Of a stretch of DNA of 64,000 nucleotides, positions 1 to 64,000 are shown piece by piece. Each line of letters begins with the position of its first letter. Positions within the stretch are counted from its first letter, which is position 1. Below the pieces are notes generated by a model, which made no database searches, had not been told where the DNA came from, and saw only the letters and a program-made list of their open reading frames with translations. The stretch comes from an uncultured bacterium (lineage in GTDB: Bacteria > Armatimonadota > UBA5829), in assembly GCA_938074205.1 (NCBI GenBank), contig CALJES010000006.1, positions 248,001-312,000 on the forward strand. Direction: 5' to 3'. The position numbers were made by a program, and so were the translations under genes.

Positions 1-1756
1 TGCCGCCATTCGAAGGTTGCGGCGGAATGTGGTAGTACCAAAGCAGTTTCTGCGCAATTTCACGGAAGGCGGGCGCAGCCACAGTAGCCCCAAAATGAGA
101 CCCATGCGGACGATTAACCACAACAGCAATTGTAAATCTAGGATTATCGGCCGGCGCGAAACCAATGAATGAAGCCACAAAGGCATTTGGTAGATAACCG
201 CGCCCACCGGAATCCGCAACTTGCGCACTACCCGTTTTCCCCGCAATTAGATAGCCCTCAATTTTGGCATTCTTTCCTGTCCCACCTTCAACACACTGGA
301 TAAGCATCTCTGTCAGTTTCGCAGCAGCCAAACGAGAAATTACCCTCTGAGGTTTTGGTTTCTTGAGGCGTGCCATCATCTTGCCATGAGATCCAGTGCC
401 GCGAACTATAGTCGGCGGAACGCGCACCCCGCCGTTCGCAATAGTCGCGTATACGCTTGCCATATGCAGCGGAGTTACTGCAATTCCTTGACCGAATCCT
501 ATGTTTGCCAAGCCGACAGTGCCCCATCGGTCGGCTTTCGGCAGGTAGCCCACTGCCTCCAAGCTAAATCCTGATTTTGGCTTTTCCAGTAGTCCAAATG
601 CCTCCTCATAATGTCTTAGTTTCTCCGATCCCAAGCGCAGTGCCAAATGCGCTGCTCCTATATTGCACGAGTACTTGATAATTTTCTGCATATCCACCGA
701 ACCGTGCCCATGCAGGAATGGTTGGTGTAACGAACATCGGAGATTATTTTTTCCTATTTTCTCTCGCCCAGTGCATCGCGCAAGCACACTACTGGGAGAG
801 ATTCCTTCGTTTAAGCCTGCCGCGACAGTGATAGCTTTTAGAGTACTGCCTGGCTCATACAGACTCGCAACCGCATGATTTACCCAAGTTGACTGCGGAA
901 ACTTGAGCGCGCTGTTAGGATCAAAGAAAGGAAAGTTAGCCAGCGCCAGGATTTCTCCGGTACGGGGATCCATAACTACGACACATGCGCTTTCAGGTTG
1001 AAATTTCTTGACAACACGTGTCAGAGCTCGTTCAGCGATATGCTGGACATTTAGGTCGATCGTCAAGAACAAGTCTTTCCCGTCTCTCGGCTCGATAAGT
1101 ACCCGTCTTTCGGCTTCTGGGATAATCCTTCCTCGAGCGTCGACCTCAGCAAGGATCTCGCCGTCTTGATTTGCCAATATGTCGTTAAATTTCCACTCGA
1201 TCCCGGCAAGAGGTCGGCCATTTATGTTTGTGAAACCCAAGACTTGAGCAGCCGCCGGCCCGGCGGGATATACTCGTTTTCTGTGAAACCATACCCCGAT
1301 TCCGGGGATTCTTTCATACCTCTTTCGGCCATCTTTTTCCACCAGCCATCCTCGCTTTACCTGGTCACCGAGTCTGGGATCAATCTTTTTTGCTAGCCAA
1401 ACGATACCTCGACCCTCGCTTATCTTTTTCCGGTAATTCTTCGGATCTCCGCCAATTAACGCAGAAAGACGATGGGCTGTAAGGCTTACATTCTGCACTT
1501 CGCGAGTGTTGGCGAAAATTGAGCACGTTCTAATGCTCACTGCTAGAGGATGACCATTGCTATCATAGATACTACCCCTAGCAGTAAGAGTTCTGATTTT
1601 GGCCCAGCGTATCTTCTCTGCCCATTTGGCATATTCATCGGCCCTACACAACTGAATGAAAACAAGCCTGCCACTTATAGCCGCGAACAGGCACAAAAAA
1701 CCCAACATCAACCACGCCGATCTTTTTTTGACAACTTCCCTAGTCCGTGACCCCAT
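1..1756 (-). CDS. ftsI: Class B penicillin-binding protein, FtsI-type peptidoglycan transpeptidase (3' end outside window)
   Basis: It cross-links septal peptidoglycan on the outer face of the cytoplasmic membrane as part of the divisome. I translated it by hand from the ATG at 1754-1756; the frame stays open for 585 codons to the window edge. A short basic N-terminus and one membrane segment (about residues 13-31) precede a dimerisation domain. The transpeptidase domain shows all three penicillin-binding motifs: S-T-L-K with nucleophile Ser304, S-C-N at 363-365 and K-T-G-S at 507-510. It follows rsmH and the ftsL-like gene, the standard dcw order. SpoVD or PBP2 naming is possible, but the context favours FtsI. 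Only the last residues are missing. Confidence 0.93.
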   Translation of the reverse strand, partial: MGSRTREVVKKRSAWLMLGFLCLFAAISGRLVFIQLCRADEYAKWAEKIRWAKIRTLTARGSIYDSNGHPLAVSIRTCSIFANTREVQNVSLTAHRLSALIGGDPKNYRKKISEGRGIVWLAKKIDPRLGDQVKRGWLVEKDGRKRYERIPGIGVWFHRKRVYPAGPAAAQVLGFTNINGRPLAGIEWKFNDILANQDGEILAEVDARGRIIPEAERRVLIEPRDGKDLFLTIDLNVQHIAERALTRVVKKFQPESACVVVMDPRTGEILALANFPFFDPNSALKFPQSTWVNHAVASLYEPGSTLKAITVAAGLNEGISPSSVLARCTGREKIGKNNLRCSLHQPFLHGHGSVDMQKIIKYSCNIGAAHLALRLGSEKLRHYEEAFGLLEKPKSGFSLEAVGYLPKADRWGTVGLANIGFGQGIAVTPLHMASVYATIANGGVRVPPTIVRGTGSHGKMMARLKKPKPQRVISRLAAAKLTEMLIQCVEGGTGKNAKIEGYLIAGKTGSAQVADSGGRGYLPNAFVASFIGFAPADNPRFTIAVVVNRPHGSHFGATVAAPAFREIAQKLLWYYHIPPQPSNGG

Positions 1757-1820
1757 AAGACATCCCGCTCTCGACGCAGATCGGAACTCGCGTAGATCGG
1801 CAGACAACTTCTCGTCGCTA

Positions 1821-2213
1821 CTACCTCGCGCTTGCAACGGACTGCGGCGGCTGGAGGTATTCATAGTTGGTCGCCCAGATCATACCTGTTTTCTCCGCAG
1901 CCGCAGCAATCTGCTCTGGACTTGAACAACGAGTTATGGCTACGCGTAAACGTTCGTTCTCAATCTCTTGGATTCTACAAAGACTAGAAAGCTCAACATT
2001 GTGATAGCCAAGAGCGGTTACCGCAGCGTAAATAGCTATGCACGCTAAGGCAATGATAACCGACGCGACTGCCGCTATCCGATACAGTTTGCGAACGAGA
2101 TTATTGTTCGAGCGTCCGCGGCGTACTCTTTTGAAACCAGAATTAGGCGGCCCACAGCGTTTGCTCTGAGACGACAAAATTCTTTCTTTCACTGGCACTG
2201 GTACTGCTGACAT
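1821..2213 (-). CDS. FtsL-like septum formation protein
   Basis: This 130-residue bitopic membrane protein probably helps recruit FtsI and FtsW to the division site. It has a basic, Arg/Lys-rich cytoplasmic N-terminus of about 45 residues, one strong hydrophobic segment (about 48-70) and a short external region with leucine heptads typical of FtsL/DivIC coiled coils. Sequence similarity in this family is always weak. The call rests mainly on topology, size and its place between rsmH and ftsI. A 64-bp gap separates it from ftsI and 28 bp from rsmH, so it is probably co-transcribed with both. Confidence 0.75.
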   Translation of the reverse strand: MSAVPVPVKERILSSQSKRCGPPNSGFKRVRRGRSNNNLVRKLYRIAAVASVIIALACIAIYAAVTALGYHNVELSSLCRIQEIENERLRVAITRCSSPEQIAAAAEKTGMIWATNYEYLQPPQSVASAR

Positions 2214-2241
2214 AAGGATTCAGTCCTCCCTTCCCACCACA

Positions 2242-3195
2242 CTAGCAAACTCCCAGTTTTTCTACACATCGCAGCTTAGCGCTGCGGCTTCTCGGATTGA
2301 GCCGGATCTCGTCTTCACTCGGGCGCACCGGCTTGCGTGTCACCACCCGAACCAGCTTTTGTGCTCCACACTGACACTCGGTTGCTGCAGGCGGACACCC
2401 ACACTTACCTGCGTACCGCTGCATTATCGATTTCACGATTCGATCTTCCAATGAGTGAAAGCTTATAACGCACATCCTACCGAATTCCTTAAGAGATTCA
2501 ATTGCAACAGGCAGAGCCTGGTCGATCGCCTCTAGTTCTCTGTTGACGACCAACCTCAGCGCAAGGAATGTGCGTGTTGCCGGGTGAATTCTTTGTCCCT
2601 TATAGGCATCGGCAACCGCGGAAACTATGGTATCTGCCAACTCTGCAGTACGAGTGATAGGTTTATTCTTTCTACGCCGAACAATTGCGCGGGCTATTCG
2701 TCGCGCGTGGCGCTCTTCACCGAATCTGCGTATCAAATCTGCCAACTCTTGCTCGCTGTAAGTGTTAACGATCTCCGCAGCGTCAGGACCGACGCTGAAC
2801 GGATCCATTTTCATCGAAAGCGACTCGTCTCGCATAAAAGAGAAGCCTCTTGTAGAGTTCAACTGCCAACTGCTTACACCGAGATCGAAAACAGCACCGT
2901 CTATACTGCTCACGCCCTGTGAACCTAGGATCGAAGCCAAATCCCGAAAATCTCCTTTCACGATACGAACCGAGCCACCGTATTTAGCTAACCGTTTTTC
3001 TGAGTAAGCTATCGCTTCGGGATCCTTGTCTATGCCTATGAGGAAACCATCCGGTCCAATCCTTTCGAGTATTTCAGCTGCAAGGCCACCGCCACCAAGA
3101 GTTGCGTCTACATACACGCCGCCTGGTTTGGGATCTAGCAGAGCAAGAGTTTCATTTTTCAGTACCGGCGTGTGAAAACTGTCTTCCGGACACAT
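2242..3195 (-). CDS. rsmH: 16S rRNA (cytosine(1402)-N(4))-methyltransferase RsmH (MraW)
   Basis: RsmH methylates N4 of C1402 in the ribosomal P site using S-adenosylmethionine. The translation contains the H-T-P-V-L start of the family, the SAM-binding D-A-T-L-G-G-G-G loop, the F-D-L-G-V-S-S motif and a C-terminal V-I-S-F-H-S-L-E-D-R block. The reading frame opens at 3294, but that would add 33 basic residues foreign to the family and overlap mraZ deeply. The ATG at 3193-3195 gives the normal 317-residue protein and a 44-bp overlap with mraZ. Second gene of the dcw operon. Confidence 0.95.
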   Translation of the reverse strand: MCPEDSFHTPVLKNETLALLDPKPGGVYVDATLGGGGLAAEILERIGPDGFLIGIDKDPEAIAYSEKRLAKYGGSVRIVKGDFRDLASILGSQGVSSIDGAVFDLGVSSWQLNSTRGFSFMRDESLSMKMDPFSVGPDAAEIVNTYSEQELADLIRRFGEERHARRIARAIVRRRKNKPITRTAELADTIVSAVADAYKGQRIHPATRTFLALRLVVNRELEAIDQALPVAIESLKEFGRMCVISFHSLEDRIVKSIMQRYAGKCGCPPAATECQCGAQKLVRVVTRKPVRPSEDEIRLNPRSRSAKLRCVEKLGVC

Positions 3196-3685
3196 CTGCG
3201 TTCTCGTCCAATAATTTGCTAAGTAGCGGGCCCAGCGCTTCTGCAGAAGCAATGACATCCTTGTCATCCTCCACAGCTTTCTTATGTCGCTCAAGCACTT
3301 CTGGACTCCATATCTCTATTATCAATCCGCGTCCACATATCACGACTGTGTCCGTGATACGCGCGAAGCGTCTGTGTTCTTGGGAAAGAGAAACGCGGTA
3401 TTGGTTGTCTGTCTTGGTCTCCAACATGTCTGAAAACAGATGCCTAGTCCAACGAATGACATCCGGGTCGAAAAGACCACGGATTGGATTTTGGCTCAGC
3501 TTCCTCATTGCAGGTAAAATCACAGACTGCAAGAAGTCGCCAGTTAAGCACCACAAGCAGTTAAGACCCTTTGTTATGAGGAATGTTTCGCCAAGTTTGT
3601 CTCTGAAGACTTTAGGCATGACAAAGCGCCCTGCAGGATCAACGCTATGGGTATACGTGCCGTAGAAAAGGTGCAAATCAGGCAT
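3152..3685 (-). CDS. mraZ: Transcriptional regulator MraZ
   Basis: MraZ is a DNA-binding ring protein built from two AbrB-like half domains and usually controls its own dcw operon. The first half is clear: F-x-G-x-Y-x-H-S-V-D-P-A-G-R near residues 7-20, followed by P-K-V-F-R. The second D-x-x-x-R signature is degenerate (R-V-S-L-S-Q-E-H-R). At 177 residues it is longer than the usual 140-150, with a charged C-terminal tail overlapping the rsmH start. It is the first gene after a strong promoter at 3801-3829. I could not find the compact 10-nt-spaced GTGGG repeats described for MraZ operators elsewhere. Confidence 0.9.
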   Translation of the reverse strand: MPDLHLFYGTYTHSVDPAGRFVMPKVFRDKLGETFLITKGLNCLWCLTGDFLQSVILPAMRKLSQNPIRGLFDPDVIRWTRHLFSDMLETKTDNQYRVSLSQEHRRFARITDTVVICGRGLIIEIWSPEVLERHKKAVEDDKDVIASAEALGPLLSKLLDENADVSGRQFSHAGTEK

Positions 3686-3800
3686 TTTCGTCCACGAGTC
3701 TCCTCAAAGTTACCAATGATGTTGCTCTGAGGCTTCTACAGGTCTCCAGATGATCTAACCTGGGTTTCTTTATGGTCTCCAACCAAAACCAAGTGCGAAT

Positions 3801-3829
3801 ATAGTAAGCCGATGTCGGACCCGTGTCAA
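3801..3829 (-). promoter_or_regulatory. Promoter of the mraZ-rsmH-ftsL-ftsI operon
   Basis: On the minus strand TTGACA (3824-3829) and TACTAT (3801-3806) are separated by exactly 17 bp, giving a near-consensus housekeeping promoter 115 bp upstream of the mraZ ATG. A small dyad, GCAAA-TTT-TTTGC at 3839-3851, sits just upstream of the -35 and could be an operator or simply an A/T-rich upstream element. Two GGAGACC copies (3741-3747 and 3774-3780, complement) lie in the leader. Confidence 0.8.
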
Positions 3830-3947
3830 TAGGTTTTTGCAAATTTTTTGCAAGAGGTTTTTTGGTTTGAGCACACTAAATGCCCGCAGAACAAACGCTA
3901 AGCGAAAAACCGAAGGCTAGAAGAGGATTGCTGTGGGAGGAGGTGCA

Positions 3948-4028
3948 ATGATGTTAGAGAGCCAAATTTTGGAGCCTGCCGTGGGTACGAGAGTAGCTCC
4001 AATGCGTTTGGTTGAAAGTTGTTGGTGA
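3948..4028 (+). CDS. Possible 26-residue small ORF with a very strong ribosome-binding site
   Basis: A run GGGAGGAGGTGCA directly precedes ATGATG at 3948-3953, and the frame stays open for 26 codons to TGA at 4026-4028. The peptide (starts M-M-L-E-S-Q-I-L-E-P) resembles nothing I know. It lies in the 354-bp space between the divergent-promoter region of mraZ and the 3' end of the UPF0182 gene, which otherwise holds only the mraZ promoter. I see no convincing promoter on the plus strand, so the strong Shine-Dalgarno sequence may be chance. Confidence 0.3.
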   Translation: MMLESQILEPAVGTRVAPMRLVESCW

Positions 4029-4039
4029 TCCAGGTGGTC

Positions 4040-6811
4040 CTATCGGCCCCCGCTCTTGAGTTCCGCCAAGGTGTCTCTGAGAGCTTCTATCTGGCGACCG
4101 TATTCAGCCCAGTCACCTTTGCGCTGCGCCTCAATTGCACGTTCGTACTGCGACACTGCCTTGTCGATCAGCCGCTGGAGATCCTGCGCAGGACTCATGC
4201 GCTCCAATCCTTCCTCGCTCGGCACCACGGAGGTGGTTCTAGGAGTTGATACTGGCGCACCTACGACTCGTGCTAAGGCTTCATCTAGTGTCGGCTCCAT
4301 CGCTATGCGGTCACCCATCGCCACTATAACACGCTTGAGTTCGGGAATTTTGGTCCCCGTCGACAAAAGGTATATGGGCATAACGTATAGCAGCGATGAC
4401 TCAATCGGTATCACAAGCAGGTTTCCGCTTCCAACCTTTGAGCCCTCTTGGTTCCAAAGGCTGAGCTGCTGGGATATTTGCGTGTCTTGACTCGCTCGAC
4501 CTGCGATTTGTTGCGGTCCATAAACGTTCTTCTCCTCTGGGAAACGATACAACACGAGGTTACCGTAGTTCGGATCGTCGCATCGCGCACACATCCAAGC
4601 TACCATGTTTTTCCTGCCGCCAGCTCTTATGAAGGGAGTCATTAGAATAAACTCTTCTGCTGAACCATTCGGAAGCCTCATGATGACATAATACGGTTCC
4701 ATCATTTCGCCGTCTTCAGCTCCCTCGGCAACTGCCACCAACGCCCGTTTCGGAATCTCCCATAGATCATTGTTTCGATAGAACCCGTCCGGGTCTTCTG
4801 GACCGTAGTGATACCGCGCGTAGACTCTGGCTTGCACACGGAACATGTCTTCCGGATAACGAATATGACTTTTGAGACTATTGGGCATCTCCTGAATGTT
4901 CTTGAACACGCCCGGAAATATTCGAGCGTAAGTTCGTATGATTGGATCCGCATGAGGGCGTTCGATAATGTAAGCGTCTACTTTGCCGGTGTACGCGTCG
5001 ACAACCAGTTTTACAGAGTTTCTTATGTAGTTTATTCTGCCGCCCATGTAGTGATATGAGTACGGATAGTAGCCTGTGGTAGTATAAGCGTCTCGCATCC
5101 AGTAAAGTTTGCCGTCTGCTACGACAAGGTACGGGTCGTTATCGAAATCCAGAAACGGGAACAGCCTTTCGGTACGTTCCCTGATGTTCCGGTAGTAAAG
5201 TATGCGACTATCGGAAGTGATGTTCTCGTTAAGCAATATGTTGATATCCGAAAACCGTAACGAAAAAAGCAGCTTTCTCCAGAAGCTCCCGACTCGAACA
5301 CCACCGTCTCCCTTGTAGGATGTGGCTTTGTGCTTTTCACCAGCAGGATAATCGAACTCTGGAGCGGTCGTTTTGACGAACACGTAGCCCTCCGTGAGCT
5401 CTCCAAAGTACACGCCGGGATTGTCTATGCGAAGATCCACTGATGCAACAGGCGGCATATCCTTTACGAAGAACTGTGGTAGACCTTCGCTGTTTACCTC
5501 ATTAACAGGACTCATCGCAAATCCATATCCGTGTGTATACTGCAATCGCCTGTTGATCCAGGTCTGAGCTTCGGACGGAAGCCTCTGTTCGTCAAGTTCA
5601 CGCGCAGAAAGCCAGACTTGTCGGTATCGAGACTCTCCCCCTTCGTTTGGAGCAAGCCAGTATCGATCAACGTCCAGATCGGTAAAGTAGTAGTACTGCT
5701 GAATCGTCTGAATTTGGTTGTAGACATCCTGCAAGTGCACCTGATCCCACAACCTGATGTTCTCAATAGTTGGTATGTTGGACTGAATTTGTTCAGCAGT
5801 AAGGCGTGGGTCTGCACGAAATTCACGGCCGGCCACGGTATTGAGTCCATATGCTTCAAATGTAGCTTTGATAGCCCTTCGAATATAGGGTCTCTGCTTT
5901 GCAAGCTCATTCGGCTTAACGGTAAGGCTTTGCACCATAGCCGGATAACCCGCGCCGATGACGATTGAAGCCCCTACAAGTATCACCAGCGCAGCCAGTG
6001 CATAGGTTATACCGCGACGGTAAATGTTGAGGAGCACCAAAAGTCCGCCTACCACAGCCAGCGCAAGAAGAATCCAAAGAACAGGCAACTTAGCATGAAG
6101 CTCCGTATAGCCCGGACCATCGAAAATCGATCCACGCGTGTTTAACAGATCGTACATCGAAAGCCTGTAACCCCACGCTTTGAGGAAGAACATGGCTGCT
6201 ACCAGCATTGCCAAATGTGATTTCACTCCGGGAGCAAAATGAAGCCTGCCGGCGATCGACTCAAGCGCTTCATCTGCATAATGCAGTGCAGCAGCAGCAA
6301 CTGTTGACGCAGCAAGAGCGAAGAAAAGCCAGTGATACACATAGCTCAAGAAAGGAAGCCTGAACACATAGAACCCGATATCTTTGTGGAAAACTGGATC
6401 AGTAATACCGAAAGGTATGCCATGATGGTACAGGAGCCACTCCTGCCAATGAGTTGCAGCCTCCAACCCAACCATTGCAGATAGAACTATGCTGGCAGCG
6501 AATATCAGCAAGCCTATCCCCCTTCTAGCAAGCCTGCCAAGCCTTTCGATCAACTGTTGCTCAATACCAGTCGGAGAAGGAGGAGGCGCAATTCTTCTGG
6601 CATACCAGAGATTTCCGTAAATGATCGCGAAGAAGACAAGACCGAACAGAAACCCCACCTGGAATTTGGTCCAAAGTGTAGTAGTGAAGATTCGCTGGTA
6701 CCCCAGGTCGCTGAACCAAAGCCAGTCGGTCAACAGATTGACCAGCGCTCCGCCAAATATCACTAGGAGGGCAATGAGTGCGACTACGGCGGGGCCAATA
6801 TACCTTCGCAT
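4040..6811 (-). CDS. UPF0182 family (COG1615) integral membrane protein
   Basis: A 923-residue member of a widespread bacterial family of unknown function. About seven hydrophobic segments fill the first 300 residues, followed by a large, probably external domain and a C-terminal helical stretch with the family's A-I-E-A-Q-R-K-G-D-W signature. The frame opens at 6871, but the promoter hexamers at 6855-6883 place transcription start near 6848, downstream of that codon. The ATG at 6809-6811 follows GGAGG in the leader and begins the typical basic-hydrophobic N-terminus, so I use it. Monocistronic and divergent from the PhnP-like gene. Confidence 0.92.
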   Translation of the reverse strand: MRRYIGPAVVALIALLVIFGGALVNLLTDWLWFSDLGYQRIFTTTLWTKFQVGFLFGLVFFAIIYGNLWYARRIAPPPSPTGIEQQLIERLGRLARRGIGLLIFAASIVLSAMVGLEAATHWQEWLLYHHGIPFGITDPVFHKDIGFYVFRLPFLSYVYHWLFFALAASTVAAAALHYADEALESIAGRLHFAPGVKSHLAMLVAAMFFLKAWGYRLSMYDLLNTRGSIFDGPGYTELHAKLPVLWILLALAVVGGLLVLLNIYRRGITYALAALVILVGASIVIGAGYPAMVQSLTVKPNELAKQRPYIRRAIKATFEAYGLNTVAGREFRADPRLTAEQIQSNIPTIENIRLWDQVHLQDVYNQIQTIQQYYYFTDLDVDRYWLAPNEGGESRYRQVWLSARELDEQRLPSEAQTWINRRLQYTHGYGFAMSPVNEVNSEGLPQFFVKDMPPVASVDLRIDNPGVYFGELTEGYVFVKTTAPEFDYPAGEKHKATSYKGDGGVRVGSFWRKLLFSLRFSDINILLNENITSDSRILYYRNIRERTERLFPFLDFDNDPYLVVADGKLYWMRDAYTTTGYYPYSYHYMGGRINYIRNSVKLVVDAYTGKVDAYIIERPHADPIIRTYARIFPGVFKNIQEMPNSLKSHIRYPEDMFRVQARVYARYHYGPEDPDGFYRNNDLWEIPKRALVAVAEGAEDGEMMEPYYVIMRLPNGSAEEFILMTPFIRAGGRKNMVAWMCARCDDPNYGNLVLYRFPEEKNVYGPQQIAGRASQDTQISQQLSLWNQEGSKVGSGNLLVIPIESSLLYVMPIYLLSTGTKIPELKRVIVAMGDRIAMEPTLDEALARVVGAPVSTPRTTSVVPSEEGLERMSPAQDLQRLIDKAVSQYERAIEAQRKGDWAEYGRQIEALRDTLAELKSGGR

Positions 6812-6854
6812 CGTATAGAAAACCTCCAGGCGGCGTACCGTTTCGTACGACGGG

Positions 6855-6883
6855 ATTATACCATCTAGCACGTGTACTCACAA
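6855..6883 (-). promoter_or_regulatory. Promoter of the UPF0182 gene
   Basis: TTGTGA (6878-6883, complement) and a perfect TATAAT (6855-6860, complement) with 17 bp between them. The predicted start near 6848 leaves a leader of about 37 nt and rules out the in-frame start at 6871. Confidence 0.75.
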
Positions 6884-6905
6884 GCAGGTGTCGGCTGACG
6901 TGGCG

Positions 6906-6935
6906 TTTAATACTGCCAAAGGTCAAGTTTATAAT
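6906..6935 (+). promoter_or_regulatory. Promoter of the PhnP-like gene
   Basis: A perfect TATAAT lies at 6930-6935, with TTTAAT (6906-6911) as a weak -35 at 18 bp. Predicted transcription start is about 6942, so an ATG at 6941 would lie at or before the 5' end, whereas AGGAG at 6944-6948 is correctly placed for the GTG at 6959. Confidence 0.6.
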
Positions 6936-6958
6936 TTATAATGAGGAGAATAAGACAC

Positions 6959-7777
6959 GTGAATATACAGATCCTGGGCACGGCAGCGGCAGAAGGTTGG
7001 CCTGCAGTATTTTGTGGCTGCGGCACGTGCGAGAGAGCCAGACGCTCAGGCGGAAAAAACATCAGGACGAGACAGTCCGCTCAGATTGACGAAATCTTCA
7101 AGATAGATCTGCCCCCGGACACGCATTACCATCAGTTTATATTCGGCCTCAGGCTGAGCAAGCTCAAACATCTTTTCATCACCCATTCACACGAGGACCA
7201 TCTGGCTCTCAAAGAACTTCATTACTTAAGACCGCCGTTCGCACACAACCTAGCCAACGCTCCGGTTAGGGTTTATGGCAATTCCACAATAACACAAGCC
7301 ATTAACGCCCTTTCGGCAAAAGTCCAACTACCACTGGAGACGGTAACCCTGGAACCATTCAAGCCAGTGCAAGCCGATCATTTGACTGTTTTTCCCGTAC
7401 CGGCCAGCCACATATCGACAGAAATGTGCCTAACATACGTTGTTTGCTCGGAAAATGTTACAGTCCTATTTGCGTGGGATACAGGGTTATACAGCGAGAA
7501 ATCACTCGATTTTCTGCGAGGTTTTCGCTTTAATGCAGTGATCGCGGAGTGCACTCAAGGCACGCTGAATATGCCCTCTACCTCTCACATGGGCCTCGAT
7601 GGCGTAGTGGCGTTAAGAGACAGCCTTGCACAAAGCGGCGCGGTAAATTCAAACACTCGAGTCGTACTCACTCATTTCTCACACAACATTGGCTTGCTAC
7701 ACGACGAACTAGTGGAAATAGCTTCGGCACACGGTATGGAAGTTGCTTGGGACAGAATTACATTGAATGTCGAATAA
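6959..7777 (+). CDS. Metallo-beta-lactamase-fold hydrolase, PhnP-like
   Basis: A 272-residue enzyme of the PhnP/phosphoribosyl cyclic phosphodiesterase branch of the metallo-beta-lactamase fold. It begins with the family's I-L-G-T-A-A-A-E-G-W-P and C-x-C-x-x-C-x-x-A-R segment and carries the dinuclear metal motif T-H-S-H-E-D-H near residues 79-85. An A-W-D-T-G segment supplies the bridging Asp, and T-H-F-S-H-N lies near the end. Start GTG 6959 is chosen because the promoter and AGGAG fit it. There are no phn genes nearby, so the true substrate is open; cyclic phosphodiester cleavage is only the family expectation. Confidence 0.82.
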   Translation: MNIQILGTAAAEGWPAVFCGCGTCERARRSGGKNIRTRQSAQIDEIFKIDLPPDTHYHQFIFGLRLSKLKHLFITHSHEDHLALKELHYLRPPFAHNLANAPVRVYGNSTITQAINALSAKVQLPLETVTLEPFKPVQADHLTVFPVPASHISTEMCLTYVVCSENVTVLFAWDTGLYSEKSLDFLRGFRFNAVIAECTQGTLNMPSTSHMGLDGVVALRDSLAQSGAVNSNTRVVLTHFSHNIGLLHDELVEIASAHGMEVAWDRITLNVE

Positions 7778-7793
7778 GGCACAACTCTAGCGC

Positions 7794-7822
7794 TTGTCGG
7801 CTCAGCAATGTTCTGCTATATT
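7794..7822 (+). promoter_or_regulatory. Promoter of ndk with almost no leader
   Basis: TTGTCG (7794-7799), 17 bp, TATATT (7817-7822). Transcription is predicted to start about 7829, only about 3 nt before the ndk ATG at 7832, and no Shine-Dalgarno sequence is present. Confidence 0.6.
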
Positions 7823-7831
7823 GTGGGCGCT

Positions 7832-8242
7832 ATGGAACGTACACTTGTATTAATCAAACCTGATGCTGTAAGGCGAAAACTAATCGGCGAAATCGTCAGC
7901 CGAATAGAGAAAAGAAACTTGAACATCATTGCGATGAGAATGCTGACTCCACCGCGGGAACTCGCTGAGAAACACTACAACGTGCATCGCGGAAAAGACT
8001 TCTTCGAGCCGACTGTTCGGTTCCTCTGCTCGGGTCCAGTGGTTGCAATGGTTGTCGAAGGCGAGAACAGCATTGCTATTACCCGAAGGATGATTGGCTC
8101 AGTAGACCCTTGCGAGTCAGCCCCAGGTACAATCAGAGGTGATTTCACGATATCCGCACGTGAAAATCTCATTCACGGGTCAGACAGCGCTGAATCTGCG
8201 GATTACGAAATCGCTTTGTGGTTTCCGGAGCTGGTAGAATAA
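7832..8242 (+). CDS. ndk: Nucleoside diphosphate kinase
   Basis: It transfers the gamma-phosphate between nucleoside triphosphates and diphosphates through a phosphohistidine, keeping NTP and dNTP pools balanced. The 136-residue length is normal. The protein starts M-E-R-T-L-V-L-I-K-P-D-A, has the R-x-x-I-G-x-x-D/G-P region and the active-site N-L-I-H-G-S-D-S with the catalytic His. The frame opens at 7808, but that codon lies inside the promoter; the ATG at 7832 is the family start. The mRNA appears leaderless or nearly so. Confidence 0.96.
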   Translation: MERTLVLIKPDAVRRKLIGEIVSRIEKRNLNIIAMRMLTPPRELAEKHYNVHRGKDFFEPTVRFLCSGPVVAMVVEGENSIAITRRMIGSVDPCESAPGTIRGDFTISARENLIHGSDSAESADYEIALWFPELVE

Positions 8243-8687
8243 TTCTGCTTGTAGCCTGAACCTACACCACCTAGAATTCGATCCGGCATTCATTCCGCAT
8301 CAGCTCTAGAGCCTGAACCAAGTCCAGGATTATGTGATTGTTATAATGAACGAGCGTCCCCAAGAAAACGAAATGGCTATTGCCCAACGATACATAGCAG
8401 ACGCTAATCCAACTTCGGACGAGTAGTATTTAGTTATATGTATATACCTGTTTTTTATGAGTGCCTTGCATTCACCACTCGACATTGCCTTAAGCTTTGC
8501 GCAACAATGAACCAGGAAACTCTGTAATCATATATCGCGGCAGCACGCAGCTGTCGCTTTTTGTTTCTGCGATGCGTGGATAGCCGTGTTTCTGGGTAAA
8601 TACGTGTTTGACGCAAGCAAAAACACTTGACACAATTTAAATGTGTAAACTGTGCCAGTGTTACAGCGATCCGGGAGGAATCCAGTA
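8243..8687 (+). other. Gene-poor interval between ndk and the cysteine desulfurase
   Basis: This 445-bp stretch holds no convincing gene. A 26-codon frame (8346-8426, begins M-N-E-R-P-Q-E-N-E) overlaps a TATAAT sequence and lacks a ribosome-binding site. A 10-bp direct repeat, AGCCTGAACC, occurs at 8253-8262 and 8310-8319. The last 80 bp contain TTGACG (8608-8613) with CACAAT 17 bp downstream, a possible promoter for the next gene, and a dyad listed separately. Confidence 0.4.
8630..8646 (+). promoter_or_regulatory. Operator-like dyad upstream of the cysteine desulfurase
   Basis: ACACAATTTAAATGTGT is a near-perfect inverted repeat (ACACA-N7-TGTGT). It overlaps the possible -10 box CACAAT (8631-8636) and lies 42 bp before the start codon. 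Iron-sulfur genes are often controlled by Rrf2-family regulators binding such AT-rich dyads, but the regulator here is unknown. Confidence 0.35.
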
Positions 8688-9854
8688 ATGTCAAATGTGA
8701 TATACCTTGACCATGCCGCAACCACACCCATAGACCCCGAAGTATTAGCTGCTATGATGCCTTATCTAACCGATAAGTTCGGGAGTGCATCTACTTTGTA
8801 TTCGCTGGGTCGCGAAGCGCGTGAAGCGGTTGAGCAAGCCCGTGCTAGCGTTGCTCAGTTGATAGGTGCAGCACCAGAAGAGATCTACTTCACCAGCGGT
8901 GGCACTGAGTCTGACAACTGGGCAGTTTTTGGTGTTGCTGCAGCGAACGCGAAGAAAGGCAAGCACATAATTACGTCCAAGATCGAACATCATGCAATAC
9001 TCGAGCCTTGCCACTGGCTAGAAAAACAAGGCTACTCCGTAACCTACCTACCAGTTGACTCCAATGGATTTGTCGATCCTGACGACGTGCGCAAGAGTAT
9101 CACGGATGAAACTGTACTCATAACGATAATGCACGCAAATAACGAGATAGGGACTATCGAGCCGATCGATGAAATTGGTAAGATTGCAAAAGAAAAAGGA
9201 ATACATTTCCACACCGACACTGTACAAACCGTTGGGCATATCCCGGTCGACGTAAAAGTCCTTCACTGTGACTCGCTTGCAATTTCTGCTCACAAGCTAT
9301 ACGGACCCAAGGGAATAGGAGCTATATATATCCGCAAAGGTGCTAGGGTTGAAAGATACATGCGTGGGGGCGGACAGGAAAACAATCGAAGAGCGGGCAC
9401 GCACAATGTGGCCGGTATTGTTGGGCTCGGGAAGGCAGCTGAACTTGCAATGGCACGCATGGCCGAAGAAGCAGAGAAGCTCGTGCGGCTACGAGACATG
9501 CTGATTGATGGAATCGAGGCAAGGATTGAGAACTCAAAGCTCAATGGCGATAGAGAAAAGCGACTACCGAACAATGTCAACTTTTCGTTCGAAGCCGTTG
9601 AGGGAGAGTCGATGATATTGATGTTGGACATGAATGGCATATGCGTCTCGTCCGGCTCAGCATGCACATCAGGTTCTCTCGATCCATCGCATGTACTTAT
9701 GGCGCTCGGTTTGAGACATGAACAAGCCCATGGATCACTACGCATGACTCTCGGTAAAGACAACACAGAAAGCGATATAGATCAAGTACTCGAGGTATTA
9801 CCGCCGATTGTTAAGCGCCTTCGAGAGATGTCCCCGTTGTACCAGAAGAGTTAA
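8688..9854 (+). CDS. Cysteine desulfurase (NifS/IscS group)
   Basis: A PLP enzyme that removes sulfur from L-cysteine as a protein persulfide for Fe-S clusters, thiolated tRNA or cofactors. The 388 residues show the Y-L-D-H-A-A-T-T-P start, the T-S-G-G-T-E-S-D-N cofactor-binding loop, the E-H-H-A motif, the PLP lysine in S-A-H-K-L-Y-G-P-K-G and the persulfide cysteine in S-S-G-S-A-C-T-S-G. The long class I-type loop points to the IscS/NifS group rather than SufS. ATG 8688 follows GGGAGGA at 8673-8679; the frame opens at 8652 without support. No iscU or mnmA follows, so the sulfur acceptor is encoded elsewhere. Confidence 0.95.
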   Translation: MSNVIYLDHAATTPIDPEVLAAMMPYLTDKFGSASTLYSLGREAREAVEQARASVAQLIGAAPEEIYFTSGGTESDNWAVFGVAAANAKKGKHIITSKIEHHAILEPCHWLEKQGYSVTYLPVDSNGFVDPDDVRKSITDETVLITIMHANNEIGTIEPIDEIGKIAKEKGIHFHTDTVQTVGHIPVDVKVLHCDSLAISAHKLYGPKGIGAIYIRKGARVERYMRGGGQENNRRAGTHNVAGIVGLGKAAELAMARMAEEAEKLVRLRDMLIDGIEARIENSKLNGDREKRLPNNVNFSFEAVEGESMILMLDMNGICVSSGSACTSGSLDPSHVLMALGLRHEQAHGSLRMTLGKDNTESDIDQVLEVLPPIVKRLREMSPLYQKS

Positions 9855-9895
9855 AGCGCTCAATAGAAACTCAATCAATGGCACATGAAATTTGG

Positions 9896-9924
9896 TTGAC
9901 AAGGACCATATTGGGGTACATAAT
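9896..9924 (+). promoter_or_regulatory. Promoter of the first pseudopilin gene
   Basis: TTGACA (9896-9901), 17 bp, CATAAT (9919-9924). The leader that follows contains the perfect repeat TGGGAT-GATA-ATCCCA (9933-9948), close to the predicted +1 (about 9931). It could be an operator or a 5' stem-loop. Confidence 0.8.
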
Positions 9925-9970
9925 TCAAATGGTGGGATGATAATCCCAATCACGAAGGGGGTGGATAAAT

Positions 9971-10753
9971 ATGAGACGTGGGTTCACGCTCATTGAACTG
10001 CTTGTAGTCATCGCCATAATCGCTATTTTAGCAGCGATCCTGTACCCGGTGTTCCTAACTGCCAAGCAGAAAGCTTTTGTGTCCCAGTGCATGGCTCACG
10101 GCAGACAATTAGGTCAGGCGATGCTAATGTACCTTGACGACAACAACGACCGCTTCCCCAGTCAAGCCACCCAGGAAATGATGGATAAATTCAAAGACTA
10201 CAAATGGACCTACGACTGGCCTTATGCTCCTGGGGTTGAGACATGGGGCATTCACTACGTAAACGAGTTCCGGTTTATCCAACTCGCCAAATATGTGAAG
10301 AACGAAGACATATGGAGATGCCCCAGCCCCAGTGGACCTTACGGTACACGGTACGCGTATGGCTTCAGGTGCAGCTGGCTTTTCATACGGAACAAGCTTG
10401 GATACGGCCAGGACTTTGTAACATATCCGGATACGCCTATGTGCAAGCCGGATCACCCCAACCAAGGCCGACTCATAGGAAGAACAGTTTCTGAGGTTCT
10501 AGCCAACGACAGGGCACAATATGGTCGGGCGACTTCGCCGTCCAAGAAAATTTGGGCGTTGTGTTATGGACTCGGTCCAGACATTCCCGTAGAAGCATAC
10601 CCAGGTGGTCCGGTCATCACTCCCTACTATCCGCACCAAGACGGCAGTATATACGTGTACCTGGACGGGCACGCTAGGTGGCACGAGATGGGATGCGGTT
10701 GGGCACCAGTGGGGTACACGAACCACAGAATGGACCGACCGCACCGGCACTAA
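9971..10753 (+). CDS. Pseudopilin with H-X9-DG C-terminal signature
   Basis: A 260-residue protein with a type IV pilin/type II secretion prepilin leader: a very short basic N-terminus (M-R-R), then [17 protein letters not shown], cut after the Gly and N-methylated in such proteins. The globular part has four to six cysteines. It ends with [12 protein letters not shown], exactly the H-X9-DG spacing of the DUF1559-type family abundant in Armatimonadota and Planctomycetota. AGGGGGTG lies 7 nt before the ATG. It is an orphan gene with its own promoter and no secretion machinery beside it, so its partner apparatus and role are unknown. Confidence 0.88.
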
Positions 10754-10983
10754 TTGTTTGCTAGACTTTATTTTGTAGACTATGCACGGCCTACTATCTG
10801 TTTAGAGAGCAAAACCCTTGACCTGCCACATTGGTTGATCTGATAACTCATCTGTGCTGTAACACCGATCTTTACGCAAGCGCGAGCAACAAAGCCGTTT
10901 CGCAAATCGTTTCGTACACGCTCCGATTCTTCGCTAAGAACTGACCTGCTTTGCTGCTGTAACTGCTTGGCATTGTCGCGCGA

Positions 10984-11013
10984 TTGACTCTGGATTTACA
11001 AATATGGTATCGT
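10984..11013 (+). promoter_or_regulatory. Candidate secA promoter
   Basis: TTGACT (10984-10989), 18 bp, TATCGT (11008-11013), giving a leader of about 78 nt before secA. The preceding part of this 344-bp gap (10754-10983) shows no gene or clear terminator. Confidence 0.5.
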
Positions 11014-11050
11014 ACCAGGTGAAGGAACGAACTTATCGGAGGGGAAGCTG

Positions 11051-11077
11051 AGGGAGATTAACCCAGGTTTCCCTTTT
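11051..11077 (+). promoter_or_regulatory. Terminator-like hairpin in the secA leader
   Basis: AGGGA (11051-11055) can pair with TCCCT (11070-11074), with an inner AAC/GTT helix, and a run of T residues follows (11074-11077). This is a small intrinsic-terminator shape 20 bp ahead of the secA start. A 7-codon frame (11078-11101) begins right after it and overlaps the secA ATG as ATGA, so attenuation or translational coupling is conceivable. Confidence 0.35.
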
Positions 11078-11097
11078 ATGTTTTGTGAGCGTTCGAT

Positions 11098-14000
11098 ATG
11101 AGTATTCTTAAGTGGCTGAGTGCAAACGAGCGCGAGCTTCACAGGCTCCGCAAGATAGTAGAGAAGATCAATGCCCTTGAACCGTCCATAAAGGCCCTGT
11201 CAGATGCCGACCTCAGGGCAAAGACGGAAGAGTTCAAGGAAAGGCTGCAGATTAGTGAATCTCAGCACGCGCTGACAGAGGCTGAACGTGAACAGCTGCT
11301 GCGCGAAAAGATGGATGAGATCCTGCCTGAGGCGTTTGCTGTTGTCCGCGAAGCCAGTGTCAGAACGCTTGGCATGCGCCATTTTGACGTCCAGCTGATG
11401 GGCGGCATTGTTCTACACGAAGGCAGGATCGCCGAGATGAAAACCGGTGAAGGTAAGACGCTGGTTGCCACACTGCCGCTTTACCTAAACGCTCTAACAG
11501 GGCGTGGTGCCCACCTCGTAACGGTTAACGACTACCTCTCAAAGAGAGATGCCCGATGGAACGGTCCTATATTCCACTTCCTTGGGCTCACGGTAGGCTC
11601 GATACACGGACAAAGTGCGGAAACCGGCGAAGCTGGCAGGTCTTACATATTCGACCCAGACTACAAAGCCGAAGGCGAACACGAATGGGATCAGCTACGA
11701 CCAATTTCGAGAAAAGAAGCATATGCCTGCGACATAACCTACGGGACAAACCACGAATTCGGGTTCGATTACCTGCGTGACAACATGGCCTTCCGCAAAG
11801 AAGACCTTGTCCAGCGCGAGCTAAACTACGCCATAGTGGACGAAGTCGACAGTATACTTATCGACGAAGCGCGGACTCCTCTTATCATATCCGGCTATGG
11901 TTATCGCTCGAGCGACATGTACTACAAGATGGATCGCGTGGTGCGCAGACTTCAGCCCGGACGTGATTACACGGTGGACGAGAAAGCAAAAACAGCCACG
12001 CTGACCGAAGAAGGTATAGCTCGAGTCGAGGAACTGACAGGATGCGGCGACCTGAGCGCTCCCGAAAACCTCGAGATAATGCAGTATGTTAACGCGGCGC
12101 TGAAAGCTCATGCGGTGTTCAAGAAAGATGTAGATTATGTTGTCCGAGATGGGCAGGTAATCATAGTCGACGAATTTACAGGTCGCCTAATGTTCGGTCG
12201 GCGATGGAGCGACGGACTTCACCAAGCAGTGGAAGCCAAGGAAGGCGTGAAGGTTGAGGAAGAAAACCAGACGCTCGCAACTATAACCTACCAGAACTTC
12301 TTCCGCTTGTACCGCAAGTTAGCCGGTATGACAGGTACGGCGAAGACTGAGGAGGAAGAGTTTCGAAAAATATACGGGCTTGACGTAGTCGAAATCCCAA
12401 CACATAGGCCTTGCATCCGAAAAGATCTGCCAGATGTTATCTACAAAACTCAGGAAGCAAAGTTCAGAGGCATAACTCTCGAAATACTAAAGACGTATGC
12501 CCGACAACAGCCGGTCCTGGTGGGAACGAGATCAATAGAAGTATCGGAAAAGCTCAGCGAACGGCTGATATCCGAACGGCTTCAGCTCCTTGCGGCAATT
12601 GAACTCCTGCGCATTAGGCTGGACCAAAATAAAGATATCCCGAACGAAGAAAAGAACAACTATCACGCGCTTCTGAACTCCAAGTTCGACGAGCTAACGA
12701 TACCCAAACTCAACAAACTAGCGAAACGCCTAAATTTCGACCTGGACATGCTAAAACCGGAGAACGTGAGCGCGCTGGCCCAAGCACTTGGTATCCGGTC
12801 GAAGTACGAGCCCAAGCTTGCGGAGGCGCTCAAAGATGGCATTCCGCACAATGTCCTGAACGCCAAGTACCACGAGATGGAAGCTCGAATCATAGCCCAG
12901 GCAGGACGGAAAGGGGCCGTAACGATTGCAACAAATATGGCGGGCCGAGGCGTTGACATCATCCTTGGCGGGGCTCCACTGCCCGGCGAAGAAGAAAATG
13001 AATCTGAGCAAGAACCCTTTGAGTCGGAAGAGTTCGAGCCAGAAGACTTCACTTGGGACTTCGAATCGTGGGCAAAGCAAAATCCAGACAAGCTGGCCGA
13101 AGCCAAGCCAGAAGCGCTGGACGTCATAAAACGCGGCGGCCTGTACATAATCGGCACTGAGCGTCACGAGAGCCGCCGAATCGACAACCAGCTGCGAGGT
13201 CGTTCGGGACGTCAGGGCGATCCCGGTATGTCGCGTTTCTTTGTCTCGCTGGAAGACGAACTTTGGCGGTTGTTTGGAGACAAGTCAAAGTCGTTCTTAC
13301 TGTCTGGGTGGCGAGAAGACCAAGCGCTGGATGCGAAGCTACTGTCGCGAATGATTGAGCGCGCACAAAAGAAAGTGGAAATGCACCACTTTGAGATAAG
13401 AAAACACGTGCTTGAATATGACGATGTGATGAATGTTCAGCGCGAGACAGTATATGGCATGCGCCGAAAGATTCTTGAAGGCGCGAATTTGCGGCCGACT
13501 GTGATTGAATACTTACAAAAAACTATGTCGAACGCCATTGAAACGTACTGCCCTGAGGGTGTACATCCCAGCGAATGGGACACAAACGGTTTGTTCCAGC
13601 ATGTCAATTCGATCCTACCGCTAGAGTTCTACGCGAAGCCTTCTGACCTCCGTAACAAGAAGCGAGAAGAGCTTCAAGACTTTCTTTACGATATCGTAGA
13701 ACGAAGTTATCAAGCCAAAGAGCAGGAAATCGGCGAAGAGTTAATGCGTGAAATTGAGCGACATGTCGCTCTCGACTTGATCAACCGAAAATGGATAGAC
13801 CACCTGGATGCTATGGACTATCTCCGAGAAGGCATCGGACTTAGAGGCTATGCCCAACGAGATCCGCTTATCGAATATCGCAAAGAGGCCTACGAGCTCT
13901 TCCAAGACACGATGAACAGCATCCAGGACGAGATGGCCCGCATAATGTATCGCGTTCAAGCCCAGCGGGAACCAATCAGACGACGTCGGCCGACGTATGA

Positions 14001-14178
14001 GAACTTAATGGAGCTCGCCGCCAGTGGACCCGCAGGAATGAATGGCAGCTCACAGGAGTTGAGACCTAGAACACCCGTGCCGGCAGCGGCTGGCAAGAAG
14101 AAGATTGGTAGGAACGACCCCTGCCCCTGCGGAAGCGGTAAAAAGTACAAGAAGTGCTGTTTGGGCAAGTTCGAATGA
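11098..14178 (+). CDS. secA: Preprotein translocase ATPase SecA, with lineage-specific insertions
   Basis: The motor that pushes unfolded preproteins through SecYEG. In 1026 residues it shows Walker A G-E-G-K-T (about 117), the D-E-V-D box with the [11 protein letters not shown] motif, the M-A-G-R-G-V-D-I second-motor motif, [10 protein letters not shown], and a C-terminal SEC-C zinc motif ([13 protein letters not shown]). Compared with E. coli SecA from memory, it carries an insert of roughly 90 residues in nucleotide-binding domain 2 (about 487-580, helical and charged). It also has a shorter extra segment in domain 1 (about 180-200) and an acidic Glu/Asp/Phe-rich insert (about 632-655). 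The catalytic motifs are intact. Confidence 0.97.
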
Positions 14179-14231
14179 GCAGTTTGCATCGTTTCAACAC
14201 GACACACTATATCCTCTGAATCCGGTTGACT

Positions 14232-15384
14232 ATGTTGAAGGACGTAATTGAGAAGATCGAGACAATAGAACAATCCCTCGAAGAGTTGGGAGGGCATCTT
14301 TGACGTCTCCAGCATCCAAGCCGAAATATCAAGACTTGAACAGGACTCCGCGAAGCCAGAGTTCTGGGAGGATGCCGCGCAAGCCCAAAAGAAACTCAAG
14401 CAACTAAGTAGGCTGAAGGAAACAGTTGAACCGTTCCTAAAGCTTCAGTCAGAGATCGCAGACCTTAAGGTTCTAGCGGAACTTGTCGACGACCCGGACA
14501 GCCCAGACGCCACGGAGATAAGAAGAGAAGCCGACCGCATCGAGTCCGAATGCCAGAGACTTGAACTGGAAACTTTGTTATCCGGCGAACATGACTCCGC
14601 AAACGCTATCCTCGAGATTAACGCCGGAGCGGGAGGCACCGAAGCATGCGACTGGGTGAGCATGCTCCTCAGAATGTACCTTCGCTGGGCGGAGCGTCGA
14701 GGCTTTCGCACTGAGATACTAAACAGTCTGGAAGGTGAAGTGGCTGGACTAAAGAACGTAACAGTATTCGTGGAAGGGAGAAACGCCTACGGTTACCTGA
14801 AGCATGAGCGCGGTGTTCACAGGCTCGTGCGAATATCCCCTTTCGACGCAAATAAGCGCCGACACACGACCTTCGCTGCGGTTGACGTTATCCCCGAACT
14901 AGAAGACGACTCGTCAGTTGAGATCAACCCCGACGAACTGAAGATAGATACGTTCCGCGCCAGCGGCGCTGGCGGTCAGCACGTAAACAAGACAGAGTCA
15001 GCGGTTCGCATTACACATTTACCGACAGGAATCGTTGTAACTTGTCAAAACGAGCGTTCCCAACACAAGAACCGCGAGAACGCGATGAAGGTACTCGCGG
15101 CACGCCTTGCGGAACTGCAAAGAGAGGAAAATGAACAGCGAATAGCTGAACTGCGCGGCGATCTAAGGGCAATTGAATGGGGCAATCAAATTCGCTCCTA
15201 TGTATTCCAACCATATACTATGGTCAAAGATCACCGCACGAATTACGAAACGGGTGATGTAATACGTGTTATGGACGGAGATATCGACGACTTTATCCAA
15301 GCTTCGATGAAGAAATCAAGTACTAGAAATGCCGTGGCCGAAACTGCGAAGTGCGCGATAAATAACAACGAAAACAGCAACTAG
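14232..15384 (+). CDS. prfB: Peptide chain release factor RF2, with +1 programmed frameshift
   Basis: RF2 releases the peptide at UGA and UAA codons. The gene is in two frames: ATG 14232 opens 23 codons ending C-T-T followed by in-frame TGA (14301-14303), and translation resumes in the +1 frame at GAC 14302 and runs to TAG at 15382-15384. The slippery CTTTGAC and an upstream GGGAGGG reproduce the classical autoregulatory prfB frameshift. The joined product is 383 residues. Visible are the RF2 anticodon motif S-P-F in R-I-S-P-F-D-A-N-K-R and the catalytic G-G-Q loop (G-A-G-G-Q-H-V-N-K-T-E-S-A). It lies 53 bp after secA, a common neighbour arrangement. Confidence 0.96.
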
Positions 15385-15462
15385 TTTAGCCATAATGGAG
15401 ACAGAGTTTGTGATGTCCAGCGTCTTATAAAATTGCGATCGAAAAAACGTCGAAAAAGACAA

Positions 15463-16152
15463 ATGACTGCAATGGTGTGGAACGGAGTACTAATTGTTAT
15501 TGCTGGCCTGTTGAGCCTCCTGAGCGCGGGGACGTATTGCGTTGCTCAACAATCGGAGGTCGTGGAAACCGAGTGCCTTTCTCCTTTGGGCAACAAGGAC
15601 GCAGGCAAGACAGAGACGGCGCTCGGTGACTTAGCAGCCGATGCAGTTCGATATCTACTTCGCACCGATGTTGCGTTTGTAGCTGCAAGTGAACTCCGCC
15701 CCAAAGATCCGCCAATTCCCGCAGGCAAGATCAAACTCAGCGATATACGTCATCTTATCTCGTATCCAGATGACCCTCTGGCGATCTTGGAACTGACAGG
15801 AAAAGAACTGAAACAAGTTCTCGAAAGATCTGTCTCTATTTACCCTCAACCGAACCTGGCGTTTCTGCAAGTATCCGGCCTAAAGTTTGCATTCGATCCC
15901 AAGCACCCGGCGGGAGAGAGAGTGAACTACATAGCAGTAAACGGATCACCAGTCCGAGAGGACGCAGCGTACACAGTCGCTGTAACCAACTCTATGGCAA
16001 ACGGTGCGCTGGGGTATTGGAAAATCTGGAGCGAAAAACACGTTAGATCACGAATCTCCGACACGTCCATAGTTAAAGCGCTCGAAGCATTCTTCAAGGC
16101 AAATTCGAGAATTGACTACTCCAAATTGGATAGAATCACACCCACTCAATAA
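15463..16152 (+). CDS. Secreted protein consisting of a lone 5'-nucleotidase C-terminal domain
   Basis: About 229 residues: an N-terminal hydrophobic signal (about residues 5-28), then the C-terminal domain of UshA/CpdB-type 5'-nucleotidases. Recognisable pieces are the A-L-G-D-L-A-A-D-A-V-R-Y helix, the repeated A-I-L-E-L-T-G-K-E-L-K-Q-V-L-E segment and L-Q-V-S-G-L-K-F. The metal-binding catalytic domain is missing, so it cannot be a normal nucleotidase by itself; it may bind a nucleotide-like ligand. A TTG at 15433 lies in frame, but ATG 15463 starts a normal signal sequence. The stop codon overlaps the next gene's ATG (TAATG), so the two are coupled. Confidence 0.72.
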   Translation: MTAMVWNGVLIVIAGLLSLLSAGTYCVAQQSEVVETECLSPLGNKDAGKTETALGDLAADAVRYLLRTDVAFVAASELRPKDPPIPAGKIKLSDIRHLISYPDDPLAILELTGKELKQVLERSVSIYPQPNLAFLQVSGLKFAFDPKHPAGERVNYIAVNGSPVREDAAYTVAVTNSMANGALGYWKIWSEKHVRSRISDTSIVKALEAFFKANSRIDYSKLDRITPTQ

Positions 16153-16895
16153 TGAAATATGGGGTAATATCCGACATCCATGGTAATCTGGTCGCACTCG
16201 AAGCAGTTTTGGAAGAACTTAAGAGCTTCGAAGTCGACAGATTCATTTGTCCGGGAGATGTCGTTGGATACGGACCTAATCCAGCAGAATGCATAACGCG
16301 GGTCAGGAACTTAGACGCCGTAGTCGTTCTCGGAAACCACGACGCCGCAGTATGTGCTGAGATGGATATCGGTTGGTTCAACCCTTTCGCTCGTGAAGCT
16401 ATAATCTGGACTCGCGACCAACTTTCCGAAAACGACATCAAATGGCTCAAAATGCTCCCTCTTACTTACGATTTTGACCAGTACATTGTTGTCCACTCTT
16501 CTTTGGCAGAACCTCAGGCCTTCCACTATATTCAATCAACAAGTGATGCCAAGATTTGTTTCGAGCATATGGACAGTTTGAGAGCCTGTATTATAGGTCA
16601 CAGTCACGTCGCAGAAGTTTACGTGCGCGAAGAAGGCAAATCTGCGATTCAGCGCATCGCTATGCAAGATGGCGGAGAGCTTCGGCTTGAATGCGACTAC
16701 CGTTACATCCTTAATTGCGGAAGCGTAGGACAGCCTCGCGACGGAAACCCTTATGCTGCGTGCGCGCTTTTCGACACCGATACTATGGTTTTCCAAATAA
16801 GACGTGTTCCCTACGATATTAGAGAAGTTCAATTGCGAATGAGAAAGGTAGGTCTTCCGGATATCTTAATAGAGCGGTTAGAATACGGAGTATAG
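16152..16895 (+). CDS. Calcineurin-like metallophosphoesterase (YfcE/MJ0936 type)
   Basis: A 247-residue cytoplasmic phosphoesterase. All dinuclear-metal motifs are in order: D-I-H-G-N at 8-12, G-D-V-V-G-Y-G-P-N near 37, G-N-H-D near 62, the V-V-H-S segment and G-H-S-H near 149. Homologues act on phosphodiesters or small phosphorylated metabolites, and the substrate cannot be read from sequence. It overlaps the preceding nucleotidase-domain gene by one base and is followed 5 bp later by the M28 lipoprotein gene. No signal peptide, so it is probably not the missing catalytic half of its exported neighbour. Confidence 0.88.
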   Translation: MKYGVISDIHGNLVALEAVLEELKSFEVDRFICPGDVVGYGPNPAECITRVRNLDAVVVLGNHDAAVCAEMDIGWFNPFAREAIIWTRDQLSENDIKWLKMLPLTYDFDQYIVVHSSLAEPQAFHYIQSTSDAKICFEHMDSLRACIIGHSHVAEVYVREEGKSAIQRIAMQDGGELRLECDYRYILNCGSVGQPRDGNPYAACALFDTDTMVFQIRRVPYDIREVQLRMRKVGLPDILIERLEYGV

Positions 16896-16900
16896 GGATT

Positions 16901-17842
16901 GTGACGATCTATAGAATCCATCTCTTCGTCTGCTCAACACTGCTCGTGCTAGCTGTCCTGCTGGGATGTGCACCCGCAGATCAAAATCTGAGATTCGACG
17001 GCGAACGCGCGTTTCACTTGCTGAAATCCCAAGTCGATCTTGGTCCGCGGTACCCAGGTTCTCCAGGACACGACGCTGCTTACCGGATGATAGTCAGCCA
17101 CCTGAAGAGGTACGCTTCAAAATGCGAAACTCAACAGTTTAAGGCAGCCGTCGGCGAGAACAAGAGTGAATTACTCCTGAAAAATGTAATGGCAGTATTC
17201 AACCCTGATGCAAACGACTATATTGTGATTGCGGCACATTGGGATACTCGTCCCACAGCCGACTGCGAAGTCAATACCGAGAACCGCAACAAGCCGATAC
17301 TCGGCGCGAACGATGGGGCCTCTGGAGTAGCGGTTCTCTTGGAAGTTGCGCGGCTGCTCCACCAGCGCCGACCTCCGATCGGCGTCATTATGGTCCTTTT
17401 CGACGGTGAGGATTATGGGCAGAATTCGGATGATATGTTTCTGGGTTCGCGTCACTTCGCCAGAGATTTGAAACGGAGCCTTTCGTTTATGGGAAAATCT
17501 ATTCGCGTACGATACGGTATCTTGCTAGATATGGTGGGAGACCGAAACTTAACAATCTACCGTGAAAGGCATTCCGTGAATGCGGCACCGGAAGTCGTCG
17601 ACAAAGTATGGCAAGCAGCGAAAGAACTCGGGTATGGCAAATATTTCCAACAGGAAATGAAATACATAATCGAGGACGATCACGTTCCGTTGATAAAGGC
17701 AGGCATCAAGTGCATTGATGTTATCGACTTTGATTATGCGCCCTGGCACACGCTGGATGATACTCCGGATAAGTGCTCACCGAAGTCCCTAGAAATTGTC
17801 GGTAGAGTTTTGGAGAAAGTAATTTACTCAGAAAAGCCCTAG
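16901..17842 (+). CDS. M28-family lipoprotein, glutaminyl cyclotransferase-like
   Basis: A 313-residue exported zinc hydrolase. The signal ends in a lipobox (L-L-G-C, Cys about 23). The catalytic fold shows the zinc ligands of the M28 aminopeptidase/glutaminyl-peptide cyclotransferase family: A-H-W-D-T-R, G-A-N-D-G-A-S-G, F-D-G-E-D-Y-G, L-D-M-V-G-D and a terminal W-H-T-L-D-D-T. The F-L-G-S-R-H-F-A stretch and the overall length resemble bacterial glutaminyl cyclotransferases more than processive aminopeptidases. Start is GTG 16901, 5 bp after the previous stop. It would act on peptides outside the cytoplasmic membrane. Confidence 0.82.
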   Translation: MTIYRIHLFVCSTLLVLAVLLGCAPADQNLRFDGERAFHLLKSQVDLGPRYPGSPGHDAAYRMIVSHLKRYASKCETQQFKAAVGENKSELLLKNVMAVFNPDANDYIVIAAHWDTRPTADCEVNTENRNKPILGANDGASGVAVLLEVARLLHQRRPPIGVIMVLFDGEDYGQNSDDMFLGSRHFARDLKRSLSFMGKSIRVRYGILLDMVGDRNLTIYRERHSVNAAPEVVDKVWQAAKELGYGKYFQQEMKYIIEDDHVPLIKAGIKCIDVIDFDYAPWHTLDDTPDKCSPKSLEIVGRVLEKVIYSEKP

Positions 17843-17905
17843 CTGAGAGCGATCCGTTCTGCGGCTACCATAGTAAGCCAATGGCATTTCAAACGTAACA
17901 CGAAG

Positions 17906-18298
17906 ATGTGGAAACTAGCAGCTCGATCGTTAGCTGTGGCTGTTTCGGCTCCTTTGCTAATAAGCGCATTTGACCTCTTGCGGCGACATTGGGAGTTATT
18001 GTGGCTGAATTGGAAAGCACCATCAATCATTCTCATAAGCACCGGTCTACTAGGTTTGGGTATCGCAATCGGGATTGTTGCGTCCGCCTTCGCCCTGACT
18101 AGTTCACAAGACCGACAGCGTACGCTTTGGACGGCACTGACAGTTTTCTCACTATCGATCGTTCTCTTCGGAATTCTGCTCAGACACGCAATCCTATCCG
18201 GTCCGCAAACTTCATTATTCAACACGATTTTGCTGGCCTCTTTAGGCGCGCTGCTTGTCGCTTACTCAGCAATACTTGCTTTGCGTGCCACCAATTAG
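17906..18298 (+). CDS. Small membrane protein of unknown function
   Basis: A 130-residue frame that is clearly hydrophobic, with about four membrane segments (around 8-22, 38-60, 75-95, 105-125) joined by short charged loops. I do not recognise a family. It starts 63 bp after the M28 gene on the same strand and ends 10 bp from the convergent ridA. The opposite-strand frame over the same DNA is less protein-like. No strong Shine-Dalgarno sequence is present. Confidence 0.5.
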   Translation: MWKLAARSLAVAVSAPLLISAFDLLRRHWELLWLNWKAPSIILISTGLLGLGIAIGIVASAFALTSSQDRQRTLWTALTVFSLSIVLFGILLRHAILSGPQTSLFNTILLASLGALLVAYSAILALRATN

Positions 18299-18307
18299 TC
18301 GGGAAAA

Positions 18308-18691
18308 TTACTGACGCAAGACCGCGACAGCTTCAATTTCTATCTTTGCTCCCTTGGGTAGTGCAGACACTTGAACTGTGGAGCGCGCCGGTGGATCTGA
18401 CTGGAAATATGATCCGTAAACCTCATTAACTTGCTGAAAATCACTAAGGTCGGAAAGGAAAATGGTTACCTTGACGAGGTCGTTAAATCCTAAACCCTCT
18501 GCAGCAAGTATCGCACCTATGTTCGTCATCACCTGGTGTGTTTGGCCTACAATATCGGTTGCCGTCATCAAGCCAGTTTTGGGATCCAGACCAATCTGAC
18601 CTGATATGAACAAAAAACCATTGGCCTTTATTCCTTGTGAATATGGACCTACTGCTCTCGGTGCGCCCGGTGCCTCAATCGCTGCTCGCAT
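18308..18691 (-). CDS. ridA: RidA family enamine/imine deaminase
   Basis: RidA proteins hydrolyse reactive enamine and imine intermediates, such as 2-aminoacrylate, to ketoacids and ammonia. The 127-residue product has the family landmarks: G-P-Y-S-Q-G-I near 15-21, F-I-S-G-Q-I-G, a Q-V-M-T-N-I-G-A-I-L helix and the catalytic P-A-R-S-T-V-Q-V with E-I-E-A-V-A at the end. The frame opens far upstream at 18886, but AGGAGG lies just before the ATG at 18689-18691 and the family begins there. It is the last gene of the minus-strand operon starting at 25232. Confidence 0.95.
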   Translation of the reverse strand: MRAAIEAPGAPRAVGPYSQGIKANGFLFISGQIGLDPKTGLMTATDIVGQTHQVMTNIGAILAAEGLGFNDLVKVTIFLSDLSDFQQVNEVYGSYFQSDPPARSTVQVSALPKGAKIEIEAVAVLRQ

Positions 18692-18792
18692 TTTTGCCTC
18701 CTTTTCTCTAACAAGTCGACTACAAACATTCAACCGACGATATTCGGCTTGGTAACTCAACTGTTCTTTCCCTAATAAGCGGTTTAGCGGTT

Positions 18793-19200
18793 TTAAATCA
18801 GTAGGTATATAGCAAGAGCCGACAAAACTATACCAAACCACTGAACCGGCCGAAGACGTTCTCGCCAGAGCAACCAACTGGCACAAGCAGTTAGAAGGAC
18901 ATTTCCACAGCTTCGAACCGGAAAAACAATGACTCCAGGAAGTCGGGTAAGAGCCAGGAGAAAAGTAATCATTCCAAGGGCTCCCGCAATACCCATACCG
19001 CAGCCAATAGCCGCATCTAACCTTGTAAAGTTATGCCCGCTCACAAAGCGCAATACCAAACCTGCTATCACCCCGACTCCCCAGAAGCCTACCATGTAGA
19101 TGTGCATATAGGACCCTAACCCAAACTCGATTAGAGCCTTGTTCAAGATGAGGTTTATCCCTGTGAATAACCAGGCAATAAACAACAGAAACAAATTCAC
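18793..19200 (-). CDS. Half-size EamA/DMT transporter protein (second of a pair)
   Basis: A 135-residue hydrophobic protein with about five membrane segments, matching one EamA repeat of the drug/metabolite transporter superfamily; it ends W-R-E-R-L-R-P-V-Q-W-F-G-I-V-L-S-A-L-A-I as EamA repeats do. Full-length DMT exporters normally contain two such repeats in one chain. It starts at GTG 19198-19200, sharing one base with the stop of the preceding half-gene (TAGTG). It probably forms a heterodimer with that partner. Substrate unknown. Confidence 0.75.
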   Translation of the reverse strand: MNLFLLFIAWLFTGINLILNKALIEFGLGSYMHIYMVGFWGVGVIAGLVLRFVSGHNFTRLDAAIGCGMGIAGALGMITFLLALTRLPGVIVFPVRSCGNVLLTACASWLLWRERLRPVQWFGIVLSALAIYLLI

Positions 19201-19619
19201 TATTCAGTTTCTCCGTTCCCCAGACTCAGAAGTGCCAACGCAACGGGCAAGATTGCAAGTCCGATCCACTGTTTGATGGTTGGCTGCTCACCCCAAATGA
19301 CTATAGATCCAACGACAGGAAACACTATCGAAAGACCAATAACTGTCCACGACACCGCCAATCGAGCCGAGCGCATATGATAGAAGAACGCAAGCGTAGA
19401 CAAATAGGTGAAAACACCGGACAGTATGCCAAGCAGGGCCGCGGAGCGGTTAAACTGGCGACCACTAGCTGCAAATGTCAGCACCAAGACAACAGTTGCC
19501 GCGCTGTTCAACCAAAAATTCACGGCACGCAGCTCACATCCGTATCTGACAGCAATCTTGTAGCAAAGAGCAAAAACCGTTACGAAAACGATAGAAACAA
19601 CCAGATAAAGCGATGCCAC
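19200..19619 (-). CDS. Half-size EamA/DMT transporter protein (first of a pair)
   Basis: A 139-residue protein with about five membrane helices, ending in the EamA-type W-G-E-Q-P-T-I-K-Q-W-I-G-L-A-I-L segment. It begins 5 bp after the mannosidase stop and overlaps the second half-gene by one base. The overlap has the form of ordinary translational coupling rather than a frameshift scar. The two together give the ten helices of a standard EamA exporter, probably moving a small metabolite across the cytoplasmic membrane. Confidence 0.75.
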   Translation of the reverse strand: MASLYLVVSIVFVTVFALCYKIAVRYGCELRAVNFWLNSAATVVLVLTFAASGRQFNRSAALLGILSGVFTYLSTLAFFYHMRSARLAVSWTVIGLSIVFPVVGSIVIWGEQPTIKQWIGLAILPVALALLSLGNGETE

Positions 19620-19624
19620 GTGGA

Positions 19625-22162
19625 CTAGGGTTTCTCCTTTGCGGCGAGTCTGAACGTTTTAATCTCGTGCTTTCCCAACCTAACCTTGAAGCGACCCTCT
19701 TTTAGATCGATCGACTTTCCGACAGAACGTTCCATCAAGTCTGTCTCCACGGCACAAGTTGCGTTAAATCCTACAGCAAGCTCCACTTCGCACGCTCTCC
19801 TTTGAGTCTCATAGAAGCGAAGGATTATTCCACTGTCATCTTCACTCTTCTTCAGAGCAGTTACAACTACATTTGGCTCGGAAACCCACACGAACGACTT
19901 TGACGTTGGCAATATGCCTTGATGCTTTTCGGTAACGCGTGCAATGAGCGGCTCGTTGAGCTCGTAGCCTCGTCGCACTGTGTTGCCTGCGTTCCAATCT
20001 CCTCTGTGAGGATAGATGGAGTAAACAACTTCGTGGAATCCCTGGTCAGGTATAGGGTCCGGTTCGTATGGGCAGCGAAACAGTGTCATTCGCATCACGT
20101 TTCGACTCACGTCGAAACCATACTTACAGTTGTTAAGAAGTCCAATGCCGTATCGGTCGTCCGAAAGGTCAATCCATTTTTGTGCGGGCACCTCGTTTCC
20201 ATTGGTTGATCGCTCTATGTAACCGAATGGTATCTCAAATGCTGCACGCGGTTGGGAAATGCCCACAGGGAACGCGATTTTAACCATGGGAAACGGAGCC
20301 TGATTAGTGCCGACCTCTTGCCAATCCGCAATCAGCTTGACGTCAACTCGAGGAACACCTTCGTGCAGCATTATCTCCTGCTGGAATTTCGATTTGTTGA
20401 ACTCGTGAGTAGTGACAATAGTAGCCCGAACTGGACCAGTAGAGGTCAGGCGTACCGTGGCGGCTCGGGCAATGTCTTCCGTCTTCACTATTCTTCCAAT
20501 ATTCCAAGCAGACATGCCGTGCGGCTCCTCCCACAGCACTTGAAGAAGACCCGCCTTCGCACCAGCGGCAAAAACGCTTCGCTTGTTTACCTTGTCGTAG
20601 AGTTCAGATATTGTTCCAGAAACTGGATCTACGGTTAACCTCAAGAACTGATTCTCTATGCTGTGAAGCCCAGACTTGACAGATGCGTTTGTTTCATCGG
20701 TTGCTCGACTTGCCCAAAAAACCTTGTAGCCCAGAGATGGTACATTCCTCGCAGTAAATATTAATCTGTCTCCAACGTTTTGGGCCGGGCTTACGTGGCC
20801 TGCAGCGTCGGTAATTTGTATGAAACCATCTTCTCCCGCAAAAGGAGACGGCACCTCAACGACATCCGTGCGCGTCCATGAAAGTGGGTTGAACACAACT
20901 ATGGGAATCCCCGGACCCTCTGTAGATATTCGCGATATCAGAATTTCCAGGGAATGATCGATCGCGTCTTTGGCTTTCGAGACAGCTTCCTCGTATAGTT
21001 CCCGAGACATCTTGTAGGAATCGTGTATTGCAGAACCACATAGAAGGTCGTGGAACTGATTGAAGCACGTATTACGCCAGCACTTCTCGAACTCCTTAAA
21101 GGGATACTGGGCACCGAATTCTGCAGCTATCACGGCGAGTTTTTCTGCGCAAGGAATGACGTTTTCGCATTCACGATTCCAACGCTTTATGTCTGAGTGG
21201 GTTGTATAACACCCTTCGAAAACGGTATTTAGCTCACCGTTATGCACGGGTAGCTTTTCTGCTTGAGCCGACACAAGATCGAAATACGCCTGAACTGTGC
21301 TGAACTTGATCTTGGGGTAGTTTCTCAGTGTGCTCAACCTAAGCGCTTCCTGCAGCATAGCACGGGTAGGACCTCCACCATGGTCGCCAACACCGTATAC
21401 TCGCATATAATCATTAATTCCCGACGAACGTGAAAAGGAGACCGCGCTGTTGAGAACCTCTTTCTCTGAGATATCGGAGTTGTAACTCCCGAAACTAAAC
21501 GCCAGAACTTTCGAGCCGTCGGGCGATTGCCACCAATAAAGAGGTGCCGGTCCGTTGCACCTCATATGATAGTAGTACTTTATTCCCGATTTTGAAAGTA
21601 TTTGCGGCATAGTCCAGGGGTGACCGAACGTATCAGGCTCCCAACACACAACCGGCTCGAAGCCGAATTGCTCTCGAATATATCTTTTTGCGTAAAGGAT
21701 AGAGCGCACGATTGCCTCGCCGCTGGACATGTTGAGATCTCCCTCCGTCCAGGTCGAAGCCGTGATTTCCCATTGCCCTCTACTAACTGCCCCTTTGATG
21801 CGGGCAAAAACATCCGGATGATTCTCCTGCATTGCGAGATATGTGACAGCCTGGCTCTGCGAAAAGATAAAACCAGGAAACTCGTTCATAAGGTTCATCG
21901 CGGTGCTGAATGTGTTTTTGCACACCTCGATGGTTTCAGGCCACAGCCAGAGCCAGTTCATATCGATATGAGCATGACCTACGAGATGGATTGTTAGGCT
22001 TTCCGGGTCCGGTTCCTCGCCGCAAATGGAAACCGGCACCATAACGACAAAAGCGAGACAAAATAATAAAATGGGTAGAGCCCGCAAAGCCAACGGCCAC
22101 ACCTTCCTTTCACAACATCCGCTTGCACCGGCTACGCCAAGATGCCATTCCGACTGCACCAA
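19625..22162 (-). CDS. Secreted glycoside hydrolase family 38 alpha-mannosidase
   Basis: A retaining, zinc-dependent alpha-mannosidase of 845 residues. The family motifs are plain: H-L-V-G-H-A-H-I-D-M-N-W-L-W (about 59-72), and W-E-P-D-T-F-G-H-P-W-T-M-P-Q-I-L containing the nucleophile Asp, followed by helical and beta-sandwich domains to a typical end. A hydrophobic stretch near 27-46 ending S-I-C-G-E-E looks like a signal peptide behind a long n-region. A start at GTG 22102 would shorten it, but its ribosome-binding site is too close. It would trim alpha-mannosides outside the cytoplasm. It lies 14 bp after the AIR-synthase-like gene. Confidence 0.9.
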   Translation of the reverse strand: MVQSEWHLGVAGASGCCERKVWPLALRALPILLFCLAFVVMVPVSICGEEPDPESLTIHLVGHAHIDMNWLWLWPETIEVCKNTFSTAMNLMNEFPGFIFSQSQAVTYLAMQENHPDVFARIKGAVSRGQWEITASTWTEGDLNMSSGEAIVRSILYAKRYIREQFGFEPVVCWEPDTFGHPWTMPQILSKSGIKYYYHMRCNGPAPLYWWQSPDGSKVLAFSFGSYNSDISEKEVLNSAVSFSRSSGINDYMRVYGVGDHGGGPTRAMLQEALRLSTLRNYPKIKFSTVQAYFDLVSAQAEKLPVHNGELNTVFEGCYTTHSDIKRWNRECENVIPCAEKLAVIAAEFGAQYPFKEFEKCWRNTCFNQFHDLLCGSAIHDSYKMSRELYEEAVSKAKDAIDHSLEILISRISTEGPGIPIVVFNPLSWTRTDVVEVPSPFAGEDGFIQITDAAGHVSPAQNVGDRLIFTARNVPSLGYKVFWASRATDETNASVKSGLHSIENQFLRLTVDPVSGTISELYDKVNKRSVFAAGAKAGLLQVLWEEPHGMSAWNIGRIVKTEDIARAATVRLTSTGPVRATIVTTHEFNKSKFQQEIMLHEGVPRVDVKLIADWQEVGTNQAPFPMVKIAFPVGISQPRAAFEIPFGYIERSTNGNEVPAQKWIDLSDDRYGIGLLNNCKYGFDVSRNVMRMTLFRCPYEPDPIPDQGFHEVVYSIYPHRGDWNAGNTVRRGYELNEPLIARVTEKHQGILPTSKSFVWVSEPNVVVTALKKSEDDSGIILRFYETQRRACEVELAVGFNATCAVETDLMERSVGKSIDLKEGRFKVRLGKHEIKTFRLAAKEKP

Positions 22163-22176
22163 CCACGAGTTCGACT

Positions 22177-23187
22177 CTAACGCGCACCGTGCTGTTCAAA
22201 GAAACGAGCGATTTCATCTCTCTCGAAGTATGGGACCTCAACGCCATCATCGAATCTGATTCCTAGCCGCTTGTCGACGACTGAACCGATCGTCTCAACG
22301 GACACACCCAGCTTGCGAAGACGTTCGATAATCGCTTCGGTCTTAGTCGATTCGCAAGCTATAAGTAAACTTCCGGACGCAATAAGGCCAATTGGATCGA
22401 TGTCTACAGCATCGCATATCGCCTGACACTCCGGTAGTATGGGTATATTACATCTTTTGACCAATAGACCGACGTCTGCTGCCGTAGCCATTTCGCGAAG
22501 TGCCATAGCTAGTCCCCCTTCCGTCGGGTCGTGCATGCTGGTCACTCCGCCGACATCCACTGCAGCCATTGCATAGTCGACTACGCATATGCCGGGATTA
22601 TCCAAAAGACGCGAGGCAGACAAAATGACATCCTCCGAAACTCCCCGACTTTCCAGTTCGTCTCTGGCGTCCCTTGCAAGAATAGCCGTCCCCTCGATTG
22701 CGATTCCACCAACCAGAATAAGATCATTGCCAGGACGAGCACCCGCAGTCCTGACAAGCTTGTCGCTTGCCACTTCCCCAATCATGCAACCACACACCAC
22801 GAGGCGGCTCACTGTGGAAGTGACCTCGGTGTGCCCTCCAATCAAAACAACCCCAAGCCTAGCACACGATTCGCAAATCTGACTGAACACCTGTTCCGCG
22901 CGTGACTCGTCTGAATCCACAGGAAGCAGAATCGTTGCAATGAAGTACCGTGGTCTTCCGCCGTGCGCGGCGACATCGTTGGCGTTTATGACGACTGCAT
23001 AATGCCCAATGTGTTCCGTAGCGAACGTTACTGGATCTGAAGCGACGACCACTACGCTATTATGCCATTCAATTGCTGCAGCATCTTCGCCATAGGCCGG
23101 CCCTATCAGTACACCCTCTGCTCCCGGAATGCTGCTCAGTAGACGATTCAGAACCTCCGGAGGAAGCTTTCCAACACGCAGCTTCAC
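22177..23187 (-). CDS. AIR synthase-related protein (HypE-like fold)
   Basis: A 336-residue member of the PurM/SelD/HypE superfamily, enzymes that use ATP to activate an oxygen or amide. The N-domain shows G-E-D-A-A-A-I, V-I-N-A-N-D-V-A-A-H-G-G and I-G-G-H-T-E-V; the C-domain shows D-P-T-E-G-G-L-A-M-A-L-R-E-M-A. The HypE C-terminal tail with its terminal cysteine is absent and no hyp genes are nearby, so hydrogenase maturation is unlikely. The frame opens at 23223, but GTG 23185-23187 gives a 4-bp GTGA overlap with the flavoprotein stop and fits the family start. Reaction unknown. Confidence 0.85.
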   Translation of the reverse strand: MKLRVGKLPPEVLNRLLSSIPGAEGVLIGPAYGEDAAAIEWHNSVVVVASDPVTFATEHIGHYAVVINANDVAAHGGRPRYFIATILLPVDSDESRAEQVFSQICESCARLGVVLIGGHTEVTSTVSRLVVCGCMIGEVASDKLVRTAGARPGNDLILVGGIAIEGTAILARDARDELESRGVSEDVILSASRLLDNPGICVVDYAMAAVDVGGVTSMHDPTEGGLAMALREMATAADVGLLVKRCNIPILPECQAICDAVDIDPIGLIASGSLLIACESTKTEAIIERLRKLGVSVETIGSVVDKRLGIRFDDGVEVPYFERDEIARFFEQHGAR

Positions 23188-25232
23188 CTTCTGAAAACCT
23201 CGCCTGTCCGGAATGCTGCCCAAGCTAGCTCAAATGGTTCGTCCCTCTCAGGAATCGGTCTCACAGGCACACGTGTGATACGGAAGGTGCACTCTTCTGC
23301 TGACTCCACTTCGAGCTCAGCGATTGTCCTGCGCAGGAGCTCATTCTCAGGCACAAATGCCAGTGGCTTACCGGTTTCAGGATCTAGAAGTTTGGGATGG
23401 ATAATAGCGCCGTCGTCTTTGAGTACGAGAAAAGAGCCGCGACTTCCTCCTCCCTGCTCTAGGTATTCCAAGATTGCTTCCAGAAAAGCCGCGCAGGTCA
23501 GAGCGAGGTGCCTTGCCTTACAGGCCTGGAGTAGATCCGATCTGTTGGTTACACGGACTCTACCTGCTCTCAGCTGTCTATAGAGATCCTTGGCATCTGC
23601 AGCTGCAGACTTACACGCTCTGTATTCCCTTATGTGCCCCCCATACAAGGACATAATTCTCTGGATCTTGGAAATCACCTCAGAAGGCCTCGGACCTTCG
23701 CGGCTGGAATCCAGTTCACCAAGCGATCTAGCAAATTCACAGACGCGCACGCTAACATCCGCTGGAACAACTTCTGGAACCTCGCTTCCGTAGACATTTG
23801 CTATATACTCAGCCGCTCTCAAACCACCTACCTGTCCAGAATTAAGAGCCGATCCACCTGGACGCTTGACGCCATGCGTCCCTGCCATTTCGCCGATAAC
23901 GAATGTATGCGGAATATTGGACTGCCACCACTTGTCTACAACGAACCCGCCATTGTGATGCTGCGCACAAACGTTGATCTCAAGCGGCTCGGAGCGGATA
24001 TCTATCCCGTTCTCCGCATATATCTCAATAGCAAGCGGATTCATGTGTTGGAGCCTTTCTATAGGCGTATCCTGCAGGGCACCATTGCGGCGCAGATATG
24101 TGAGAGCTTCATCTTCGAGGGCAAAAAGATCAAAAGGTTCCTTTCCCGGACCCGGAACTGGGTTTCTGGTGAAGTCCAGGTAAACCCTCCGCCCGAGGAC
24201 TTGGGTTTCATAGTAAACAAGAACGTCTATCAGGGACGACTGTTGGTTGAGAATGCGCTGCGGATCGAAGGGCCATTGATAGCCTTTAAGGAATATGTTG
24301 GTCGCCATCTTAGCCGTCGTATCAAAGAAAGGTGCGAGGAATTCCCGCTCATCCCCGCCGGATGCATCAGTGGAAAAGATGCGCGGCACCACCTGCATAT
24401 ATGTGCCAGATACATTCCATCGAAACTTCGTAGAGGCGAGACCAAATTGGGATTCCGTTAAGTTGTGAGCTCTTAGACCCGCTTCAAGAGCAAGCCCGTG
24501 AATACCGGTTTGACCTTGAGGATATACACTGATTTCGTACAACTCCCCTGGCCCGCCTGCAGCAAGCACTAGATTCTCACATATAAATAAAGTCAGTCCG
24601 TATAAGGCATCATCAACTCGGGAGTTGTCAAAGGTTAGCACACCTGCGATGCGTTTTGTACCGTGTTCAGAAATGTCGATCAGCTCGGCAACTTCGTGCC
24701 GATCAAAGATCTTTACGCCGTACCATTCGACTTGTTTCTGCAAACACTCGCTCATGTACAGGGAGGTTTTGGGGCCGGCTGATGTTGCGCGTTCATACGG
24801 GTCGTGATCCGTCTTATACCCGATATACGCTCCTTCCGGATCGTGGGGGAAAGGCACGCCGGCTTGAACTAAATGATAGAACTCTCTCAGGGAAGACTCA
24901 GCTTCGGCAAGCGCAACATCGCCGTGCATACAACCAAACGCAGTCAGAGTGCGTGCGAAATCTAAAGCCGAGTCAGCTACTGACGGGCTAGTGCCTAGCT
25001 TATAGTATGTTTGCTTGTCTGAGCCGCTCATTCTGGATGCGCCCAGCCCCAAGCCAGCAGTAACAACAGCTATGCGGTCTTGGGGATCAGGAACGCCTTT
25101 TTGTTCAAAAAACTCGTACAAATGGACGGCGCAGTTCATCCCGGCAGCACCTGAACCGACAATTACAGTGTTCAAGTGATAGACCAGCAGCTCAGCGCCT
25201 GAATTGAGCGTTAGTACAGACTGGCGAATCAA
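23184..25232 (-). CDS. FAD-dependent oxidoreductase of the succinate dehydrogenase/aspartate oxidase superfamily
   Basis: A 682-residue cytoplasmic flavoprotein. An N-terminal dinucleotide-binding loop V-I-V-G-S-G-A-A-G (about 23-31), L-V-L-A-A-G-G-P-G, H-N-G-G-F-V-V-D and the G-T-H-G-V-K-R-P-G-G-S-A-L-N-S-G FAD-closing motif place it with SdhA/FrdA/NadB/AprA. It lacks an obvious covalent-FAD histidine context and an Fe-S partner. The C-terminal 200 residues are helical. Start is TTG 25230-25232 with AGGAGG 6 nt upstream. It is the first gene of the six-gene operon and overlaps the AIR-synthase-like gene by 4 bp. The substrate is unknown. Confidence 0.82.
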   Translation of the reverse strand: MIRQSVLTLNSGAELLVYHLNTVIVGSGAAGMNCAVHLYEFFEQKGVPDPQDRIAVVTAGLGLGASRMSGSDKQTYYKLGTSPSVADSALDFARTLTAFGCMHGDVALAEAESSLREFYHLVQAGVPFPHDPEGAYIGYKTDHDPYERATSAGPKTSLYMSECLQKQVEWYGVKIFDRHEVAELIDISEHGTKRIAGVLTFDNSRVDDALYGLTLFICENLVLAAGGPGELYEISVYPQGQTGIHGLALEAGLRAHNLTESQFGLASTKFRWNVSGTYMQVVPRIFSTDASGGDEREFLAPFFDTTAKMATNIFLKGYQWPFDPQRILNQQSSLIDVLVYYETQVLGRRVYLDFTRNPVPGPGKEPFDLFALEDEALTYLRRNGALQDTPIERLQHMNPLAIEIYAENGIDIRSEPLEINVCAQHHNGGFVVDKWWQSNIPHTFVIGEMAGTHGVKRPGGSALNSGQVGGLRAAEYIANVYGSEVPEVVPADVSVRVCEFARSLGELDSSREGPRPSEVISKIQRIMSLYGGHIREYRACKSAAADAKDLYRQLRAGRVRVTNRSDLLQACKARHLALTCAAFLEAILEYLEQGGGSRGSFLVLKDDGAIIHPKLLDPETGKPLAFVPENELLRRTIAELEVESAEECTFRITRVPVRPIPERDEPFELAWAAFRTGEVFRR

Positions 25233-25541
25233 GACGACCTCCTTTTCGAAAGTCTCCTCATTCTGATGGTATAATTTCTTCCCGCGAAGTTACTTTACTC
25301 TCAGATTAGGCAATAACGCCATTGTGACCTGCAAACGTATCTTCGATTGGGAGAGCTCCAGCGTAGGTGTATAGCGGACATATCCATCGCGTGAGCTGCG
25401 GCGCAATATCACTAGTTGAACTAAAGTCGATGCGAGATCCTTCCTTCACCATTGAAAAAGGGTAACTGACTCGGATTTGACACGGGAGGATCTCTCAACC
25501 AATCAATACTCGCGGTTTTCCAAGCAAACTAAACAGGTCAA
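25233..25541 (-). other. Spacer between the flavoprotein operon and the second pseudopilin
   Basis: This 309-bp stretch carries no gene. The part next to the flavoprotein holds its AGGAGG site, and a minus-strand TTATAC about 50 bp before the start could be a -10 box, without a good -35. A plus-strand TTGACA lies at about 25480 with no matching -10. I see no terminator for the pseudopilin. Confidence 0.4.
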
Positions 25542-26321
25542 CTAGCGAACCCACATCGTCATTCTGCCCGGCGTCCACTCTCTTACAGTCAAGACGTGAC
25601 CATCCCAGAACAGAATGTTGTTGGCTCCCTCATGAGGACCGGGGAAAAGCAGCCAACTGCGCTTGATGTACTTGCTGTCGCTGTACTTCACCAGCTCGGC
25701 ATCATTGCGAGGCATCCAGGCGTATGACCTGTAGTCACCGGTATAACTGCACAATCCTTCCGGTTGCCCACCAGCACTTCCATCCGCATTTCCGTTCTGG
25801 AGATTGGAGTCGCCGCTGAGGACGTCGTTCTTGCCGAACGGGTAAATGATGCCTCGGTTGTTCTCAGCCTTTGGATTGCCGGCACCAGGAGCATCAAAGT
25901 ACGTGACCGTGATACTTGGTCTCCGCGGCGCCCTGCGACCTTCGCACATCCCGTTCAGCGCATAACAATAGTTCGCGTAGAAGGTCGGACACCGATACAC
26001 ATCTACCTTACGATGGTACCGCCAAAGAAGCTCAGCCCAGCCTCGCAGACCTTGACGTGTATAGGCTCCGCCGCCATCGTTTCCCCACACGCCAGGAAAA
26101 GACACGTTAGCAAACATCTGCCCTTGCCAATCATCAAGGTAGAGCATAGTTGCTGAGTGAATCTGCCGCAGATTGGACTTGCACTTTGCCAGTTTCGCAG
26201 ATGATTTCGCTTGAACGAACACAGGGTATAAGATCGCAGATAGGATAGCAATAATCGCTATAACCACAAGAAGTTCGACAAGGGTAAATCCGAAGTTGGC
26301 AGCCCTACGCGCGCAGCGCAT
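25542..26321 (-). CDS. Pseudopilin with H-X9-DG C-terminal signature
   Basis: A 259-residue paralogue of the pseudopilins at 9971 and 60989. A short basic leader (with two Arg-rich blocks) precedes [18 protein letters not shown], the prepilin peptidase site and membrane helix. The globular domain contains several cysteines and ends with H-E-G-A-N-N-I-L-F-W-D-G, the exact H-X9-DG spacing. GGAGG lies about 13 nt before the ATG. Orphan, monocistronic, no pilus or secretion genes alongside. Confidence 0.88.
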   Translation of the reverse strand: MRCARRAANFGFTLVELLVVIAIIAILSAILYPVFVQAKSSAKLAKCKSNLRQIHSATMLYLDDWQGQMFANVSFPGVWGNDGGGAYTRQGLRGWAELLWRYHRKVDVYRCPTFYANYCYALNGMCEGRRAPRRPSITVTYFDAPGAGNPKAENNRGIIYPFGKNDVLSGDSNLQNGNADGSAGGQPEGLCSYTGDYRSYAWMPRNDAELVKYSDSKYIKRSWLLFPGPHEGANNILFWDGHVLTVREWTPGRMTMWVR

Positions 26322-26473
26322 CTGAAACCTACCTCCGCAAGCATAATATAATTCGACTAAGGTACCTGCTGGAACGATCGTCTTTGGAACCCCGAAGTAA
26401 GCTCGCGGTGAACCGAACTCCGCCCAGTTGACTCTACCCGTCCAAAGCGGCGCCCGTCAATCGCTATTATTTC

Positions 26474-26508
26474 AAAAAGGGTCTGCCCACACCAAGGTGA
26501 GCAGACCC
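26474..26508 (-). terminator. Rho-independent terminator of the 1202-residue protein gene
   Basis: GGGTCTGC (26479-26486) pairs perfectly with GCAGACCC (26501-26508), and additional CACC/GTGG-type pairs lie inside. Read on the minus strand, the stem is followed by TTTTT (26474-26478). It lies 23 bp after the stop codon of the gene at 26531. Confidence 0.88.
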
Positions 26509-26530
26509 GTGAACTTGCCAATCAGATCGA

Positions 26531-29500
26531 CTAGTATTTTCGCACGTCCTCAATCGATCTGACGTAAATTATCCTCTGGCCGGGCACAAAGTAGGTCTTC
26601 GCACCACTCCCCGCATCAAACGTGTAACGGAAGTCCAGACCCACAACGCCAGTAACCTCGACAAAATCGCCCTCTGCAATTTCGGCAGCACCCGGGTCGA
26701 ACAGGACCTTTATGCCGGGAACGGTTTTCTGAGTATCGGAGAAGTCCCAGTACTTGGTTACCGCCCCACTGCCGTCGTCAACAGTGAACCAGTATCTGAA
26801 TCCGACGGCCATTGACCAAAGATCATCAATCGGAGTCGCGGCTACCTTACCGGCTATCCGGATGAGGAGACCGACGTTATTCAGACCATAAGCCGGATCT
26901 GTAGCTGGTTGAGGTCCGAGCTGCTTGCCACCAACGTTGCGCACTGTCATACCGAGCGGCTTTACATCGGGATTACCCGAAGATACTACCTCGACCTCCG
27001 CGTTGACTATACGCGCCTCTCCGTCATACGCCGTCAGCATGCCTTTCACAGTGACCTTATCGCCTACGGACGGCAATGTAGGAGGATTGCTCACCCGTAT
27101 ACCACCCGTGCGGTCCTCGTCCTCCATGTAGAAGAAGCTTTCGGCGCCGATGGTATCTACATAAGTGACGATCTTCGGAACATCAGTCTCCACGAAGGAA
27201 CCGATCCTGTCGCCCTTCATCGCGCCGATAGACTGCGGTCCGTGAGTGGCTGGGACGTTCGCAGCATACAACGAATACACACCGGTTGTCCTGTTGCAAG
27301 TCAGCGCGTACATCTTGCCGTTGTGATAGTGGAGAGCTGCGATCTGGGCACCCGCTTCGGGCATTCCCTCATCGTACAGATTGCCCGCGACGTCTCTAGC
27401 TATGACGTGCCCCAAGTCAGGGTTTGTATAGTACTGGTCCGCTCCCCAACCCATCCAAGCGGAGCCGTCTGCGGGGTTAATTGCAAGTCCCGTTGCCCAG
27501 TACGTTCCTCCACGCCACCAATTGCTCCCGTACTGTGCCAGATGATCCAAGCGGTTCGGATCTACGCCGTTCATATGATAAGCAGCGATCGAGCCGACTC
27601 TGTTATTGGTGCTGTCGCCCCACGGCTTGCTCGGATCGATATCCCACAGACACGTATTTCCAAATGTGCCTGTGAAGACAGACATCACATTGGTGCGTCG
27701 AACTAGCAGATGCGGACCGTAGGTTCCGTCGAAATTGAAATCCCAACTGGGCGACGCAGTTGAACCGGGAGTCTGATCACCTCGTCCGAGACGCACCCAG
27801 TCAAAGATCACGGTCACCGAACCTTGAGAAACGGTAGGTACGCCTCCAAGTCTGTCGTCGCCTGTAGCTCCAAAGTTCATCCAAGAGCTTGTCGCCAACG
27901 GTGCAGCGCTTGTCGAAGTCCCAGGATCAGTATCGCCTAGAACCTGCGCATATTGCACGCCGTCCCAGTTGCAGATAACTTTTCTGGGAACACCAGCAGG
28001 GGTGGTCTCGGCATACAGGTAGCAAGTATGCGGCACTCCTAGCTGTAGATCACCCAATATGCCGAACTGGACAAAGGTGTTTTTGTCCTTCTGGACACCC
28101 CACGCCCACTTCGGCGTGCCGTTGTCGTCTACGATACCAATAACTGGTCTGCCCGAATAGTTCCCGGCCGGTATAGCAGGACAGTTCATTAAGAACCAGC
28201 AGTTGTATGCATCAGAGAACTCGGTCACAACAAACCTGGCAGCTAGAGTAGCCTGTTTGATCGTACCAGCGACGGAATCAGTGTAGTTGTAGTTGTACAG
28301 GTAGGCCGAAAAAGAGCCCGTCGTAGGAGCCGTCTTTGCCATCCTGATTCCTTTGTTGCCTTCCTCGCCAGGAAAGTCGACAATCCCCCAAGTGCCGGAC
28401 TGGTTCAACCGATAGATATTCCAATATGCGCTGGAGTTCTGCGACCACGGAGCAAGCCAGAGTTTGTTGCGCTGTGGATCCCAAGCCCGCGCAGTAGCAG
28501 TCTGACGGCCCCAGCCAACATCCACCGTGTTTACCCACTGGCTGCCGTTCCACATATAACCCCAGTCTCGGCGGAAATCCCAGTGTATTGGATCCGCTCC
28601 CCAGGCGGAACCACCGGTTCGACCAACTGAGAATACGTCTCCACCTCGAGGGCTAATCCCTGCCCACGTTAGGAGAAACATACCGTCCACGTGGTTCCAA
28701 CCATTGTTGATTGTCGGCAGACCGTAGAGCGGGTTCGGATCGAGGATGTTGCCGCCGGGACACTCTATTGTCGGACGCAGGTCTAAGCCGCCGGGAGACC
28801 GTTCTATTTCCCCAGTCGCCACATTGTAGCGGAAGAAGAAGTCGATGCGATGGAATGACGAAGTTGTGAAGTACACATTTCCATCACTGCCCACGTCCAT
28901 ACCAGAGAGGTAGTGCATATAGTCGTCGTTGTCAGGGTCGGCATAGCCGTTATAAGGAGTTGTGCACACATCGACTGCCGCAAGGCGACCCCAGTTGAAG
29001 TCGTTGGGCAGATAGCTGCAGTCGCAGACGTTGTCCAGCAAGCTCTCCGACGGTTGATAGCCTCTACCATAACCGATCCAGTCCCAGGTTATTTGGGTAT
29101 TCGTTCCACCGGGACCTTGAGCCGTAGCACATCCGAGCTCTGCATAGCCGGTTCCCCCGCGAAGATTGGGATCACCTAACCAAGAGGCACTATATACCTC
29201 GGACACGTTTCCATCTGTGCCAAACGCCAGTTTGACTGTCGGATTAGCGGGGTCGGCGTTAACGTAAAGGTAGGCTTCATACCAGACACCCGTCTGTACT
29301 TCGCCAAGATCCAGGATGTCGACCGCCATGTTATTCCACTTGGTAAGAACGAAGTGGGGCGTGCCACCGATGAGCTTTATCGAAAGCGCCGGAGTCGGCG
29401 AGCTGACCGGGATGATATTGGGTGAAGTTAGGGAATCAGTCTTTGCAGAAAGCTGCATCAAGTTCGCCTGCTCAGTCCCGCTAAGCGTCAGTTGCTCGAT

Positions 29501-30139
29501 GCGAAATCTGGCTCCGATAGTCTGCTCACGGTCGGCGACATACCGCCACCACTCGTTATACTTCGCCGTTAAGTCCTTCTGCAATACACCCCAGTTATCG
29601 TCACCCAAGCTCACAATAGTATTGGACTGTCCCTGGAAATCAGCTTGCCAAATGCCGCCGGTAGGCTTGACCTCGTATATCACTTCCACCGTGCCGTCCG
29701 AATTGAAACGCAGTATGCGTTCAGGCAAACCTTCAGTGGAGTACTGGCGAGCGTTGAACTCGCCGCTGTATACCCACTGCCAAAGCTGCTTCCAATTCTG
29801 GATACCGTAGACCTTCCCGTCACCCGCCGTTTTCAACTGGGTAACGCCGCCAGGAAGACCCAGAGCATTAAGATCCACGTTAATCACGGATCCATTCGTC
29901 TTGAAGATCGTGATGCCACCTGAGCGACCCCTATTGTTGCCGTTATTTGCGGTAACATATATGTTACCTGATCCATCAACGGCAATACTGTTGAAAACCG
30001 GTCTCCAGCGGTCCATTATGAGCGCTGGGTCGGTCACAAAACCCGAGATTCCAATCTTGCTCCATACGGCTGCACAGGCAGAAGATATAGTACAGCCGAC
30101 CAGAACAATGGTCACAAGAAATGCGAACACACCCTTCAC
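26531..30139 (-). CDS. Large secreted multidomain protein (propeller, duplicated sandwich inserts, C-terminal OB-like domain)
   Basis: A 1202-residue exported protein of unknown role. A signal sequence (about 1-23) with a possible lipobox-like V-G-C inside is followed by NHL/propeller-like strands (V-D-G-S-G-N-I-Y-V). Two blocks of about 170 residues (about 190-360 and 600-770) look like concanavalin/LamG-type sandwiches; they end alike, W-D-W-I-G-Y-G-R-G-Y-Q and F-D-W-V-R-L-G-R-G-D-Q, which suggests duplication. The last 170 residues resemble OB-fold repeats seen at the ends of Armatimonadota and Planctomycetota secreted proteins. It may bind carbohydrate or surface polymer. GTG 30137-30139 follows GGGAGAG. 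The gene has its own promoter, a structured leader and a terminator. Confidence 0.75.
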   Translation of the reverse strand: MKGVFAFLVTIVLVGCTISSACAAVWSKIGISGFVTDPALIMDRWRPVFNSIAVDGSGNIYVTANNGNNRGRSGGITIFKTNGSVINVDLNALGLPGGVTQLKTAGDGKVYGIQNWKQLWQWVYSGEFNARQYSTEGLPERILRFNSDGTVEVIYEVKPTGGIWQADFQGQSNTIVSLGDDNWGVLQKDLTAKYNEWWRYVADREQTIGARFRIEQLTLSGTEQANLMQLSAKTDSLTSPNIIPVSSPTPALSIKLIGGTPHFVLTKWNNMAVDILDLGEVQTGVWYEAYLYVNADPANPTVKLAFGTDGNVSEVYSASWLGDPNLRGGTGYAELGCATAQGPGGTNTQITWDWIGYGRGYQPSESLLDNVCDCSYLPNDFNWGRLAAVDVCTTPYNGYADPDNDDYMHYLSGMDVGSDGNVYFTTSSFHRIDFFFRYNVATGEIERSPGGLDLRPTIECPGGNILDPNPLYGLPTINNGWNHVDGMFLLTWAGISPRGGDVFSVGRTGGSAWGADPIHWDFRRDWGYMWNGSQWVNTVDVGWGRQTATARAWDPQRNKLWLAPWSQNSSAYWNIYRLNQSGTWGIVDFPGEEGNKGIRMAKTAPTTGSFSAYLYNYNYTDSVAGTIKQATLAARFVVTEFSDAYNCWFLMNCPAIPAGNYSGRPVIGIVDDNGTPKWAWGVQKDKNTFVQFGILGDLQLGVPHTCYLYAETTPAGVPRKVICNWDGVQYAQVLGDTDPGTSTSAAPLATSSWMNFGATGDDRLGGVPTVSQGSVTVIFDWVRLGRGDQTPGSTASPSWDFNFDGTYGPHLLVRRTNVMSVFTGTFGNTCLWDIDPSKPWGDSTNNRVGSIAAYHMNGVDPNRLDHLAQYGSNWWRGGTYWATGLAINPADGSAWMGWGADQYYTNPDLGHVIARDVAGNLYDEGMPEAGAQIAALHYHNGKMYALTCNRTTGVYSLYAANVPATHGPQSIGAMKGDRIGSFVETDVPKIVTYVDTIGAESFFYMEDEDRTGGIRVSNPPTLPSVGDKVTVKGMLTAYDGEARIVNAEVEVVSSGNPDVKPLGMTVRNVGGKQLGPQPATDPAYGLNNVGLLIRIAGKVAATPIDDLWSMAVGFRYWFTVDDGSGAVTKYWDFSDTQKTVPGIKVLFDPGAAEIAEGDFVEVTGVVGLDFRYTFDAGSGAKTYFVPGQRIIYVRSIEDVRKY

Positions 30140-30281
30140 TTGTTCATCTCTCCCTTCGCTTGCGTCTGCCTAAGGCGACTAGCATTGTTCCCAGTAGCCG
30201 CGCCACTACCGACTTCGATTCTTCTTCCGGCCACTACGATTTTCGTTTTGATTAATCGGTGCGGCAGCTTGGCTACTGGTT
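30140..30281 (-). promoter_or_regulatory. Structured RNA leader upstream of the 1202-residue secreted protein
   Basis: The predicted transcript starts near 30281. Its first bases, CCAGUAGCC (complement of 30271-30279), pair perfectly over 9 bp with GGCUACUGG (complement of 30191-30199). Inside, GCCGC (30261-30265) pairs with GUGGC (30202-30206), and ACCGAUU (30254-30260) with AGUCGGU (30208-30214), broken only by a one-base bulge. The helices are thus nested and coaxial, enclosing a 39-nt apical region. Further 3', CCUU can pair with AAGG next to the ribosome-binding site. The shape is like a riboswitch or protein-binding leader; I match it to no known class. Confidence 0.6.
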
Positions 30282-30287
30282 ATGTGC

Positions 30288-30316
30288 GTAATACCACAAG
30301 ATGCCAACTCTGTCAA
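30288..30316 (-). promoter_or_regulatory. Promoter of the 1202-residue secreted protein gene
   Basis: On the minus strand TTGACA (30311-30316) and TATTAC (30288-30293) are 17 bp apart. Start is predicted at about 30281, leaving a leader of about 142 nt. Confidence 0.8.
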
Positions 30317-30368
30317 CCGGTCGACACAACATTTTTGAGAAGCGCTGCTTGAATAATTGAAGGAAGAA

Positions 30369-32120
30369 CTAGGAGCGATTATTAGGTAGTGTGAACCAGA
30401 AGGTGCTGCCTTTACCAGGTTCGCTTTCGATCCCTATACGGCCACCGTGAGCCTCAACGGCCAGCTTACAGAAGGTGAGTCCGAGACCTGTTGAGTACTT
30501 CTGACGATTCTGTCGCGACTCTACCTGGCCAAATTTCTCGAATATCTTCTCGTGGTACTCTTTCGGCACGCCAGGACCGTTGTCGATCACGCATACTTTG
30601 ACTTCTCCGTCTCGTTTTTCCGCGTTCAACTCTATCTCACCACCCGGCGAAGGCGTGAACTTCAACGCATTGGACAGAAGGTTTTGAATTACCCGACCAA
30701 TTAGGTGTCGGTCGGCAGTTACCATTATGGGTTCCTCCGGAAAATTCATAACTACGCTTCGGTCCTCTCTCAAAGGTTCCAGCTTTGCCGCTACTTCTTT
30801 ACACAGCTCGGCGACATCGAATTGCGACAGGTCGAGCTGCATCTCACCATGCTCCATCTTGCTCACATCCAATAGGGAACTTATCATCTCCATAAGGTTC
30901 TGAGTCTCCCCCATAACAATCGAGAGGTATTCCTTACCCTCTTTCGATAGAGACTCCGACTCGAACTCCCGCAGCATCTCGAGATATCCATAAATGCTAG
31001 TTAGTGGCGTTCGCATATCGTGAACTATCATGTGAGTCAGGCTGTCGCGGAGTGATTCAAGCTCACGCAACTTCTTGTAGCTCTCTTCAATTTTGCGACT
31101 GTGAGCCTCGAGCTTGAGAGCGTCTTCGCGCAGCTCAGCTGTGATTCTGGCGATTGAGTCGCCTGCTTCTTGGAGTCGGTCGATCATATGGTTTTGGACG
31201 CGAGCGAGCCTACCTATTTCGTCATTTGTGTTGAAACTCAGATGTCGAGCTCGTACATCGAACTGCTCATACAGATTGCCGTCCGCAATGCTGGCAGCCA
31301 CACCTGCTAAAGCATCTATGTCAGCTGCGACCATCTCTGTTTGCTTTTCTATGGCGGATACTCTCGATGTAATACGTTTCGCAATCATTACAGACGAAAC
31401 GATTGTAAGCAACCACAAAGCCATTAGACTAACAATTATTAGTTCAAGGTACAAGAATCCTCGTCGAGTATAACGCTCCGCAGCATACGATGTTCGCTTT
31501 TCGAGAATGGCGTAGAAGTCGTTTATGGGCTTCATTGCCTTCGCCCTAAGTTGCTCGTAAGTGCGATCGTGAACCATTGCGATCGCCATTGCCTTGTTTG
31601 GTTTACCACGTTTGCGGAAGTGCCCTGTCCCGTCATCGTACAAACCTACCAAGGCGTGCATTGCTGCGTTTTCTCGCTTGGCTAGGGCATCTGACAACCG
31701 CTGCGCCTCGCTCAGTTTATGAAACTCGGCATCACTGAAACCCAATCGACTCATGCGCGCTTGCAATGAGAGCGCCTGCCCTGGCCTGGTCTTTACGGGA
31801 ATATCGGCCGCTATGAAATCCCAATATATGCGATTGTAGTGCTCCGGTCTTCGTTTCTTGCCTTTACGAATTGCGAGCACCTCATAATACATCCGCTTGT
31901 ATTTGGGATCGCCGGTGACAACGTAGCTGCGAACAAATCTGGTCATGTCGTCTGAGCTCTGGCGCAATTCGTCTGCCAGTAGATATGACTCAAAACGTAT
32001 CCTTTGGCTTTTCGCAAGTTTGGCTTCGTTAACGTAGAGCAGCGCGGCCAAAACTCCTATTGCAATAAGCAGTACGAAAAACAGTCCATAGACCAATTGA
32101 AAGAATCTGCGAATAGTCAT
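30369..32120 (-). CDS. Membrane-bound sensor histidine kinase
   Basis: A 583-residue transmitter. Two membrane helices (about 8-29 and 222-247) flank a sensor region of about 190 residues, probably helical, of unknown ligand. A HAMP linker, a coiled coil (about 315-355), the HisKA dimerisation helix with phospho-acceptor His367 (I-V-H-D-M-R-T-P-L-T) and a HATPase domain with N box (N-L-L-S-N-A-L-K-F-T), D-N-G-P-G-V-P and G-L-G-L-T-F follow. No response regulator is adjacent, so it is an orphan kinase. It lies upstream of, and in the same direction as, the 1202-residue protein, but that gene has its own promoter. Confidence 0.93.
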   Translation of the reverse strand: MTIRRFFQLVYGLFFVLLIAIGVLAALLYVNEAKLAKSQRIRFESYLLADELRQSSDDMTRFVRSYVVTGDPKYKRMYYEVLAIRKGKKRRPEHYNRIYWDFIAADIPVKTRPGQALSLQARMSRLGFSDAEFHKLSEAQRLSDALAKRENAAMHALVGLYDDGTGHFRKRGKPNKAMAIAMVHDRTYEQLRAKAMKPINDFYAILEKRTSYAAERYTRRGFLYLELIIVSLMALWLLTIVSSVMIAKRITSRVSAIEKQTEMVAADIDALAGVAASIADGNLYEQFDVRARHLSFNTNDEIGRLARVQNHMIDRLQEAGDSIARITAELREDALKLEAHSRKIEESYKKLRELESLRDSLTHMIVHDMRTPLTSIYGYLEMLREFESESLSKEGKEYLSIVMGETQNLMEMISSLLDVSKMEHGEMQLDLSQFDVAELCKEVAAKLEPLREDRSVVMNFPEEPIMVTADRHLIGRVIQNLLSNALKFTPSPGGEIELNAEKRDGEVKVCVIDNGPGVPKEYHEKIFEKFGQVESRQNRQKYSTGLGLTFCKLAVEAHGGRIGIESEPGKGSTFWFTLPNNRS

Positions 32121-32437
32121 ACCAGGCTCCGTAGGTACACGCCGGATCTACGGCTTTATACGCCGACGTTCTTCCAAAAAGTAAACCGTCCGACAGACTG
32201 GTAGCAGAGACAGCTTTGCGCGCTAGCGATTCCTCCCGACACGCTTACGCTCAAGAACAGTCCGCCGAAAACATTATAGCTTGGAAAACCGACTGAACAA
32301 AGGTGGCAAAACTGCGGCTCGAATGCAACCGTCACGAATCAGCTGGTTTTGAAATCGATACGAGAAGCACACATTGCGATTCGGCGCGTGATCCGAAGAT
32401 AATCGGACGACGATATGAGCCGTACGCCTATACCCCC
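32121..32437 (-). other. Long leader of the histidine kinase gene and downstream end of the permease operon
   Basis: A 317-bp gap without genes. It contains the kinase promoter (32273-32300) and a leader of about 145 nt. In that leader CCGTAG (32148-32153, complement) can pair with CTACGG (32129-32134, complement) just before the start codon, possibly affecting translation. GGGAGGA in the leader has no start codon at a useful distance. No terminator for the permease genes is evident. Confidence 0.45.
32273..32300 (-). promoter_or_regulatory. Promoter of the histidine kinase gene
   Basis: TTGTTC (32295-32300, complement), 16 bp, perfect TATAAT (32273-32278, complement). Confidence 0.6.
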
Positions 32438-33316
32438 TCAACCCTTCAAACCGGACAGCTTGATACCCTCAACAAAGTAACGCTGGTTAAAGATGAACAG
32501 GATGAGGACGGGAACAAGTGCGATTACCGAAGCTGCCATAAGCTGGGTGTAGTTAGTGGAATGCTGACCTACGAAATACTTCAAACCGATGGGAAGTGTG
32601 CGAAGCTCTTCAGTTATTGTTACCACGAGGGGCCACATGTAACTCCCCCAAAACCCCATGAACGTAAAAGTGGTCAACGTAGCCAAAGCAGGCTTAGAAA
32701 GTGGGAGGACGACTCTCCACCATATGCCCAGATAGCCTGAGCCGTCTATCTTAGCAGCATCTTCCAAATCAGAAGGCAGGCTCATAAAGAATTGTCTCAG
32801 CATAAATGTGCCGTACGCGCTGAAAAGACCCGGCACTATGAGAGCTTGATATGTATTGATCCAGTGCAGCCTTTTCATAATGACGAATACAGGTATCATC
32901 GTAACAGAACCTGGTATCATCATTGTCGCCAAGTAGGCAAAAAAGAGTTTATCGCGCCCGGGAAAACGGAGCCTGGCGAATGCATATGCCGCCATCGAAC
33001 TAGTCATAACTTGACCGAACGTGCCGACCACGGCTACAAAGACGCTGGACATATAAAGCCGCAGGAAGTTAATCTCTCTCCAAGCATCCGGATAGTTGCC
33101 CCACCACGCTCTGATCTTGACACCATTCACCACAGTGTCTCGCCAGAAAAAGTATTTCGGAAGCAACTGGATGCCTCCGGTTGCTGAAAATACTTCACTA
33201 GGTTGCTTTATAGAGGTGCTAAGCATCCATAGGAAGGGAACCAACATCGTGATGGCCCCTATTCCAAGCACTAAATACAGCCCGATCACTTTTCCAAGCG
33301 GTAAACGCCTATTCAT
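32438..33316 (-). CDS. Carbohydrate ABC transporter permease (MalG/UgpE type)
   Basis: A 292-residue inner-membrane subunit of a CUT1-type sugar importer with about six membrane helices. The cytoplasmic EAA coupling loop is clear: L-E-D-A-A-K-I-D-G-S-G-Y-L-G-I-W-W-R-V-V-L-P-L-S-K-P. It overlaps the partner permease by 8 bp, so the two are co-translated and should form the heterodimeric channel. No binding protein or ATPase gene follows, so these must be supplied from elsewhere. Confidence 0.93.
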   Translation of the reverse strand: MNRRLPLGKVIGLYLVLGIGAITMLVPFLWMLSTSIKQPSEVFSATGGIQLLPKYFFWRDTVVNGVKIRAWWGNYPDAWREINFLRLYMSSVFVAVVGTFGQVMTSSMAAYAFARLRFPGRDKLFFAYLATMMIPGSVTMIPVFVIMKRLHWINTYQALIVPGLFSAYGTFMLRQFFMSLPSDLEDAAKIDGSGYLGIWWRVVLPLSKPALATLTTFTFMGFWGSYMWPLVVTITEELRTLPIGLKYFVGQHSTNYTQLMAASVIALVPVLILFIFNQRYFVEGIKLSGLKG

Positions 33317-34493
33317 AGACCACCACTCTGCCGCCTATTCGCCAAGTAAACCGCGTCAATATGAGGATAACGGCGAACAGAAACCAAGCAATAGCAGACG
33401 CATAACCCATATTAAACTTCTCGAAGGCCGTTTGGTAGAGGTAGTACTCTATCGTCGTCGTGCTGCCGGCCGGACCGCCGTTTGTGAGAATGTTGGCAGT
33501 CATGAAGCCGCTTTGGAATCCGGAAATGATACTCATGATCAGTATGAAGAACGTTGTAGGGCTTATCATCGGCCAAGTAACCGACCAGAACTTTGCCCAA
33601 GGACCCGCGCCGTCAATTTCAGCTGCCTCGTAGTAGGAAGAGGGCACCCCCTGCAAAGCGGCCAAGTAGAGGATCATATTATACCCTCCCAATCCGCCCC
33701 ACAGGCTCATCAAGATCAAAGACGGCTTCGCCCACTTCACCGTCCCGAGCCAATCCGGCGGAATCGCGAAGAAAGCCGCCAAGTGAGAGTACAACACCCG
33801 GCCGTACACCCCGATCGAAACAAAAATCGCAGTGCTGCTCAGTATTGCCAGCGTTCTAAAAATGCCATCGCCCCATTCCAAACCAGCGCGATCCGATAGA
33901 TAACGCAATGCAGCCAATAGGCACACTGCGGCAGCAATGGTGACAAGTCCCAGAAGAATCGCGCACAAAACGGTGAATGCTATTGCCAGTGGTCGACTCG
34001 AATAGATGAAACCACCTATCAAGCGGATTATCTTGTTTATTAGCCCAATATCGGCATTGTAGAGGTATTTCCAGAGAATCAGGAGCGCCACACCGGAACA
34101 CACGGTCGGCAGAAAGTAAATGGTTCTGAGGACTACAATCCCGCGAAGACGCTGGTTCATCATGAGAGCCAGGATCAAACTGCCCGCCATACCGATGGGA
34201 ATGCCAGCCATAAGGTACACGGTGTTGTAAACATACTGCCAGAAGAAAGGATCGTTCGCGACCAGCCTACCGCCTTCTCGATGGAACCAGAGCAAACTGC
34301 GAAAGTTCTCCAACCCTACCCAGGACGGCGGACGGAATATATTCCAGTGACAAAAGGCCATTACAAGAGACAGCACCACTGGTATCGAGGTAAAAGCCAA
34401 GAATCCCAAGAAGTTGGGCATAAGAAATGCATATGCCGCAAGAGCTTCTCGCTGGGCAGCTGTCATTACCTGTTTGTTAAGCGCTTTCGACAT
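33309..34493 (-). CDS. Carbohydrate ABC transporter permease (MalF/UgpA type) with extra membrane insert
   Basis: A 394-residue CUT1 permease with the EAA loop Y-Y-E-A-A-E-I-D-G-A-G-P-W-A-K-F-W-S-V-T-W-P-M-I-S-P. Typical members have 290-310 residues. Here about 90 residues between roughly 165 and 255 form two additional hydrophobic segments and a short hydrophilic loop in the middle of the channel domain. GAGGTG precedes the ATG. First gene of the two-permease operon behind the promoter at 34524-34553. Substrate unknown, probably an oligosaccharide given the neighbourhood. Confidence 0.9.
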   Translation of the reverse strand: MSKALNKQVMTAAQREALAAYAFLMPNFLGFLAFTSIPVVLSLVMAFCHWNIFRPPSWVGLENFRSLLWFHREGGRLVANDPFFWQYVYNTVYLMAGIPIGMAGSLILALMMNQRLRGIVVLRTIYFLPTVCSGVALLILWKYLYNADIGLINKIIRLIGGFIYSSRPLAIAFTVLCAILLGLVTIAAAVCLLAALRYLSDRAGLEWGDGIFRTLAILSSTAIFVSIGVYGRVLYSHLAAFFAIPPDWLGTVKWAKPSLILMSLWGGLGGYNMILYLAALQGVPSSYYEAAEIDGAGPWAKFWSVTWPMISPTTFFILIMSIISGFQSGFMTANILTNGGPAGSTTTIEYYLYQTAFEKFNMGYASAIAWFLFAVILILTRFTWRIGGRVVVYE

Positions 34494-34523
34494 TTGGCAC
34501 CTCTAATCATACACACGCCTGGC

Positions 34524-34553
34524 ATTGTACTCCGCTCATCAAACCGTTGTGAA
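34524..34553 (-). promoter_or_regulatory. Promoter of the permease pair
   Basis: TTCACA (34548-34553, complement), 18 bp, TACAAT (34524-34529, complement), about 25 bp before the first permease start. Confidence 0.6.
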
Positions 34554-34597
34554 CACTCGCATACCGTCTCTACAGATACGCCCTCTAGAATCCTGCA

Positions 34598-35062
34598 TCA
34601 GAGATATCCGAGGGCGCGCAAGACGCGCTGTACATGCGTTCCCGGCCAGTATATCTTGTCGCACCTGGCACAGTAGCCATAATCCTGTTGAGTTTGATAT
34701 ACATAAGGCGGCACACGATCTTTCACTTCTGACCTAGAAACAGGTACTATCGGCGAATTGCAGATAGTACAACGAGTAAACAATGCCCTTTCGTCTATAC
34801 TGAGATTCATCTGCTCGACAACCTGCCTCAACTGCTCAGACGTCGATCCCCAACCAACTAAAACACTTCTGTTGCGCACCATCCTGCGGTCGGACAGCCG
34901 GAAATCTCTGGTGAGAAGAATCCGATCCTCTCTCACTGCAAGGCGAACCAGTTCATCATCGTCGGCATCTGGAATGTACAAGGTATCAAATCCAAGCATC
35001 CGAAGCCACCTAGCTAACTTTCCAAGCATGCAGTCTGCAACGAACTTTACACCTTCAGCCAT
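34598..35062 (-). CDS. Mut7-C RNase-domain protein with zinc ribbon
   Basis: A 154-residue protein. The N-terminal 90 residues form a PIN-like Mut7-C domain (F-V-A-D-C-M-L-G-K-L-A-R-W-L-R-M-L-G-F, D-D-D-E-L, L-L-T-R-D). A C-terminal zinc ribbon carries two Cys-x-x-Cys pairs (C-T-I-C, C-A-R-C). The domain is predicted to be a ribonuclease, but its bacterial role is not established. The frame opens at 35134, inside the radical SAM gene; ATG 35060-35062 is 7 bp after that gene's stop and begins the conserved domain. Co-transcribed with the radical SAM gene. Confidence 0.85.
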   Translation of the reverse strand: MAEGVKFVADCMLGKLARWLRMLGFDTLYIPDADDDELVRLAVREDRILLTRDFRLSDRRMVRNRSVLVGWGSTSEQLRQVVEQMNLSIDERALFTRCTICNSPIVPVSRSEVKDRVPPYVYQTQQDYGYCARCDKIYWPGTHVQRVLRALGYL

Positions 35063-35069
35063 CACACAA

Positions 35070-35894
35070 TCAACAGATGATACGAAGCTTTTCTGTAACA
35101 CCGTGCGTGGATGCGGCGGCTTGAAGTCGTGCAACTAGGCTTTGCCTATACTGTTCGTGAGTCTCTTCATCAAAGAATAGTTTTTCGTACCAATCGATCA
35201 TTCTCGAGTCGTACTTGTTCAGAAATCTAATTATCGAACCCCACACCCCCGGTCGCATATTGAGTTTGTCCGCACATACATGTTCAAGAGGCAAAGGCGC
35301 AATCGCTCCCATAAGTCGGTCCAGCGATTCGTCCGTGTCGGTCAGCCCTGGTAGGAACGGTCCGAGAAATGTCCATGCCTTGATACCACGTTCACACGCC
35401 TCCTCCAAGACACGAATCCGTTCCCAAGTCGGCGAAGCTCCTGGCTCAATTCTGAATCGCAGGGATTCGTCCGTAGTTGTCAAAGTGCAGCCCACATCAC
35501 AGTTTTGGTAACCCTGTAGAATGTCGAAATCGCGCCTCACCAGTTTGCTTTTGGTAAGTATACTCGTATGAAACCCGGCCTCCACAAGAATTCTAACGCA
35601 CTGCCGTGTAAGTTTGTACCGCATTTCAATCGGCTGCCAACCGTCACATACCGAGCTTACGAACACACGTCCGCGTTTTTTGCGCCTCACCTCGTTTGAC
35701 AAGACTAGCGGTGCATTTATCTTTACGTCCAGGAACTTGCCCCAGGGCTCAGCGTGATCGGTAAACTTTCTCATGAACCGCGCGTAACAGTAAACACATC
35801 CGTGCATGCAGCCGACGTAACAATTAACGGAGTAGTCTCCGATTCCGGACCTTGAAAGAACGGTCTTAGCTAGGATCTCCTTGGGAGCCGCCAC
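35070..35894 (-). CDS. SplB-like radical SAM protein
   Basis: A 274-residue enzyme with the radical SAM cluster motif C-x3-C-x2-C (C-M-H-G-C-V-Y-C, with Y-A-R-F) and T-S-I-L-T-K-S further on, typical of the SPL/COG1533 group. Its members are mostly uncharacterised DNA- or RNA-related enzymes; true spore photoproduct lyase keeps an extra cysteine I cannot place here. The open frame begins at 35966, but the extended -10 box at 35901-35909 puts transcription start on the GTG at 35892-35894. That GTG begins the conserved region, so I take it as a leaderless start. Followed 7 bp later by the Mut7-C gene. Confidence 0.82.
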   Translation of the reverse strand: MAAPKEILAKTVLSRSGIGDYSVNCYVGCMHGCVYCYARFMRKFTDHAEPWGKFLDVKINAPLVLSNEVRRKKRGRVFVSSVCDGWQPIEMRYKLTRQCVRILVEAGFHTSILTKSKLVRRDFDILQGYQNCDVGCTLTTTDESLRFRIEPGASPTWERIRVLEEACERGIKAWTFLGPFLPGLTDTDESLDRLMGAIAPLPLEHVCADKLNMRPGVWGSIIRFLNKYDSRMIDWYEKLFFDEETHEQYRQSLVARLQAAASTHGVTEKLRIIC

Positions 35895-35900
35895 AAATCT

Positions 35901-35909
35901 ATTGTAGCA
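35901..35909 (-). promoter_or_regulatory. Extended -10 promoter giving a leaderless radical SAM transcript
   Basis: The minus strand reads TG-C-TACAAT, an extended -10 element, then 6 nt and the GTG start codon. The expected +1 is the G of GTG. The -35 is poor (TTGGCA at 20 bp). Confidence 0.5.
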
Positions 35910-36021
35910 CTTTAAGCCTGCAGGACTGCCAACAGCGGCACAATTAGAAACGAGACGGGAACGCACACTGTGTGACCGGTCGTCTATTTAGGCAGAGTTT
36001 TACAGTAAGGAGGTAGCCAGC

Positions 36022-36990
36022 GTGTACATATGTTTCTGTGGGTTATTGATCGTTTTAGGCTTCATTTTTAACACGCAGTGCGCGGCAGAAATAGAACTGA
36101 AACGCGACCTTACATACCGAGCTGAGCCGGGCTATGTGGATGTAATGAAGGGCGACAAACTTGTAGCTCGCTACGTGTATAAAGATACACCAAAGCCTTA
36201 CATATATCCTGTGCTGACATTAGACGGTACGCGCGTTACCAGGGCTTATCCGATGGAAAACGTCCCAGGCGAAGCAACAGACCATCCACACCATAGATCA
36301 TTCTGGGTCGGATTCGGTGATGTAAACGGGATCGACTTCTGGAGCGAAAGCGAAAAATCCGGCAGAATAGTCCACAAGTTTATGGATTTCGATTCTCCTA
36401 GCCCAGGGCACTGGAACATTCACACAATCAACGAATGGGTTGGACCGGACGGTACTGTGGTCTGCATTGAGGACCGCCGTTACTCTTTCGTGTCCTGCGA
36501 TTACGGGCTCCTTATATCAACAGCTATTGAGCTGACAAGTGCTTCGGGAGATCTCAAACTGGGAAGCACTAAAGAAGGCTTTGTTGCATTCCGCGTAGCA
36601 AAAGGAATGCAACTGAAGGACGGGAAGGGACGAATTATAGACTCTGAAGGTCGGACGGGCACAGAGTGCTGGGGCAAACGCGCCCGCTGGTGCAATTACA
36701 CCGGTGAAGTGGACGGCAAGACCGTCGGGATAACCATATTCGACTTGCCGTCGAACCACGGCTATCCAACATACTGGCACGTTCGAGACTACGGGCTATT
36801 TGCCGCTAACCCGTTCGGCGGCAAGGACTTCACAGGCGACGAGAAGCAGGATTCCAGTCTGGTTGTCCCGTACGGGCAGAAAGCTCGCTTCGTGTATATT
36901 GCACTGGTCCACCAAGGTGAACTAGACCCCAAAACTTTGAACGCAATTGCTGACGAGATTGCAGGACGACCACTGGCAAAATCTAAATAG
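36022..36990 (+). CDS. Secreted PmoA-family protein (DUF6807-like)
   Basis: A 322-residue exported protein with a signal peptide (about 1-22, ending C-A-A-E) and a beta-rich body containing the family hallmark D-H-P-H-H-R-S-F-W-V-G (about 92-102). The family is annotated after methane oxygenase PmoA, but these proteins are unrelated to methane oxidation and occur in carbohydrate and oxidoreductase clusters. Their biochemical role is unknown. The GTG start has an excellent AAGGAGG 8 nt upstream. Divergent from the radical SAM gene. Confidence 0.88.
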   Translation: MYICFCGLLIVLGFIFNTQCAAEIELKRDLTYRAEPGYVDVMKGDKLVARYVYKDTPKPYIYPVLTLDGTRVTRAYPMENVPGEATDHPHHRSFWVGFGDVNGIDFWSESEKSGRIVHKFMDFDSPSPGHWNIHTINEWVGPDGTVVCIEDRRYSFVSCDYGLLISTAIELTSASGDLKLGSTKEGFVAFRVAKGMQLKDGKGRIIDSEGRTGTECWGKRARWCNYTGEVDGKTVGITIFDLPSNHGYPTYWHVRDYGLFAANPFGGKDFTGDEKQDSSLVVPYGQKARFVYIALVHQGELDPKTLNAIADEIAGRPLAKSK

Positions 36991-37070
36991 TAAAAGCGTG
37001 CTCACATTGACCGCCGAAGGTCTGTCGCAAGGTGACGTAACACCCAAAGAACTGAGAGGACCACGATTCC

Positions 37071-37099
37071 TTGACACCCTCGATGGGCTCCTGTAACAT
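37071..37099 (+). promoter_or_regulatory. Promoter of the sugar isomerase gene
   Basis: TTGACA (37071-37076), 17 bp, TAACAT (37094-37099), about 40 bp before the start codon. Confidence 0.7.
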
Positions 37100-37139
37100 T
37101 GTGTTTAACCTTGTATACTATTTCTCCTAGGAGACGACT

Positions 37140-37991
37140 ATGCAGTTAGCTGCGATAACTGACGAGATATCAATGGATTTGGCGCACGCATTGGACGTTA
37201 TGAAAGAATATGGATGCACGAGCGCCGAATTGCGAAGTATCTGGGATACCAATATAGCCGACCTGTCTGAGGAACAATTGGACAAAGTTGAGCGTATCCT
37301 AGAGAAGAAGGGGTTCAGCGTCTGTTGCTTGGCTTCACCGCTTTACAAGTGTGACCTAGGAAGCACCTCCGGCGAAGCCGTAGGTCGGACACACCAAGCT
37401 ACAGCGCGCACGGCAGATGAGCAGCTGGATCTACTCAAACACCTGGCCAAAGTGGCAAAGCGCTTTGGAACACCTTATATACGCATTTTCTCGTATTGGA
37501 AGAGAGGCGAACTAACGCCGAGAATTGAAGATGAGATTGCAGAGGGTATATCAGACGGCGTGAAGTTCGCCGAGGACAATGGTTTGGTCCTCCTGATGGA
37601 AAACGAACACGCGTGTTACCTAGGCACCGGTCAGCAGACAAGCAGGTTCCTCAAGCGGTTTGACTCGCCAGCGCTGAGAGCTGTATGGGATCCTGGAAAT
37701 GCCTATATGGCGGGCGAGAAGCCGTTTCCCGATGGTTACGAAGCGATCAAGGGATACATTTCCCATGTGCATATCAAGGACGCCGAGACCTTGGCGAACG
37801 GCAGGCAGCGATTTGTAGTTGTAGGTGAAGGTGAAATCGATTATCCGGCTCAGCTTGCAGCGCTGAAAGCAGATGGCTACACCGGTTACCTCTCACTGGA
37901 AACACATTACCGACCCTTTGCGGGAACCCCCGAACAAGGTTCCCGACTGTGTTTGCAGGCACTTCGCAAAATGCTCAGTGACCTTACTTGA
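37140..37991 (+). CDS. Sugar phosphate isomerase/epimerase family protein (AP endonuclease 2 fold)
   Basis: A 283-residue TIM-barrel enzyme. Metal-binding positions of the xylose-isomerase-like family are visible: M-E-N-E-H-A near 154, W-D-P-G-N near 184, the H-V-H-I-K-D segment near 213, and S-L-E-T-H-Y near the C-terminus. Such enzymes isomerise or epimerise keto-sugars, hydroxypyruvate or inositol derivatives; this one's substrate is open. AGGAG precedes the ATG. It stands alone between PmoA-like and SurA-type genes and may act with the Gfo/Idh/MocA and glycosidase genes in the region. Confidence 0.87.
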   Translation: MQLAAITDEISMDLAHALDVMKEYGCTSAELRSIWDTNIADLSEEQLDKVERILEKKGFSVCCLASPLYKCDLGSTSGEAVGRTHQATARTADEQLDLLKHLAKVAKRFGTPYIRIFSYWKRGELTPRIEDEIAEGISDGVKFAEDNGLVLLMENEHACYLGTGQQTSRFLKRFDSPALRAVWDPGNAYMAGEKPFPDGYEAIKGYISHVHIKDAETLANGRQRFVVVGEGEIDYPAQLAALKADGYTGYLSLETHYRPFAGTPEQGSRLCLQALRKMLSDLT

Positions 37992-38084
37992 CTTTACAAT
38001 AAAGTATACTTCCCGCAACCTGAAGCAATCAATAACAACTGAGCGCTCGGTTGGACGCAACCTGGTTTTGGAGGAATCGATACG

Positions 38085-39707
38085 ATGAGCATCTATAAGA
38101 TGCGGACAGAATTCGGCAAATACCTGAAGCCCATTCTATTCGTTATTGCTGCAATATTCCTTGTCGGCGCAATATGGAGCTTTGGAACAGCACCCACCAG
38201 ACGGAAAATGGAGGGAGTCCAAGATCTGGGTGCCGTTATTGCAAAGGTCAACGGTATAGACATCCGACGCGGTGATTTTGAGGCAGCGTACGAGCAGGCC
38301 GCAGAGGAGGCCAGAAACAGAGGGATCCGGTCGCCTCTTATGCATGCCGATTTGAGAGCTCAGATATTTCAACAGCTGGTAAACGATGTGGTGCTTTACC
38401 AGATTGCTAAAGAAATGGGTGTTGATATAAGCGACAGGCGAGTCAGAGAAGAGATTGATAGAGCTGTGATAGAAGAGCTAAAGATAAATCGAGAAGCAGT
38501 TCTGGGAAAACTTAGTAAAAAACGAGCTGCAGTTGACCCTCGCGATGACAACGAATACAAGAGCGAACTTGCAGCTATAGGCTCTAGTTTGGCTCAACAG
38601 GAAGAAATAGCGAAGAGCAAGTACCCGCCAAATAAGATAAGGGCGATGTTGGCACGACAAGGCATAGATGCCAAGATCAAAGCTAGTGTGGGAAGGATAA
38701 CGAACAAAGATGTAGAAGCCAGCTACGCAGTATACCGAATCAGGCAAATCGTCCTTGAAACCGGCAAACTCCCTGAAGAGCAGTTGATGGCAAAAGCCAA
38801 GAGGATCGTCGAAGCCGCTCGCAAAGGCGCCGATTTTGCAAAGCTGGCGCGTGAAAACTCTTCGAGCGGTTTTGGTAAGCCAGGCGAGCCGTTCGAGCTC
38901 TCATTCGAAACTTCATTCGGATATCCCCAAGAAGTTCTGGAAGAGATCAAGAGATTGAGACCCGGTCAGACGAGCGATCCTATCAAGACCGATTGGGGAA
39001 TCTTCATTGTCAAACTGGAAAGCCTGAGTTCCAAGATGCCCACAAAGCTGGATAAGAAATCGATGAATGCACGTCGCGAACAAATAAAACAAATGCGCGA
39101 GATGCAGGCTTACCAACAATTACAGAAACGAATCCAGCAAAATCAAAACGTCAAAGTATTCGACCCCGAGATTCTAGCTTATTGGGAGCTTAGCAAGGCC
39201 ATGCGCTCAGCAAACCCAACTGACATGAAACGGCACAGGAAACTTGCAATAAGCGCATTGACCAGAGCACGCATGGCCAATCCGAACAACCCGATTATCG
39301 GCGCCAAACTTGCGCAGCTGTTGCACGAAGACGGCAGGACTGAAGAGGCACTTCGCATACTCTATCCAATGCTTGAAGGCAAGGAAGCAGTAACAGAGGG
39401 TGCAGACCTCAGGCTGCTGCTTGGGGATATGCTGATGAAAACCGACGAGAAAGAGAGAGCCATAGAGCAGTATAAGATTGCGAGCGAAGTTGCAATTAAC
39501 GACCCTGCCACACACCAGGAGCTTGTACAGAGATTTGAACAACTGAAGCGGGCCGACCTTGCAACAGCAGAACGCAAGTGGCTCGACGAATACAATCAAA
39601 GGTTGGAGCAGTTCAGATCCTTGCAGCAAAGTCCGAGATCTGGTGCGCCTTTGGGAGGCGGACAAAAATCTCCAAAACCGGTTCCCACCTCAGATCCGAG
39701 GAAATAG
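38085..39707 (+). CDS. SurA/PpiD-type peptidyl-prolyl isomerase with TPR tail
   Basis: A 540-residue membrane-anchored folding factor. One N-terminal helix (about 15-34) is followed by a SurA_N-like helical chaperone domain, a parvulin rotamase core (about 235-320: A-R-E-N-S-S-S-G-F-G-K-P-G, G-I-F-I-V-K-L) and a TPR-like region (about 385-500). The tail is Ser/Pro/Gly-rich. The TPR extension is unusual for SurA and suggests a scaffold role at the outer face of the membrane. GGAGG precedes the ATG. Its stop overlaps the rsmI start by one base. Confidence 0.87.
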   Translation: MSIYKMRTEFGKYLKPILFVIAAIFLVGAIWSFGTAPTRRKMEGVQDLGAVIAKVNGIDIRRGDFEAAYEQAAEEARNRGIRSPLMHADLRAQIFQQLVNDVVLYQIAKEMGVDISDRRVREEIDRAVIEELKINREAVLGKLSKKRAAVDPRDDNEYKSELAAIGSSLAQQEEIAKSKYPPNKIRAMLARQGIDAKIKASVGRITNKDVEASYAVYRIRQIVLETGKLPEEQLMAKAKRIVEAARKGADFAKLARENSSSGFGKPGEPFELSFETSFGYPQEVLEEIKRLRPGQTSDPIKTDWGIFIVKLESLSSKMPTKLDKKSMNARREQIKQMREMQAYQQLQKRIQQNQNVKVFDPEILAYWELSKAMRSANPTDMKRHRKLAISALTRARMANPNNPIIGAKLAQLLHEDGRTEEALRILYPMLEGKEAVTEGADLRLLLGDMLMKTDEKERAIEQYKIASEVAINDPATHQELVQRFEQLKRADLATAERKWLDEYNQRLEQFRSLQQSPRSGAPLGGGQKSPKPVPTSDPRK

Positions 39708-40564
39708 TGGCTGGAACGCTTTACATCGTCGCTACGCCAATCGGCAATCTCGAAGATATCACACTAAGGGCGTTGCGCGTTCTAAAGGAATCAGACCTAA
39801 TAGCGGCTGAGGACACTAGAGTAACGCGAAAACTTCTCAGTCACTACGACATTCACACTCCGCTCACCTCGTACCATAGTCACAGTGGGCCTGCACAAGT
39901 GCACAAGATAATAAACGCCCTAAACGAAGGAAAGAATGTGGCGTTGGTGTCTGATGCAGGCACACCCGGCATTTCCGACCCTGGGTACGAGCTTATCCGC
40001 AACGCTGTAAGCGCTGGGATCCATATTGAAGCGATTCCGGGACCCTCCGCAGTGATCACGGCTCTAGTATTGTCTGGATTGCCGAGTGCTCGATTCGCGT
40101 TCGACGGTTGGGTTCCACGCAAGCAGGGAGATCGAAAGAAGTATTTTCAGTCTCTGCTTTTCGAAGAACGCACGGTGTGTCTATACGTAGCACCCAACCG
40201 TCTGATTGATGCGCTCGAATCCGTACGTTCGGAACTTGGTGACCGCCAAATCGCCGTAGTTCGAGAAGCCACCAAGCTTTTCGAAGAGGTGTTTCGAGGA
40301 ACGGCACACCAGGCGATCGAGCATTTCAGCCAGGGTGAGATAAAAGGGGAGATTGTTCTGGTTATATCGGGAAAACCCCAAGATGGCGCACGTTCCGCGG
40401 ACACACACAAGATCGATGCTGAGCGTATTCTGAAAGAATTGATCGAATCAGGGATATCGGAGCGCGACGCGGTAAAGCAATGCGTTCGACAAACTGGGTT
40501 GTCCAAGAGAGAGGTATATGCGCTAGCACTCAAGCTCAAAGGCCGTCTGGAGCCTCCACCCTAA
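39707..40564 (+). CDS. rsmI: 16S rRNA (cytidine(1402)-2'-O)-methyltransferase RsmI
   Basis: RsmI methylates the ribose of C1402, the same nucleotide modified by RsmH at 2242. The 285 residues contain G-T-L-Y-I-V-A-T-P-I-G-N-L-E-D, A-E-D-T-R-V-T-R-K-L-L, S-D-A-G-T-P-G-I-S-D-P-G and the E-V-F-R-G-T region. The frame opens at 39578 inside the preceding gene; GTG 39707 (TAGTG overlap, GAGGAA upstream) gives the exact family start. Its 3' end overlaps the convergent spoIID-like gene by 29 bp. Confidence 0.95.
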   Translation: MAGTLYIVATPIGNLEDITLRALRVLKESDLIAAEDTRVTRKLLSHYDIHTPLTSYHSHSGPAQVHKIINALNEGKNVALVSDAGTPGISDPGYELIRNAVSAGIHIEAIPGPSAVITALVLSGLPSARFAFDGWVPRKQGDRKKYFQSLLFEERTVCLYVAPNRLIDALESVRSELGDRQIAVVREATKLFEEVFRGTAHQAIEHFSQGEIKGEIVLVISGKPQDGARSADTHKIDAERILKELIESGISERDAVKQCVRQTGLSKREVYALALKLKGRLEPPP

Positions 40565-41936
40565 CATCAAATGCCAATGAACAGCCGGACTCAGATTGCC
40601 TGTGCCTAGCTATAGATTCACTGTTGTAGCGGCTCTCGTCGACTATGCTTGTTCGCTGCAAGGTGTCAGTCGGTAGATTCTGAGGCAATGTTTTCAAGAC
40701 ACGAACCACTCCGCTGGCGCTTATAGCTCGCAGCGATTGCAGCCGCGTGCCGGGAAAGTAGTGTTCCAGAATCTGTTCGTAGGACCAATTCGTCGGCGCG
40801 GAAGCCAACCACTTGGTCCCCACCTGACATAAACCTATTCCATGACCTGCCCCTTTCCCTTTGAAAATCACTATGCCATCCTGAGTTTGTTCTACAGTAA
40901 GAAGCAAGCTTTTCACAAGGCTCAGACCAAGCGCAGAACGAACCTTATGCCCTTCGATCTGTATCTTCCCTGAATCGGTGACGATTTCGAACTGCAGAAC
41001 TCTTCCCGAACTGCTGATCTTCGCAACACTGATAGCCGACATATTCGCGCATTGCTTGAGCCCTCCGGAAACAAGCTTTTCTTTGAGCTCCGGCAAAGAC
41101 ATCGAAAACTCCCAGGTGATGTGGGGAATCTCCATCGGCTCTGTTACGCTACACAAGTAAGGAAGTCGAACGTTCGGACGCACTTCGGATATGTCCTGCG
41201 TGGCTCCGCCACAGTCACTAGAGTACATCACAGAAGCGAGTTTACCTTCATAGGTCAAAACAAGTTCCTCAGTCGTTCTCACAGCCTCAGCAGCACGCGG
41301 CGTTTCGGCGGACACCCCATTGTATGTTTGGCAATGGCTAGTATCACAAAGATCGAAGTCCTCGGCGCGATGCTTACCAAAATTCGCCAGTGCGTATGTG
41401 CGCGCAGTTATCGCTTGCGCTTTTAGGGCTTCTAACGGGTAACTCGAAGGCATCTCAGCCGACACTACGCCCATGATATAGTCCTCAAGCGACACAATGT
41501 TTATTAGCTGCATTCCAACAGGTTTCAATCGCGCCTCAATCTTGCCTCTATATCGACGCGCACGTTTGTTGTCGGCCGATTGAATCGTTATTGCGTCCGA
41601 TGCCCGAGAAACTGCTACAACAAAAGGACCCGGACTAGATTTCACCTGTAGTCCGACTCTCGTCACAAAAACACCACCGTCTGCCGACAACCGGATGCAT
41701 TCATCCCCCTCAGTTTCCAAGAGCATTGAGCCGCTCGCATCGAAAAGTTTTAGGCCGCTAGCGGAACTAAAAACAATCGACTTAACACTGAAACCCCAGC
41801 TCGCCAAACCGACTCTGAGCAGCAACCCATCCTCACAGGCGCCCTCGCCGGCGGAGAACACACACAACGCAACCGCAACTACGGATAACTTCGCTAGCGT
41901 CTTGCCCAACCACCTATATAACATATAGCCTCGCAT
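40536..41936 (-). CDS. SpoIID/LytB domain protein (peptidoglycan lytic enzyme family)
   Basis: A 466-residue exported protein with a signal peptide (about 10-34) and a SpoIID/LytB domain. Landmarks are L-E-D-Y-I-M-G-V-V-S-A-E-M (catalytic Glu region), L-E-A-L-K-A-Q-A-I-T-A-R-T-Y-A-L, C-D-T-S-H-C-Q-T-Y, S-D-C-G-G-A-T and G-H-G-I-G-L-C-Q-V-G. SpoIID is a lytic transglycosylase in sporulators; homologues outside sporulation are presumed wall remodellers. A TATTAT -10 at 41942-41947 lies so close that transcription may begin at or inside the first ATG. The ATG at 41924, preceded by GAGG, is an alternative start. Confidence 0.88.
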   Translation of the reverse strand: MRGYMLYRWLGKTLAKLSVVAVALCVFSAGEGACEDGLLLRVGLASWGFSVKSIVFSSASGLKLFDASGSMLLETEGDECIRLSADGGVFVTRVGLQVKSSPGPFVVAVSRASDAITIQSADNKRARRYRGKIEARLKPVGMQLINIVSLEDYIMGVVSAEMPSSYPLEALKAQAITARTYALANFGKHRAEDFDLCDTSHCQTYNGVSAETPRAAEAVRTTEELVLTYEGKLASVMYSSDCGGATQDISEVRPNVRLPYLCSVTEPMEIPHITWEFSMSLPELKEKLVSGGLKQCANMSAISVAKISSSGRVLQFEIVTDSGKIQIEGHKVRSALGLSLVKSLLLTVEQTQDGIVIFKGKGAGHGIGLCQVGTKWLASAPTNWSYEQILEHYFPGTRLQSLRAISASGVVRVLKTLPQNLPTDTLQRTSIVDESRYNSESIARHRQSESGCSLAFDVRVEAPDGL

Positions 41937-42100
41937 TCTTTATAATAACAAGACGCTTCTCAGAAACAAAGTGGCCGATGATATTCCTCGCAAGTCAGGA
42001 CTTTCAAATGGGCTTGCCTTTGGGCACGTGATGTCGAGAACCAGTCGTTTCCTAAGAGATGGAATCTGGAGCAAGTACCTTTAGTTTGGAGGAACACCTA
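41937..42100 (+). other. Divergent spacer upstream of the GH127 region
   Basis: Contains the minus-strand -10 box of the SpoIID/LytB gene (41942-41947, with TTGTTT 16 bp further as a weak -35). It ends with GGAGG just before a 7-codon frame at 42101. I see no convincing plus-strand promoter here. Confidence 0.35.
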
Positions 42101-42120
42101 ATGCCAACTGATAAGACAGA

Positions 42121-42336
42121 ATGAGGGCCGGCCGAGTAAGACGGAGGGACACGCACACTAAGGCAGGTTCGAACGTTCGTTGCAGGACCAGATCAATCAA
42201 CAACTTGGGGTCACAAGGCGTTGAGTCAAATAACAAAGAAATCGTTGCTGGCAAGCAAGCTTACAATTGTTCTGTTGAGCAATCTTACCGCCCAGTCACA
42301 AACGATCCAAGGAGGAAACGAAGTGAAGATTGTTGA
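42121..42336 (+). CDS. Possible 71-residue small ORF coupled to the GH127 gene
   Basis: A Shine-Dalgarno GGAGG is followed by a 7-codon frame (42101-42124, M-P-T-D-K-T-E). Its stop overlaps this ORF's start as ATGA. This Arg-rich 71-residue frame then runs past the preferred GH127 start (GTG 42323) by 14 bp. The three-frame overlap would allow coupled translation. The peptide has no recognisable domain and its composition is atypical, so it may be a non-coding leader. Confidence 0.25.
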   Translation: MRAGRVRRRDTHTKAGSNVRCRTRSINNLGSQGVESNNKEIVAGKQAYNCSVEQSYRPVTNDPRRKRSEDC

Positions 42337-44305
42337 GAGCCCGACTACCAGAGGCAAAAACTCTTTCTACACTGGCAACCGTGCTCCGCTCGTACCTAAA
42401 CCTTTGATCAAACTTCCTCCAGGCGCCGTAAAGCCGGAAGGATGGCTCAGAAAACAGCTGGAGCTAATGTCCGATGGTTTTACGGGTCGTCTGCCTGAGC
42501 TAAGCGAATTCTGCAGAACAGAGAAAAATGCCTGGCTTCATCCGAAAGGTATCGGCGAACACGGGTGGGAAGAGGTACCTTACTGGTTAAGGGGATTTGT
42601 CGACTTGGGCTATGTCCTGAGGGATGAGCGCATGATCCGAGAATCCCAAAAATGGATAGACGGTATACTCTCCAGCCAGCAGCCCGACGGATACTTCGGA
42701 CCCCAATCCAACCGCGACGCAATGGATCTCTGGCCGAACATGATTGCGCTTTACGCTCTAAGAACATTCTACGAGGCAACTGGAGACAAAAGAGTAATCA
42801 CGTTTATGACCCGTTACTTCAGATGGCAGATGACCGTACCTTTTGAGCGACTGCTGCACGGAAGTTGGCAGAAGGTGAGAGGCGGGGACAATCTGGACTC
42901 GATCTATTGGCTCTATAACCATACCGGCGAGAAATGGCTACTGGATACCGCTCGTGTAAACCATGAGCGAACGGCGGACTGGACAGGCGGTATTGCTTCT
43001 CTTCACGGAGTCAACTTTGCCCAATGTTTTAGAGAACCGGCTCAGTTCTATCAGCAGACAGGAGACATCAGGTACCTCCAAGCAACAGAGCGCAACTATG
43101 AAACAATGTACGAGACGTATGGACAGGTCCCTGGGGGCGGTTATGCGGCGGACGAAAATGCCCGCCCTGGATATACGGGACCCAGACAAGGCACGGAAAC
43201 CTGCACTTGGGCAGAGTTGATCTGGAGTCACGAGATGCTTGCGACAATAACTGGCGACATAAAGTGGCTAGACAGATGTGAAGAAGTAGTATTCAATTCG
43301 CTGCCGGCATCAATGACTCCAGATCTAAAAGGTCTTCACTATCTCACATGTCCGAACCAGGTTCAACTCGACAAGGAAAACAAGGCCCCAATGATACAGA
43401 ACTCTGGCAACATGTTCGCCTATGATCCCTGGAGCTTTCGATGTTGTCAACACAACGTGGCATTCGCCTGGCCCTATTTTGCCGAGCATACCTGGATGGC
43501 AACGCTAGATAATGGGTTAGCAGCTACAATGTACGCTCCATGTTCGGTAAAAGCAAAAGTCGGCGACGGAGTTAACATACGCATAAGTGAGTTGACTGAC
43601 TATCCATTCTCAGACCAGATTACGCTGATACTAGAGTCACCCAAACCTGTGAGATTCCCGTTGTATATGCGCGTTCCAAGTTGGTGTGCTAATCCCAAAC
43701 TGGCTATCAACGGGAAGAACATATCCGTGCCAAAGCCTGTGAATGGATGGATCTGTATTACCAGGACGTGGGCGGAAAAAGAGACCATTAATCTAGTTCT
43801 TTCAATGGAGCTTAGGATAAAGAGATGGGAGAAGAATCGAAATACTGTGTCGGTCCACCGCGGACCGTTAGCATACTCGCTTAAGATAGGAGAGGAATGG
43901 AAGCGATACGGTGGCACCGATGAGTGGCCCGCATATGAGGTCTTTCCGACAACGCCCTGGAACTACGGTTTGGTTCTGGACTCTGCGAAACCGGAAAAGT
44001 GGTTTGAGGTTGCCGCGATCCGAAAGCCAGGACATACCCAACCGTTTACGCCGGAAATGGCTCCGATTATGATCAAAGCAAAAGCCAAGAAGATCCCTCA
44101 GTGGAAATTAGAACCAAATGGCCTGATTGGTGAGGTTCAACCCGGTCCGGTAAGGTCTGATGAGCCGATAGAAGAAGTCACACTAATACCGATGGGCTGC
44201 GCGAGGCTTAGAGTGTCGGCGTTCCCAGTAATCGGCGAAGGTCCCGACGCAATTGAGTGGAAAGATCATGATAACAGCAACGCCTCTGCGAACCCGCAGA
44301 AATAG
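42323..44305 (+). CDS. Glycoside hydrolase family 127 (DUF1680) beta-L-arabinofuranosidase-like enzyme
   Basis: About 660 residues with an (alpha/alpha)6 barrel followed by beta-sandwich domains. Family features are P-L-P-P-G-x-V-K-P-x-G-W-L-R near the N-terminus, the D-G-Y-F-G-P segment, the E-T-C-T-W-A-E-L-I-W-S region and the W-S-F-R-C-C-Q-H-N zinc/nucleophile Cys motif. GH127 enzymes release beta-L-arabinofuranose from plant glycans. GTG 42323 is chosen because AAGGAGG lies exactly 7 nt upstream. Extending to TTG 42221 would add a weak signal-like sequence, so cellular location depends on the start. Alone, with an odd overlapping leader upstream. Confidence 0.88.
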   Translation: MKIVESPTTRGKNSFYTGNRAPLVPKPLIKLPPGAVKPEGWLRKQLELMSDGFTGRLPELSEFCRTEKNAWLHPKGIGEHGWEEVPYWLRGFVDLGYVLRDERMIRESQKWIDGILSSQQPDGYFGPQSNRDAMDLWPNMIALYALRTFYEATGDKRVITFMTRYFRWQMTVPFERLLHGSWQKVRGGDNLDSIYWLYNHTGEKWLLDTARVNHERTADWTGGIASLHGVNFAQCFREPAQFYQQTGDIRYLQATERNYETMYETYGQVPGGGYAADENARPGYTGPRQGTETCTWAELIWSHEMLATITGDIKWLDRCEEVVFNSLPASMTPDLKGLHYLTCPNQVQLDKENKAPMIQNSGNMFAYDPWSFRCCQHNVAFAWPYFAEHTWMATLDNGLAATMYAPCSVKAKVGDGVNIRISELTDYPFSDQITLILESPKPVRFPLYMRVPSWCANPKLAINGKNISVPKPVNGWICITRTWAEKETINLVLSMELRIKRWEKNRNTVSVHRGPLAYSLKIGEEWKRYGGTDEWPAYEVFPTTPWNYGLVLDSAKPEKWFEVAAIRKPGHTQPFTPEMAPIMIKAKAKKIPQWKLEPNGLIGEVQPGPVRSDEPIEEVTLIPMGCARLRVSAFPVIGEGPDAIEWKDHDNSNASANPQK

Positions 44306-44340
44306 CAAATGAACTGCAGCAAGTATTTCGCTGAAGAATT

Positions 44341-44359
44341 CTGTCGGTTGGCAGTTTTT
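44341..44359 (+). terminator. Weak Rho-independent terminator after the GH127 gene
   Basis: CTGTC-GGTT-GGCAG forms a 5-bp stem (one G-U pair) with a four-base loop, followed by TTTTT, 36 bp after the stop codon and before the convergent Nudix gene. Confidence 0.4.
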
Positions 44360-44397
44360 CGCTGATAATTAAGTCGCTCGAAGCTGACGCTTGTTTG

Positions 44398-44817
44398 CTA
44401 TACCTTCAATCCTACCGATCGTAGTTGTTCCACGAGGCTATCGGTAGTCTCTAGATTCTTGACGTTCTCAAGCGGAACCCATTCCACAGCTGCAGCGTCG
44501 GACGATGCCCTTGCGTGGCCTCCAACAACCGCGGCGAAATAGCTGATTATTACGTAATGCCACAGCACGGTCTGATCAGTTTTCATAATAACGTCATGCA
44601 CATACGCGACCCGCAAAGGCTCAATATCTAAACAAGTCTCTTCTCTGACTTCTCTTATCAGAGCATCGCGCGCTGTCTCGCCAAGCTCTATTGCGCCTCC
44701 AGGTAGCGACCAAAGACCCTTGTTAGGCTCCGAGCCCCTATTGACGAGCAGTATGCGCCCGTCATGAACTATCACAGCTGAAACAGCAACTATTGGCCTC
44801 AGAATACGCGCGTGCAC
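44398..44817 (-). CDS. Nudix hydrolase
   Basis: A 139-residue pyrophosphohydrolase. The Nudix box reads G-x5-E-x7-R-E-V-R-E-E-T (from G-G-A-I-E-L-G-E), with the usual Gly near the end replaced by a Cys-Leu pair. It is followed by the family's short beta strands and the E-W-V-P-L-E-N-V element. The frame opens at 44868, but GTG 44815-44817 has GGGAG 7 nt upstream and begins the domain. A perfect TATAAT at 44900-44905 (complement) gives a plausible promoter without a clear -35. The substrate (ADP-ribose, dNTP or another) cannot be told. Confidence 0.87.
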   Translation of the reverse strand: MHARILRPIVAVSAVIVHDGRILLVNRGSEPNKGLWSLPGGAIELGETARDALIREVREETCLDIEPLRVAYVHDVIMKTDQTVLWHYVIISYFAAVVGGHARASSDAAAVEWVPLENVKNLETTDSLVEQLRSVGLKV

Positions 44818-45039
44818 TCGGTCACTCCCTTTGCCATTAAAACCTACAGGGCGTAGCCCTATCCACATATTGCGTAAGTACGTGATTCGATACCCCTATA
44901 TTATATGCTTAAAGAACTACCAACGTGTAACGGTGGCAGGAAAATACCGGCCGTGAAATGCATTGACCAGGTGGTCATTAAACCACGCCCAGTTTCAAAC
45001 CCCGGCATCGATCTGCAGGGCAACGCTCGTAGCAACTCC

Positions 45040-45068
45040 TTGACACATGCCAAACCCTGTGTTATACA
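45040..45068 (+). promoter_or_regulatory. Promoter of the amber-interrupted secreted protein gene
   Basis: TTGACA (45040-45045), 17 bp, TATACA (45063-45068), with GAGGAG before the ATG at 45126. The strong promoter argues the gene was, and may still be, expressed. Confidence 0.8.
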
Positions 45069-45125
45069 AACATTAAGAAAAGGTCGGAACAAAACGCAAA
45101 TCTGCACCGGAGAGGAGAGATTTCT

Positions 45126-46889
45126 ATGGGACGGGCGGTTGGTGTCGGTATGATCGGCGTGATGATCTTAATCTTAGCTCTCGCTGTGGGTACACCTCGA
45201 CTCCAGGCGGATACCTACACAAACACTTTCACAAACACGTCTGCCAAACAATGGATTGCTTGGCATGTCGAGTGTACCAACGTTGACAGTGTTAACTACA
45301 AAACTGTTGATGCCTATAACACATCTGCGCCTTCCCCAAAATGGCGAGTGTACTTCTTCGAGCAAGGGAGTACCTTCTACCAAAGGAAGGGTTTCTTAGT
45401 ATACCCTGCAGACGACTCCGGAACTGAAATAGATCCGGGTGAGACGCTATCCATAACGTTTACGTTTACCCCGACTGCAGGCGCGACACCTTCTTTCACT
45501 CAGTATCCGGTTGAATGGCCGCTCGACGGTGAGTTGGTCACCGTAACTCCGGATAACATGGGGTCGTTGGGTTGGAGCATCGCGACGAACGGCGGTGCAA
45601 AAGCAGGTATTGTGCCTTACGGTCCCGGAGTGTGGGAAGCAAACCGGGCATTGGTTGGTGAGGAATACAATATACACTTGGGCAAAGGATCTTTTTATGC
45701 AGAGCTCGACTACTCTGGCGGACCGGGCAGCTCCGAAACGCCTGCCACAGCCTGGCTAGGATTGGACAGATTTGGCGGTCAGCCTCTTGCTGGCATCCCT
45801 CTTGAACGAATCAAGACAATGAAGTACTTCTGCTTCCAAAGCAAGATACCGACACGCACAACCCATCCCTCCAACTGGGAAAGCTGGAATGCTTGGTGGA
45901 TCTATCCGAGGCAGCCTATTTGCCTGGAATTAACTGCCGAAAGCCCCGACGGCTCCGAGCGATTGCAGTTTTGGTTCCGCCCGTGGAGTACGAGCAAGGT
46001 GAGTGGAGACAATTCCGGTAGGCAGAACCGCAGATGGCTGTAGTATGATTGCATCAACGGAACTCCGCAAGTGCAAGTGACTCGGCGATGGTATGTCTAT
46101 CGAGGATTAGCAGAAGATGGTGTGACCAGCCTAGATCAGGTTTTCGATTCCTGGTCTGAATTGGTCGCGGTTTATGGTGATTGGAAGCTGGTGTCCACAT
46201 CGAATGATCCGTGGCCTGTTGGCTACAAGAGTGCCGGCTGGGACGAAACCACTGATCCCCCAGGATCTCCTACCTGCACCGCAACAGGTAAATGCCTCAA
46301 CTTTGTTGTTGGTGCACGTAAAGGACAAACGCATATCTACGGACCAGACAACGATTATCAGCTGAATGTTGTGAACTAGGCCGGTTATTATTGGGGCCTG
46401 CGCGGAAACTTGGATTTCTTCACGCTAGGGATAGATCTAAACGGCGATGGTGACGATACGGATCGGGGCGAGCGCATCACCTACGACTTCGAACCTTCGC
46501 CCGCAGACCTTCCGCTGCGCAAAGTGGCCACGAACCAAGAAGCCACCTATGACCGAATCATGGGCACTCATGTTAAACAAGGCTCGCACGAGTGGAGACT
46601 AGTAGACCCAGTCCTCAACTATTACCCGACAATGATCTTTGGCAAAGTGACTAAGATAAACAACGTCTGTTTTGAATTGGACGACGGCAGCAATATACCA
46701 ATGAAGACTCGGGTGTACCTGATCCGCAATCTTTACAACTACTACGACTCCGCATCAGGTTACACATTTCCGGCGACAGGTCAATACTGGTGTGTGTGGG
46801 GTTGGCTGGAAAAGCCACGGTTCTTCCCCAATGTTGAAAAGCCGCTGTGCCTGTGGACAAGTATCTTCAACTGCAAGAGGCTTAAGTAG
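45126..46889 (+). pseudogene. Secreted protein gene interrupted by two in-frame TAG codons
   Basis: One continuous 588-codon frame encodes a secreted protein with a signal peptide (about 1-28, cut after L-Q-A). It is broken only by TAG at 46041-46043 and TAG at 46377-46379; the true end is a third TAG at 46887-46889. Sequence on both sides of each TAG is protein-like in the same frame: W-L-[stop]-Y-D-C-I-N-G and V-V-N-[stop]-A-G-Y-Y-W-G. No frameshift is needed. A D-L-N-G-D-G-D-D-T-D calcium-loop-like motif lies in the third segment. No known family. Either a young pseudogene, readthrough, or base-calling error; TAG ends several intact neighbours, so global reassignment is unlikely. Confidence 0.7.
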
Positions 46890-47054
46890 CCAACGACACA
46901 TCGTCGACAGTACAAGAGCACCTCACCCTGCCTACTTAAACTGTCGTCGCGTGCAGGACGCTAGTGCACCTGCGGCGAAGCTTAGTTTGGGAAGCAACTT
47001 ATTGAGCTGCCATTTGCTTATGGTAGCGGACAGGTGTTGCAGCGGAGGTTCCCA

Positions 47055-47567
47055 ATGGAACTTTTCGAAGCAATTGCAAAACGACACAGCTACCGTGGAC
47101 CATTTCTCGACAAGCCGGTGGCGCGCGAAGATCTGCGCAAGATTGTGCAAGCAGGCATACAAGCTCCGTCTGCCAGAAACGCCCAGAGTACAAGCTTTGT
47201 CATCGTGGATGACCTGGAAGTGATGGCACGCCTGCGCGAAATAGTGCCGATTTCGGCTCCAGCTGCGATAGTGTGCGTTGTGGACCCGTCACCTGTTGTC
47301 CACGGCAAGTCGTTTGCGCTGCAGGACTGTGCGGCAGCTGTTGAGAACATGCTACTTGCGATAACGGCACTTGGATACGCGAGCGTGTGGTTGGAAGGTG
47401 CACTACACGGTGGGAAAGCCGAACAGGTGGCGAAATTGCTGGACGTGCCCTTGGGTAAGCGGGTACAAGTCATATTGCCGGTCGGCGTACCTGGAGAGCA
47501 CTGGCAGCAGCGAGAAAAGAAACCTTTTGAAGAACGAGCTTGGTTCAACTGTTACGGTGGAGCTTAG
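47055..47567 (+). CDS. Nitroreductase-family FMN oxidoreductase
   Basis: A 170-residue flavoprotein. R-H-S-Y-R near residue 11-15 and A-P-S-A-R-N-A-Q-S form the FMN-phosphate site of the nitroreductase fold; the A-A-A-V-E-N-M-L-L-A-I-T-A-L-G-Y-A-S-V-W segment is the usual central helix, and G-V-P-G-E closes the fold. Such enzymes reduce nitro compounds, quinones or flavins with NAD(P)H. Start ATG 47055 has GGAGG 6 nt upstream. It lies 165 bp after the interrupted secreted protein gene and 32 bp before a glycosidase-like gene. Confidence 0.92.
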   Translation: MELFEAIAKRHSYRGPFLDKPVAREDLRKIVQAGIQAPSARNAQSTSFVIVDDLEVMARLREIVPISAPAAIVCVVDPSPVVHGKSFALQDCAAAVENMLLAITALGYASVWLEGALHGGKAEQVAKLLDVPLGKRVQVILPVGVPGEHWQQREKKPFEERAWFNCYGGA

Positions 47568-47599
47568 CCGACAACCAATCCCGGAGACAGGAACTAGAC

Positions 47600-48907
47600 A
47601 TGTCATTTAGCATTCGCGGATACTATGTGATACCTTCGAGAAACCAGTTTTGGGGCCTAGATGAATGGTGCAGGTACGTTGACTGCTCCTACGAGGATGG
47701 CTGTAACTTTCTCATACTTTGGATTGCTGGAAGTTTTCGTTCGAGGCTGTATCCGGAAACTTGGCAGTATAACAGACTACACCGCAACATTGAACAGAAC
47801 TTCTACCCGGAGCTTATTGATTACGCACACAAGAAAGGAATCCGAGCCGTCCTGGGCTTCACGCCATACGCCTACGACGGAGTAGCAAGCTTTGCAGCAG
47901 CTCATCTTGATTTTGCAGGACGCAATGCAGACGGCTCGGTCCACAAAACACGTGGTATTCACGACGTAGGCATGTGGCTTTGTCCGAACTACCCGGAGTC
48001 GCGCGAATTCATGTTGAACTATGTGCGCGAAATGTTTTTTGAGTTTCACCCCAACGCAGACGGATTGTTCATAGAATCATCCGACTACGGCCACTGCCAA
48101 TGCCCTTACTGTGTAGATCGATACGTTGAACGCGAGTGGCAATTCGTTAAACAGATATCTGAGGAAGTTTGGAGTACAAAGGCCGACGCAACAGTAATCA
48201 TCTACCCTATATACTACCAACAGGGCGTCGCCACGCCAGACGAGCACTATACGCTGTTTTTTACGCCTCACAGTGCGCACATTACACCGGAGGTACTCGA
48301 AACTAGATGCCGGAAAATATATTGGGAGGGATTATCGTTCGAGAAGCTGGACGTGGCAGCCAGGGGCGCTAAGATAGCCCATGATTACGGCTTGGACGGA
48401 TACGTTGTTGCAATGGAAGTGTTCGGATACACCCAGGATTGGAACGGCAGACTTGTGACCTATGAACCTTTTGATGTGCCGTGGACGGCTGCCGACTTTC
48501 CTATGGAAGATTTGGTTCCACGTGTCTTGCGATTTAGCTATAAGTTCTATTCGCACAACCCTAACGCAACTGAACAGGAGTTTCGAGGCGCTGTGGCAGC
48601 GTATTTCTTCGAAGACTCGGACATCGAAGCGGCTGACGACCTTCTGTATCTATGCTCCGTATTGCAAGAATCGTTCCAGCATTTCGGTAGGCGCAGCGCA
48701 CTTGCCCATCCGGAGGATTTCGATTACCAATACTCGGGTGAAAAGCGCTCTCAGGTATTGGCAACATACACCGAGGCGCTCTCCCGGCTGCAAAAAATAA
48801 GCCAAAGACACGCCTCACACGAACTCGGACAAGTGGCACAGTGGATAGTTGATAGGTGGCACGCGATTCATCCTGAAGTGTTTGCACAGGGAGTCTCCAG
48901 AACATGA
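47600..48907 (+). CDS. Putative TIM-barrel glycoside hydrolase of unassigned family
   Basis: A 435-residue cytoplasmic-looking protein (no signal peptide). The pattern of strands and the acidic motif D-G-L-F-I-E-S-S-D-Y-G-H-C-Q-C-P-Y-C (about 156-173) recall TIM-barrel glycosidases in which neighbouring acidic residues catalyse hydrolysis. Aromatic residues are abundant, as in sugar-binding clefts. I cannot assign it to a numbered family. ATG 47600 is preferred over the open frame at 47540 because it follows a purine-rich site and ends the overlap with the nitroreductase. It overlaps the next gene by ATGA, so the two likely work together. Confidence 0.55.
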   Translation: MSFSIRGYYVIPSRNQFWGLDEWCRYVDCSYEDGCNFLILWIAGSFRSRLYPETWQYNRLHRNIEQNFYPELIDYAHKKGIRAVLGFTPYAYDGVASFAAAHLDFAGRNADGSVHKTRGIHDVGMWLCPNYPESREFMLNYVREMFFEFHPNADGLFIESSDYGHCQCPYCVDRYVEREWQFVKQISEEVWSTKADATVIIYPIYYQQGVATPDEHYTLFFTPHSAHITPEVLETRCRKIYWEGLSFEKLDVAARGAKIAHDYGLDGYVVAMEVFGYTQDWNGRLVTYEPFDVPWTAADFPMEDLVPRVLRFSYKFYSHNPNATEQEFRGAVAAYFFEDSDIEAADDLLYLCSVLQESFQHFGRRSALAHPEDFDYQYSGEKRSQVLATYTEALSRLQKISQRHASHELGQVAQWIVDRWHAIHPEVFAQGVSRT

Positions 48908-50268
48908 TCAAGTTCCTATTCTTCGATTATTCCGAACTGGAAACGGTGAACGGATTCCGTAGGGAAATCCAAAAACCTGTCAAGTATGAAGGAAATCCGC
49001 TTTTTGTAGCCGACAAGCCGTGGGAAAATGGCAACATGCAGCTATATGGAAGTGCCATAAAAGCGCCCGGCAAACCGTTTCAGCTGTGGTACAGCGTAGT
49101 CCACAAGCCCTTCACGATGCTAATGGCTTACGCTGAGAGTGAAGACGGTATAGAGTGGCGCCGGCCGGAACTGGACATTTACGAATACGAAGGCTGTAAA
49201 ACTAATATAGTGTTCACAGCCGATCCCCATGGTCCAGCCGTCATATACGACGACGCAGATCCCCGTGAGGATTGGAAATACAAACTGATGTGCGGCGCAG
49301 CACCATCAAAAGCAATATGCGCATTCCGGAGTAGCGACGGCATTCATTGGACTCCAGTACGCAAGTACCCGGTGATATCAACCGATCCAGACTGTCCAAT
49401 GGCTCTCTACCGGGCTCCTGACGGTCGATTCGCTGCTCATCACAGATTGTCTGGATACGGCAGACGAGTATTCAGAAGCGAATCCTGGGATTTTCTGTAC
49501 TGGAGCGGCGAACCCCGCATGATAATGGAGCCAGATTCCGATGATTCACCTCAAATTCAATTCTATGGCATGGGCGCAACAAGCTACGGTAGTTACGAAA
49601 TCGGCACTTTGTGGGTTTATCACACTGAACCCAGTGATATGGGACCAGGGAAAATGCTGGGATACCAAGAAGCAGAACTAACCTACGCGCGCCAGGGTTA
49701 TTGCTGGCACCGCGCTGCGCAAGGGACACCGTTCATACCCCACGGCGAACCTGGTTCATGGGAACAAGGCAACCTACAATGCGCTTCTGCACCCATTTTT
49801 CTGGAAGACGAAATCCGATACTACTATGTGGGCACGACCGCTTTCCATCAAACTCGGTGGGAATTAGTTCCACAAACCGCCGGTCTAGGAATGGCCAGCC
49901 TAAGACCGGACGGTTTTATCGCTCTGATAGCCGGCGAACAACCTGCTGAACTACTTACAGTATCATTCACTGCCGAAGCACCCTATCTATTTGTAAATGC
50001 GCGCACCGGCAAAGATGGTTGGCTGAGGATCGAGGTTCTGGATGCTGTCGGCGAACTAATACCCGGCTACTCAGCTGGGGACTCGGTGCCGATTAGTGTA
50101 GACGGAACATGCATGCCTGTAACATGGGCTCCGGACAGGCAGAGTATTCCTATTGACCGGCCTATTAGAGTCCGAGTAATCGCGCAAAATGCTTCGCTTT
50201 TCTCGATATTCTCGTGCAAACCAGACGAGGCTAGGATGTACTGGAAGTTTAGAGGAGTAAAGCCGTAA
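48904..50268 (+). CDS. Putative five-bladed beta-propeller glycosidase-like protein (GH43/GH32 fold)
   Basis: A 454-residue protein whose repeats (F-Q-L-W-Y-S-V-V, E-D-G-I-E-W-R-R-P, F-R-S-S-D-G-I-H-W-T-P) are those of five-bladed propellers of the GH43/GH32/GH68/GH130 group. A C-terminal sandwich of about 120 residues follows. No signal peptide. Catalytic acids cannot be assigned with confidence; E-S-E-D-G-I-E-W and Y-D-D-A-D-P are candidates. Four-base ATGA overlap with the preceding TIM-barrel gene indicates tight coupling. It may hydrolyse or phosphorolyse an oligosaccharide imported by the cell. Confidence 0.6.
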   Translation: MIKFLFFDYSELETVNGFRREIQKPVKYEGNPLFVADKPWENGNMQLYGSAIKAPGKPFQLWYSVVHKPFTMLMAYAESEDGIEWRRPELDIYEYEGCKTNIVFTADPHGPAVIYDDADPREDWKYKLMCGAAPSKAICAFRSSDGIHWTPVRKYPVISTDPDCPMALYRAPDGRFAAHHRLSGYGRRVFRSESWDFLYWSGEPRMIMEPDSDDSPQIQFYGMGATSYGSYEIGTLWVYHTEPSDMGPGKMLGYQEAELTYARQGYCWHRAAQGTPFIPHGEPGSWEQGNLQCASAPIFLEDEIRYYYVGTTAFHQTRWELVPQTAGLGMASLRPDGFIALIAGEQPAELLTVSFTAEAPYLFVNARTGKDGWLRIEVLDAVGELIPGYSAGDSVPISVDGTCMPVTWAPDRQSIPIDRPIRVRVIAQNASLFSIFSCKPDEARMYWKFRGVKP

Positions 50269-50290
50269 AGTACCGAAGTCGACGAATCAA

Positions 50291-50434
50291 ATGAAAGGTT
50301 ATCGGAACCGTTTTAAGTGGTTCTGGAAAGACGCGCGGAGCGAACGCTGGCGACTTTGGCATCGTCACGAGATAGCACTAGCTTGGATGTGGAAAAACCG
50401 GCTTCGATATTGGAAGCACCGAAGGAAAGTGTAG
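50291..50434 (+). CDS. Possible 47-residue Trp-rich basic peptide
   Basis: ATG 50291 opens 47 codons to TAG 50432-50434. The product has seven Trp, many Arg, Lys and His, and almost no acidic residues: M-K-G-Y-R-N-R-F-K-W-F-W at the start and W-M-W-K-N-R-L-R-Y-W-K-H-R-R-K-V at the end. Such bias is far from random-frame composition. It begins 23 bp after the propeller gene on the same strand, with a weak purine-rich site. The remaining gap to 50592 shows nothing else. Confidence 0.4.
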   Translation: MKGYRNRFKWFWKDARSERWRLWHRHEIALAWMWKNRLRYWKHRRKV

Positions 50435-50592
50435 GCTAAGCGGAGCAAATGAACACTATGTTGATCGATTCAATCGGGCAACCAAACAAGTATAACAGAA
50501 TGCGCTAAGTTGGAATGAAATAGAATTCCGTGATACTTCTGGTGATTGCCGCTCGTGGTGGTTTACGGCTTGCTGAAACAAACTTGTAATAG

Positions 50593-50922
50593 CTACAAAC
50601 GTTCATAGCGCTCGATGTTCACCACAAAGATTATCGCCCCACCTACCATTACCTTTACAGGATTAATAACCATCCCGCCGGAGGCTAGAGTGTCAATAGG
50701 AGGTTGACTCACAAACTGTTCCCTCGTGTGGCAGCAACTGTCGAAGATTGAGATTATCTCGTCGACCTTGTCGTCGTCCGCACCTATCAGAAGAGTACAG
50801 TTTCCATCGCGGAGGAACCCGCCTGTGGTAGCGATGTTCGTGAACTTGTGCCCCGCCTGCAAAAGGGCATCGCTGACTTTGTGCTTATCACGTTCGTGGA
50901 TTATCGCTATTATAAGCTTCAT
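50593..50922 (-). CDS. darA: PII-like cyclic-di-AMP receptor protein DarA/PstA (DUF970)
   Basis: A 109-residue PII-fold trimer subunit that binds c-di-AMP in Firmicutes. It shows M-K-L-I-I-A-I-I at the start, A-T-T-G-G-F-L-R-D-G-N-C-T-L-L-I-G in the ligand-binding loop region, D-D-K-V-D-E-I-I-S-I-F and a C-terminal strand. The frame opens at 50970, but AGGAG before ATG 50920-50922 and the family start decide. It is 20 bp after tmk, the classic darA neighbour in Firmicutes. Targets outside Firmicutes are unknown. Confidence 0.92.
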   Translation of the reverse strand: MKLIIAIIHERDKHKVSDALLQAGHKFTNIATTGGFLRDGNCTLLIGADDDKVDEIISIFDSCCHTREQFVSQPPIDTLASGGMVINPVKVMVGGAIIFVVNIERYERL

Positions 50923-50942
50923 CCCACCCACTCCTTCATTGG

Positions 50943-51593
50943 CTAGCCGCTTTCTTTTCCAAGGCGGCAAGAGTTTATCGCGTCAAGAGCAGCCGCGGCA
51001 ACTACTTCAATAGGTTGATCAGCGTTTACTACGAGAAACCTCTCCGGTTCCTCTCGCGCAATCGAGAGGTAGCCTTCTCTTACAGCACGGTGAAACTCAA
51101 TACACTCTCTCGAAAACCTGTCAGTTGAGCGCGTGCGAACTAAGCCCCTTTCCGGCGGCAGGTCAAGCAGAATGGTTAGATGCGGTCGCAGTCCTCCGGT
51201 TGCATAGTCGTTCAACATTCTCACTTCACTAATGTTGATGCCTCTCCCCCAACCCTGATACGCCAAGGACGAATCGGTAAACCGATCGCATATCACAACG
51301 GCACCATTCGCAAGAGCAGGCTTGATAACTCGCTCAACATGCTGAGCGCGCGCAGCTTCAAATAGAAGTAGCTCTGCTTTACGCGTCAAGGTATTTGATG
51401 AGTTTAGCAGGAGCTGGCGAATCTGTTCACCAACAGGATCGCCGCCGGGTTCGGCCGTAACAACTACTTGAACACCGTCATGCTTGAGCTTCTCGCCGAG
51501 AAGTCGGGCAAGCGTGCTTTTACCAGCACCTTCGACACCCTCTATGGTAACGAAAAAACTGCCCAGCTCATCGGCAAGTTGCACGGCTTTCAC
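50943..51593 (-). CDS. tmk: Thymidylate kinase
   Basis: Phosphorylates dTMP to dTDP. The 216 residues include Walker A G-V-E-G-A-G-K-S-T (about 18-26), the D-R-F-T-D-S-S-L-A-Y-Q-G motif, and the lid near R-S-T-D-R-F, plus a normal C-terminus. The N-terminal extension of about 12 residues before F-F-V-T-I-E-G is slightly long. ATGA overlap (4 bp) with the R3H-AAA gene upstream and 20 bp to darA place it inside the rpoZ-darA operon. Confidence 0.96.
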   Translation of the reverse strand: MKAVQLADELGSFFVTIEGVEGAGKSTLARLLGEKLKHDGVQVVVTAEPGGDPVGEQIRQLLLNSSNTLTRKAELLLFEAARAQHVERVIKPALANGAVVICDRFTDSSLAYQGWGRGINISEVRMLNDYATGGLRPHLTILLDLPPERGLVRTRSTDRFSRECIEFHRAVREGYLSIAREEPERFLVVNADQPIEVVAAAALDAINSCRLGKESG

Positions 51594-53155
51594 TCTGGTT
51601 TATAAACTCGCACCCGCCGGTATGGCTCAGTACCGACTGATTCTGATGCAAGATTGTATTTCTCCACCAATTGATGCTGAACTCTTCTGAGGAAGCTTGA
51701 TTGAGGCATCATCTCTTGAGGTTCGCCTGTTTCGAGGAGTCTGGCTATTGCTTCCTCAGCGTCCTGAATAGCAGCCTCCTCCTCGTTCAACGGCCCCATT
51801 TGGAAAAGTTCGCGCACGGCACCGGCAATCTGAGCATACGTGTTACTTTTCACGGTATATATCGGCACGTTGCGCCTACCGGCATCTTGCAACACAGGAG
51901 TCGGTTTGCGCTCGTGGGCTTTCAAGGTTAGAACGGCATCGGCTTCCTTCATTTCCTTGGTGATGTAGGCAGGCACTCTGAGCTCTCTAATCGCCCGCTC
52001 CAGTCTGTTTCTGCTGATGCCATAAGGATAAACCTTTACAATTTCAGGCAGCGGCTTTGTGGCTACAACCTGATGCGAATGTTCGAACTTCGCCGCGGCT
52101 GCAGGCTTGTCAATATCGCTTGCCTGAACAACCTCTACCTCGCCCTCGGGATTCCGAACCCTAATTTCAGGCCTAGGAGGAACACCCCGGAGCATCTTGT
52201 CCACCACGCTGGCTACGTCATGATGGATGGCCAGTTTGTCCATCTCCATTATCTCTATCAGGATGTCAAAGGTCGGCGGAGCCTTGCGCTCAAGAACGGT
52301 TTTCTGCGTTCCGCGCCGCTTCGCTTCTTCGTCCGAAAGCGTAACAGCCTGTATGCCTCCGACAAGATCACATAGGGTCGGGTTCATCAATAAGTTGTCG
52401 AGTGAATTTCCGTGCGCAGTTGCGATGAGCTGAACTCCTCTCTCAGCTATTGTACGCGCGGCAAACGCATCTGCCTCGGTGCCGATTTCGTCAATCACGA
52501 TGACCTCGGGCATGTGGTTTTCGACCGCTTCGATCATTACCGCGTGCTGTTGATCCGGAGTGGCAACTTGCATTCGGCGCGCGTGTCCAATGGCAGGATG
52601 CGGAATGTCACCATCTCCGGCGATCTCGTTAGAGGTATCAACGATAACCACTCGCTTCTTAAACTCGTCCGCCAGCACGCGCGCTATCTCACGGAGCTTG
52701 GTGGTCTTGCCAACGCCAGGTCTACCAAGAAGCAGAATGCTCTTCCCGCTTTCGACCACGTCTCGAATGATGTCGATCGTCCCGTAGACAGCCCGACCGA
52801 TGCGGCAAGTCAAACCTACTATTCGGCCCTGCCTGTTGCGGATTGCCGAAATGCGGTGAAGCGTTCGTTCTATACCGGCACGGTTGTCCTTGCCAAATGA
52901 CCCGACGCGCTCGACGAGGTAGTCGATGTCCTCAGCCGTCACAGGAGATTCCGAAAGCTGCAGCACACGCAATGGAAAACGCGCTTCCGGTTCTCGACCG
53001 AGGTCAAGCACTATCTCCAGCAAATCCTCGACGTCTTCCTGTTCTTCAAGTTTCTGCCTTATGTGTACTGGAAGAACAGCCAGTAGTTGTTCGAGATCGT
53101 CCGTTACCCTTAGTTGTTTAGCACCCAAATTTCGTTCTTTACGCTGTATCGCCAT
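51590..53155 (-). CDS. R3H and AAA domain protein (SpoIIIAA/Ycf45-like ATPase)
   Basis: A 521-residue protein with an N-terminal helical region, a RecA/SpoIIIAA-like ATPase (Walker A G-R-P-G-V-G-K-T-T near 142-150, V-I-V-I-D-E-I-G Walker B) and a C-terminal R3H domain (F-L-R-R-V-Q-H-Q-L-V-E-K-Y-N-L). It matches the Ycf45 family known from plastids, cyanobacteria and many bacteria, thought to bind single-stranded nucleic acid. Function unproven. It overlaps rsmE by 17 bp and tmk by 4 bp. Confidence 0.9.
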   Translation of the reverse strand: MAIQRKERNLGAKQLRVTDDLEQLLAVLPVHIRQKLEEQEDVEDLLEIVLDLGREPEARFPLRVLQLSESPVTAEDIDYLVERVGSFGKDNRAGIERTLHRISAIRNRQGRIVGLTCRIGRAVYGTIDIIRDVVESGKSILLLGRPGVGKTTKLREIARVLADEFKKRVVIVDTSNEIAGDGDIPHPAIGHARRMQVATPDQQHAVMIEAVENHMPEVIVIDEIGTEADAFAARTIAERGVQLIATAHGNSLDNLLMNPTLCDLVGGIQAVTLSDEEAKRRGTQKTVLERKAPPTFDILIEIMEMDKLAIHHDVASVVDKMLRGVPPRPEIRVRNPEGEVEVVQASDIDKPAAAAKFEHSHQVVATKPLPEIVKVYPYGISRNRLERAIRELRVPAYITKEMKEADAVLTLKAHERKPTPVLQDAGRRNVPIYTVKSNTYAQIAGAVRELFQMGPLNEEEAAIQDAEEAIARLLETGEPQEMMPQSSFLRRVQHQLVEKYNLASESVGTEPYRRVRVYKPE

Positions 53156-53888
53156 ACTCGTTCATCAAAATCGCACACGCTGCTACGGCAGCCGTTTCGC
53201 ATCTCAGGGTTCTCTTACCTAATGATACCGGGATCGCCCCTGCCTCCGTGGCAAACATGACCTCATCTTGTGTGAAGCCCCCTTCGGGACCAATGATTAC
53301 CATCGCCGAATCAACTTTCGAGTGTTTCCTAATCACCTGACGGAGCGGTTCGGCGTTGCTACCCTCCCACGCCAACAGTGGCATACCGTATTGCGGTACG
53401 GTGGATACCAACTCTTTAAACTCAAGTATTCCTTCTACTTGGGGAACCAGGCCCCTTCCCGACTGCTCGGCAGCTTCCGTGGCAATCCGCCGCCATCTTG
53501 CCAGCCGATTGGCGATTTTCGCATCGTTAAGTTTCGGCACAGAATGCTGAGAGACAAAAACTGCAAACTTGGAAGTCCCCAGCTCAGTACATTTCTGAAC
53601 TATCGTTTCAATCTTATCAGCTTTGGCAAGTGACACGGCAACCGTAAGCTCTAATGCAGGCTCAGTATTGCACTCCCGAGATGCTGCAATCCTCGCTCTA
53701 ACAACACCGCCCGAACAGGATACGATTTGAGCATCATACTCTGTTCCGCGTCCATCGAGAAGGCATACCCAATCCCCTTTATTTAGACGTAAGACCCGGC
53801 GGATTTGGGTCACCAGATCGCCGGCAATATTTACAATTTCACCCTCTTTATAAGCCCTCTCTATGAAAAACCTTCTGTGATTCCCCAA
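53139..53888 (-). CDS. rsmE: 16S rRNA (uracil(1498)-N(3))-methyltransferase RsmE
   Basis: A 249-residue SPOUT methyltransferase modifying U1498 of 16S rRNA. Recognisable are the R-R-F-F start, the Q-K-C-T-E-L-G motif, I-G-P-E-G-G-F-T-Q-D-E and the knot-forming L-G-K-R-T-L-R-C-E-T-A. It overlaps prmA by 28 bp upstream and the R3H-AAA gene by 17 bp. The dnaJ-prmA-rsmE order is common in bacteria. Confidence 0.96.
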   Translation of the reverse strand: MGNHRRFFIERAYKEGEIVNIAGDLVTQIRRVLRLNKGDWVCLLDGRGTEYDAQIVSCSGGVVRARIAASRECNTEPALELTVAVSLAKADKIETIVQKCTELGTSKFAVFVSQHSVPKLNDAKIANRLARWRRIATEAAEQSGRGLVPQVEGILEFKELVSTVPQYGMPLLAWEGSNAEPLRQVIRKHSKVDSAMVIIGPEGGFTQDEVMFATEAGAIPVSLGKRTLRCETAAVAACAILMNEYGDTA

Positions 53889-54766
53889 GCCGAACCTCCA
53901 CCAATACTTGGCCGGCTCACCACTGCAACCCAGGTGTTCTCTTCTCGCACTTCTGATGTCAGCAAACCCACGGATTCCAGCGCATTTGTGACATCAACCG
54001 TGCGCTCTTGCACAATGCCCGACGTTATAATAACGCCTCCTGGGCTGACCTTAGCAGCCAGGTCTGGAGCCATCGAAATTATAACGTCCGGGACGATGTT
54101 ACACACTATAATATCCGCATTCCCAGACCAGATCCTGGGCGAATCTCCGAGCAAGACTGCGACTGCGCCGGAAACACCGTTCCGGGCTACGTTTTCAGTG
54201 GCTACGCGGAATGCAACAGGATCTACGTCAATTGCGACTACTTGCTTTGCACCCAATTTCGCGGCTGCCACTGCAAGTATCCCTGAACCTGTGCCTACAT
54301 CTAAAACCGTCTCGCCTCCTCTGATAAAGTCCTGCAGCGCCTGCAAGCACAGCCTGGTGGATTCATGACAGCCGGTACCGAACGCCATCCCCGGATCTAT
54401 TCGAAGCAGAACATCGCGATCTCTTATATCGCATTCTTCCCAAGAAGGAGACACCACAATCTTGCCCACTCTTACAGGTTTAAAGAAGGCGCGATATGCA
54501 GTTTCCCAGTCTTGGTCTTCGACCCAATTGATCTTGAGCTCAGTTGATGGCAGGGTAAGTCCCATGTCTGGAAGCCTGCGAATTCGCTCTTGAACCAATT
54601 CGAGCCGTAATTCTATGAGGTCGTCGACCGGCAGGTAGCCGCATACAGTTCGGACACCCTTATTCAAAATCGACACCGTTCCTAGGCACCCCTCCTCAAT
54701 GAAGATATTGGAAACGGCGTCCTCAGAACAGTCGTCAGCTTGAACTTGAACTTCTGCCCATCTCAT
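53861..54766 (-). CDS. prmA: Ribosomal protein L11 methyltransferase PrmA
   Basis: A 301-residue SAM-dependent enzyme trimethylating lysines and the N-terminus of L11. The N-terminal substrate-binding domain is followed by [30 protein letters not shown] and a N-I-V-P-D motif in place of the more usual N-I-L-A. ATGA overlap (4 bp) with dnaJ. Confidence 0.94.
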
Positions 54767-55911
54767 AGGCCATCGAGAGCATCCCTAACTCGTTCGAAGA
54801 AACTCTTTTTGTCCTCTTCGGCTTTTATATCTTCACCCCGAAGTCTAGCAAACTTGCGCAGCAGATCTTTTTGTTCTTCCGTAAGATGAGTAGGGGTCTG
54901 AACATGGATAAGAACATTCAAATCGCCATGCGTTCCTCCGGCCGGATCCGGCATACCTTTGCCCCGTAAGGAGTACACCTCACCCGACTGGGTGCCCGGA
55001 GCAACGTACAGTGTCTCACTACCGTCAAGAGTAGGAACTTCCAAATGCCCACCAAGGGCCGCGAGGGGAAAGCTGATTGTCAGCCGACACCACAGGTCGT
55101 TGCCCCTGCGCTCAAATACTTTGTGAGGCTGAACTTGAATAGCCAACAATAGGTCGCCGCGCGGCCCTCCCCGCAGGCCGGCATCACCCTCCCCAGGTAT
55201 GCGAACTTGCATCCCGGAATCGACACCTGCTGGAATATCGACTGTCCTAGTAACTCTGCCCCGAACCCTACCGTGTCCTCGACACTGTTGACAAGGAGAG
55301 CCTATCACGCGCCCCTCGCCGTGGCATCTTGGACAAGTAGATATTCTGATTTGTGTGCCAAAGAAACTGTGTTGTTGCTGTCGCACCTGCCCAGAGCCGC
55401 CGCACAACCCGCACACTTCAGGACGCGATCCTGCTTGAGTACCTGTTCCAGCACAAGTGGGACACAGCTCCATTCTCTCGAATGTGACCTCACGACGTGC
55501 CCCACGCGCCGCTTCTTCTAGCGTGATCTCGATCTCGCACCTGACATCGCCTCCCGGTTCCGCCCTAGGTCTGGAACGCCGAGTTGTAGTGCGCGTTCCT
55601 GTGCCGAAGAACATATCGAAGATATCCGTAAAACCAAAGTCCGCAAAGTCTTCAATGCCTCCATATCCGCCGGCGTAGTTCTGGTCTAGACCCCGGTGGC
55701 CGTAGCGGTCGTATATCTCCCTTTTCTCCGGATCGGAAAGAACTTGGTAAGCCTCGTTTATCTCCTTGAAACGAGCCTCAGCGTCCGGATTGTGCTTGTT
55801 GACGTCCGGATGATACTGCCGAGCCAACCGTCTGTAAGCCCTTTTTATCTCATCCTGGGACGCGTTCCTCGACACGCCCAACGTTTCGTAATAATCACGT
55901 TTCTCGGTCAT
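54763..55911 (-). CDS. dnaJ: Chaperone protein DnaJ
   Basis: The Hsp70 co-chaperone that delivers substrates and stimulates ATP hydrolysis by DnaK. The 382 residues carry the J domain with H-P-D (about 34-36), a Gly/Phe-rich linker and four C-x-x-C-x-G-x-G zinc repeats (C-P-T-C, C-G-L-C, C-P-R-C, C-Q-Q-C), then two substrate-binding domains. The frame opens at 55971 within an upstream hairpin; ATG 55909-55911 begins the conserved [12 protein letters not shown]. No CIRCE operator and no dnaK or grpE nearby; its upstream neighbour is rpoZ. Confidence 0.97.
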
Positions 55912-55929
55912 CTTCACCGCAAAAGACAA

Positions 55930-55963
55930 ATGCAGAATGCAGCACCACGACTGCACTCTGCAT
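55930..55963 (-). terminator. Strong hairpin between rpoZ and dnaJ, terminator or attenuator
   Basis: On the minus strand a 13-bp stem forms from ATGCAGA-G-TGCAG (55951-55963) and CTGCA-T-TCTGCAT (55930-55942), with one G-U pair and an 8-base loop, followed by TTTGTCTTTT. It lies 26 bp after the rpoZ stop and 19 bp before dnaJ, so it probably terminates part of the rpoZ transcripts. Confidence 0.65.
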
Positions 55964-55988
55964 TTAGTCAATTATGATTGCATACTCT

Positions 55989-56789
55989 TTACTGGGAATA
56001 TTCCTCAGGTTCCGCTGGATCGATGTCTTCGAGCATGCCGCCCATATCAATTTCTGAATCATTGTTGGATTTGTTCGACTTAGACTTTGACTTTCGTCTC
56101 GACTTTTTCGGCCTAAGAAGATCGATGCTTCCACTGTCTTCCAATTCTTCGTCCAAACCGCCTTCTGCTAACGCACTGCCAGTCGCCGATGGCTCCACCA
56201 ACTCATCGTCTTCGTCGTGTTCATCTTCCGTAAAGGTCGTTCCGAGGACCGGATGGTCGAGGACTTCATCGTCGTCGTGAAATGCGCCTACGGTCAGGTG
56301 CTCATCTTCATCGTGGATGCCACCTACTGGCAATCCATCATTATCATCGTCGATTCCGCCCACGTTCAGGTCTTCGTCTTCCTCGTGGATACCTGCGCCG
56401 GCTAGTTCTTCTTCAAACGTCTCACCCACATCTTCCTCTAGGTCTTCCTCGGTTTCCAACTCTTCTTCATCCAGCAAACCGACGCTAGCAACCTTTTCTT
56501 CGTGTTCTTCCTCGTGCTCTTCAACAAGGCTTGTATCAATAGGAACACTCAGCAGTGCGGACACGTCAGGTTCTATCGATTCCGGTAGTACAAGGTCGGT
56601 CTCAGCGATTTCGCAAGTTATTTTGCCTAGAGCAATCTCCTCCAGCGCGATGGTTAGCGGATTCTTTGATTGAGTACGAATGAGTGGAGACGCCCCTTCC
56701 TTAATCTGCTTGGCTCTCTTAGCTGCCAGAATTGTGAGAGCGTACTTGCTGCCCCAGTTTTCGAGCACATCCATATATGGGAAAATCAT
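55989..56789 (-). CDS. rpoZ: RNA polymerase omega subunit with long acidic repeat tail
   Basis: The first about 65 residues are a normal omega subunit: K-Y-A-L-T-I-L-A-A-K-R-A-K-Q-I and N-P-L-T-I-A-L-E-E-I-A-L-G-K-I, which clamp the beta' subunit. Usual omegas have 70-100 residues; this one has 266. Residues about 75-225 are very acidic and include four imperfect 12-13-residue repeats of the form V-G-G-I-H-D-E-D-E-x-L (about 56255-56402). Then come a Lys/Ser-rich basic block (about 228-246) and an acidic end. The low-complexity tail is likely disordered. No frameshift or internal stop separates tail from core, so this is one gene. Confidence 0.88.
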   Translation of the reverse strand: MIFPYMDVLENWGSKYALTILAAKRAKQIKEGASPLIRTQSKNPLTIALEEIALGKITCEIAETDLVLPESIEPDVSALLSVPIDTSLVEEHEEEHEEKVASVGLLDEEELETEEDLEEDVGETFEEELAGAGIHEEDEDLNVGGIDDDNDGLPVGGIHDEDEHLTVGAFHDDDEVLDHPVLGTTFTEDEHDEDDELVEPSATGSALAEGGLDEELEDSGSIDLLRPKKSRRKSKSKSNKSNNDSEIDMGGMLEDIDPAEPEEYSQ

Positions 56790-56898
56790 AAGCCGCCTAA
56801 CTTACCTCGTAGATCCAGATGTTTCTAGGTGACGTCTAAAGACACGACTAGGTACAACCGCGAATCTGTTGTCCCGGCACACCCTATCCGCAACTATT

Positions 56899-56928
56899 AT
56901 TATAACCTGCTCCCCAAGAAATGGTCAA
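56899..56928 (-). promoter_or_regulatory. Promoter of the rpoZ-dnaJ-prmA-rsmE-R3H-tmk-darA operon
   Basis: TTGACC (56923-56928, complement), 18 bp, perfect TATAAT (56899-56904, complement). Start about 56892, leader about 100 nt with no obvious structure. Confidence 0.75.
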
Positions 56929-57260
56929 TGCAAGAAGCACGTGAGAGCAAATGCTCACTATTGATGCGACGCACATTACCAGGCCAGGTTGTGAATGAGA
57001 GCTCTGAGATGGCATTCGATGTGAATATAGACCAACGCAGGGGTCATTACCTAAGGTAGTATAAGATGGATGGCGCACTTTCGTCAGTGTATGATCAACC
57101 ACGCTTACGAGAGCACTAACACACCTGACACCGCGAGTTATTTATGTTGATTGTCAGAGTATACACAAATGGATTAAAAACTACGACGGATCATTTAGAG
57201 CTTAAAGGATCGCTTTCAGCGACTTCGCAGGCATCCGGCTCAATATCTCAAACAAACGGG
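56929..57260 (+). other. Spacer between the rpoZ operon and the antiporter gene
   Basis: No gene is apparent. A GAGCACTAA stretch near 57111 resembles half a CIRCE element but has no partner arm. Frames in this stretch have no recognisable product. Confidence 0.4.
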
Positions 57261-57289
57261 TTGCTCAGGTATGCCAGGTTCGATATCAT
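57261..57289 (+). promoter_or_regulatory. Promoter of the antiporter-MFS pair
   Basis: TTGCTC (57261-57266), 17 bp, TATCAT (57284-57289), giving a leader of about 28 nt. Confidence 0.55.
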
Positions 57290-57323
57290 GCCTGCAGCGT
57301 CGCAAACTTTGGTTGGCTAACCG

Positions 57324-59693
57324 GTGCATTTCAGTCTACAAGATCCTTTATCAGAGCTCGTTACAATACTTTTTGTTACGGCTGCAGTTGGTTACATAGC
57401 CGTTTTGCTGCGGCAGCCAGTGATCATCGCTGCAATTGTGGCCGGTGTTTGCCTCGGACCCGTAGGGCTGGACCTGGTACGTTCCAAGGATCAGATCCAC
57501 GTTTTAGCACAGATAGGTCTTGCGGTTCTACTTTTTGCTGTAGGCTTACGTCTTGACTTACGACTCGTACGCACATTAGGTCCCGTGGCGCTGATCACAG
57601 GTATCGGACAAATTGTATTAACTGCGGCGGGCGCTTACGGCATATGCCAGGTCATTGGATTTGAACCGCTGGCTTCACTATATATAAGCCTTTCCATCGC
57701 CTTTTCCAGCACAGTTGTCGTAGTCAAATTGCTTTCTGATACGAAAGAGATAGATTCTCTGCACGGGCGAATAGCCCTAGGAGTCCTGATAGTTCAAGAT
57801 GTGGTAGTGATCTTGGTAATGATGGTTCTTTCTGCCCTTGGCGGAAAGCAAGCAGGAAGCCAGCTGGTTTATATTTTCGCAGTTCTTGGGAAAGGCGTCG
57901 CGCTAATGATTGGCGCCGGGTTTTTCAGTTATCTTGTATTTCCGCGTTTGCTACCGCCCGCAGCACGCGAATCTGAACTACTTGTACTGGTTGCGTTGGT
58001 CTGGGCACTATCTCTTTATGGGGCATCGGAGGTTCTGGGCTTCAGCGGCGAAGTAGGAGCCTTCTTGGCGGGTGTGTTTCTCGCTTCGACTCCGTATCGA
58101 GACTTTCTCGTTGGACGTCTTATAACATTACGCGATTTCCTCCTGTTGTTCTTTTTTGTCGAAGTCGGCACCAGAATGGATGTCACCGCTATAGGACCGA
58201 AAATCTACTCGGCCGTTCCTTTGTCCATTTTCGCGCTTGTGGGCAAGCCGTTGATAGTCTTAACTCTTACAGGACTGTTGGGCTACCGCAAGCGCACAGG
58301 TTTCCTGAGTGGTACAGCCCTCGGTCAAATCAGTGAGTTCTCGCTAATACTCATTGCAATGGGTTCTGAGTTAGGTCACGTTAGGAGCGAAACAGTTGGC
58401 ATTGTCACGTTAGTTGGACTTGCGACAATCTGGCTTTCTACATTTATGATTCTAAATGCACACAGCTTGTACGGTAAAATCTCAAAACCGTTGAGCTTGT
58501 TCGAGAGAAATGTGCCTCAAGCTGAGATCGCGATAACTAAAACCGGCGAAGCACCATCCGAGCCGGAAATAATAGTATTTGGTGTGGGACGCTACGGCAG
58601 CGTTATGGTGCGAGAGCTTGCTGCAAGGGGCAAGAGAATACTGGGGGTCGATTTCGATCCTCAGGCAGTCAAATTAGCGTGCTCCCAGGGCTACGCAGTT
58701 GTATTTGGTGATGCCGAAGACCCAGAGTTTCTCAATACTCTGCCTGTTTCGAAGGCCAGTTGGGTGGTCTGTACTGTGAGAAATGTGAATACAGCCCGCG
58801 CTTTGCGCAGCGGATTAGAGCACACAGGATACTCAGGTAACCTAGCACTTACAGCAGCAGACAGTTCGGAAGTTCAGCTACTTTATGGGTTTGGAGCGGA
58901 TTTGGTATTTTCTCCGTTCGAGGACGCATCGAAGGAGGCTGTTGATCTGCTAAGCATTAGGGATGAGGAAATAGCGAGAAAGAAGATGGACAGGCTGATC
59001 GACCAACTTTCCGATCACTACATCGTTTGTGGCTACGGCAGAATGGGGCAGCAAATAGCACGCGATTTGCAAAGCGCGGGAGTACCTTTCGTTGTAGTCG
59101 AATCTAACCCTGAGCAACTGCCAAAGCTAAAAGATTATGGCTTGCCCCACATAGTCGGACGTGCCAGCGAGGATGAAGTCCTTATGCGTGCGGGAATCAA
59201 AAGGGCTAAAGGTTTGGTATCAGTAGCACCGACGGATGAGGCCAACGTCTTTATTGTGCTTACTGCCCGTGTGCTAAATCCGGATTTGTTTATAGTTGCC
59301 AGATCAATCCTAGTTGAGAACGAATCCAAGTTGTTGAGAGCAGGTGCGAACCGTGTAATGTCGCCTTACATTCTAGGTGGCCGACTTATGGCAGCCGCAA
59401 TCACTCAACCCGAGACCGCCGAGCTGATTGACGCTCTCATCCAGCTCAACCAAACTGAGACTAGATTGGAACAGATTGATGTGCCGTCGAAATCCCGTTT
59501 GATAGGAAAGACTCTCGGTGAGATTGACATTTGGCGACAAACTGGCGCTACTGTGTTTGCTGCAAAGCGAGGCGGGCAACTGTTTTTGAATCTGGCTCCA
59601 GAGTGGATTTTGAGTGAGGGCGATCAACTCATCCTGATTGGAACAAACGAACAAAGAGCTCAAGCCAAGAAGCTTATTTCGGAGGTTTCCTGA
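57324..59693 (+). CDS. CPA2-family K+(Na+)/H+ antiporter with two TrkA-N domains (KefB-like)
   Basis: A 789-residue transporter. Residues 1-385 hold about twelve helices of a CPA2 exchanger with F-S-S-T-V-V-V-V-K-L-L and an acidic transport motif in L-I-V-Q-D-V-V. Residues about 410-540 are a TrkA-N/RCK domain (G-V-G-R-Y-G-S), about 570-690 a second one (C-G-Y-G-R-M-G-Q), and the last 90 a TrkA-C domain. A tandem RCK arrangement in one chain is less common than the single KTN of KefB/KefC and suggests two regulatory nucleotide sites. GTG 57324 start with a poor ribosome-binding site. The MFS gene follows with no gap. Confidence 0.9.
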   Translation: MHFSLQDPLSELVTILFVTAAVGYIAVLLRQPVIIAAIVAGVCLGPVGLDLVRSKDQIHVLAQIGLAVLLFAVGLRLDLRLVRTLGPVALITGIGQIVLTAAGAYGICQVIGFEPLASLYISLSIAFSSTVVVVKLLSDTKEIDSLHGRIALGVLIVQDVVVILVMMVLSALGGKQAGSQLVYIFAVLGKGVALMIGAGFFSYLVFPRLLPPAARESELLVLVALVWALSLYGASEVLGFSGEVGAFLAGVFLASTPYRDFLVGRLITLRDFLLLFFFVEVGTRMDVTAIGPKIYSAVPLSIFALVGKPLIVLTLTGLLGYRKRTGFLSGTALGQISEFSLILIAMGSELGHVRSETVGIVTLVGLATIWLSTFMILNAHSLYGKISKPLSLFERNVPQAEIAITKTGEAPSEPEIIVFGVGRYGSVMVRELAARGKRILGVDFDPQAVKLACSQGYAVVFGDAEDPEFLNTLPVSKASWVVCTVRNVNTARALRSGLEHTGYSGNLALTAADSSEVQLLYGFGADLVFSPFEDASKEAVDLLSIRDEEIARKKMDRLIDQLSDHYIVCGYGRMGQQIARDLQSAGVPFVVVESNPEQLPKLKDYGLPHIVGRASEDEVLMRAGIKRAKGLVSVAPTDEANVFIVLTARVLNPDLFIVARSILVENESKLLRAGANRVMSPYILGGRLMAAAITQPETAELIDALIQLNQTETRLEQIDVPSKSRLIGKTLGEIDIWRQTGATVFAAKRGGQLFLNLAPEWILSEGDQLILIGTNEQRAQAKKLISEVS

Positions 59694-60935
59694 ATGCCAC
59701 AGGAACGCAAGATTGCGGGTGTCAGCAAGACGGTTTTTACACTTGGTATCGTAAGTCTACTTCAAGACATCTCAAGCGAAATGCTAGTGCCGATTGTGCC
59801 TCAGTTTCTCAAGTTCGCGATCGGGGCATCCACTCCTGTCATAGGACTCATTGAAGGAATCGCTGAAAGTACCGCCGCCCTGCTGCGCGTATGGGCCGGA
59901 TACGCTGCTGATAAGTTCGGCAGACCAAAGCTTCTCACGGTTGTCGGCTACGGATTGTCCGCTTTGTCGAAACCGTTCTTCGTAGTTGCAAGCTCTTGGG
60001 AACACGTGCTGGCAATACGCTTTGCGGACCGATTCGGTAAGGGCATCCGCAGCGCACCTCGAGACGTGTTGATTGCAGACTCTACGGCTAACTCTGAGCG
60101 CGGGAGAGCATTCGGACTGCACAGAGCTATGGACACAACAGGCGCGATGCTGGGGCCAATTGTTGTCGTAGTCCTCATCCTGGTATTTTTTGGGCAGAGG
60201 TTTCTGGTGGAACCGGGCCCGGAACACAGGGCCGTATATAACTTGATTTTCCTTTGCGCAGCAGTGCCAGCGATATTGAGTTGGTTAGTGCTTGTTGTTT
60301 TTGTACCCGAAAAACAGAGGTCCAGATCCGATTCTAGTAAACCCCAGGTGCGAATCGGAGCGCTTGATCGGCAATTCCGGTTATTCCTGGTTGTGGTCAC
60401 GCTTTTCTCGATTGGAAACTCGAGTGACGCGTTCCTTGTTCTTCGAGCAACGAGTGCGCCCATCAAGATGGGAATGGTTTCTTTCTTGTGGGTGTATGCT
60501 GCATTCAACGCTTTGTCCGCACTTGTTGCTCTTCGGAGCGGTGTTATCTCGGACAAAATAGGCCGAAAGCCTGTGGTAATTACTGGATGGCTTGTGTTTG
60601 GCCTGGTATACCTAGGTATGGCAAGGGCGGACTCGTATCTCGACGTATGGGCATGGTTCTTGTTGTACGGCGTCTACTATGGCTTGGCAGAAGGCATGTT
60701 GAGGGCGCTCGCGATTGATCTTGCGCCTGCCCATCTGCGCGGAACCGCAGTGGGAGCGTACTTTACGTTCACTGGGCTGGCACTATTGCCGGCTAGCGTA
60801 ATAGCAGGTTTATTGTGGAAACACTTCGGGCCGCCTGCACCTTTCTACTATGGAGCCGCTACGTCGTTTGTGTCCGCAATACTATTGGGATTGCTGGTAA
60901 AGGTAAAGGAATATACCGCCGCTCAGTCGCCTTGA
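59694..60935 (+). CDS. Major facilitator superfamily transporter
   Basis: A 413-residue, 12-helix MFS protein with the loop 2-3 signature G-Y-A-A-D-K-F-G-R-P-K and the repeat in the second half (S-G-V-I-S-D-K-I-G-R-K-P). The start codon directly follows the antiporter stop, with GGAGG inside the antiporter end, so the two are co-translated. The R-F-x-D-R-x-G-K-G-I-R-x-A-P-R-D-x-L-I-A-D motif is seen in a widespread MFS group of unknown substrate; drug or metabolite efflux is a guess. Confidence 0.9.
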   Translation: MPQERKIAGVSKTVFTLGIVSLLQDISSEMLVPIVPQFLKFAIGASTPVIGLIEGIAESTAALLRVWAGYAADKFGRPKLLTVVGYGLSALSKPFFVVASSWEHVLAIRFADRFGKGIRSAPRDVLIADSTANSERGRAFGLHRAMDTTGAMLGPIVVVVLILVFFGQRFLVEPGPEHRAVYNLIFLCAAVPAILSWLVLVVFVPEKQRSRSDSSKPQVRIGALDRQFRLFLVVVTLFSIGNSSDAFLVLRATSAPIKMGMVSFLWVYAAFNALSALVALRSGVISDKIGRKPVVITGWLVFGLVYLGMARADSYLDVWAWFLLYGVYYGLAEGMLRALAIDLAPAHLRGTAVGAYFTFTGLALLPASVIAGLLWKHFGPPAPFYYGAATSFVSAILLGLLVKVKEYTAAQSP

Positions 60936-60938
60936 TCT

Positions 60939-60971
60939 CGAATCCTTGACCCCCTTGCAACGAAGGATTCG
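60939..60971. terminator. Intergenic hairpin between convergent genes
   Basis: CGAATCCTT (60939-60947) and AAGGATTCG (60963-60971) form a perfect 9-bp stem with a 15-base loop between the convergent MFS and pseudopilin genes. No T-run follows on either strand, so termination would need Rho or an atypical mechanism. Confidence 0.45.
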
Positions 60972-60988
60972 AAGAAACAGGTCGAAAA

Positions 60989-61726
60989 CTATCTCGGCAA
61001 ATTGGCGCCTCCAAGACGCTTGCAACCTGACGGTTCTCCTGCACCAGTTGTATCAGCATAACCACAGTAACCCTTGCCGCCGGGATTGTTTGGGTAGGCA
61101 GGAGTCGACCACACGATGAAGTTTGGAAAATTGTAGCTGAAAGGACCGTTTGGATACTTGAAGTACGCAGCGTGCCCGTCACAGAAGGCGAAGTTTTTTC
61201 CATTTGCGTGCCAGAACTTGTGCGATGGGTCGCGTGAGTAGCCGAAGGTTTGGTCAAACCACTCTCCGGTGGAATCTGCGTACGTAAACAGCGGCTGCGA
61301 ACCCTTTTCGAAAAGCAGCACAGTCGCGGACGGTTTAGGTGCTTGCTCAACAATCTGCCTCGCCACATTCTTGGGCAGACAGTAGGAGCGAACTATGACA
61401 TTACTGGGCCAAGGCTTGCCGGTGCTGTCCAGACGGTTGACCGGGCAAGTAAATATCTTAGTGTTCTTCACCCATTTGTAGATCGCCTGATCCCATATCT
61501 TGCCGTCTGTAACTGACACCCAGTCTGGGATCCGACCCTGGTAGTCGGCCGCGTATGCCAGCATCGCCTTACTCAACTGCCCAATATTGGAAGTGCATGT
61601 CGCCCTGTTCGCCGCCGACTTGGCTGTGGCAAATATCGGAAACAGAATGGCCGCCAATATTGCAATTACAGCAATCACAACCAAGAGTTCAATAAGCGTG
61701 AACCCACTCCATCTAGTTCGCTTCAT
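60989..61726 (-). CDS. Pseudopilin with H-X9-DG C-terminal signature
   Basis: A 245-residue paralogue of those at 9971 and 25542. Basic leader, then [19 protein letters not shown] with the prepilin peptidase site, a cysteine-containing globular region, and H-A-N-G-K-N-F-A-F-C-D-G at exactly the H-X9-DG spacing. A GTG at 61738 is also in frame; ATG 61724-61726 gives the compact leader and has GGGTGG about 8 nt upstream. A 12-bp palindrome, CGACCTAGGTCG (61740-61751), lies just upstream. Orphan gene. Confidence 0.87.
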   Translation of the reverse strand: MKRTRWSGFTLIELLVVIAVIAILAAILFPIFATAKSAANRATCTSNIGQLSKAMLAYAADYQGRIPDWVSVTDGKIWDQAIYKWVKNTKIFTCPVNRLDSTGKPWPSNVIVRSYCLPKNVARQIVEQAPKPSATVLLFEKGSQPLFTYADSTGEWFDQTFGYSRDPSHKFWHANGKNFAFCDGHAAYFKYPNGPFSYNFPNFIVWSTPAYPNNPGGKGYCGYADTTGAGEPSGCKRLGGANLPR

Positions 61727-61811
61727 TTTTAATACCACCCGACCTAGGTCGACTGTGATTCGTTCCTTGTTTGTAGATTATTGTACGAATTTACTTCCGT
61801 CAATAGCTATT

Positions 61812-62699
61812 TTACCCAGTACGAATAACCATTCCGTTATAACTAGGAAATCTGGAGGTCATTTCCGACAGCCACTCGCTTCCAAGTACCAAGAGAGCAG
61901 TCGAAAGCGCGTCACAGTAAGTTGCCGACGGTCCCCAAACTGCAGCAAGACTGTTACGATTAACAGGCACTCCAGTTCTTGGATCAATAACGTGACCATA
62001 GCAATGGCCGTGCGATTCGAATGACCTGCCGTAGACCGCAGACACTGAAAGAGCCGAATCGCGAAGGACAATAGATTTGTGGACGTTGCCATTCGCATTC
62101 GCAATACTTCTATCGCCTAAGCCAACTCTCCACTCACCTAAAGCAAATACCGTGCTCGTTCCGCCGTGCAGCAAAGCACGATTGATCACCGCTGATCGCA
62201 GCACTTCGACCGCCTGGTCAACCGCGTAGCCCTTTCCGATTGCGCCGAGATCGATCTCCACACCCGGCAAGTCAAATTGCACAGTGCAAGATTCACTATC
62301 CAACAAGATGTGCTCAACACCAACAAACTTGCGGACTTCCTCGACTTCGGCTACCGTAGGCACTCGGCACTCAGCTTGTCCGAACCCCCATAGCCTCATT
62401 AGAGAACCGATAGTGATGTCGAACGCATGGTCGGTCCAATACGACAGACCGCAGGCCAATTGAAGCAATTCGAATAACTGTGGATCCACTTTCACCGGAG
62501 TTTTGGCTGCACCAGCGTTAATCCAACTCACATTACTACTCGGTTTGAACCGGCTAAGCTCCGCATCAAGCCTTTCAATCTCAGTCAGTGCTTCTTCGCC
62601 TGCTGAACGGAGACGAACAGGGTCGTCGCCCTCGAGTATGAGCTCGAAGCGGCAGGCCATAGCGATTGTGGAGAGTTTAACCGCGTTTCCAGAAAACAA
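61812..62699 (-). CDS. apbE: FAD:protein FMN transferase ApbE
   Basis: Attaches FMN to threonine of target flavoproteins such as NqrB/RnfD-type subunits, using FAD. The 295 residues contain the A-M-A-C-R-F-E-L start (usual A-M-G-T), I-D-L-G-A-I-G-K-G-Y-A-V-D, the G-x-G-D region, G-H-V-I-D-P-R-T-G-V-P-V and W-G-P-S-A-T-Y-C-D-A-L-S-T-A. It has no signal peptide, so it may act in the cytoplasm. An in-frame stop lies directly before TTG 62697-62699, so the start is either this TTG, without a clear ribosome-binding site, or ATG 62660, which would cut the first strand. Confidence 0.92.
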   Translation of the reverse strand: MFSGNAVKLSTIAMACRFELILEGDDPVRLRSAGEEALTEIERLDAELSRFKPSSNVSWINAGAAKTPVKVDPQLFELLQLACGLSYWTDHAFDITIGSLMRLWGFGQAECRVPTVAEVEEVRKFVGVEHILLDSESCTVQFDLPGVEIDLGAIGKGYAVDQAVEVLRSAVINRALLHGGTSTVFALGEWRVGLGDRSIANANGNVHKSIVLRDSALSVSAVYGRSFESHGHCYGHVIDPRTGVPVNRNSLAAVWGPSATYCDALSTALLVLGSEWLSEMTSRFPSYNGMVIRTG

Positions 62700-62743
62700 T
62701 TAACAAAGTTCCGGGAGATTATTCATAACAGCCTCTAATAAGC

Positions 62744-62781
62744 GCTATCAGTGTCTCTGGACGACACGAGACACTGATAGC
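62744..62781 (-). terminator. Perfect 14-bp intergenic hairpin
   Basis: GCTATCAGTGTCTC (62744-62757) and GAGACACTGATAGC (62768-62781) are perfect reverse complements with a 10-base loop, 32 bp after the Gfo/Idh/MocA stop codon and 45 bp before apbE. No T-run follows on the minus strand, so it may be an atypical terminator, an mRNA-stabilising stem or a protein-binding site. Confidence 0.5.
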
Positions 62782-62813
62782 AACTACACCCTCAGCAGAT
62801 TCTCAAGCAGAAC

Positions 62814-64000
62814 CTACACTATCTCTTTCTTGACCGGATCCCAGACAGCCATTTTGTTCTTGCGGTAGGAAATCTCCGCCATGCACACAATTGTCTGTAC
62901 CCGCAAACCAAGATCTATGTTGCAGTTTGGCTCCTTGTTGTTGCGAATGCAGTACCAAAGGTTCTTGTGGTGTTCGCGCTGATCCTCACCGGGACCCTCA
63001 TACGTAACATCCTCAGGTTCAATTTCATCTGCGTATGGTCGCTCAGGTCTAATTTGTATTTTGCCGCCCCCGAAGAACATAGTTGCTTTGTTACCGCGAA
63101 TCAGGTCCTCCAGCCCGAGCTCATTAACAGTGGAGCCAGCTAGATATATTATTGCTCCGCTCGGAAACTCCGCGAGCATCTGTGTCTCGTCCGCCACATC
63201 TCTAGGTTCCCCATGTCCCTGATCCGTATGGCAAATGTCTTTACCCACACAAGCCACACGGTAGGGAAAGTCGGTAATACTCATCGCGATCATCAATGGG
63301 TGTAGACGGTGGGGCCAAAGATCGCCAATAATGCCTGTGCCGTAATCCCAGTACTTTCTCCAACGGAAGAAGCGCTCCGGACTGAACGGCCGCTTAGGAG
63401 CGTTTCCGAGCCACATTTTCCAGTCGCAAGTCTGTTCGGTTAGATCGGGGTCGATAGGATAATTCCACTCACCGTTCGGATTGTTTCTACGATAACTGCC
63501 CTGCGCCGAAAGGAGGGTGCCGATCTTGCCTGCGCGCACCAGTTCGCCTGCCTTGTGCCATTTAGCATCAGTGCAGCCCTGTGAACCCACCTGGACTAGA
63601 CGCTTTGTTCTCTTGGCTGTCTCGTACATCTTCAAGGCCTCGTCCATATATCGGCACATGGGTTTCTCAACATACACGTGTTTGCCTGCTTCCATTGCAG
63701 CTATGGCAATGGGAGCATGCCAATGATCAGGAGTAGCGATCACGACCAGGTCAATATCCTTGTTCTCTAAGAGCTTCCGATAGTCACTGTATACCTGATC
63801 ATCTCTGAGCTCCGCTCGGGCTTGGTTTTCGCGGCGCCGTTTCTCCCACACGTCGCATACGGCAACTATGCGCACGTTCTGTTCCTGCGAAAGGCTCTTG
63901 ACCATACTCACGTGGCCGGAACCCATTCCGCCAACGCCAATAAAGCCTATGTTGATCCTGTCGTTTGCACCTAGCACCTGACCTGGTGCAGGAGCGCCTT
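62814..64000 (-). CDS. Gfo/Idh/MocA family oxidoreductase (5' end outside window)
   Basis: NAD(P)-dependent sugar-type dehydrogenase. The N-terminal Rossmann fold shows I-G-F-I-G-V-G-G-M-G and A-V-C-D-V; E-K-P-M-C is the conserved cofactor/catalytic Lys motif, and I-I-G-D-L-W-P-H-R-L-H-P-L the substrate-site His region. The frame remains open to the window edge with an Ala/Pro-rich stretch (G-A-P-A-P-G-Q-V-L-G-A-N-D-R-I) typical of members with a Tat signal, so the GTG at 63977 is not the real start. It ends 33 bp before the 14-bp hairpin. Substrate unknown, probably a sugar or inositol derivative. Confidence 0.92.
   Translation of the reverse strand, partial: GAPAPGQVLGANDRINIGFIGVGGMGSGHVSMVKSLSQEQNVRIVAVCDVWEKRRRENQARAELRDDQVYSDYRKLLENKDIDLVVIATPDHWHAPIAIAAMEAGKHVYVEKPMCRYMDEALKMYETAKRTKRLVQVGSQGCTDAKWHKAGELVRAGKIGTLLSAQGSYRRNNPNGEWNYPIDPDLTEQTCDWKMWLGNAPKRPFSPERFFRWRKYWDYGTGIIGDLWPHRLHPLMIAMSITDFPYRVACVGKDICHTDQGHGEPRDVADETQMLAEFPSGAIIYLAGSTVNELGLEDLIRGNKATMFFGGGKIQIRPERPYADEIEPEDVTYEGPGEDQREHHKNLWYCIRNNKEPNCNIDLGLRVQTIVCMAEISYRKNKMAVWDPVKKEIV

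Follow-up and report, generated by a model that had tools for sequence, protein, structure and literature searches.

What the RNA leader in front of a gene for a large exported protein does is the question raised by this locus, which lies in the window (the whole 64-kb stretch of DNA that was analysed) between a histidine-kinase gene (30369-32120) and the 1202-residue exported-protein gene (26531-30139). For this protein we found no family in Pfam, and shorter paralogues of it were found in G000 and G002. Its C-terminal region (residues ~960-1170), for which neither Pfam nor PDB gave a match, is common to many otherwise different exported proteins across the class, with about 10 matches per genome.

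The first-pass annotation had described a TTGACA-17-TATTAC promoter followed by a 142-nt leader, three nested pairings of 9, 5 and 7 bp forming one long hairpin and a second small pairing beside the ribosome-binding site, and had read the whole as a cis-regulatory leader, either a riboswitch or a leader bound by a protein. All the elements of this description were borne out, each of them at its coordinates (Table 1); the transcription start, at ~30281, was derived from the promoter alone.

Table 1. Features of the leader and of its gene, all the leader features being read on the minus strand (coordinates of the whole 64-kb stretch)
Feature	Coordinates	Strand	Basis or remark
1202-aa exported protein, GTG start at 30139	26531..30139	(-)	signal-peptide-like N terminus
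-35 hexamer TTGACA	30311..30316	(-)	sequence; kept at same spacing in G002 orthologue
-10 hexamer TATTAC, TGG just 5' (extended -10), 17-nt spacer	30288..30293	(-)	sequence
Structured 5' leader of the 1202-aa exported-protein gene, 142 nt	about 30140..30281	(-)	fold
P1 5' arm CCAGUAGCC	30271..30279	(-)	fold, G002 comparison
P1 3' arm GGCUACUGG	30191..30199	(-)	fold, G002 comparison
P2 5' arm GCCGC, partner GUGGC 30206-30202	30261..30265	(-)	fold
P2 3' arm GUGGC	30202..30206	(-)	fold
P3 5' arm ACCGAUU	30254..30260	(-)	fold; ACCAGC/GUUGGU in G002
P3 3' arm AGUCGGU	30208..30214	(-)	fold
Candidate sRNA-binding site UCGUAGUGGCCGG, apical loop region, 13 nt	30227..30239	(-)	conservation, recurrence, duplex energy
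Small hairpin 5' of the ribosome-binding site	30158..30183	(-)	fold
Shine-Dalgarno-like AAGGGAGAG	30148..30156	(-)	sequence; mostly unpaired in predicted ensemble

The 142-nt leader folds at -46.5 kcal/mol, versus -35.2 +/- 3.3 for 200 dinucleotide shuffles (z = -3.40, with one of the 200 shuffles equally good), and it is very probably a real structured RNA. As the first-pass annotation had supposed, no known riboswitch was matched: the Rfam scan of the window and of the leader gave nothing at the gathering score and only implausible snoRNA matches (E 4.6-7.4).

Two short reading frames were noticed in the same region. At the ribosome-binding site there is a three-codon frame, AUG AAC AAG UGA (window 30136-30147, minus strand), and at the same place 5' of the start of the G002 orthologue (L039) there is another one, AUG UCA AAA UGA; in both species the stop of the frame overlaps the start codon of the main gene. 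A longer leader-peptide reading, running from a GTG at ~30233 to a TGA at the start codon, was judged by eye and dropped, the G002 frame ending elsewhere and the encoded sequence being poorly conserved.

Conservation was evaluated in the one orthologous leader. The sole orthologue among the genomes compared is in the congeneric Armatimonadota bacterium isolate A05DMB-I-24 (G002:C40, corresponding to L039/L040); a scan of the genome contigs with the protein returned the same G002 orthologue and one spurious partial match, and no DNA similarity to the leader rose above noise outside the genus. The orthologue is 92% identical in protein, 80% in coding DNA and 52% at third codon positions, which implies that unconstrained sequence has largely drifted. 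The G002 leader keeps the promoter hexamers, their spacing and the nested hairpin, and at the -10 region TGTGGTATTAC is the same as in the window. The 9 bp of P1 are 100% paired in both the window and G002, with U-A replaced by C-G and C-G replaced by U-G, and the pairing of P3 is kept in G002 (ACCAGC/GUUGGU, read by hand) via a G-C to A-U replacement. A lack of compensatory changes in homologous leaders had been named as an argument against the structure; paired changes are present in P1 and P3 of G002, and as covariation between two sequences they are not statistically strong (229 out of 500 shuffles do as well). At the place equivalent to the small hairpin near the ribosome-binding site G002 also has a small hairpin, but a different one. 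The longest unchanged block between the two leaders is UCGUAGUGGCCGG, in the apical region; its identity in a leader as diverged as that of G002 indicates a site conserved beyond its surroundings.

The motif of this loop recurs. Paralogue leaders in G000 and G002 carry the same motif, or near variants of it, in 5'UTRs placed after similar promoters. The exact 12-mer CGTAGTGGCCGG was compared to its reversed control, with counts of 5:0 in G000, 5:2 in G001 and 5:0 in G002, and all five copies in the genome of the window are intergenic. Collecting by hand, with coding-sequence matches set aside as chance, we obtained about 33 UTR sites belonging to about 15 gene families in the genus, family and order of the window, the sites within a lineage being partly related by gene duplication. 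Most of them, in 5' or 3' UTRs beside exported-protein genes, occupy the loop of a hairpin or the stretch between two hairpins, and wherever orientation could be judged the motif has the sense of the neighbouring mRNA. We distinguished two kinds of site: (a) strong hairpins with the motif in a large loop (the window, G000:C8/G002:C55/G001:C153, G001:C223, G003:C200, G011:C116 and G017:C304), and (b) stretches with a hairpin on one side and a terminator-like hairpin on the other, 10-70 nt past the stop codon of a gene for an exported protein (G011, G013 and G017). When the search was made degenerate (CC to YY), the extra matches were nearly all coding and were taken as chance, with the exception of G000:C8:149095. 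One further site, G002:C133, fits poorly and has an internal mismatch.

Some of these loci deserve a separate description. At L136 (~1400-1590, G001:C153), L091 (G000:C8:152029) and L097 (G002:C55) a hairpin GAGACUGUCUCG..CGAGACAGUCUC holds the motif in its loop and converges on a glycine-rich gene (RRM-like by eye), and in G000 and G001 a terminator-like hairpin comes next. Since no exported-protein gene precedes the hairpin in G001:C153, it may be there a free-standing decoy or sponge RNA. L195 (G000:C8:149095) and L091 belong to one exported-protein gene, which apparently has a variant site in the 5'UTR and a perfect site in a 3' hairpin. At L160 (G001:C251:5461), just 5' of a uS8-like gene, the motif is largely paired in a GC-rich stem, and its presence may be due to chance.

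This distribution allows the earlier interpretation to be divided. The part concerning a structured cis-acting leader of an exported-protein gene stands, with a promoter, a hairpin showing paired changes and a conserved loop; the part concerning a riboswitch or a protein-bound leader is unsupported, because what is conserved is a 13-nt loop, the stems vary and the same loop is found in unrelated 5' and 3' UTR hairpins. As to riboswitches, the leader resembles those of Rfam in being a structured 5' leader; unlike them, it matched no Rfam aptamer family and has no aptamer-like core conserved beyond the loop and tied to one metabolic or transport function, the loop being all that otherwise unlike hairpins share.

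The complement of the motif has a distribution of its own. In each genome the sole antisense locus is the 3'UTR of a conserved exported-protein gene, hereafter gene A (~230-290 aa, ending in ..NLALIIP.. or similar), and the motif is antisense to the preceding gene A at G000:C17:54475-54568 (outside the window) and in G001, G002, G003 and G015. On the gene A strand the 3'UTR consists, in this order, of an A-rich single strand, AUCCGGCCACUACGAAA, a short hairpin and a GC-rich hairpin, so that a predicted single-stranded seed, UCCGGCCACUACGAAA, precedes the two hairpins. Gene A homologues across the class have the same layout in G004, G005, G008, G009, G011, G013 and G016, and a diverged form of it in G007. 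We aligned 12 copies by MAFFT: the seed core UCCGGCCAC is invariant in 12 out of 12, and in the two hairpins, whose structure was predicted from the same alignment, 8 of the 13 pairs are changed on both sides versus 3.6 in shuffles, none of 500 shuffles being as high. U-tracts are clear in G004, G005, G008, G009 and G013, and weak or absent in G000 and G002.

A covariance model found one strong copy per genome in 12 genomes (E from 1e-19 to 2e-9), followed by noise and by matches to these loci on the opposite strand; it was scored on its own building sequences, and what it adds is that no further strong copy turned up. The Rfam scan of six gene A 3'UTR loci gave no family. A further locus from the model search, G017:C286, was rejected as an sRNA, being another sense site. 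In the genomes compared, which are fragmented metagenome assemblies, G017 has several sites and no sRNA detected, and G004, G008, G015 and G016 have the sRNA locus and no further exact site.

By its anatomy the gene A 3'UTR is a candidate 3'-end-derived small RNA. Trans-acting sRNAs of this origin are described in Enterobacteria (CpxQ, SdhX, MalH, FarS and OppZ, reviewed in PMC9438474). Like them, the candidate is located past the stop codon of a coding gene and has a single-stranded seed followed by hairpins and an intrinsic terminator, and, as far as can be read from sequence, it would have one seed for several mRNAs and would couple functionally related genes. Unlike them, it is from the phylum Armatimonadota, with no sequence relation found, and its target sites are found in the loops of hairpins and, in 3'UTRs, ahead of terminators, not over ribosome-binding sites.

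We also evaluated how the putative seed would pair. The window site and the G000 seed (G000:C17:54568-54475) form 13 contiguous pairs, with a predicted duplex energy of -29.3 kcal/mol and predicted opening costs in G000 of ~4.1 kcal/mol for the site and 3.4 kcal/mol for the seed; the corresponding values for G002 are -36.5, 3.9 and 1.2 kcal/mol. With opening costs as low as these, the loop can pair without the melting of P1 to P3. A cofold of the leader and the sRNA lacks this pairing in G000, because the algorithm excludes pairs between a loop under a closed stem and a linear strand, and we turned to the opening energies in its place. Since the seed complement was the query by which most sites were found, duplex energies are not independent evidence; they follow the lineage pattern and are given as an illustration only, some shuffled sites reaching similar values.

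The seed differs among lineages. It is CUACGAA in the genus of the window, G003 and G015, CUAUGAA (genus g3) in G004, G008, G011 and G013, and, in g4, CACAAGAAAC in G005 and CACAGAAAC in G009. Across the lineages with CUACGAA, CUAUGAA and CACAGAAA, the recurring sites differ in step with the seed. The complement of the CUAUGAA form, CATAGTGGCCGGA, is present in five intergenic places besides the sRNA (four in G011 and one in G013), and in no intergenic place in the genus of the window, G003, G015 or G017. The complement of the G009 seed form, GTTTCTGTGGCCGGAAAC, is present 5' of two exported-protein genes in G009 and in one intergenic place in G005, the matches of this search pattern in other genomes being coding sequence. 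Counted by hand, intergenic sites with CGTAG and CATAG are in a ratio of 8:0 in the genomes with the CUACGAA seed and 3:5 in those with the CUAUGAA seed (Fisher one-sided ~0.013, also calculated by hand and treating related sites as independent). The three g3 sites that retain CGTAG pair with their own seed only through a G-U, and the G005 site fits the G009 seed better than its own seed, which carries an extra A. Two sites found by homology and not by pattern, G000:C4 and G002:C157, have C to U differences that retain G-U pairs with the seed. These comparisons suggest, with moderate strength, that seed and sites change together; the strength is moderate since there are few sites per lineage and some of them are related by gene duplication.

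On these grounds we consider the leader as a receptor hairpin, that is, the probable target of a trans-acting base-pairing antisense sRNA (probability of about 0.7). This reading is preferred because the exact complement of the loop is the seed of the candidate sRNA and both change together. It is the same two facts that make it unlikely that a protein or a ligand binds the conserved loop CGUAGUGGCCGG and that the gene A complement is unrelated: RNA sites bound by proteins typically have a variable stem and a fixed loop, and the many UTR sites would suit such a protein, but a protein specific for single strands leaves unexplained both the invariant complement with covarying hairpins in 12 genomes and the joint change of seed and sites, and neither a riboswitch-like conserved internal architecture nor an Rfam match is there to sustain the binding. 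We regard as very unlikely that a DNA-binding protein recognises the motif as double-stranded DNA and that its place in UTRs is due to chance. Such a site could be read from either strand, and a change in the protein would likewise shift it across lineages; however, the sites are in transcribed regions, either past promoters or ahead of terminators, most of them within or next to hairpins and all of them sense, and the antisense copy is limited to one locus with the anatomy of an sRNA, none of which a DNA site needs. Least probable of all is that the motifs are remnants of GTAG-tagged REP palindromes (PMC3733652) with no regulatory role and that the complementary copy is a reverse insertion. 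The sites share with GTAG REPs a GTAG next to one GC-rich half of a palindrome, an intergenic position and often a place 3' of genes, and the palindromes GTAGTGGCCGG..CCGGCCA in G017, G009, G055 and G042 resemble such REPs. In the genus of the window, however, the sites, including the window site, have no second palindrome half, are as few as about six per genome, occupy orthologous places in diverged sequence and are biased to one strand; the copy at gene A is conserved in three families as a single structured RNA.

REP-like palindromes GTAGTGGCCGGGATCTGTCCCGGCCA and inverted repeats TTCGTAGTGGCCGG..CCGGCCACTACGAA were seen at L101, L108, L145, L149, L152 and L153 (G017), L155-L157 (G009), L075 (G042) and L077 (G055), sometimes with several per contig. 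The palindromic copies in G017, G009, G055 and G042 may be the evolutionary source of the sites.

For the antisense-target reading we propose the following mechanism. Transcription would start next to P1 and the mRNA would open with the long hairpin, whose apical region would present UCGUAGUGGCCGG. The sRNA, released from the gene A 3'UTR, would consist of the seed UCCGGCCACUACGAAA, the short hairpin and the GC-rich terminator-like hairpin, and its seed would pair with the loop in the window and with equivalent sites, in loops or between hairpins, of other exported-protein mRNAs, and would couple the expression of these mRNAs to that of gene A. The hairpin, its motif, the recurrence of the motif in sense orientation only, a complementary seed next to covarying hairpins and the lineage-matched changes are read in the DNA itself; from them we infer that the sRNA would be transcribed or released, that it would pair in the cell and that the pairing would have an outcome.

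As to this outcome, our guess is that the pairing more likely affects the stability or processing of the mRNA than directly blocks ribosome binding. A direct block seems unlikely because the site is ~90 nt 5' of the start codon and the Shine-Dalgarno sequence is mostly open in the predicted ensemble; the position of sites in 5'-terminal hairpins and just before terminators suggests an effect on nuclease access and hence on stability. The ompA-type leaders are 5'-terminal stabilising stem-loops. The window leader is similar to them in having a long hairpin within a few nt of the presumed 5' end and far from the ribosome-binding site, and differs from them in that its conserved loop matches the seed of an sRNA.

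Most of what is known of trans-acting base-pairing sRNAs comes from cultured Proteobacteria and Firmicutes, and our literature search found none described in Armatimonadota. The candidate sRNA is most likely novel as a family, of a mechanism class that is already known (PMC9438474). Comparative sequence analysis alone yields a candidate sRNA family together with its seed, a group of target sites for it and a lineage-specific co-change of seed and targets. More tentatively, there may be an order-wide network in Armatimonadota, in which one gene A-derived sRNA would control exported-protein mRNAs via 5' and 3' receptor hairpins, seed and receptors would co-evolve, and the whole would possibly be born from GTAG palindromic repeats supplying both strands. 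Such a network is directly testable, and it would offer a case for studying the origin of sRNA regulons and asking if dispersed palindromes are able to give rise to them.
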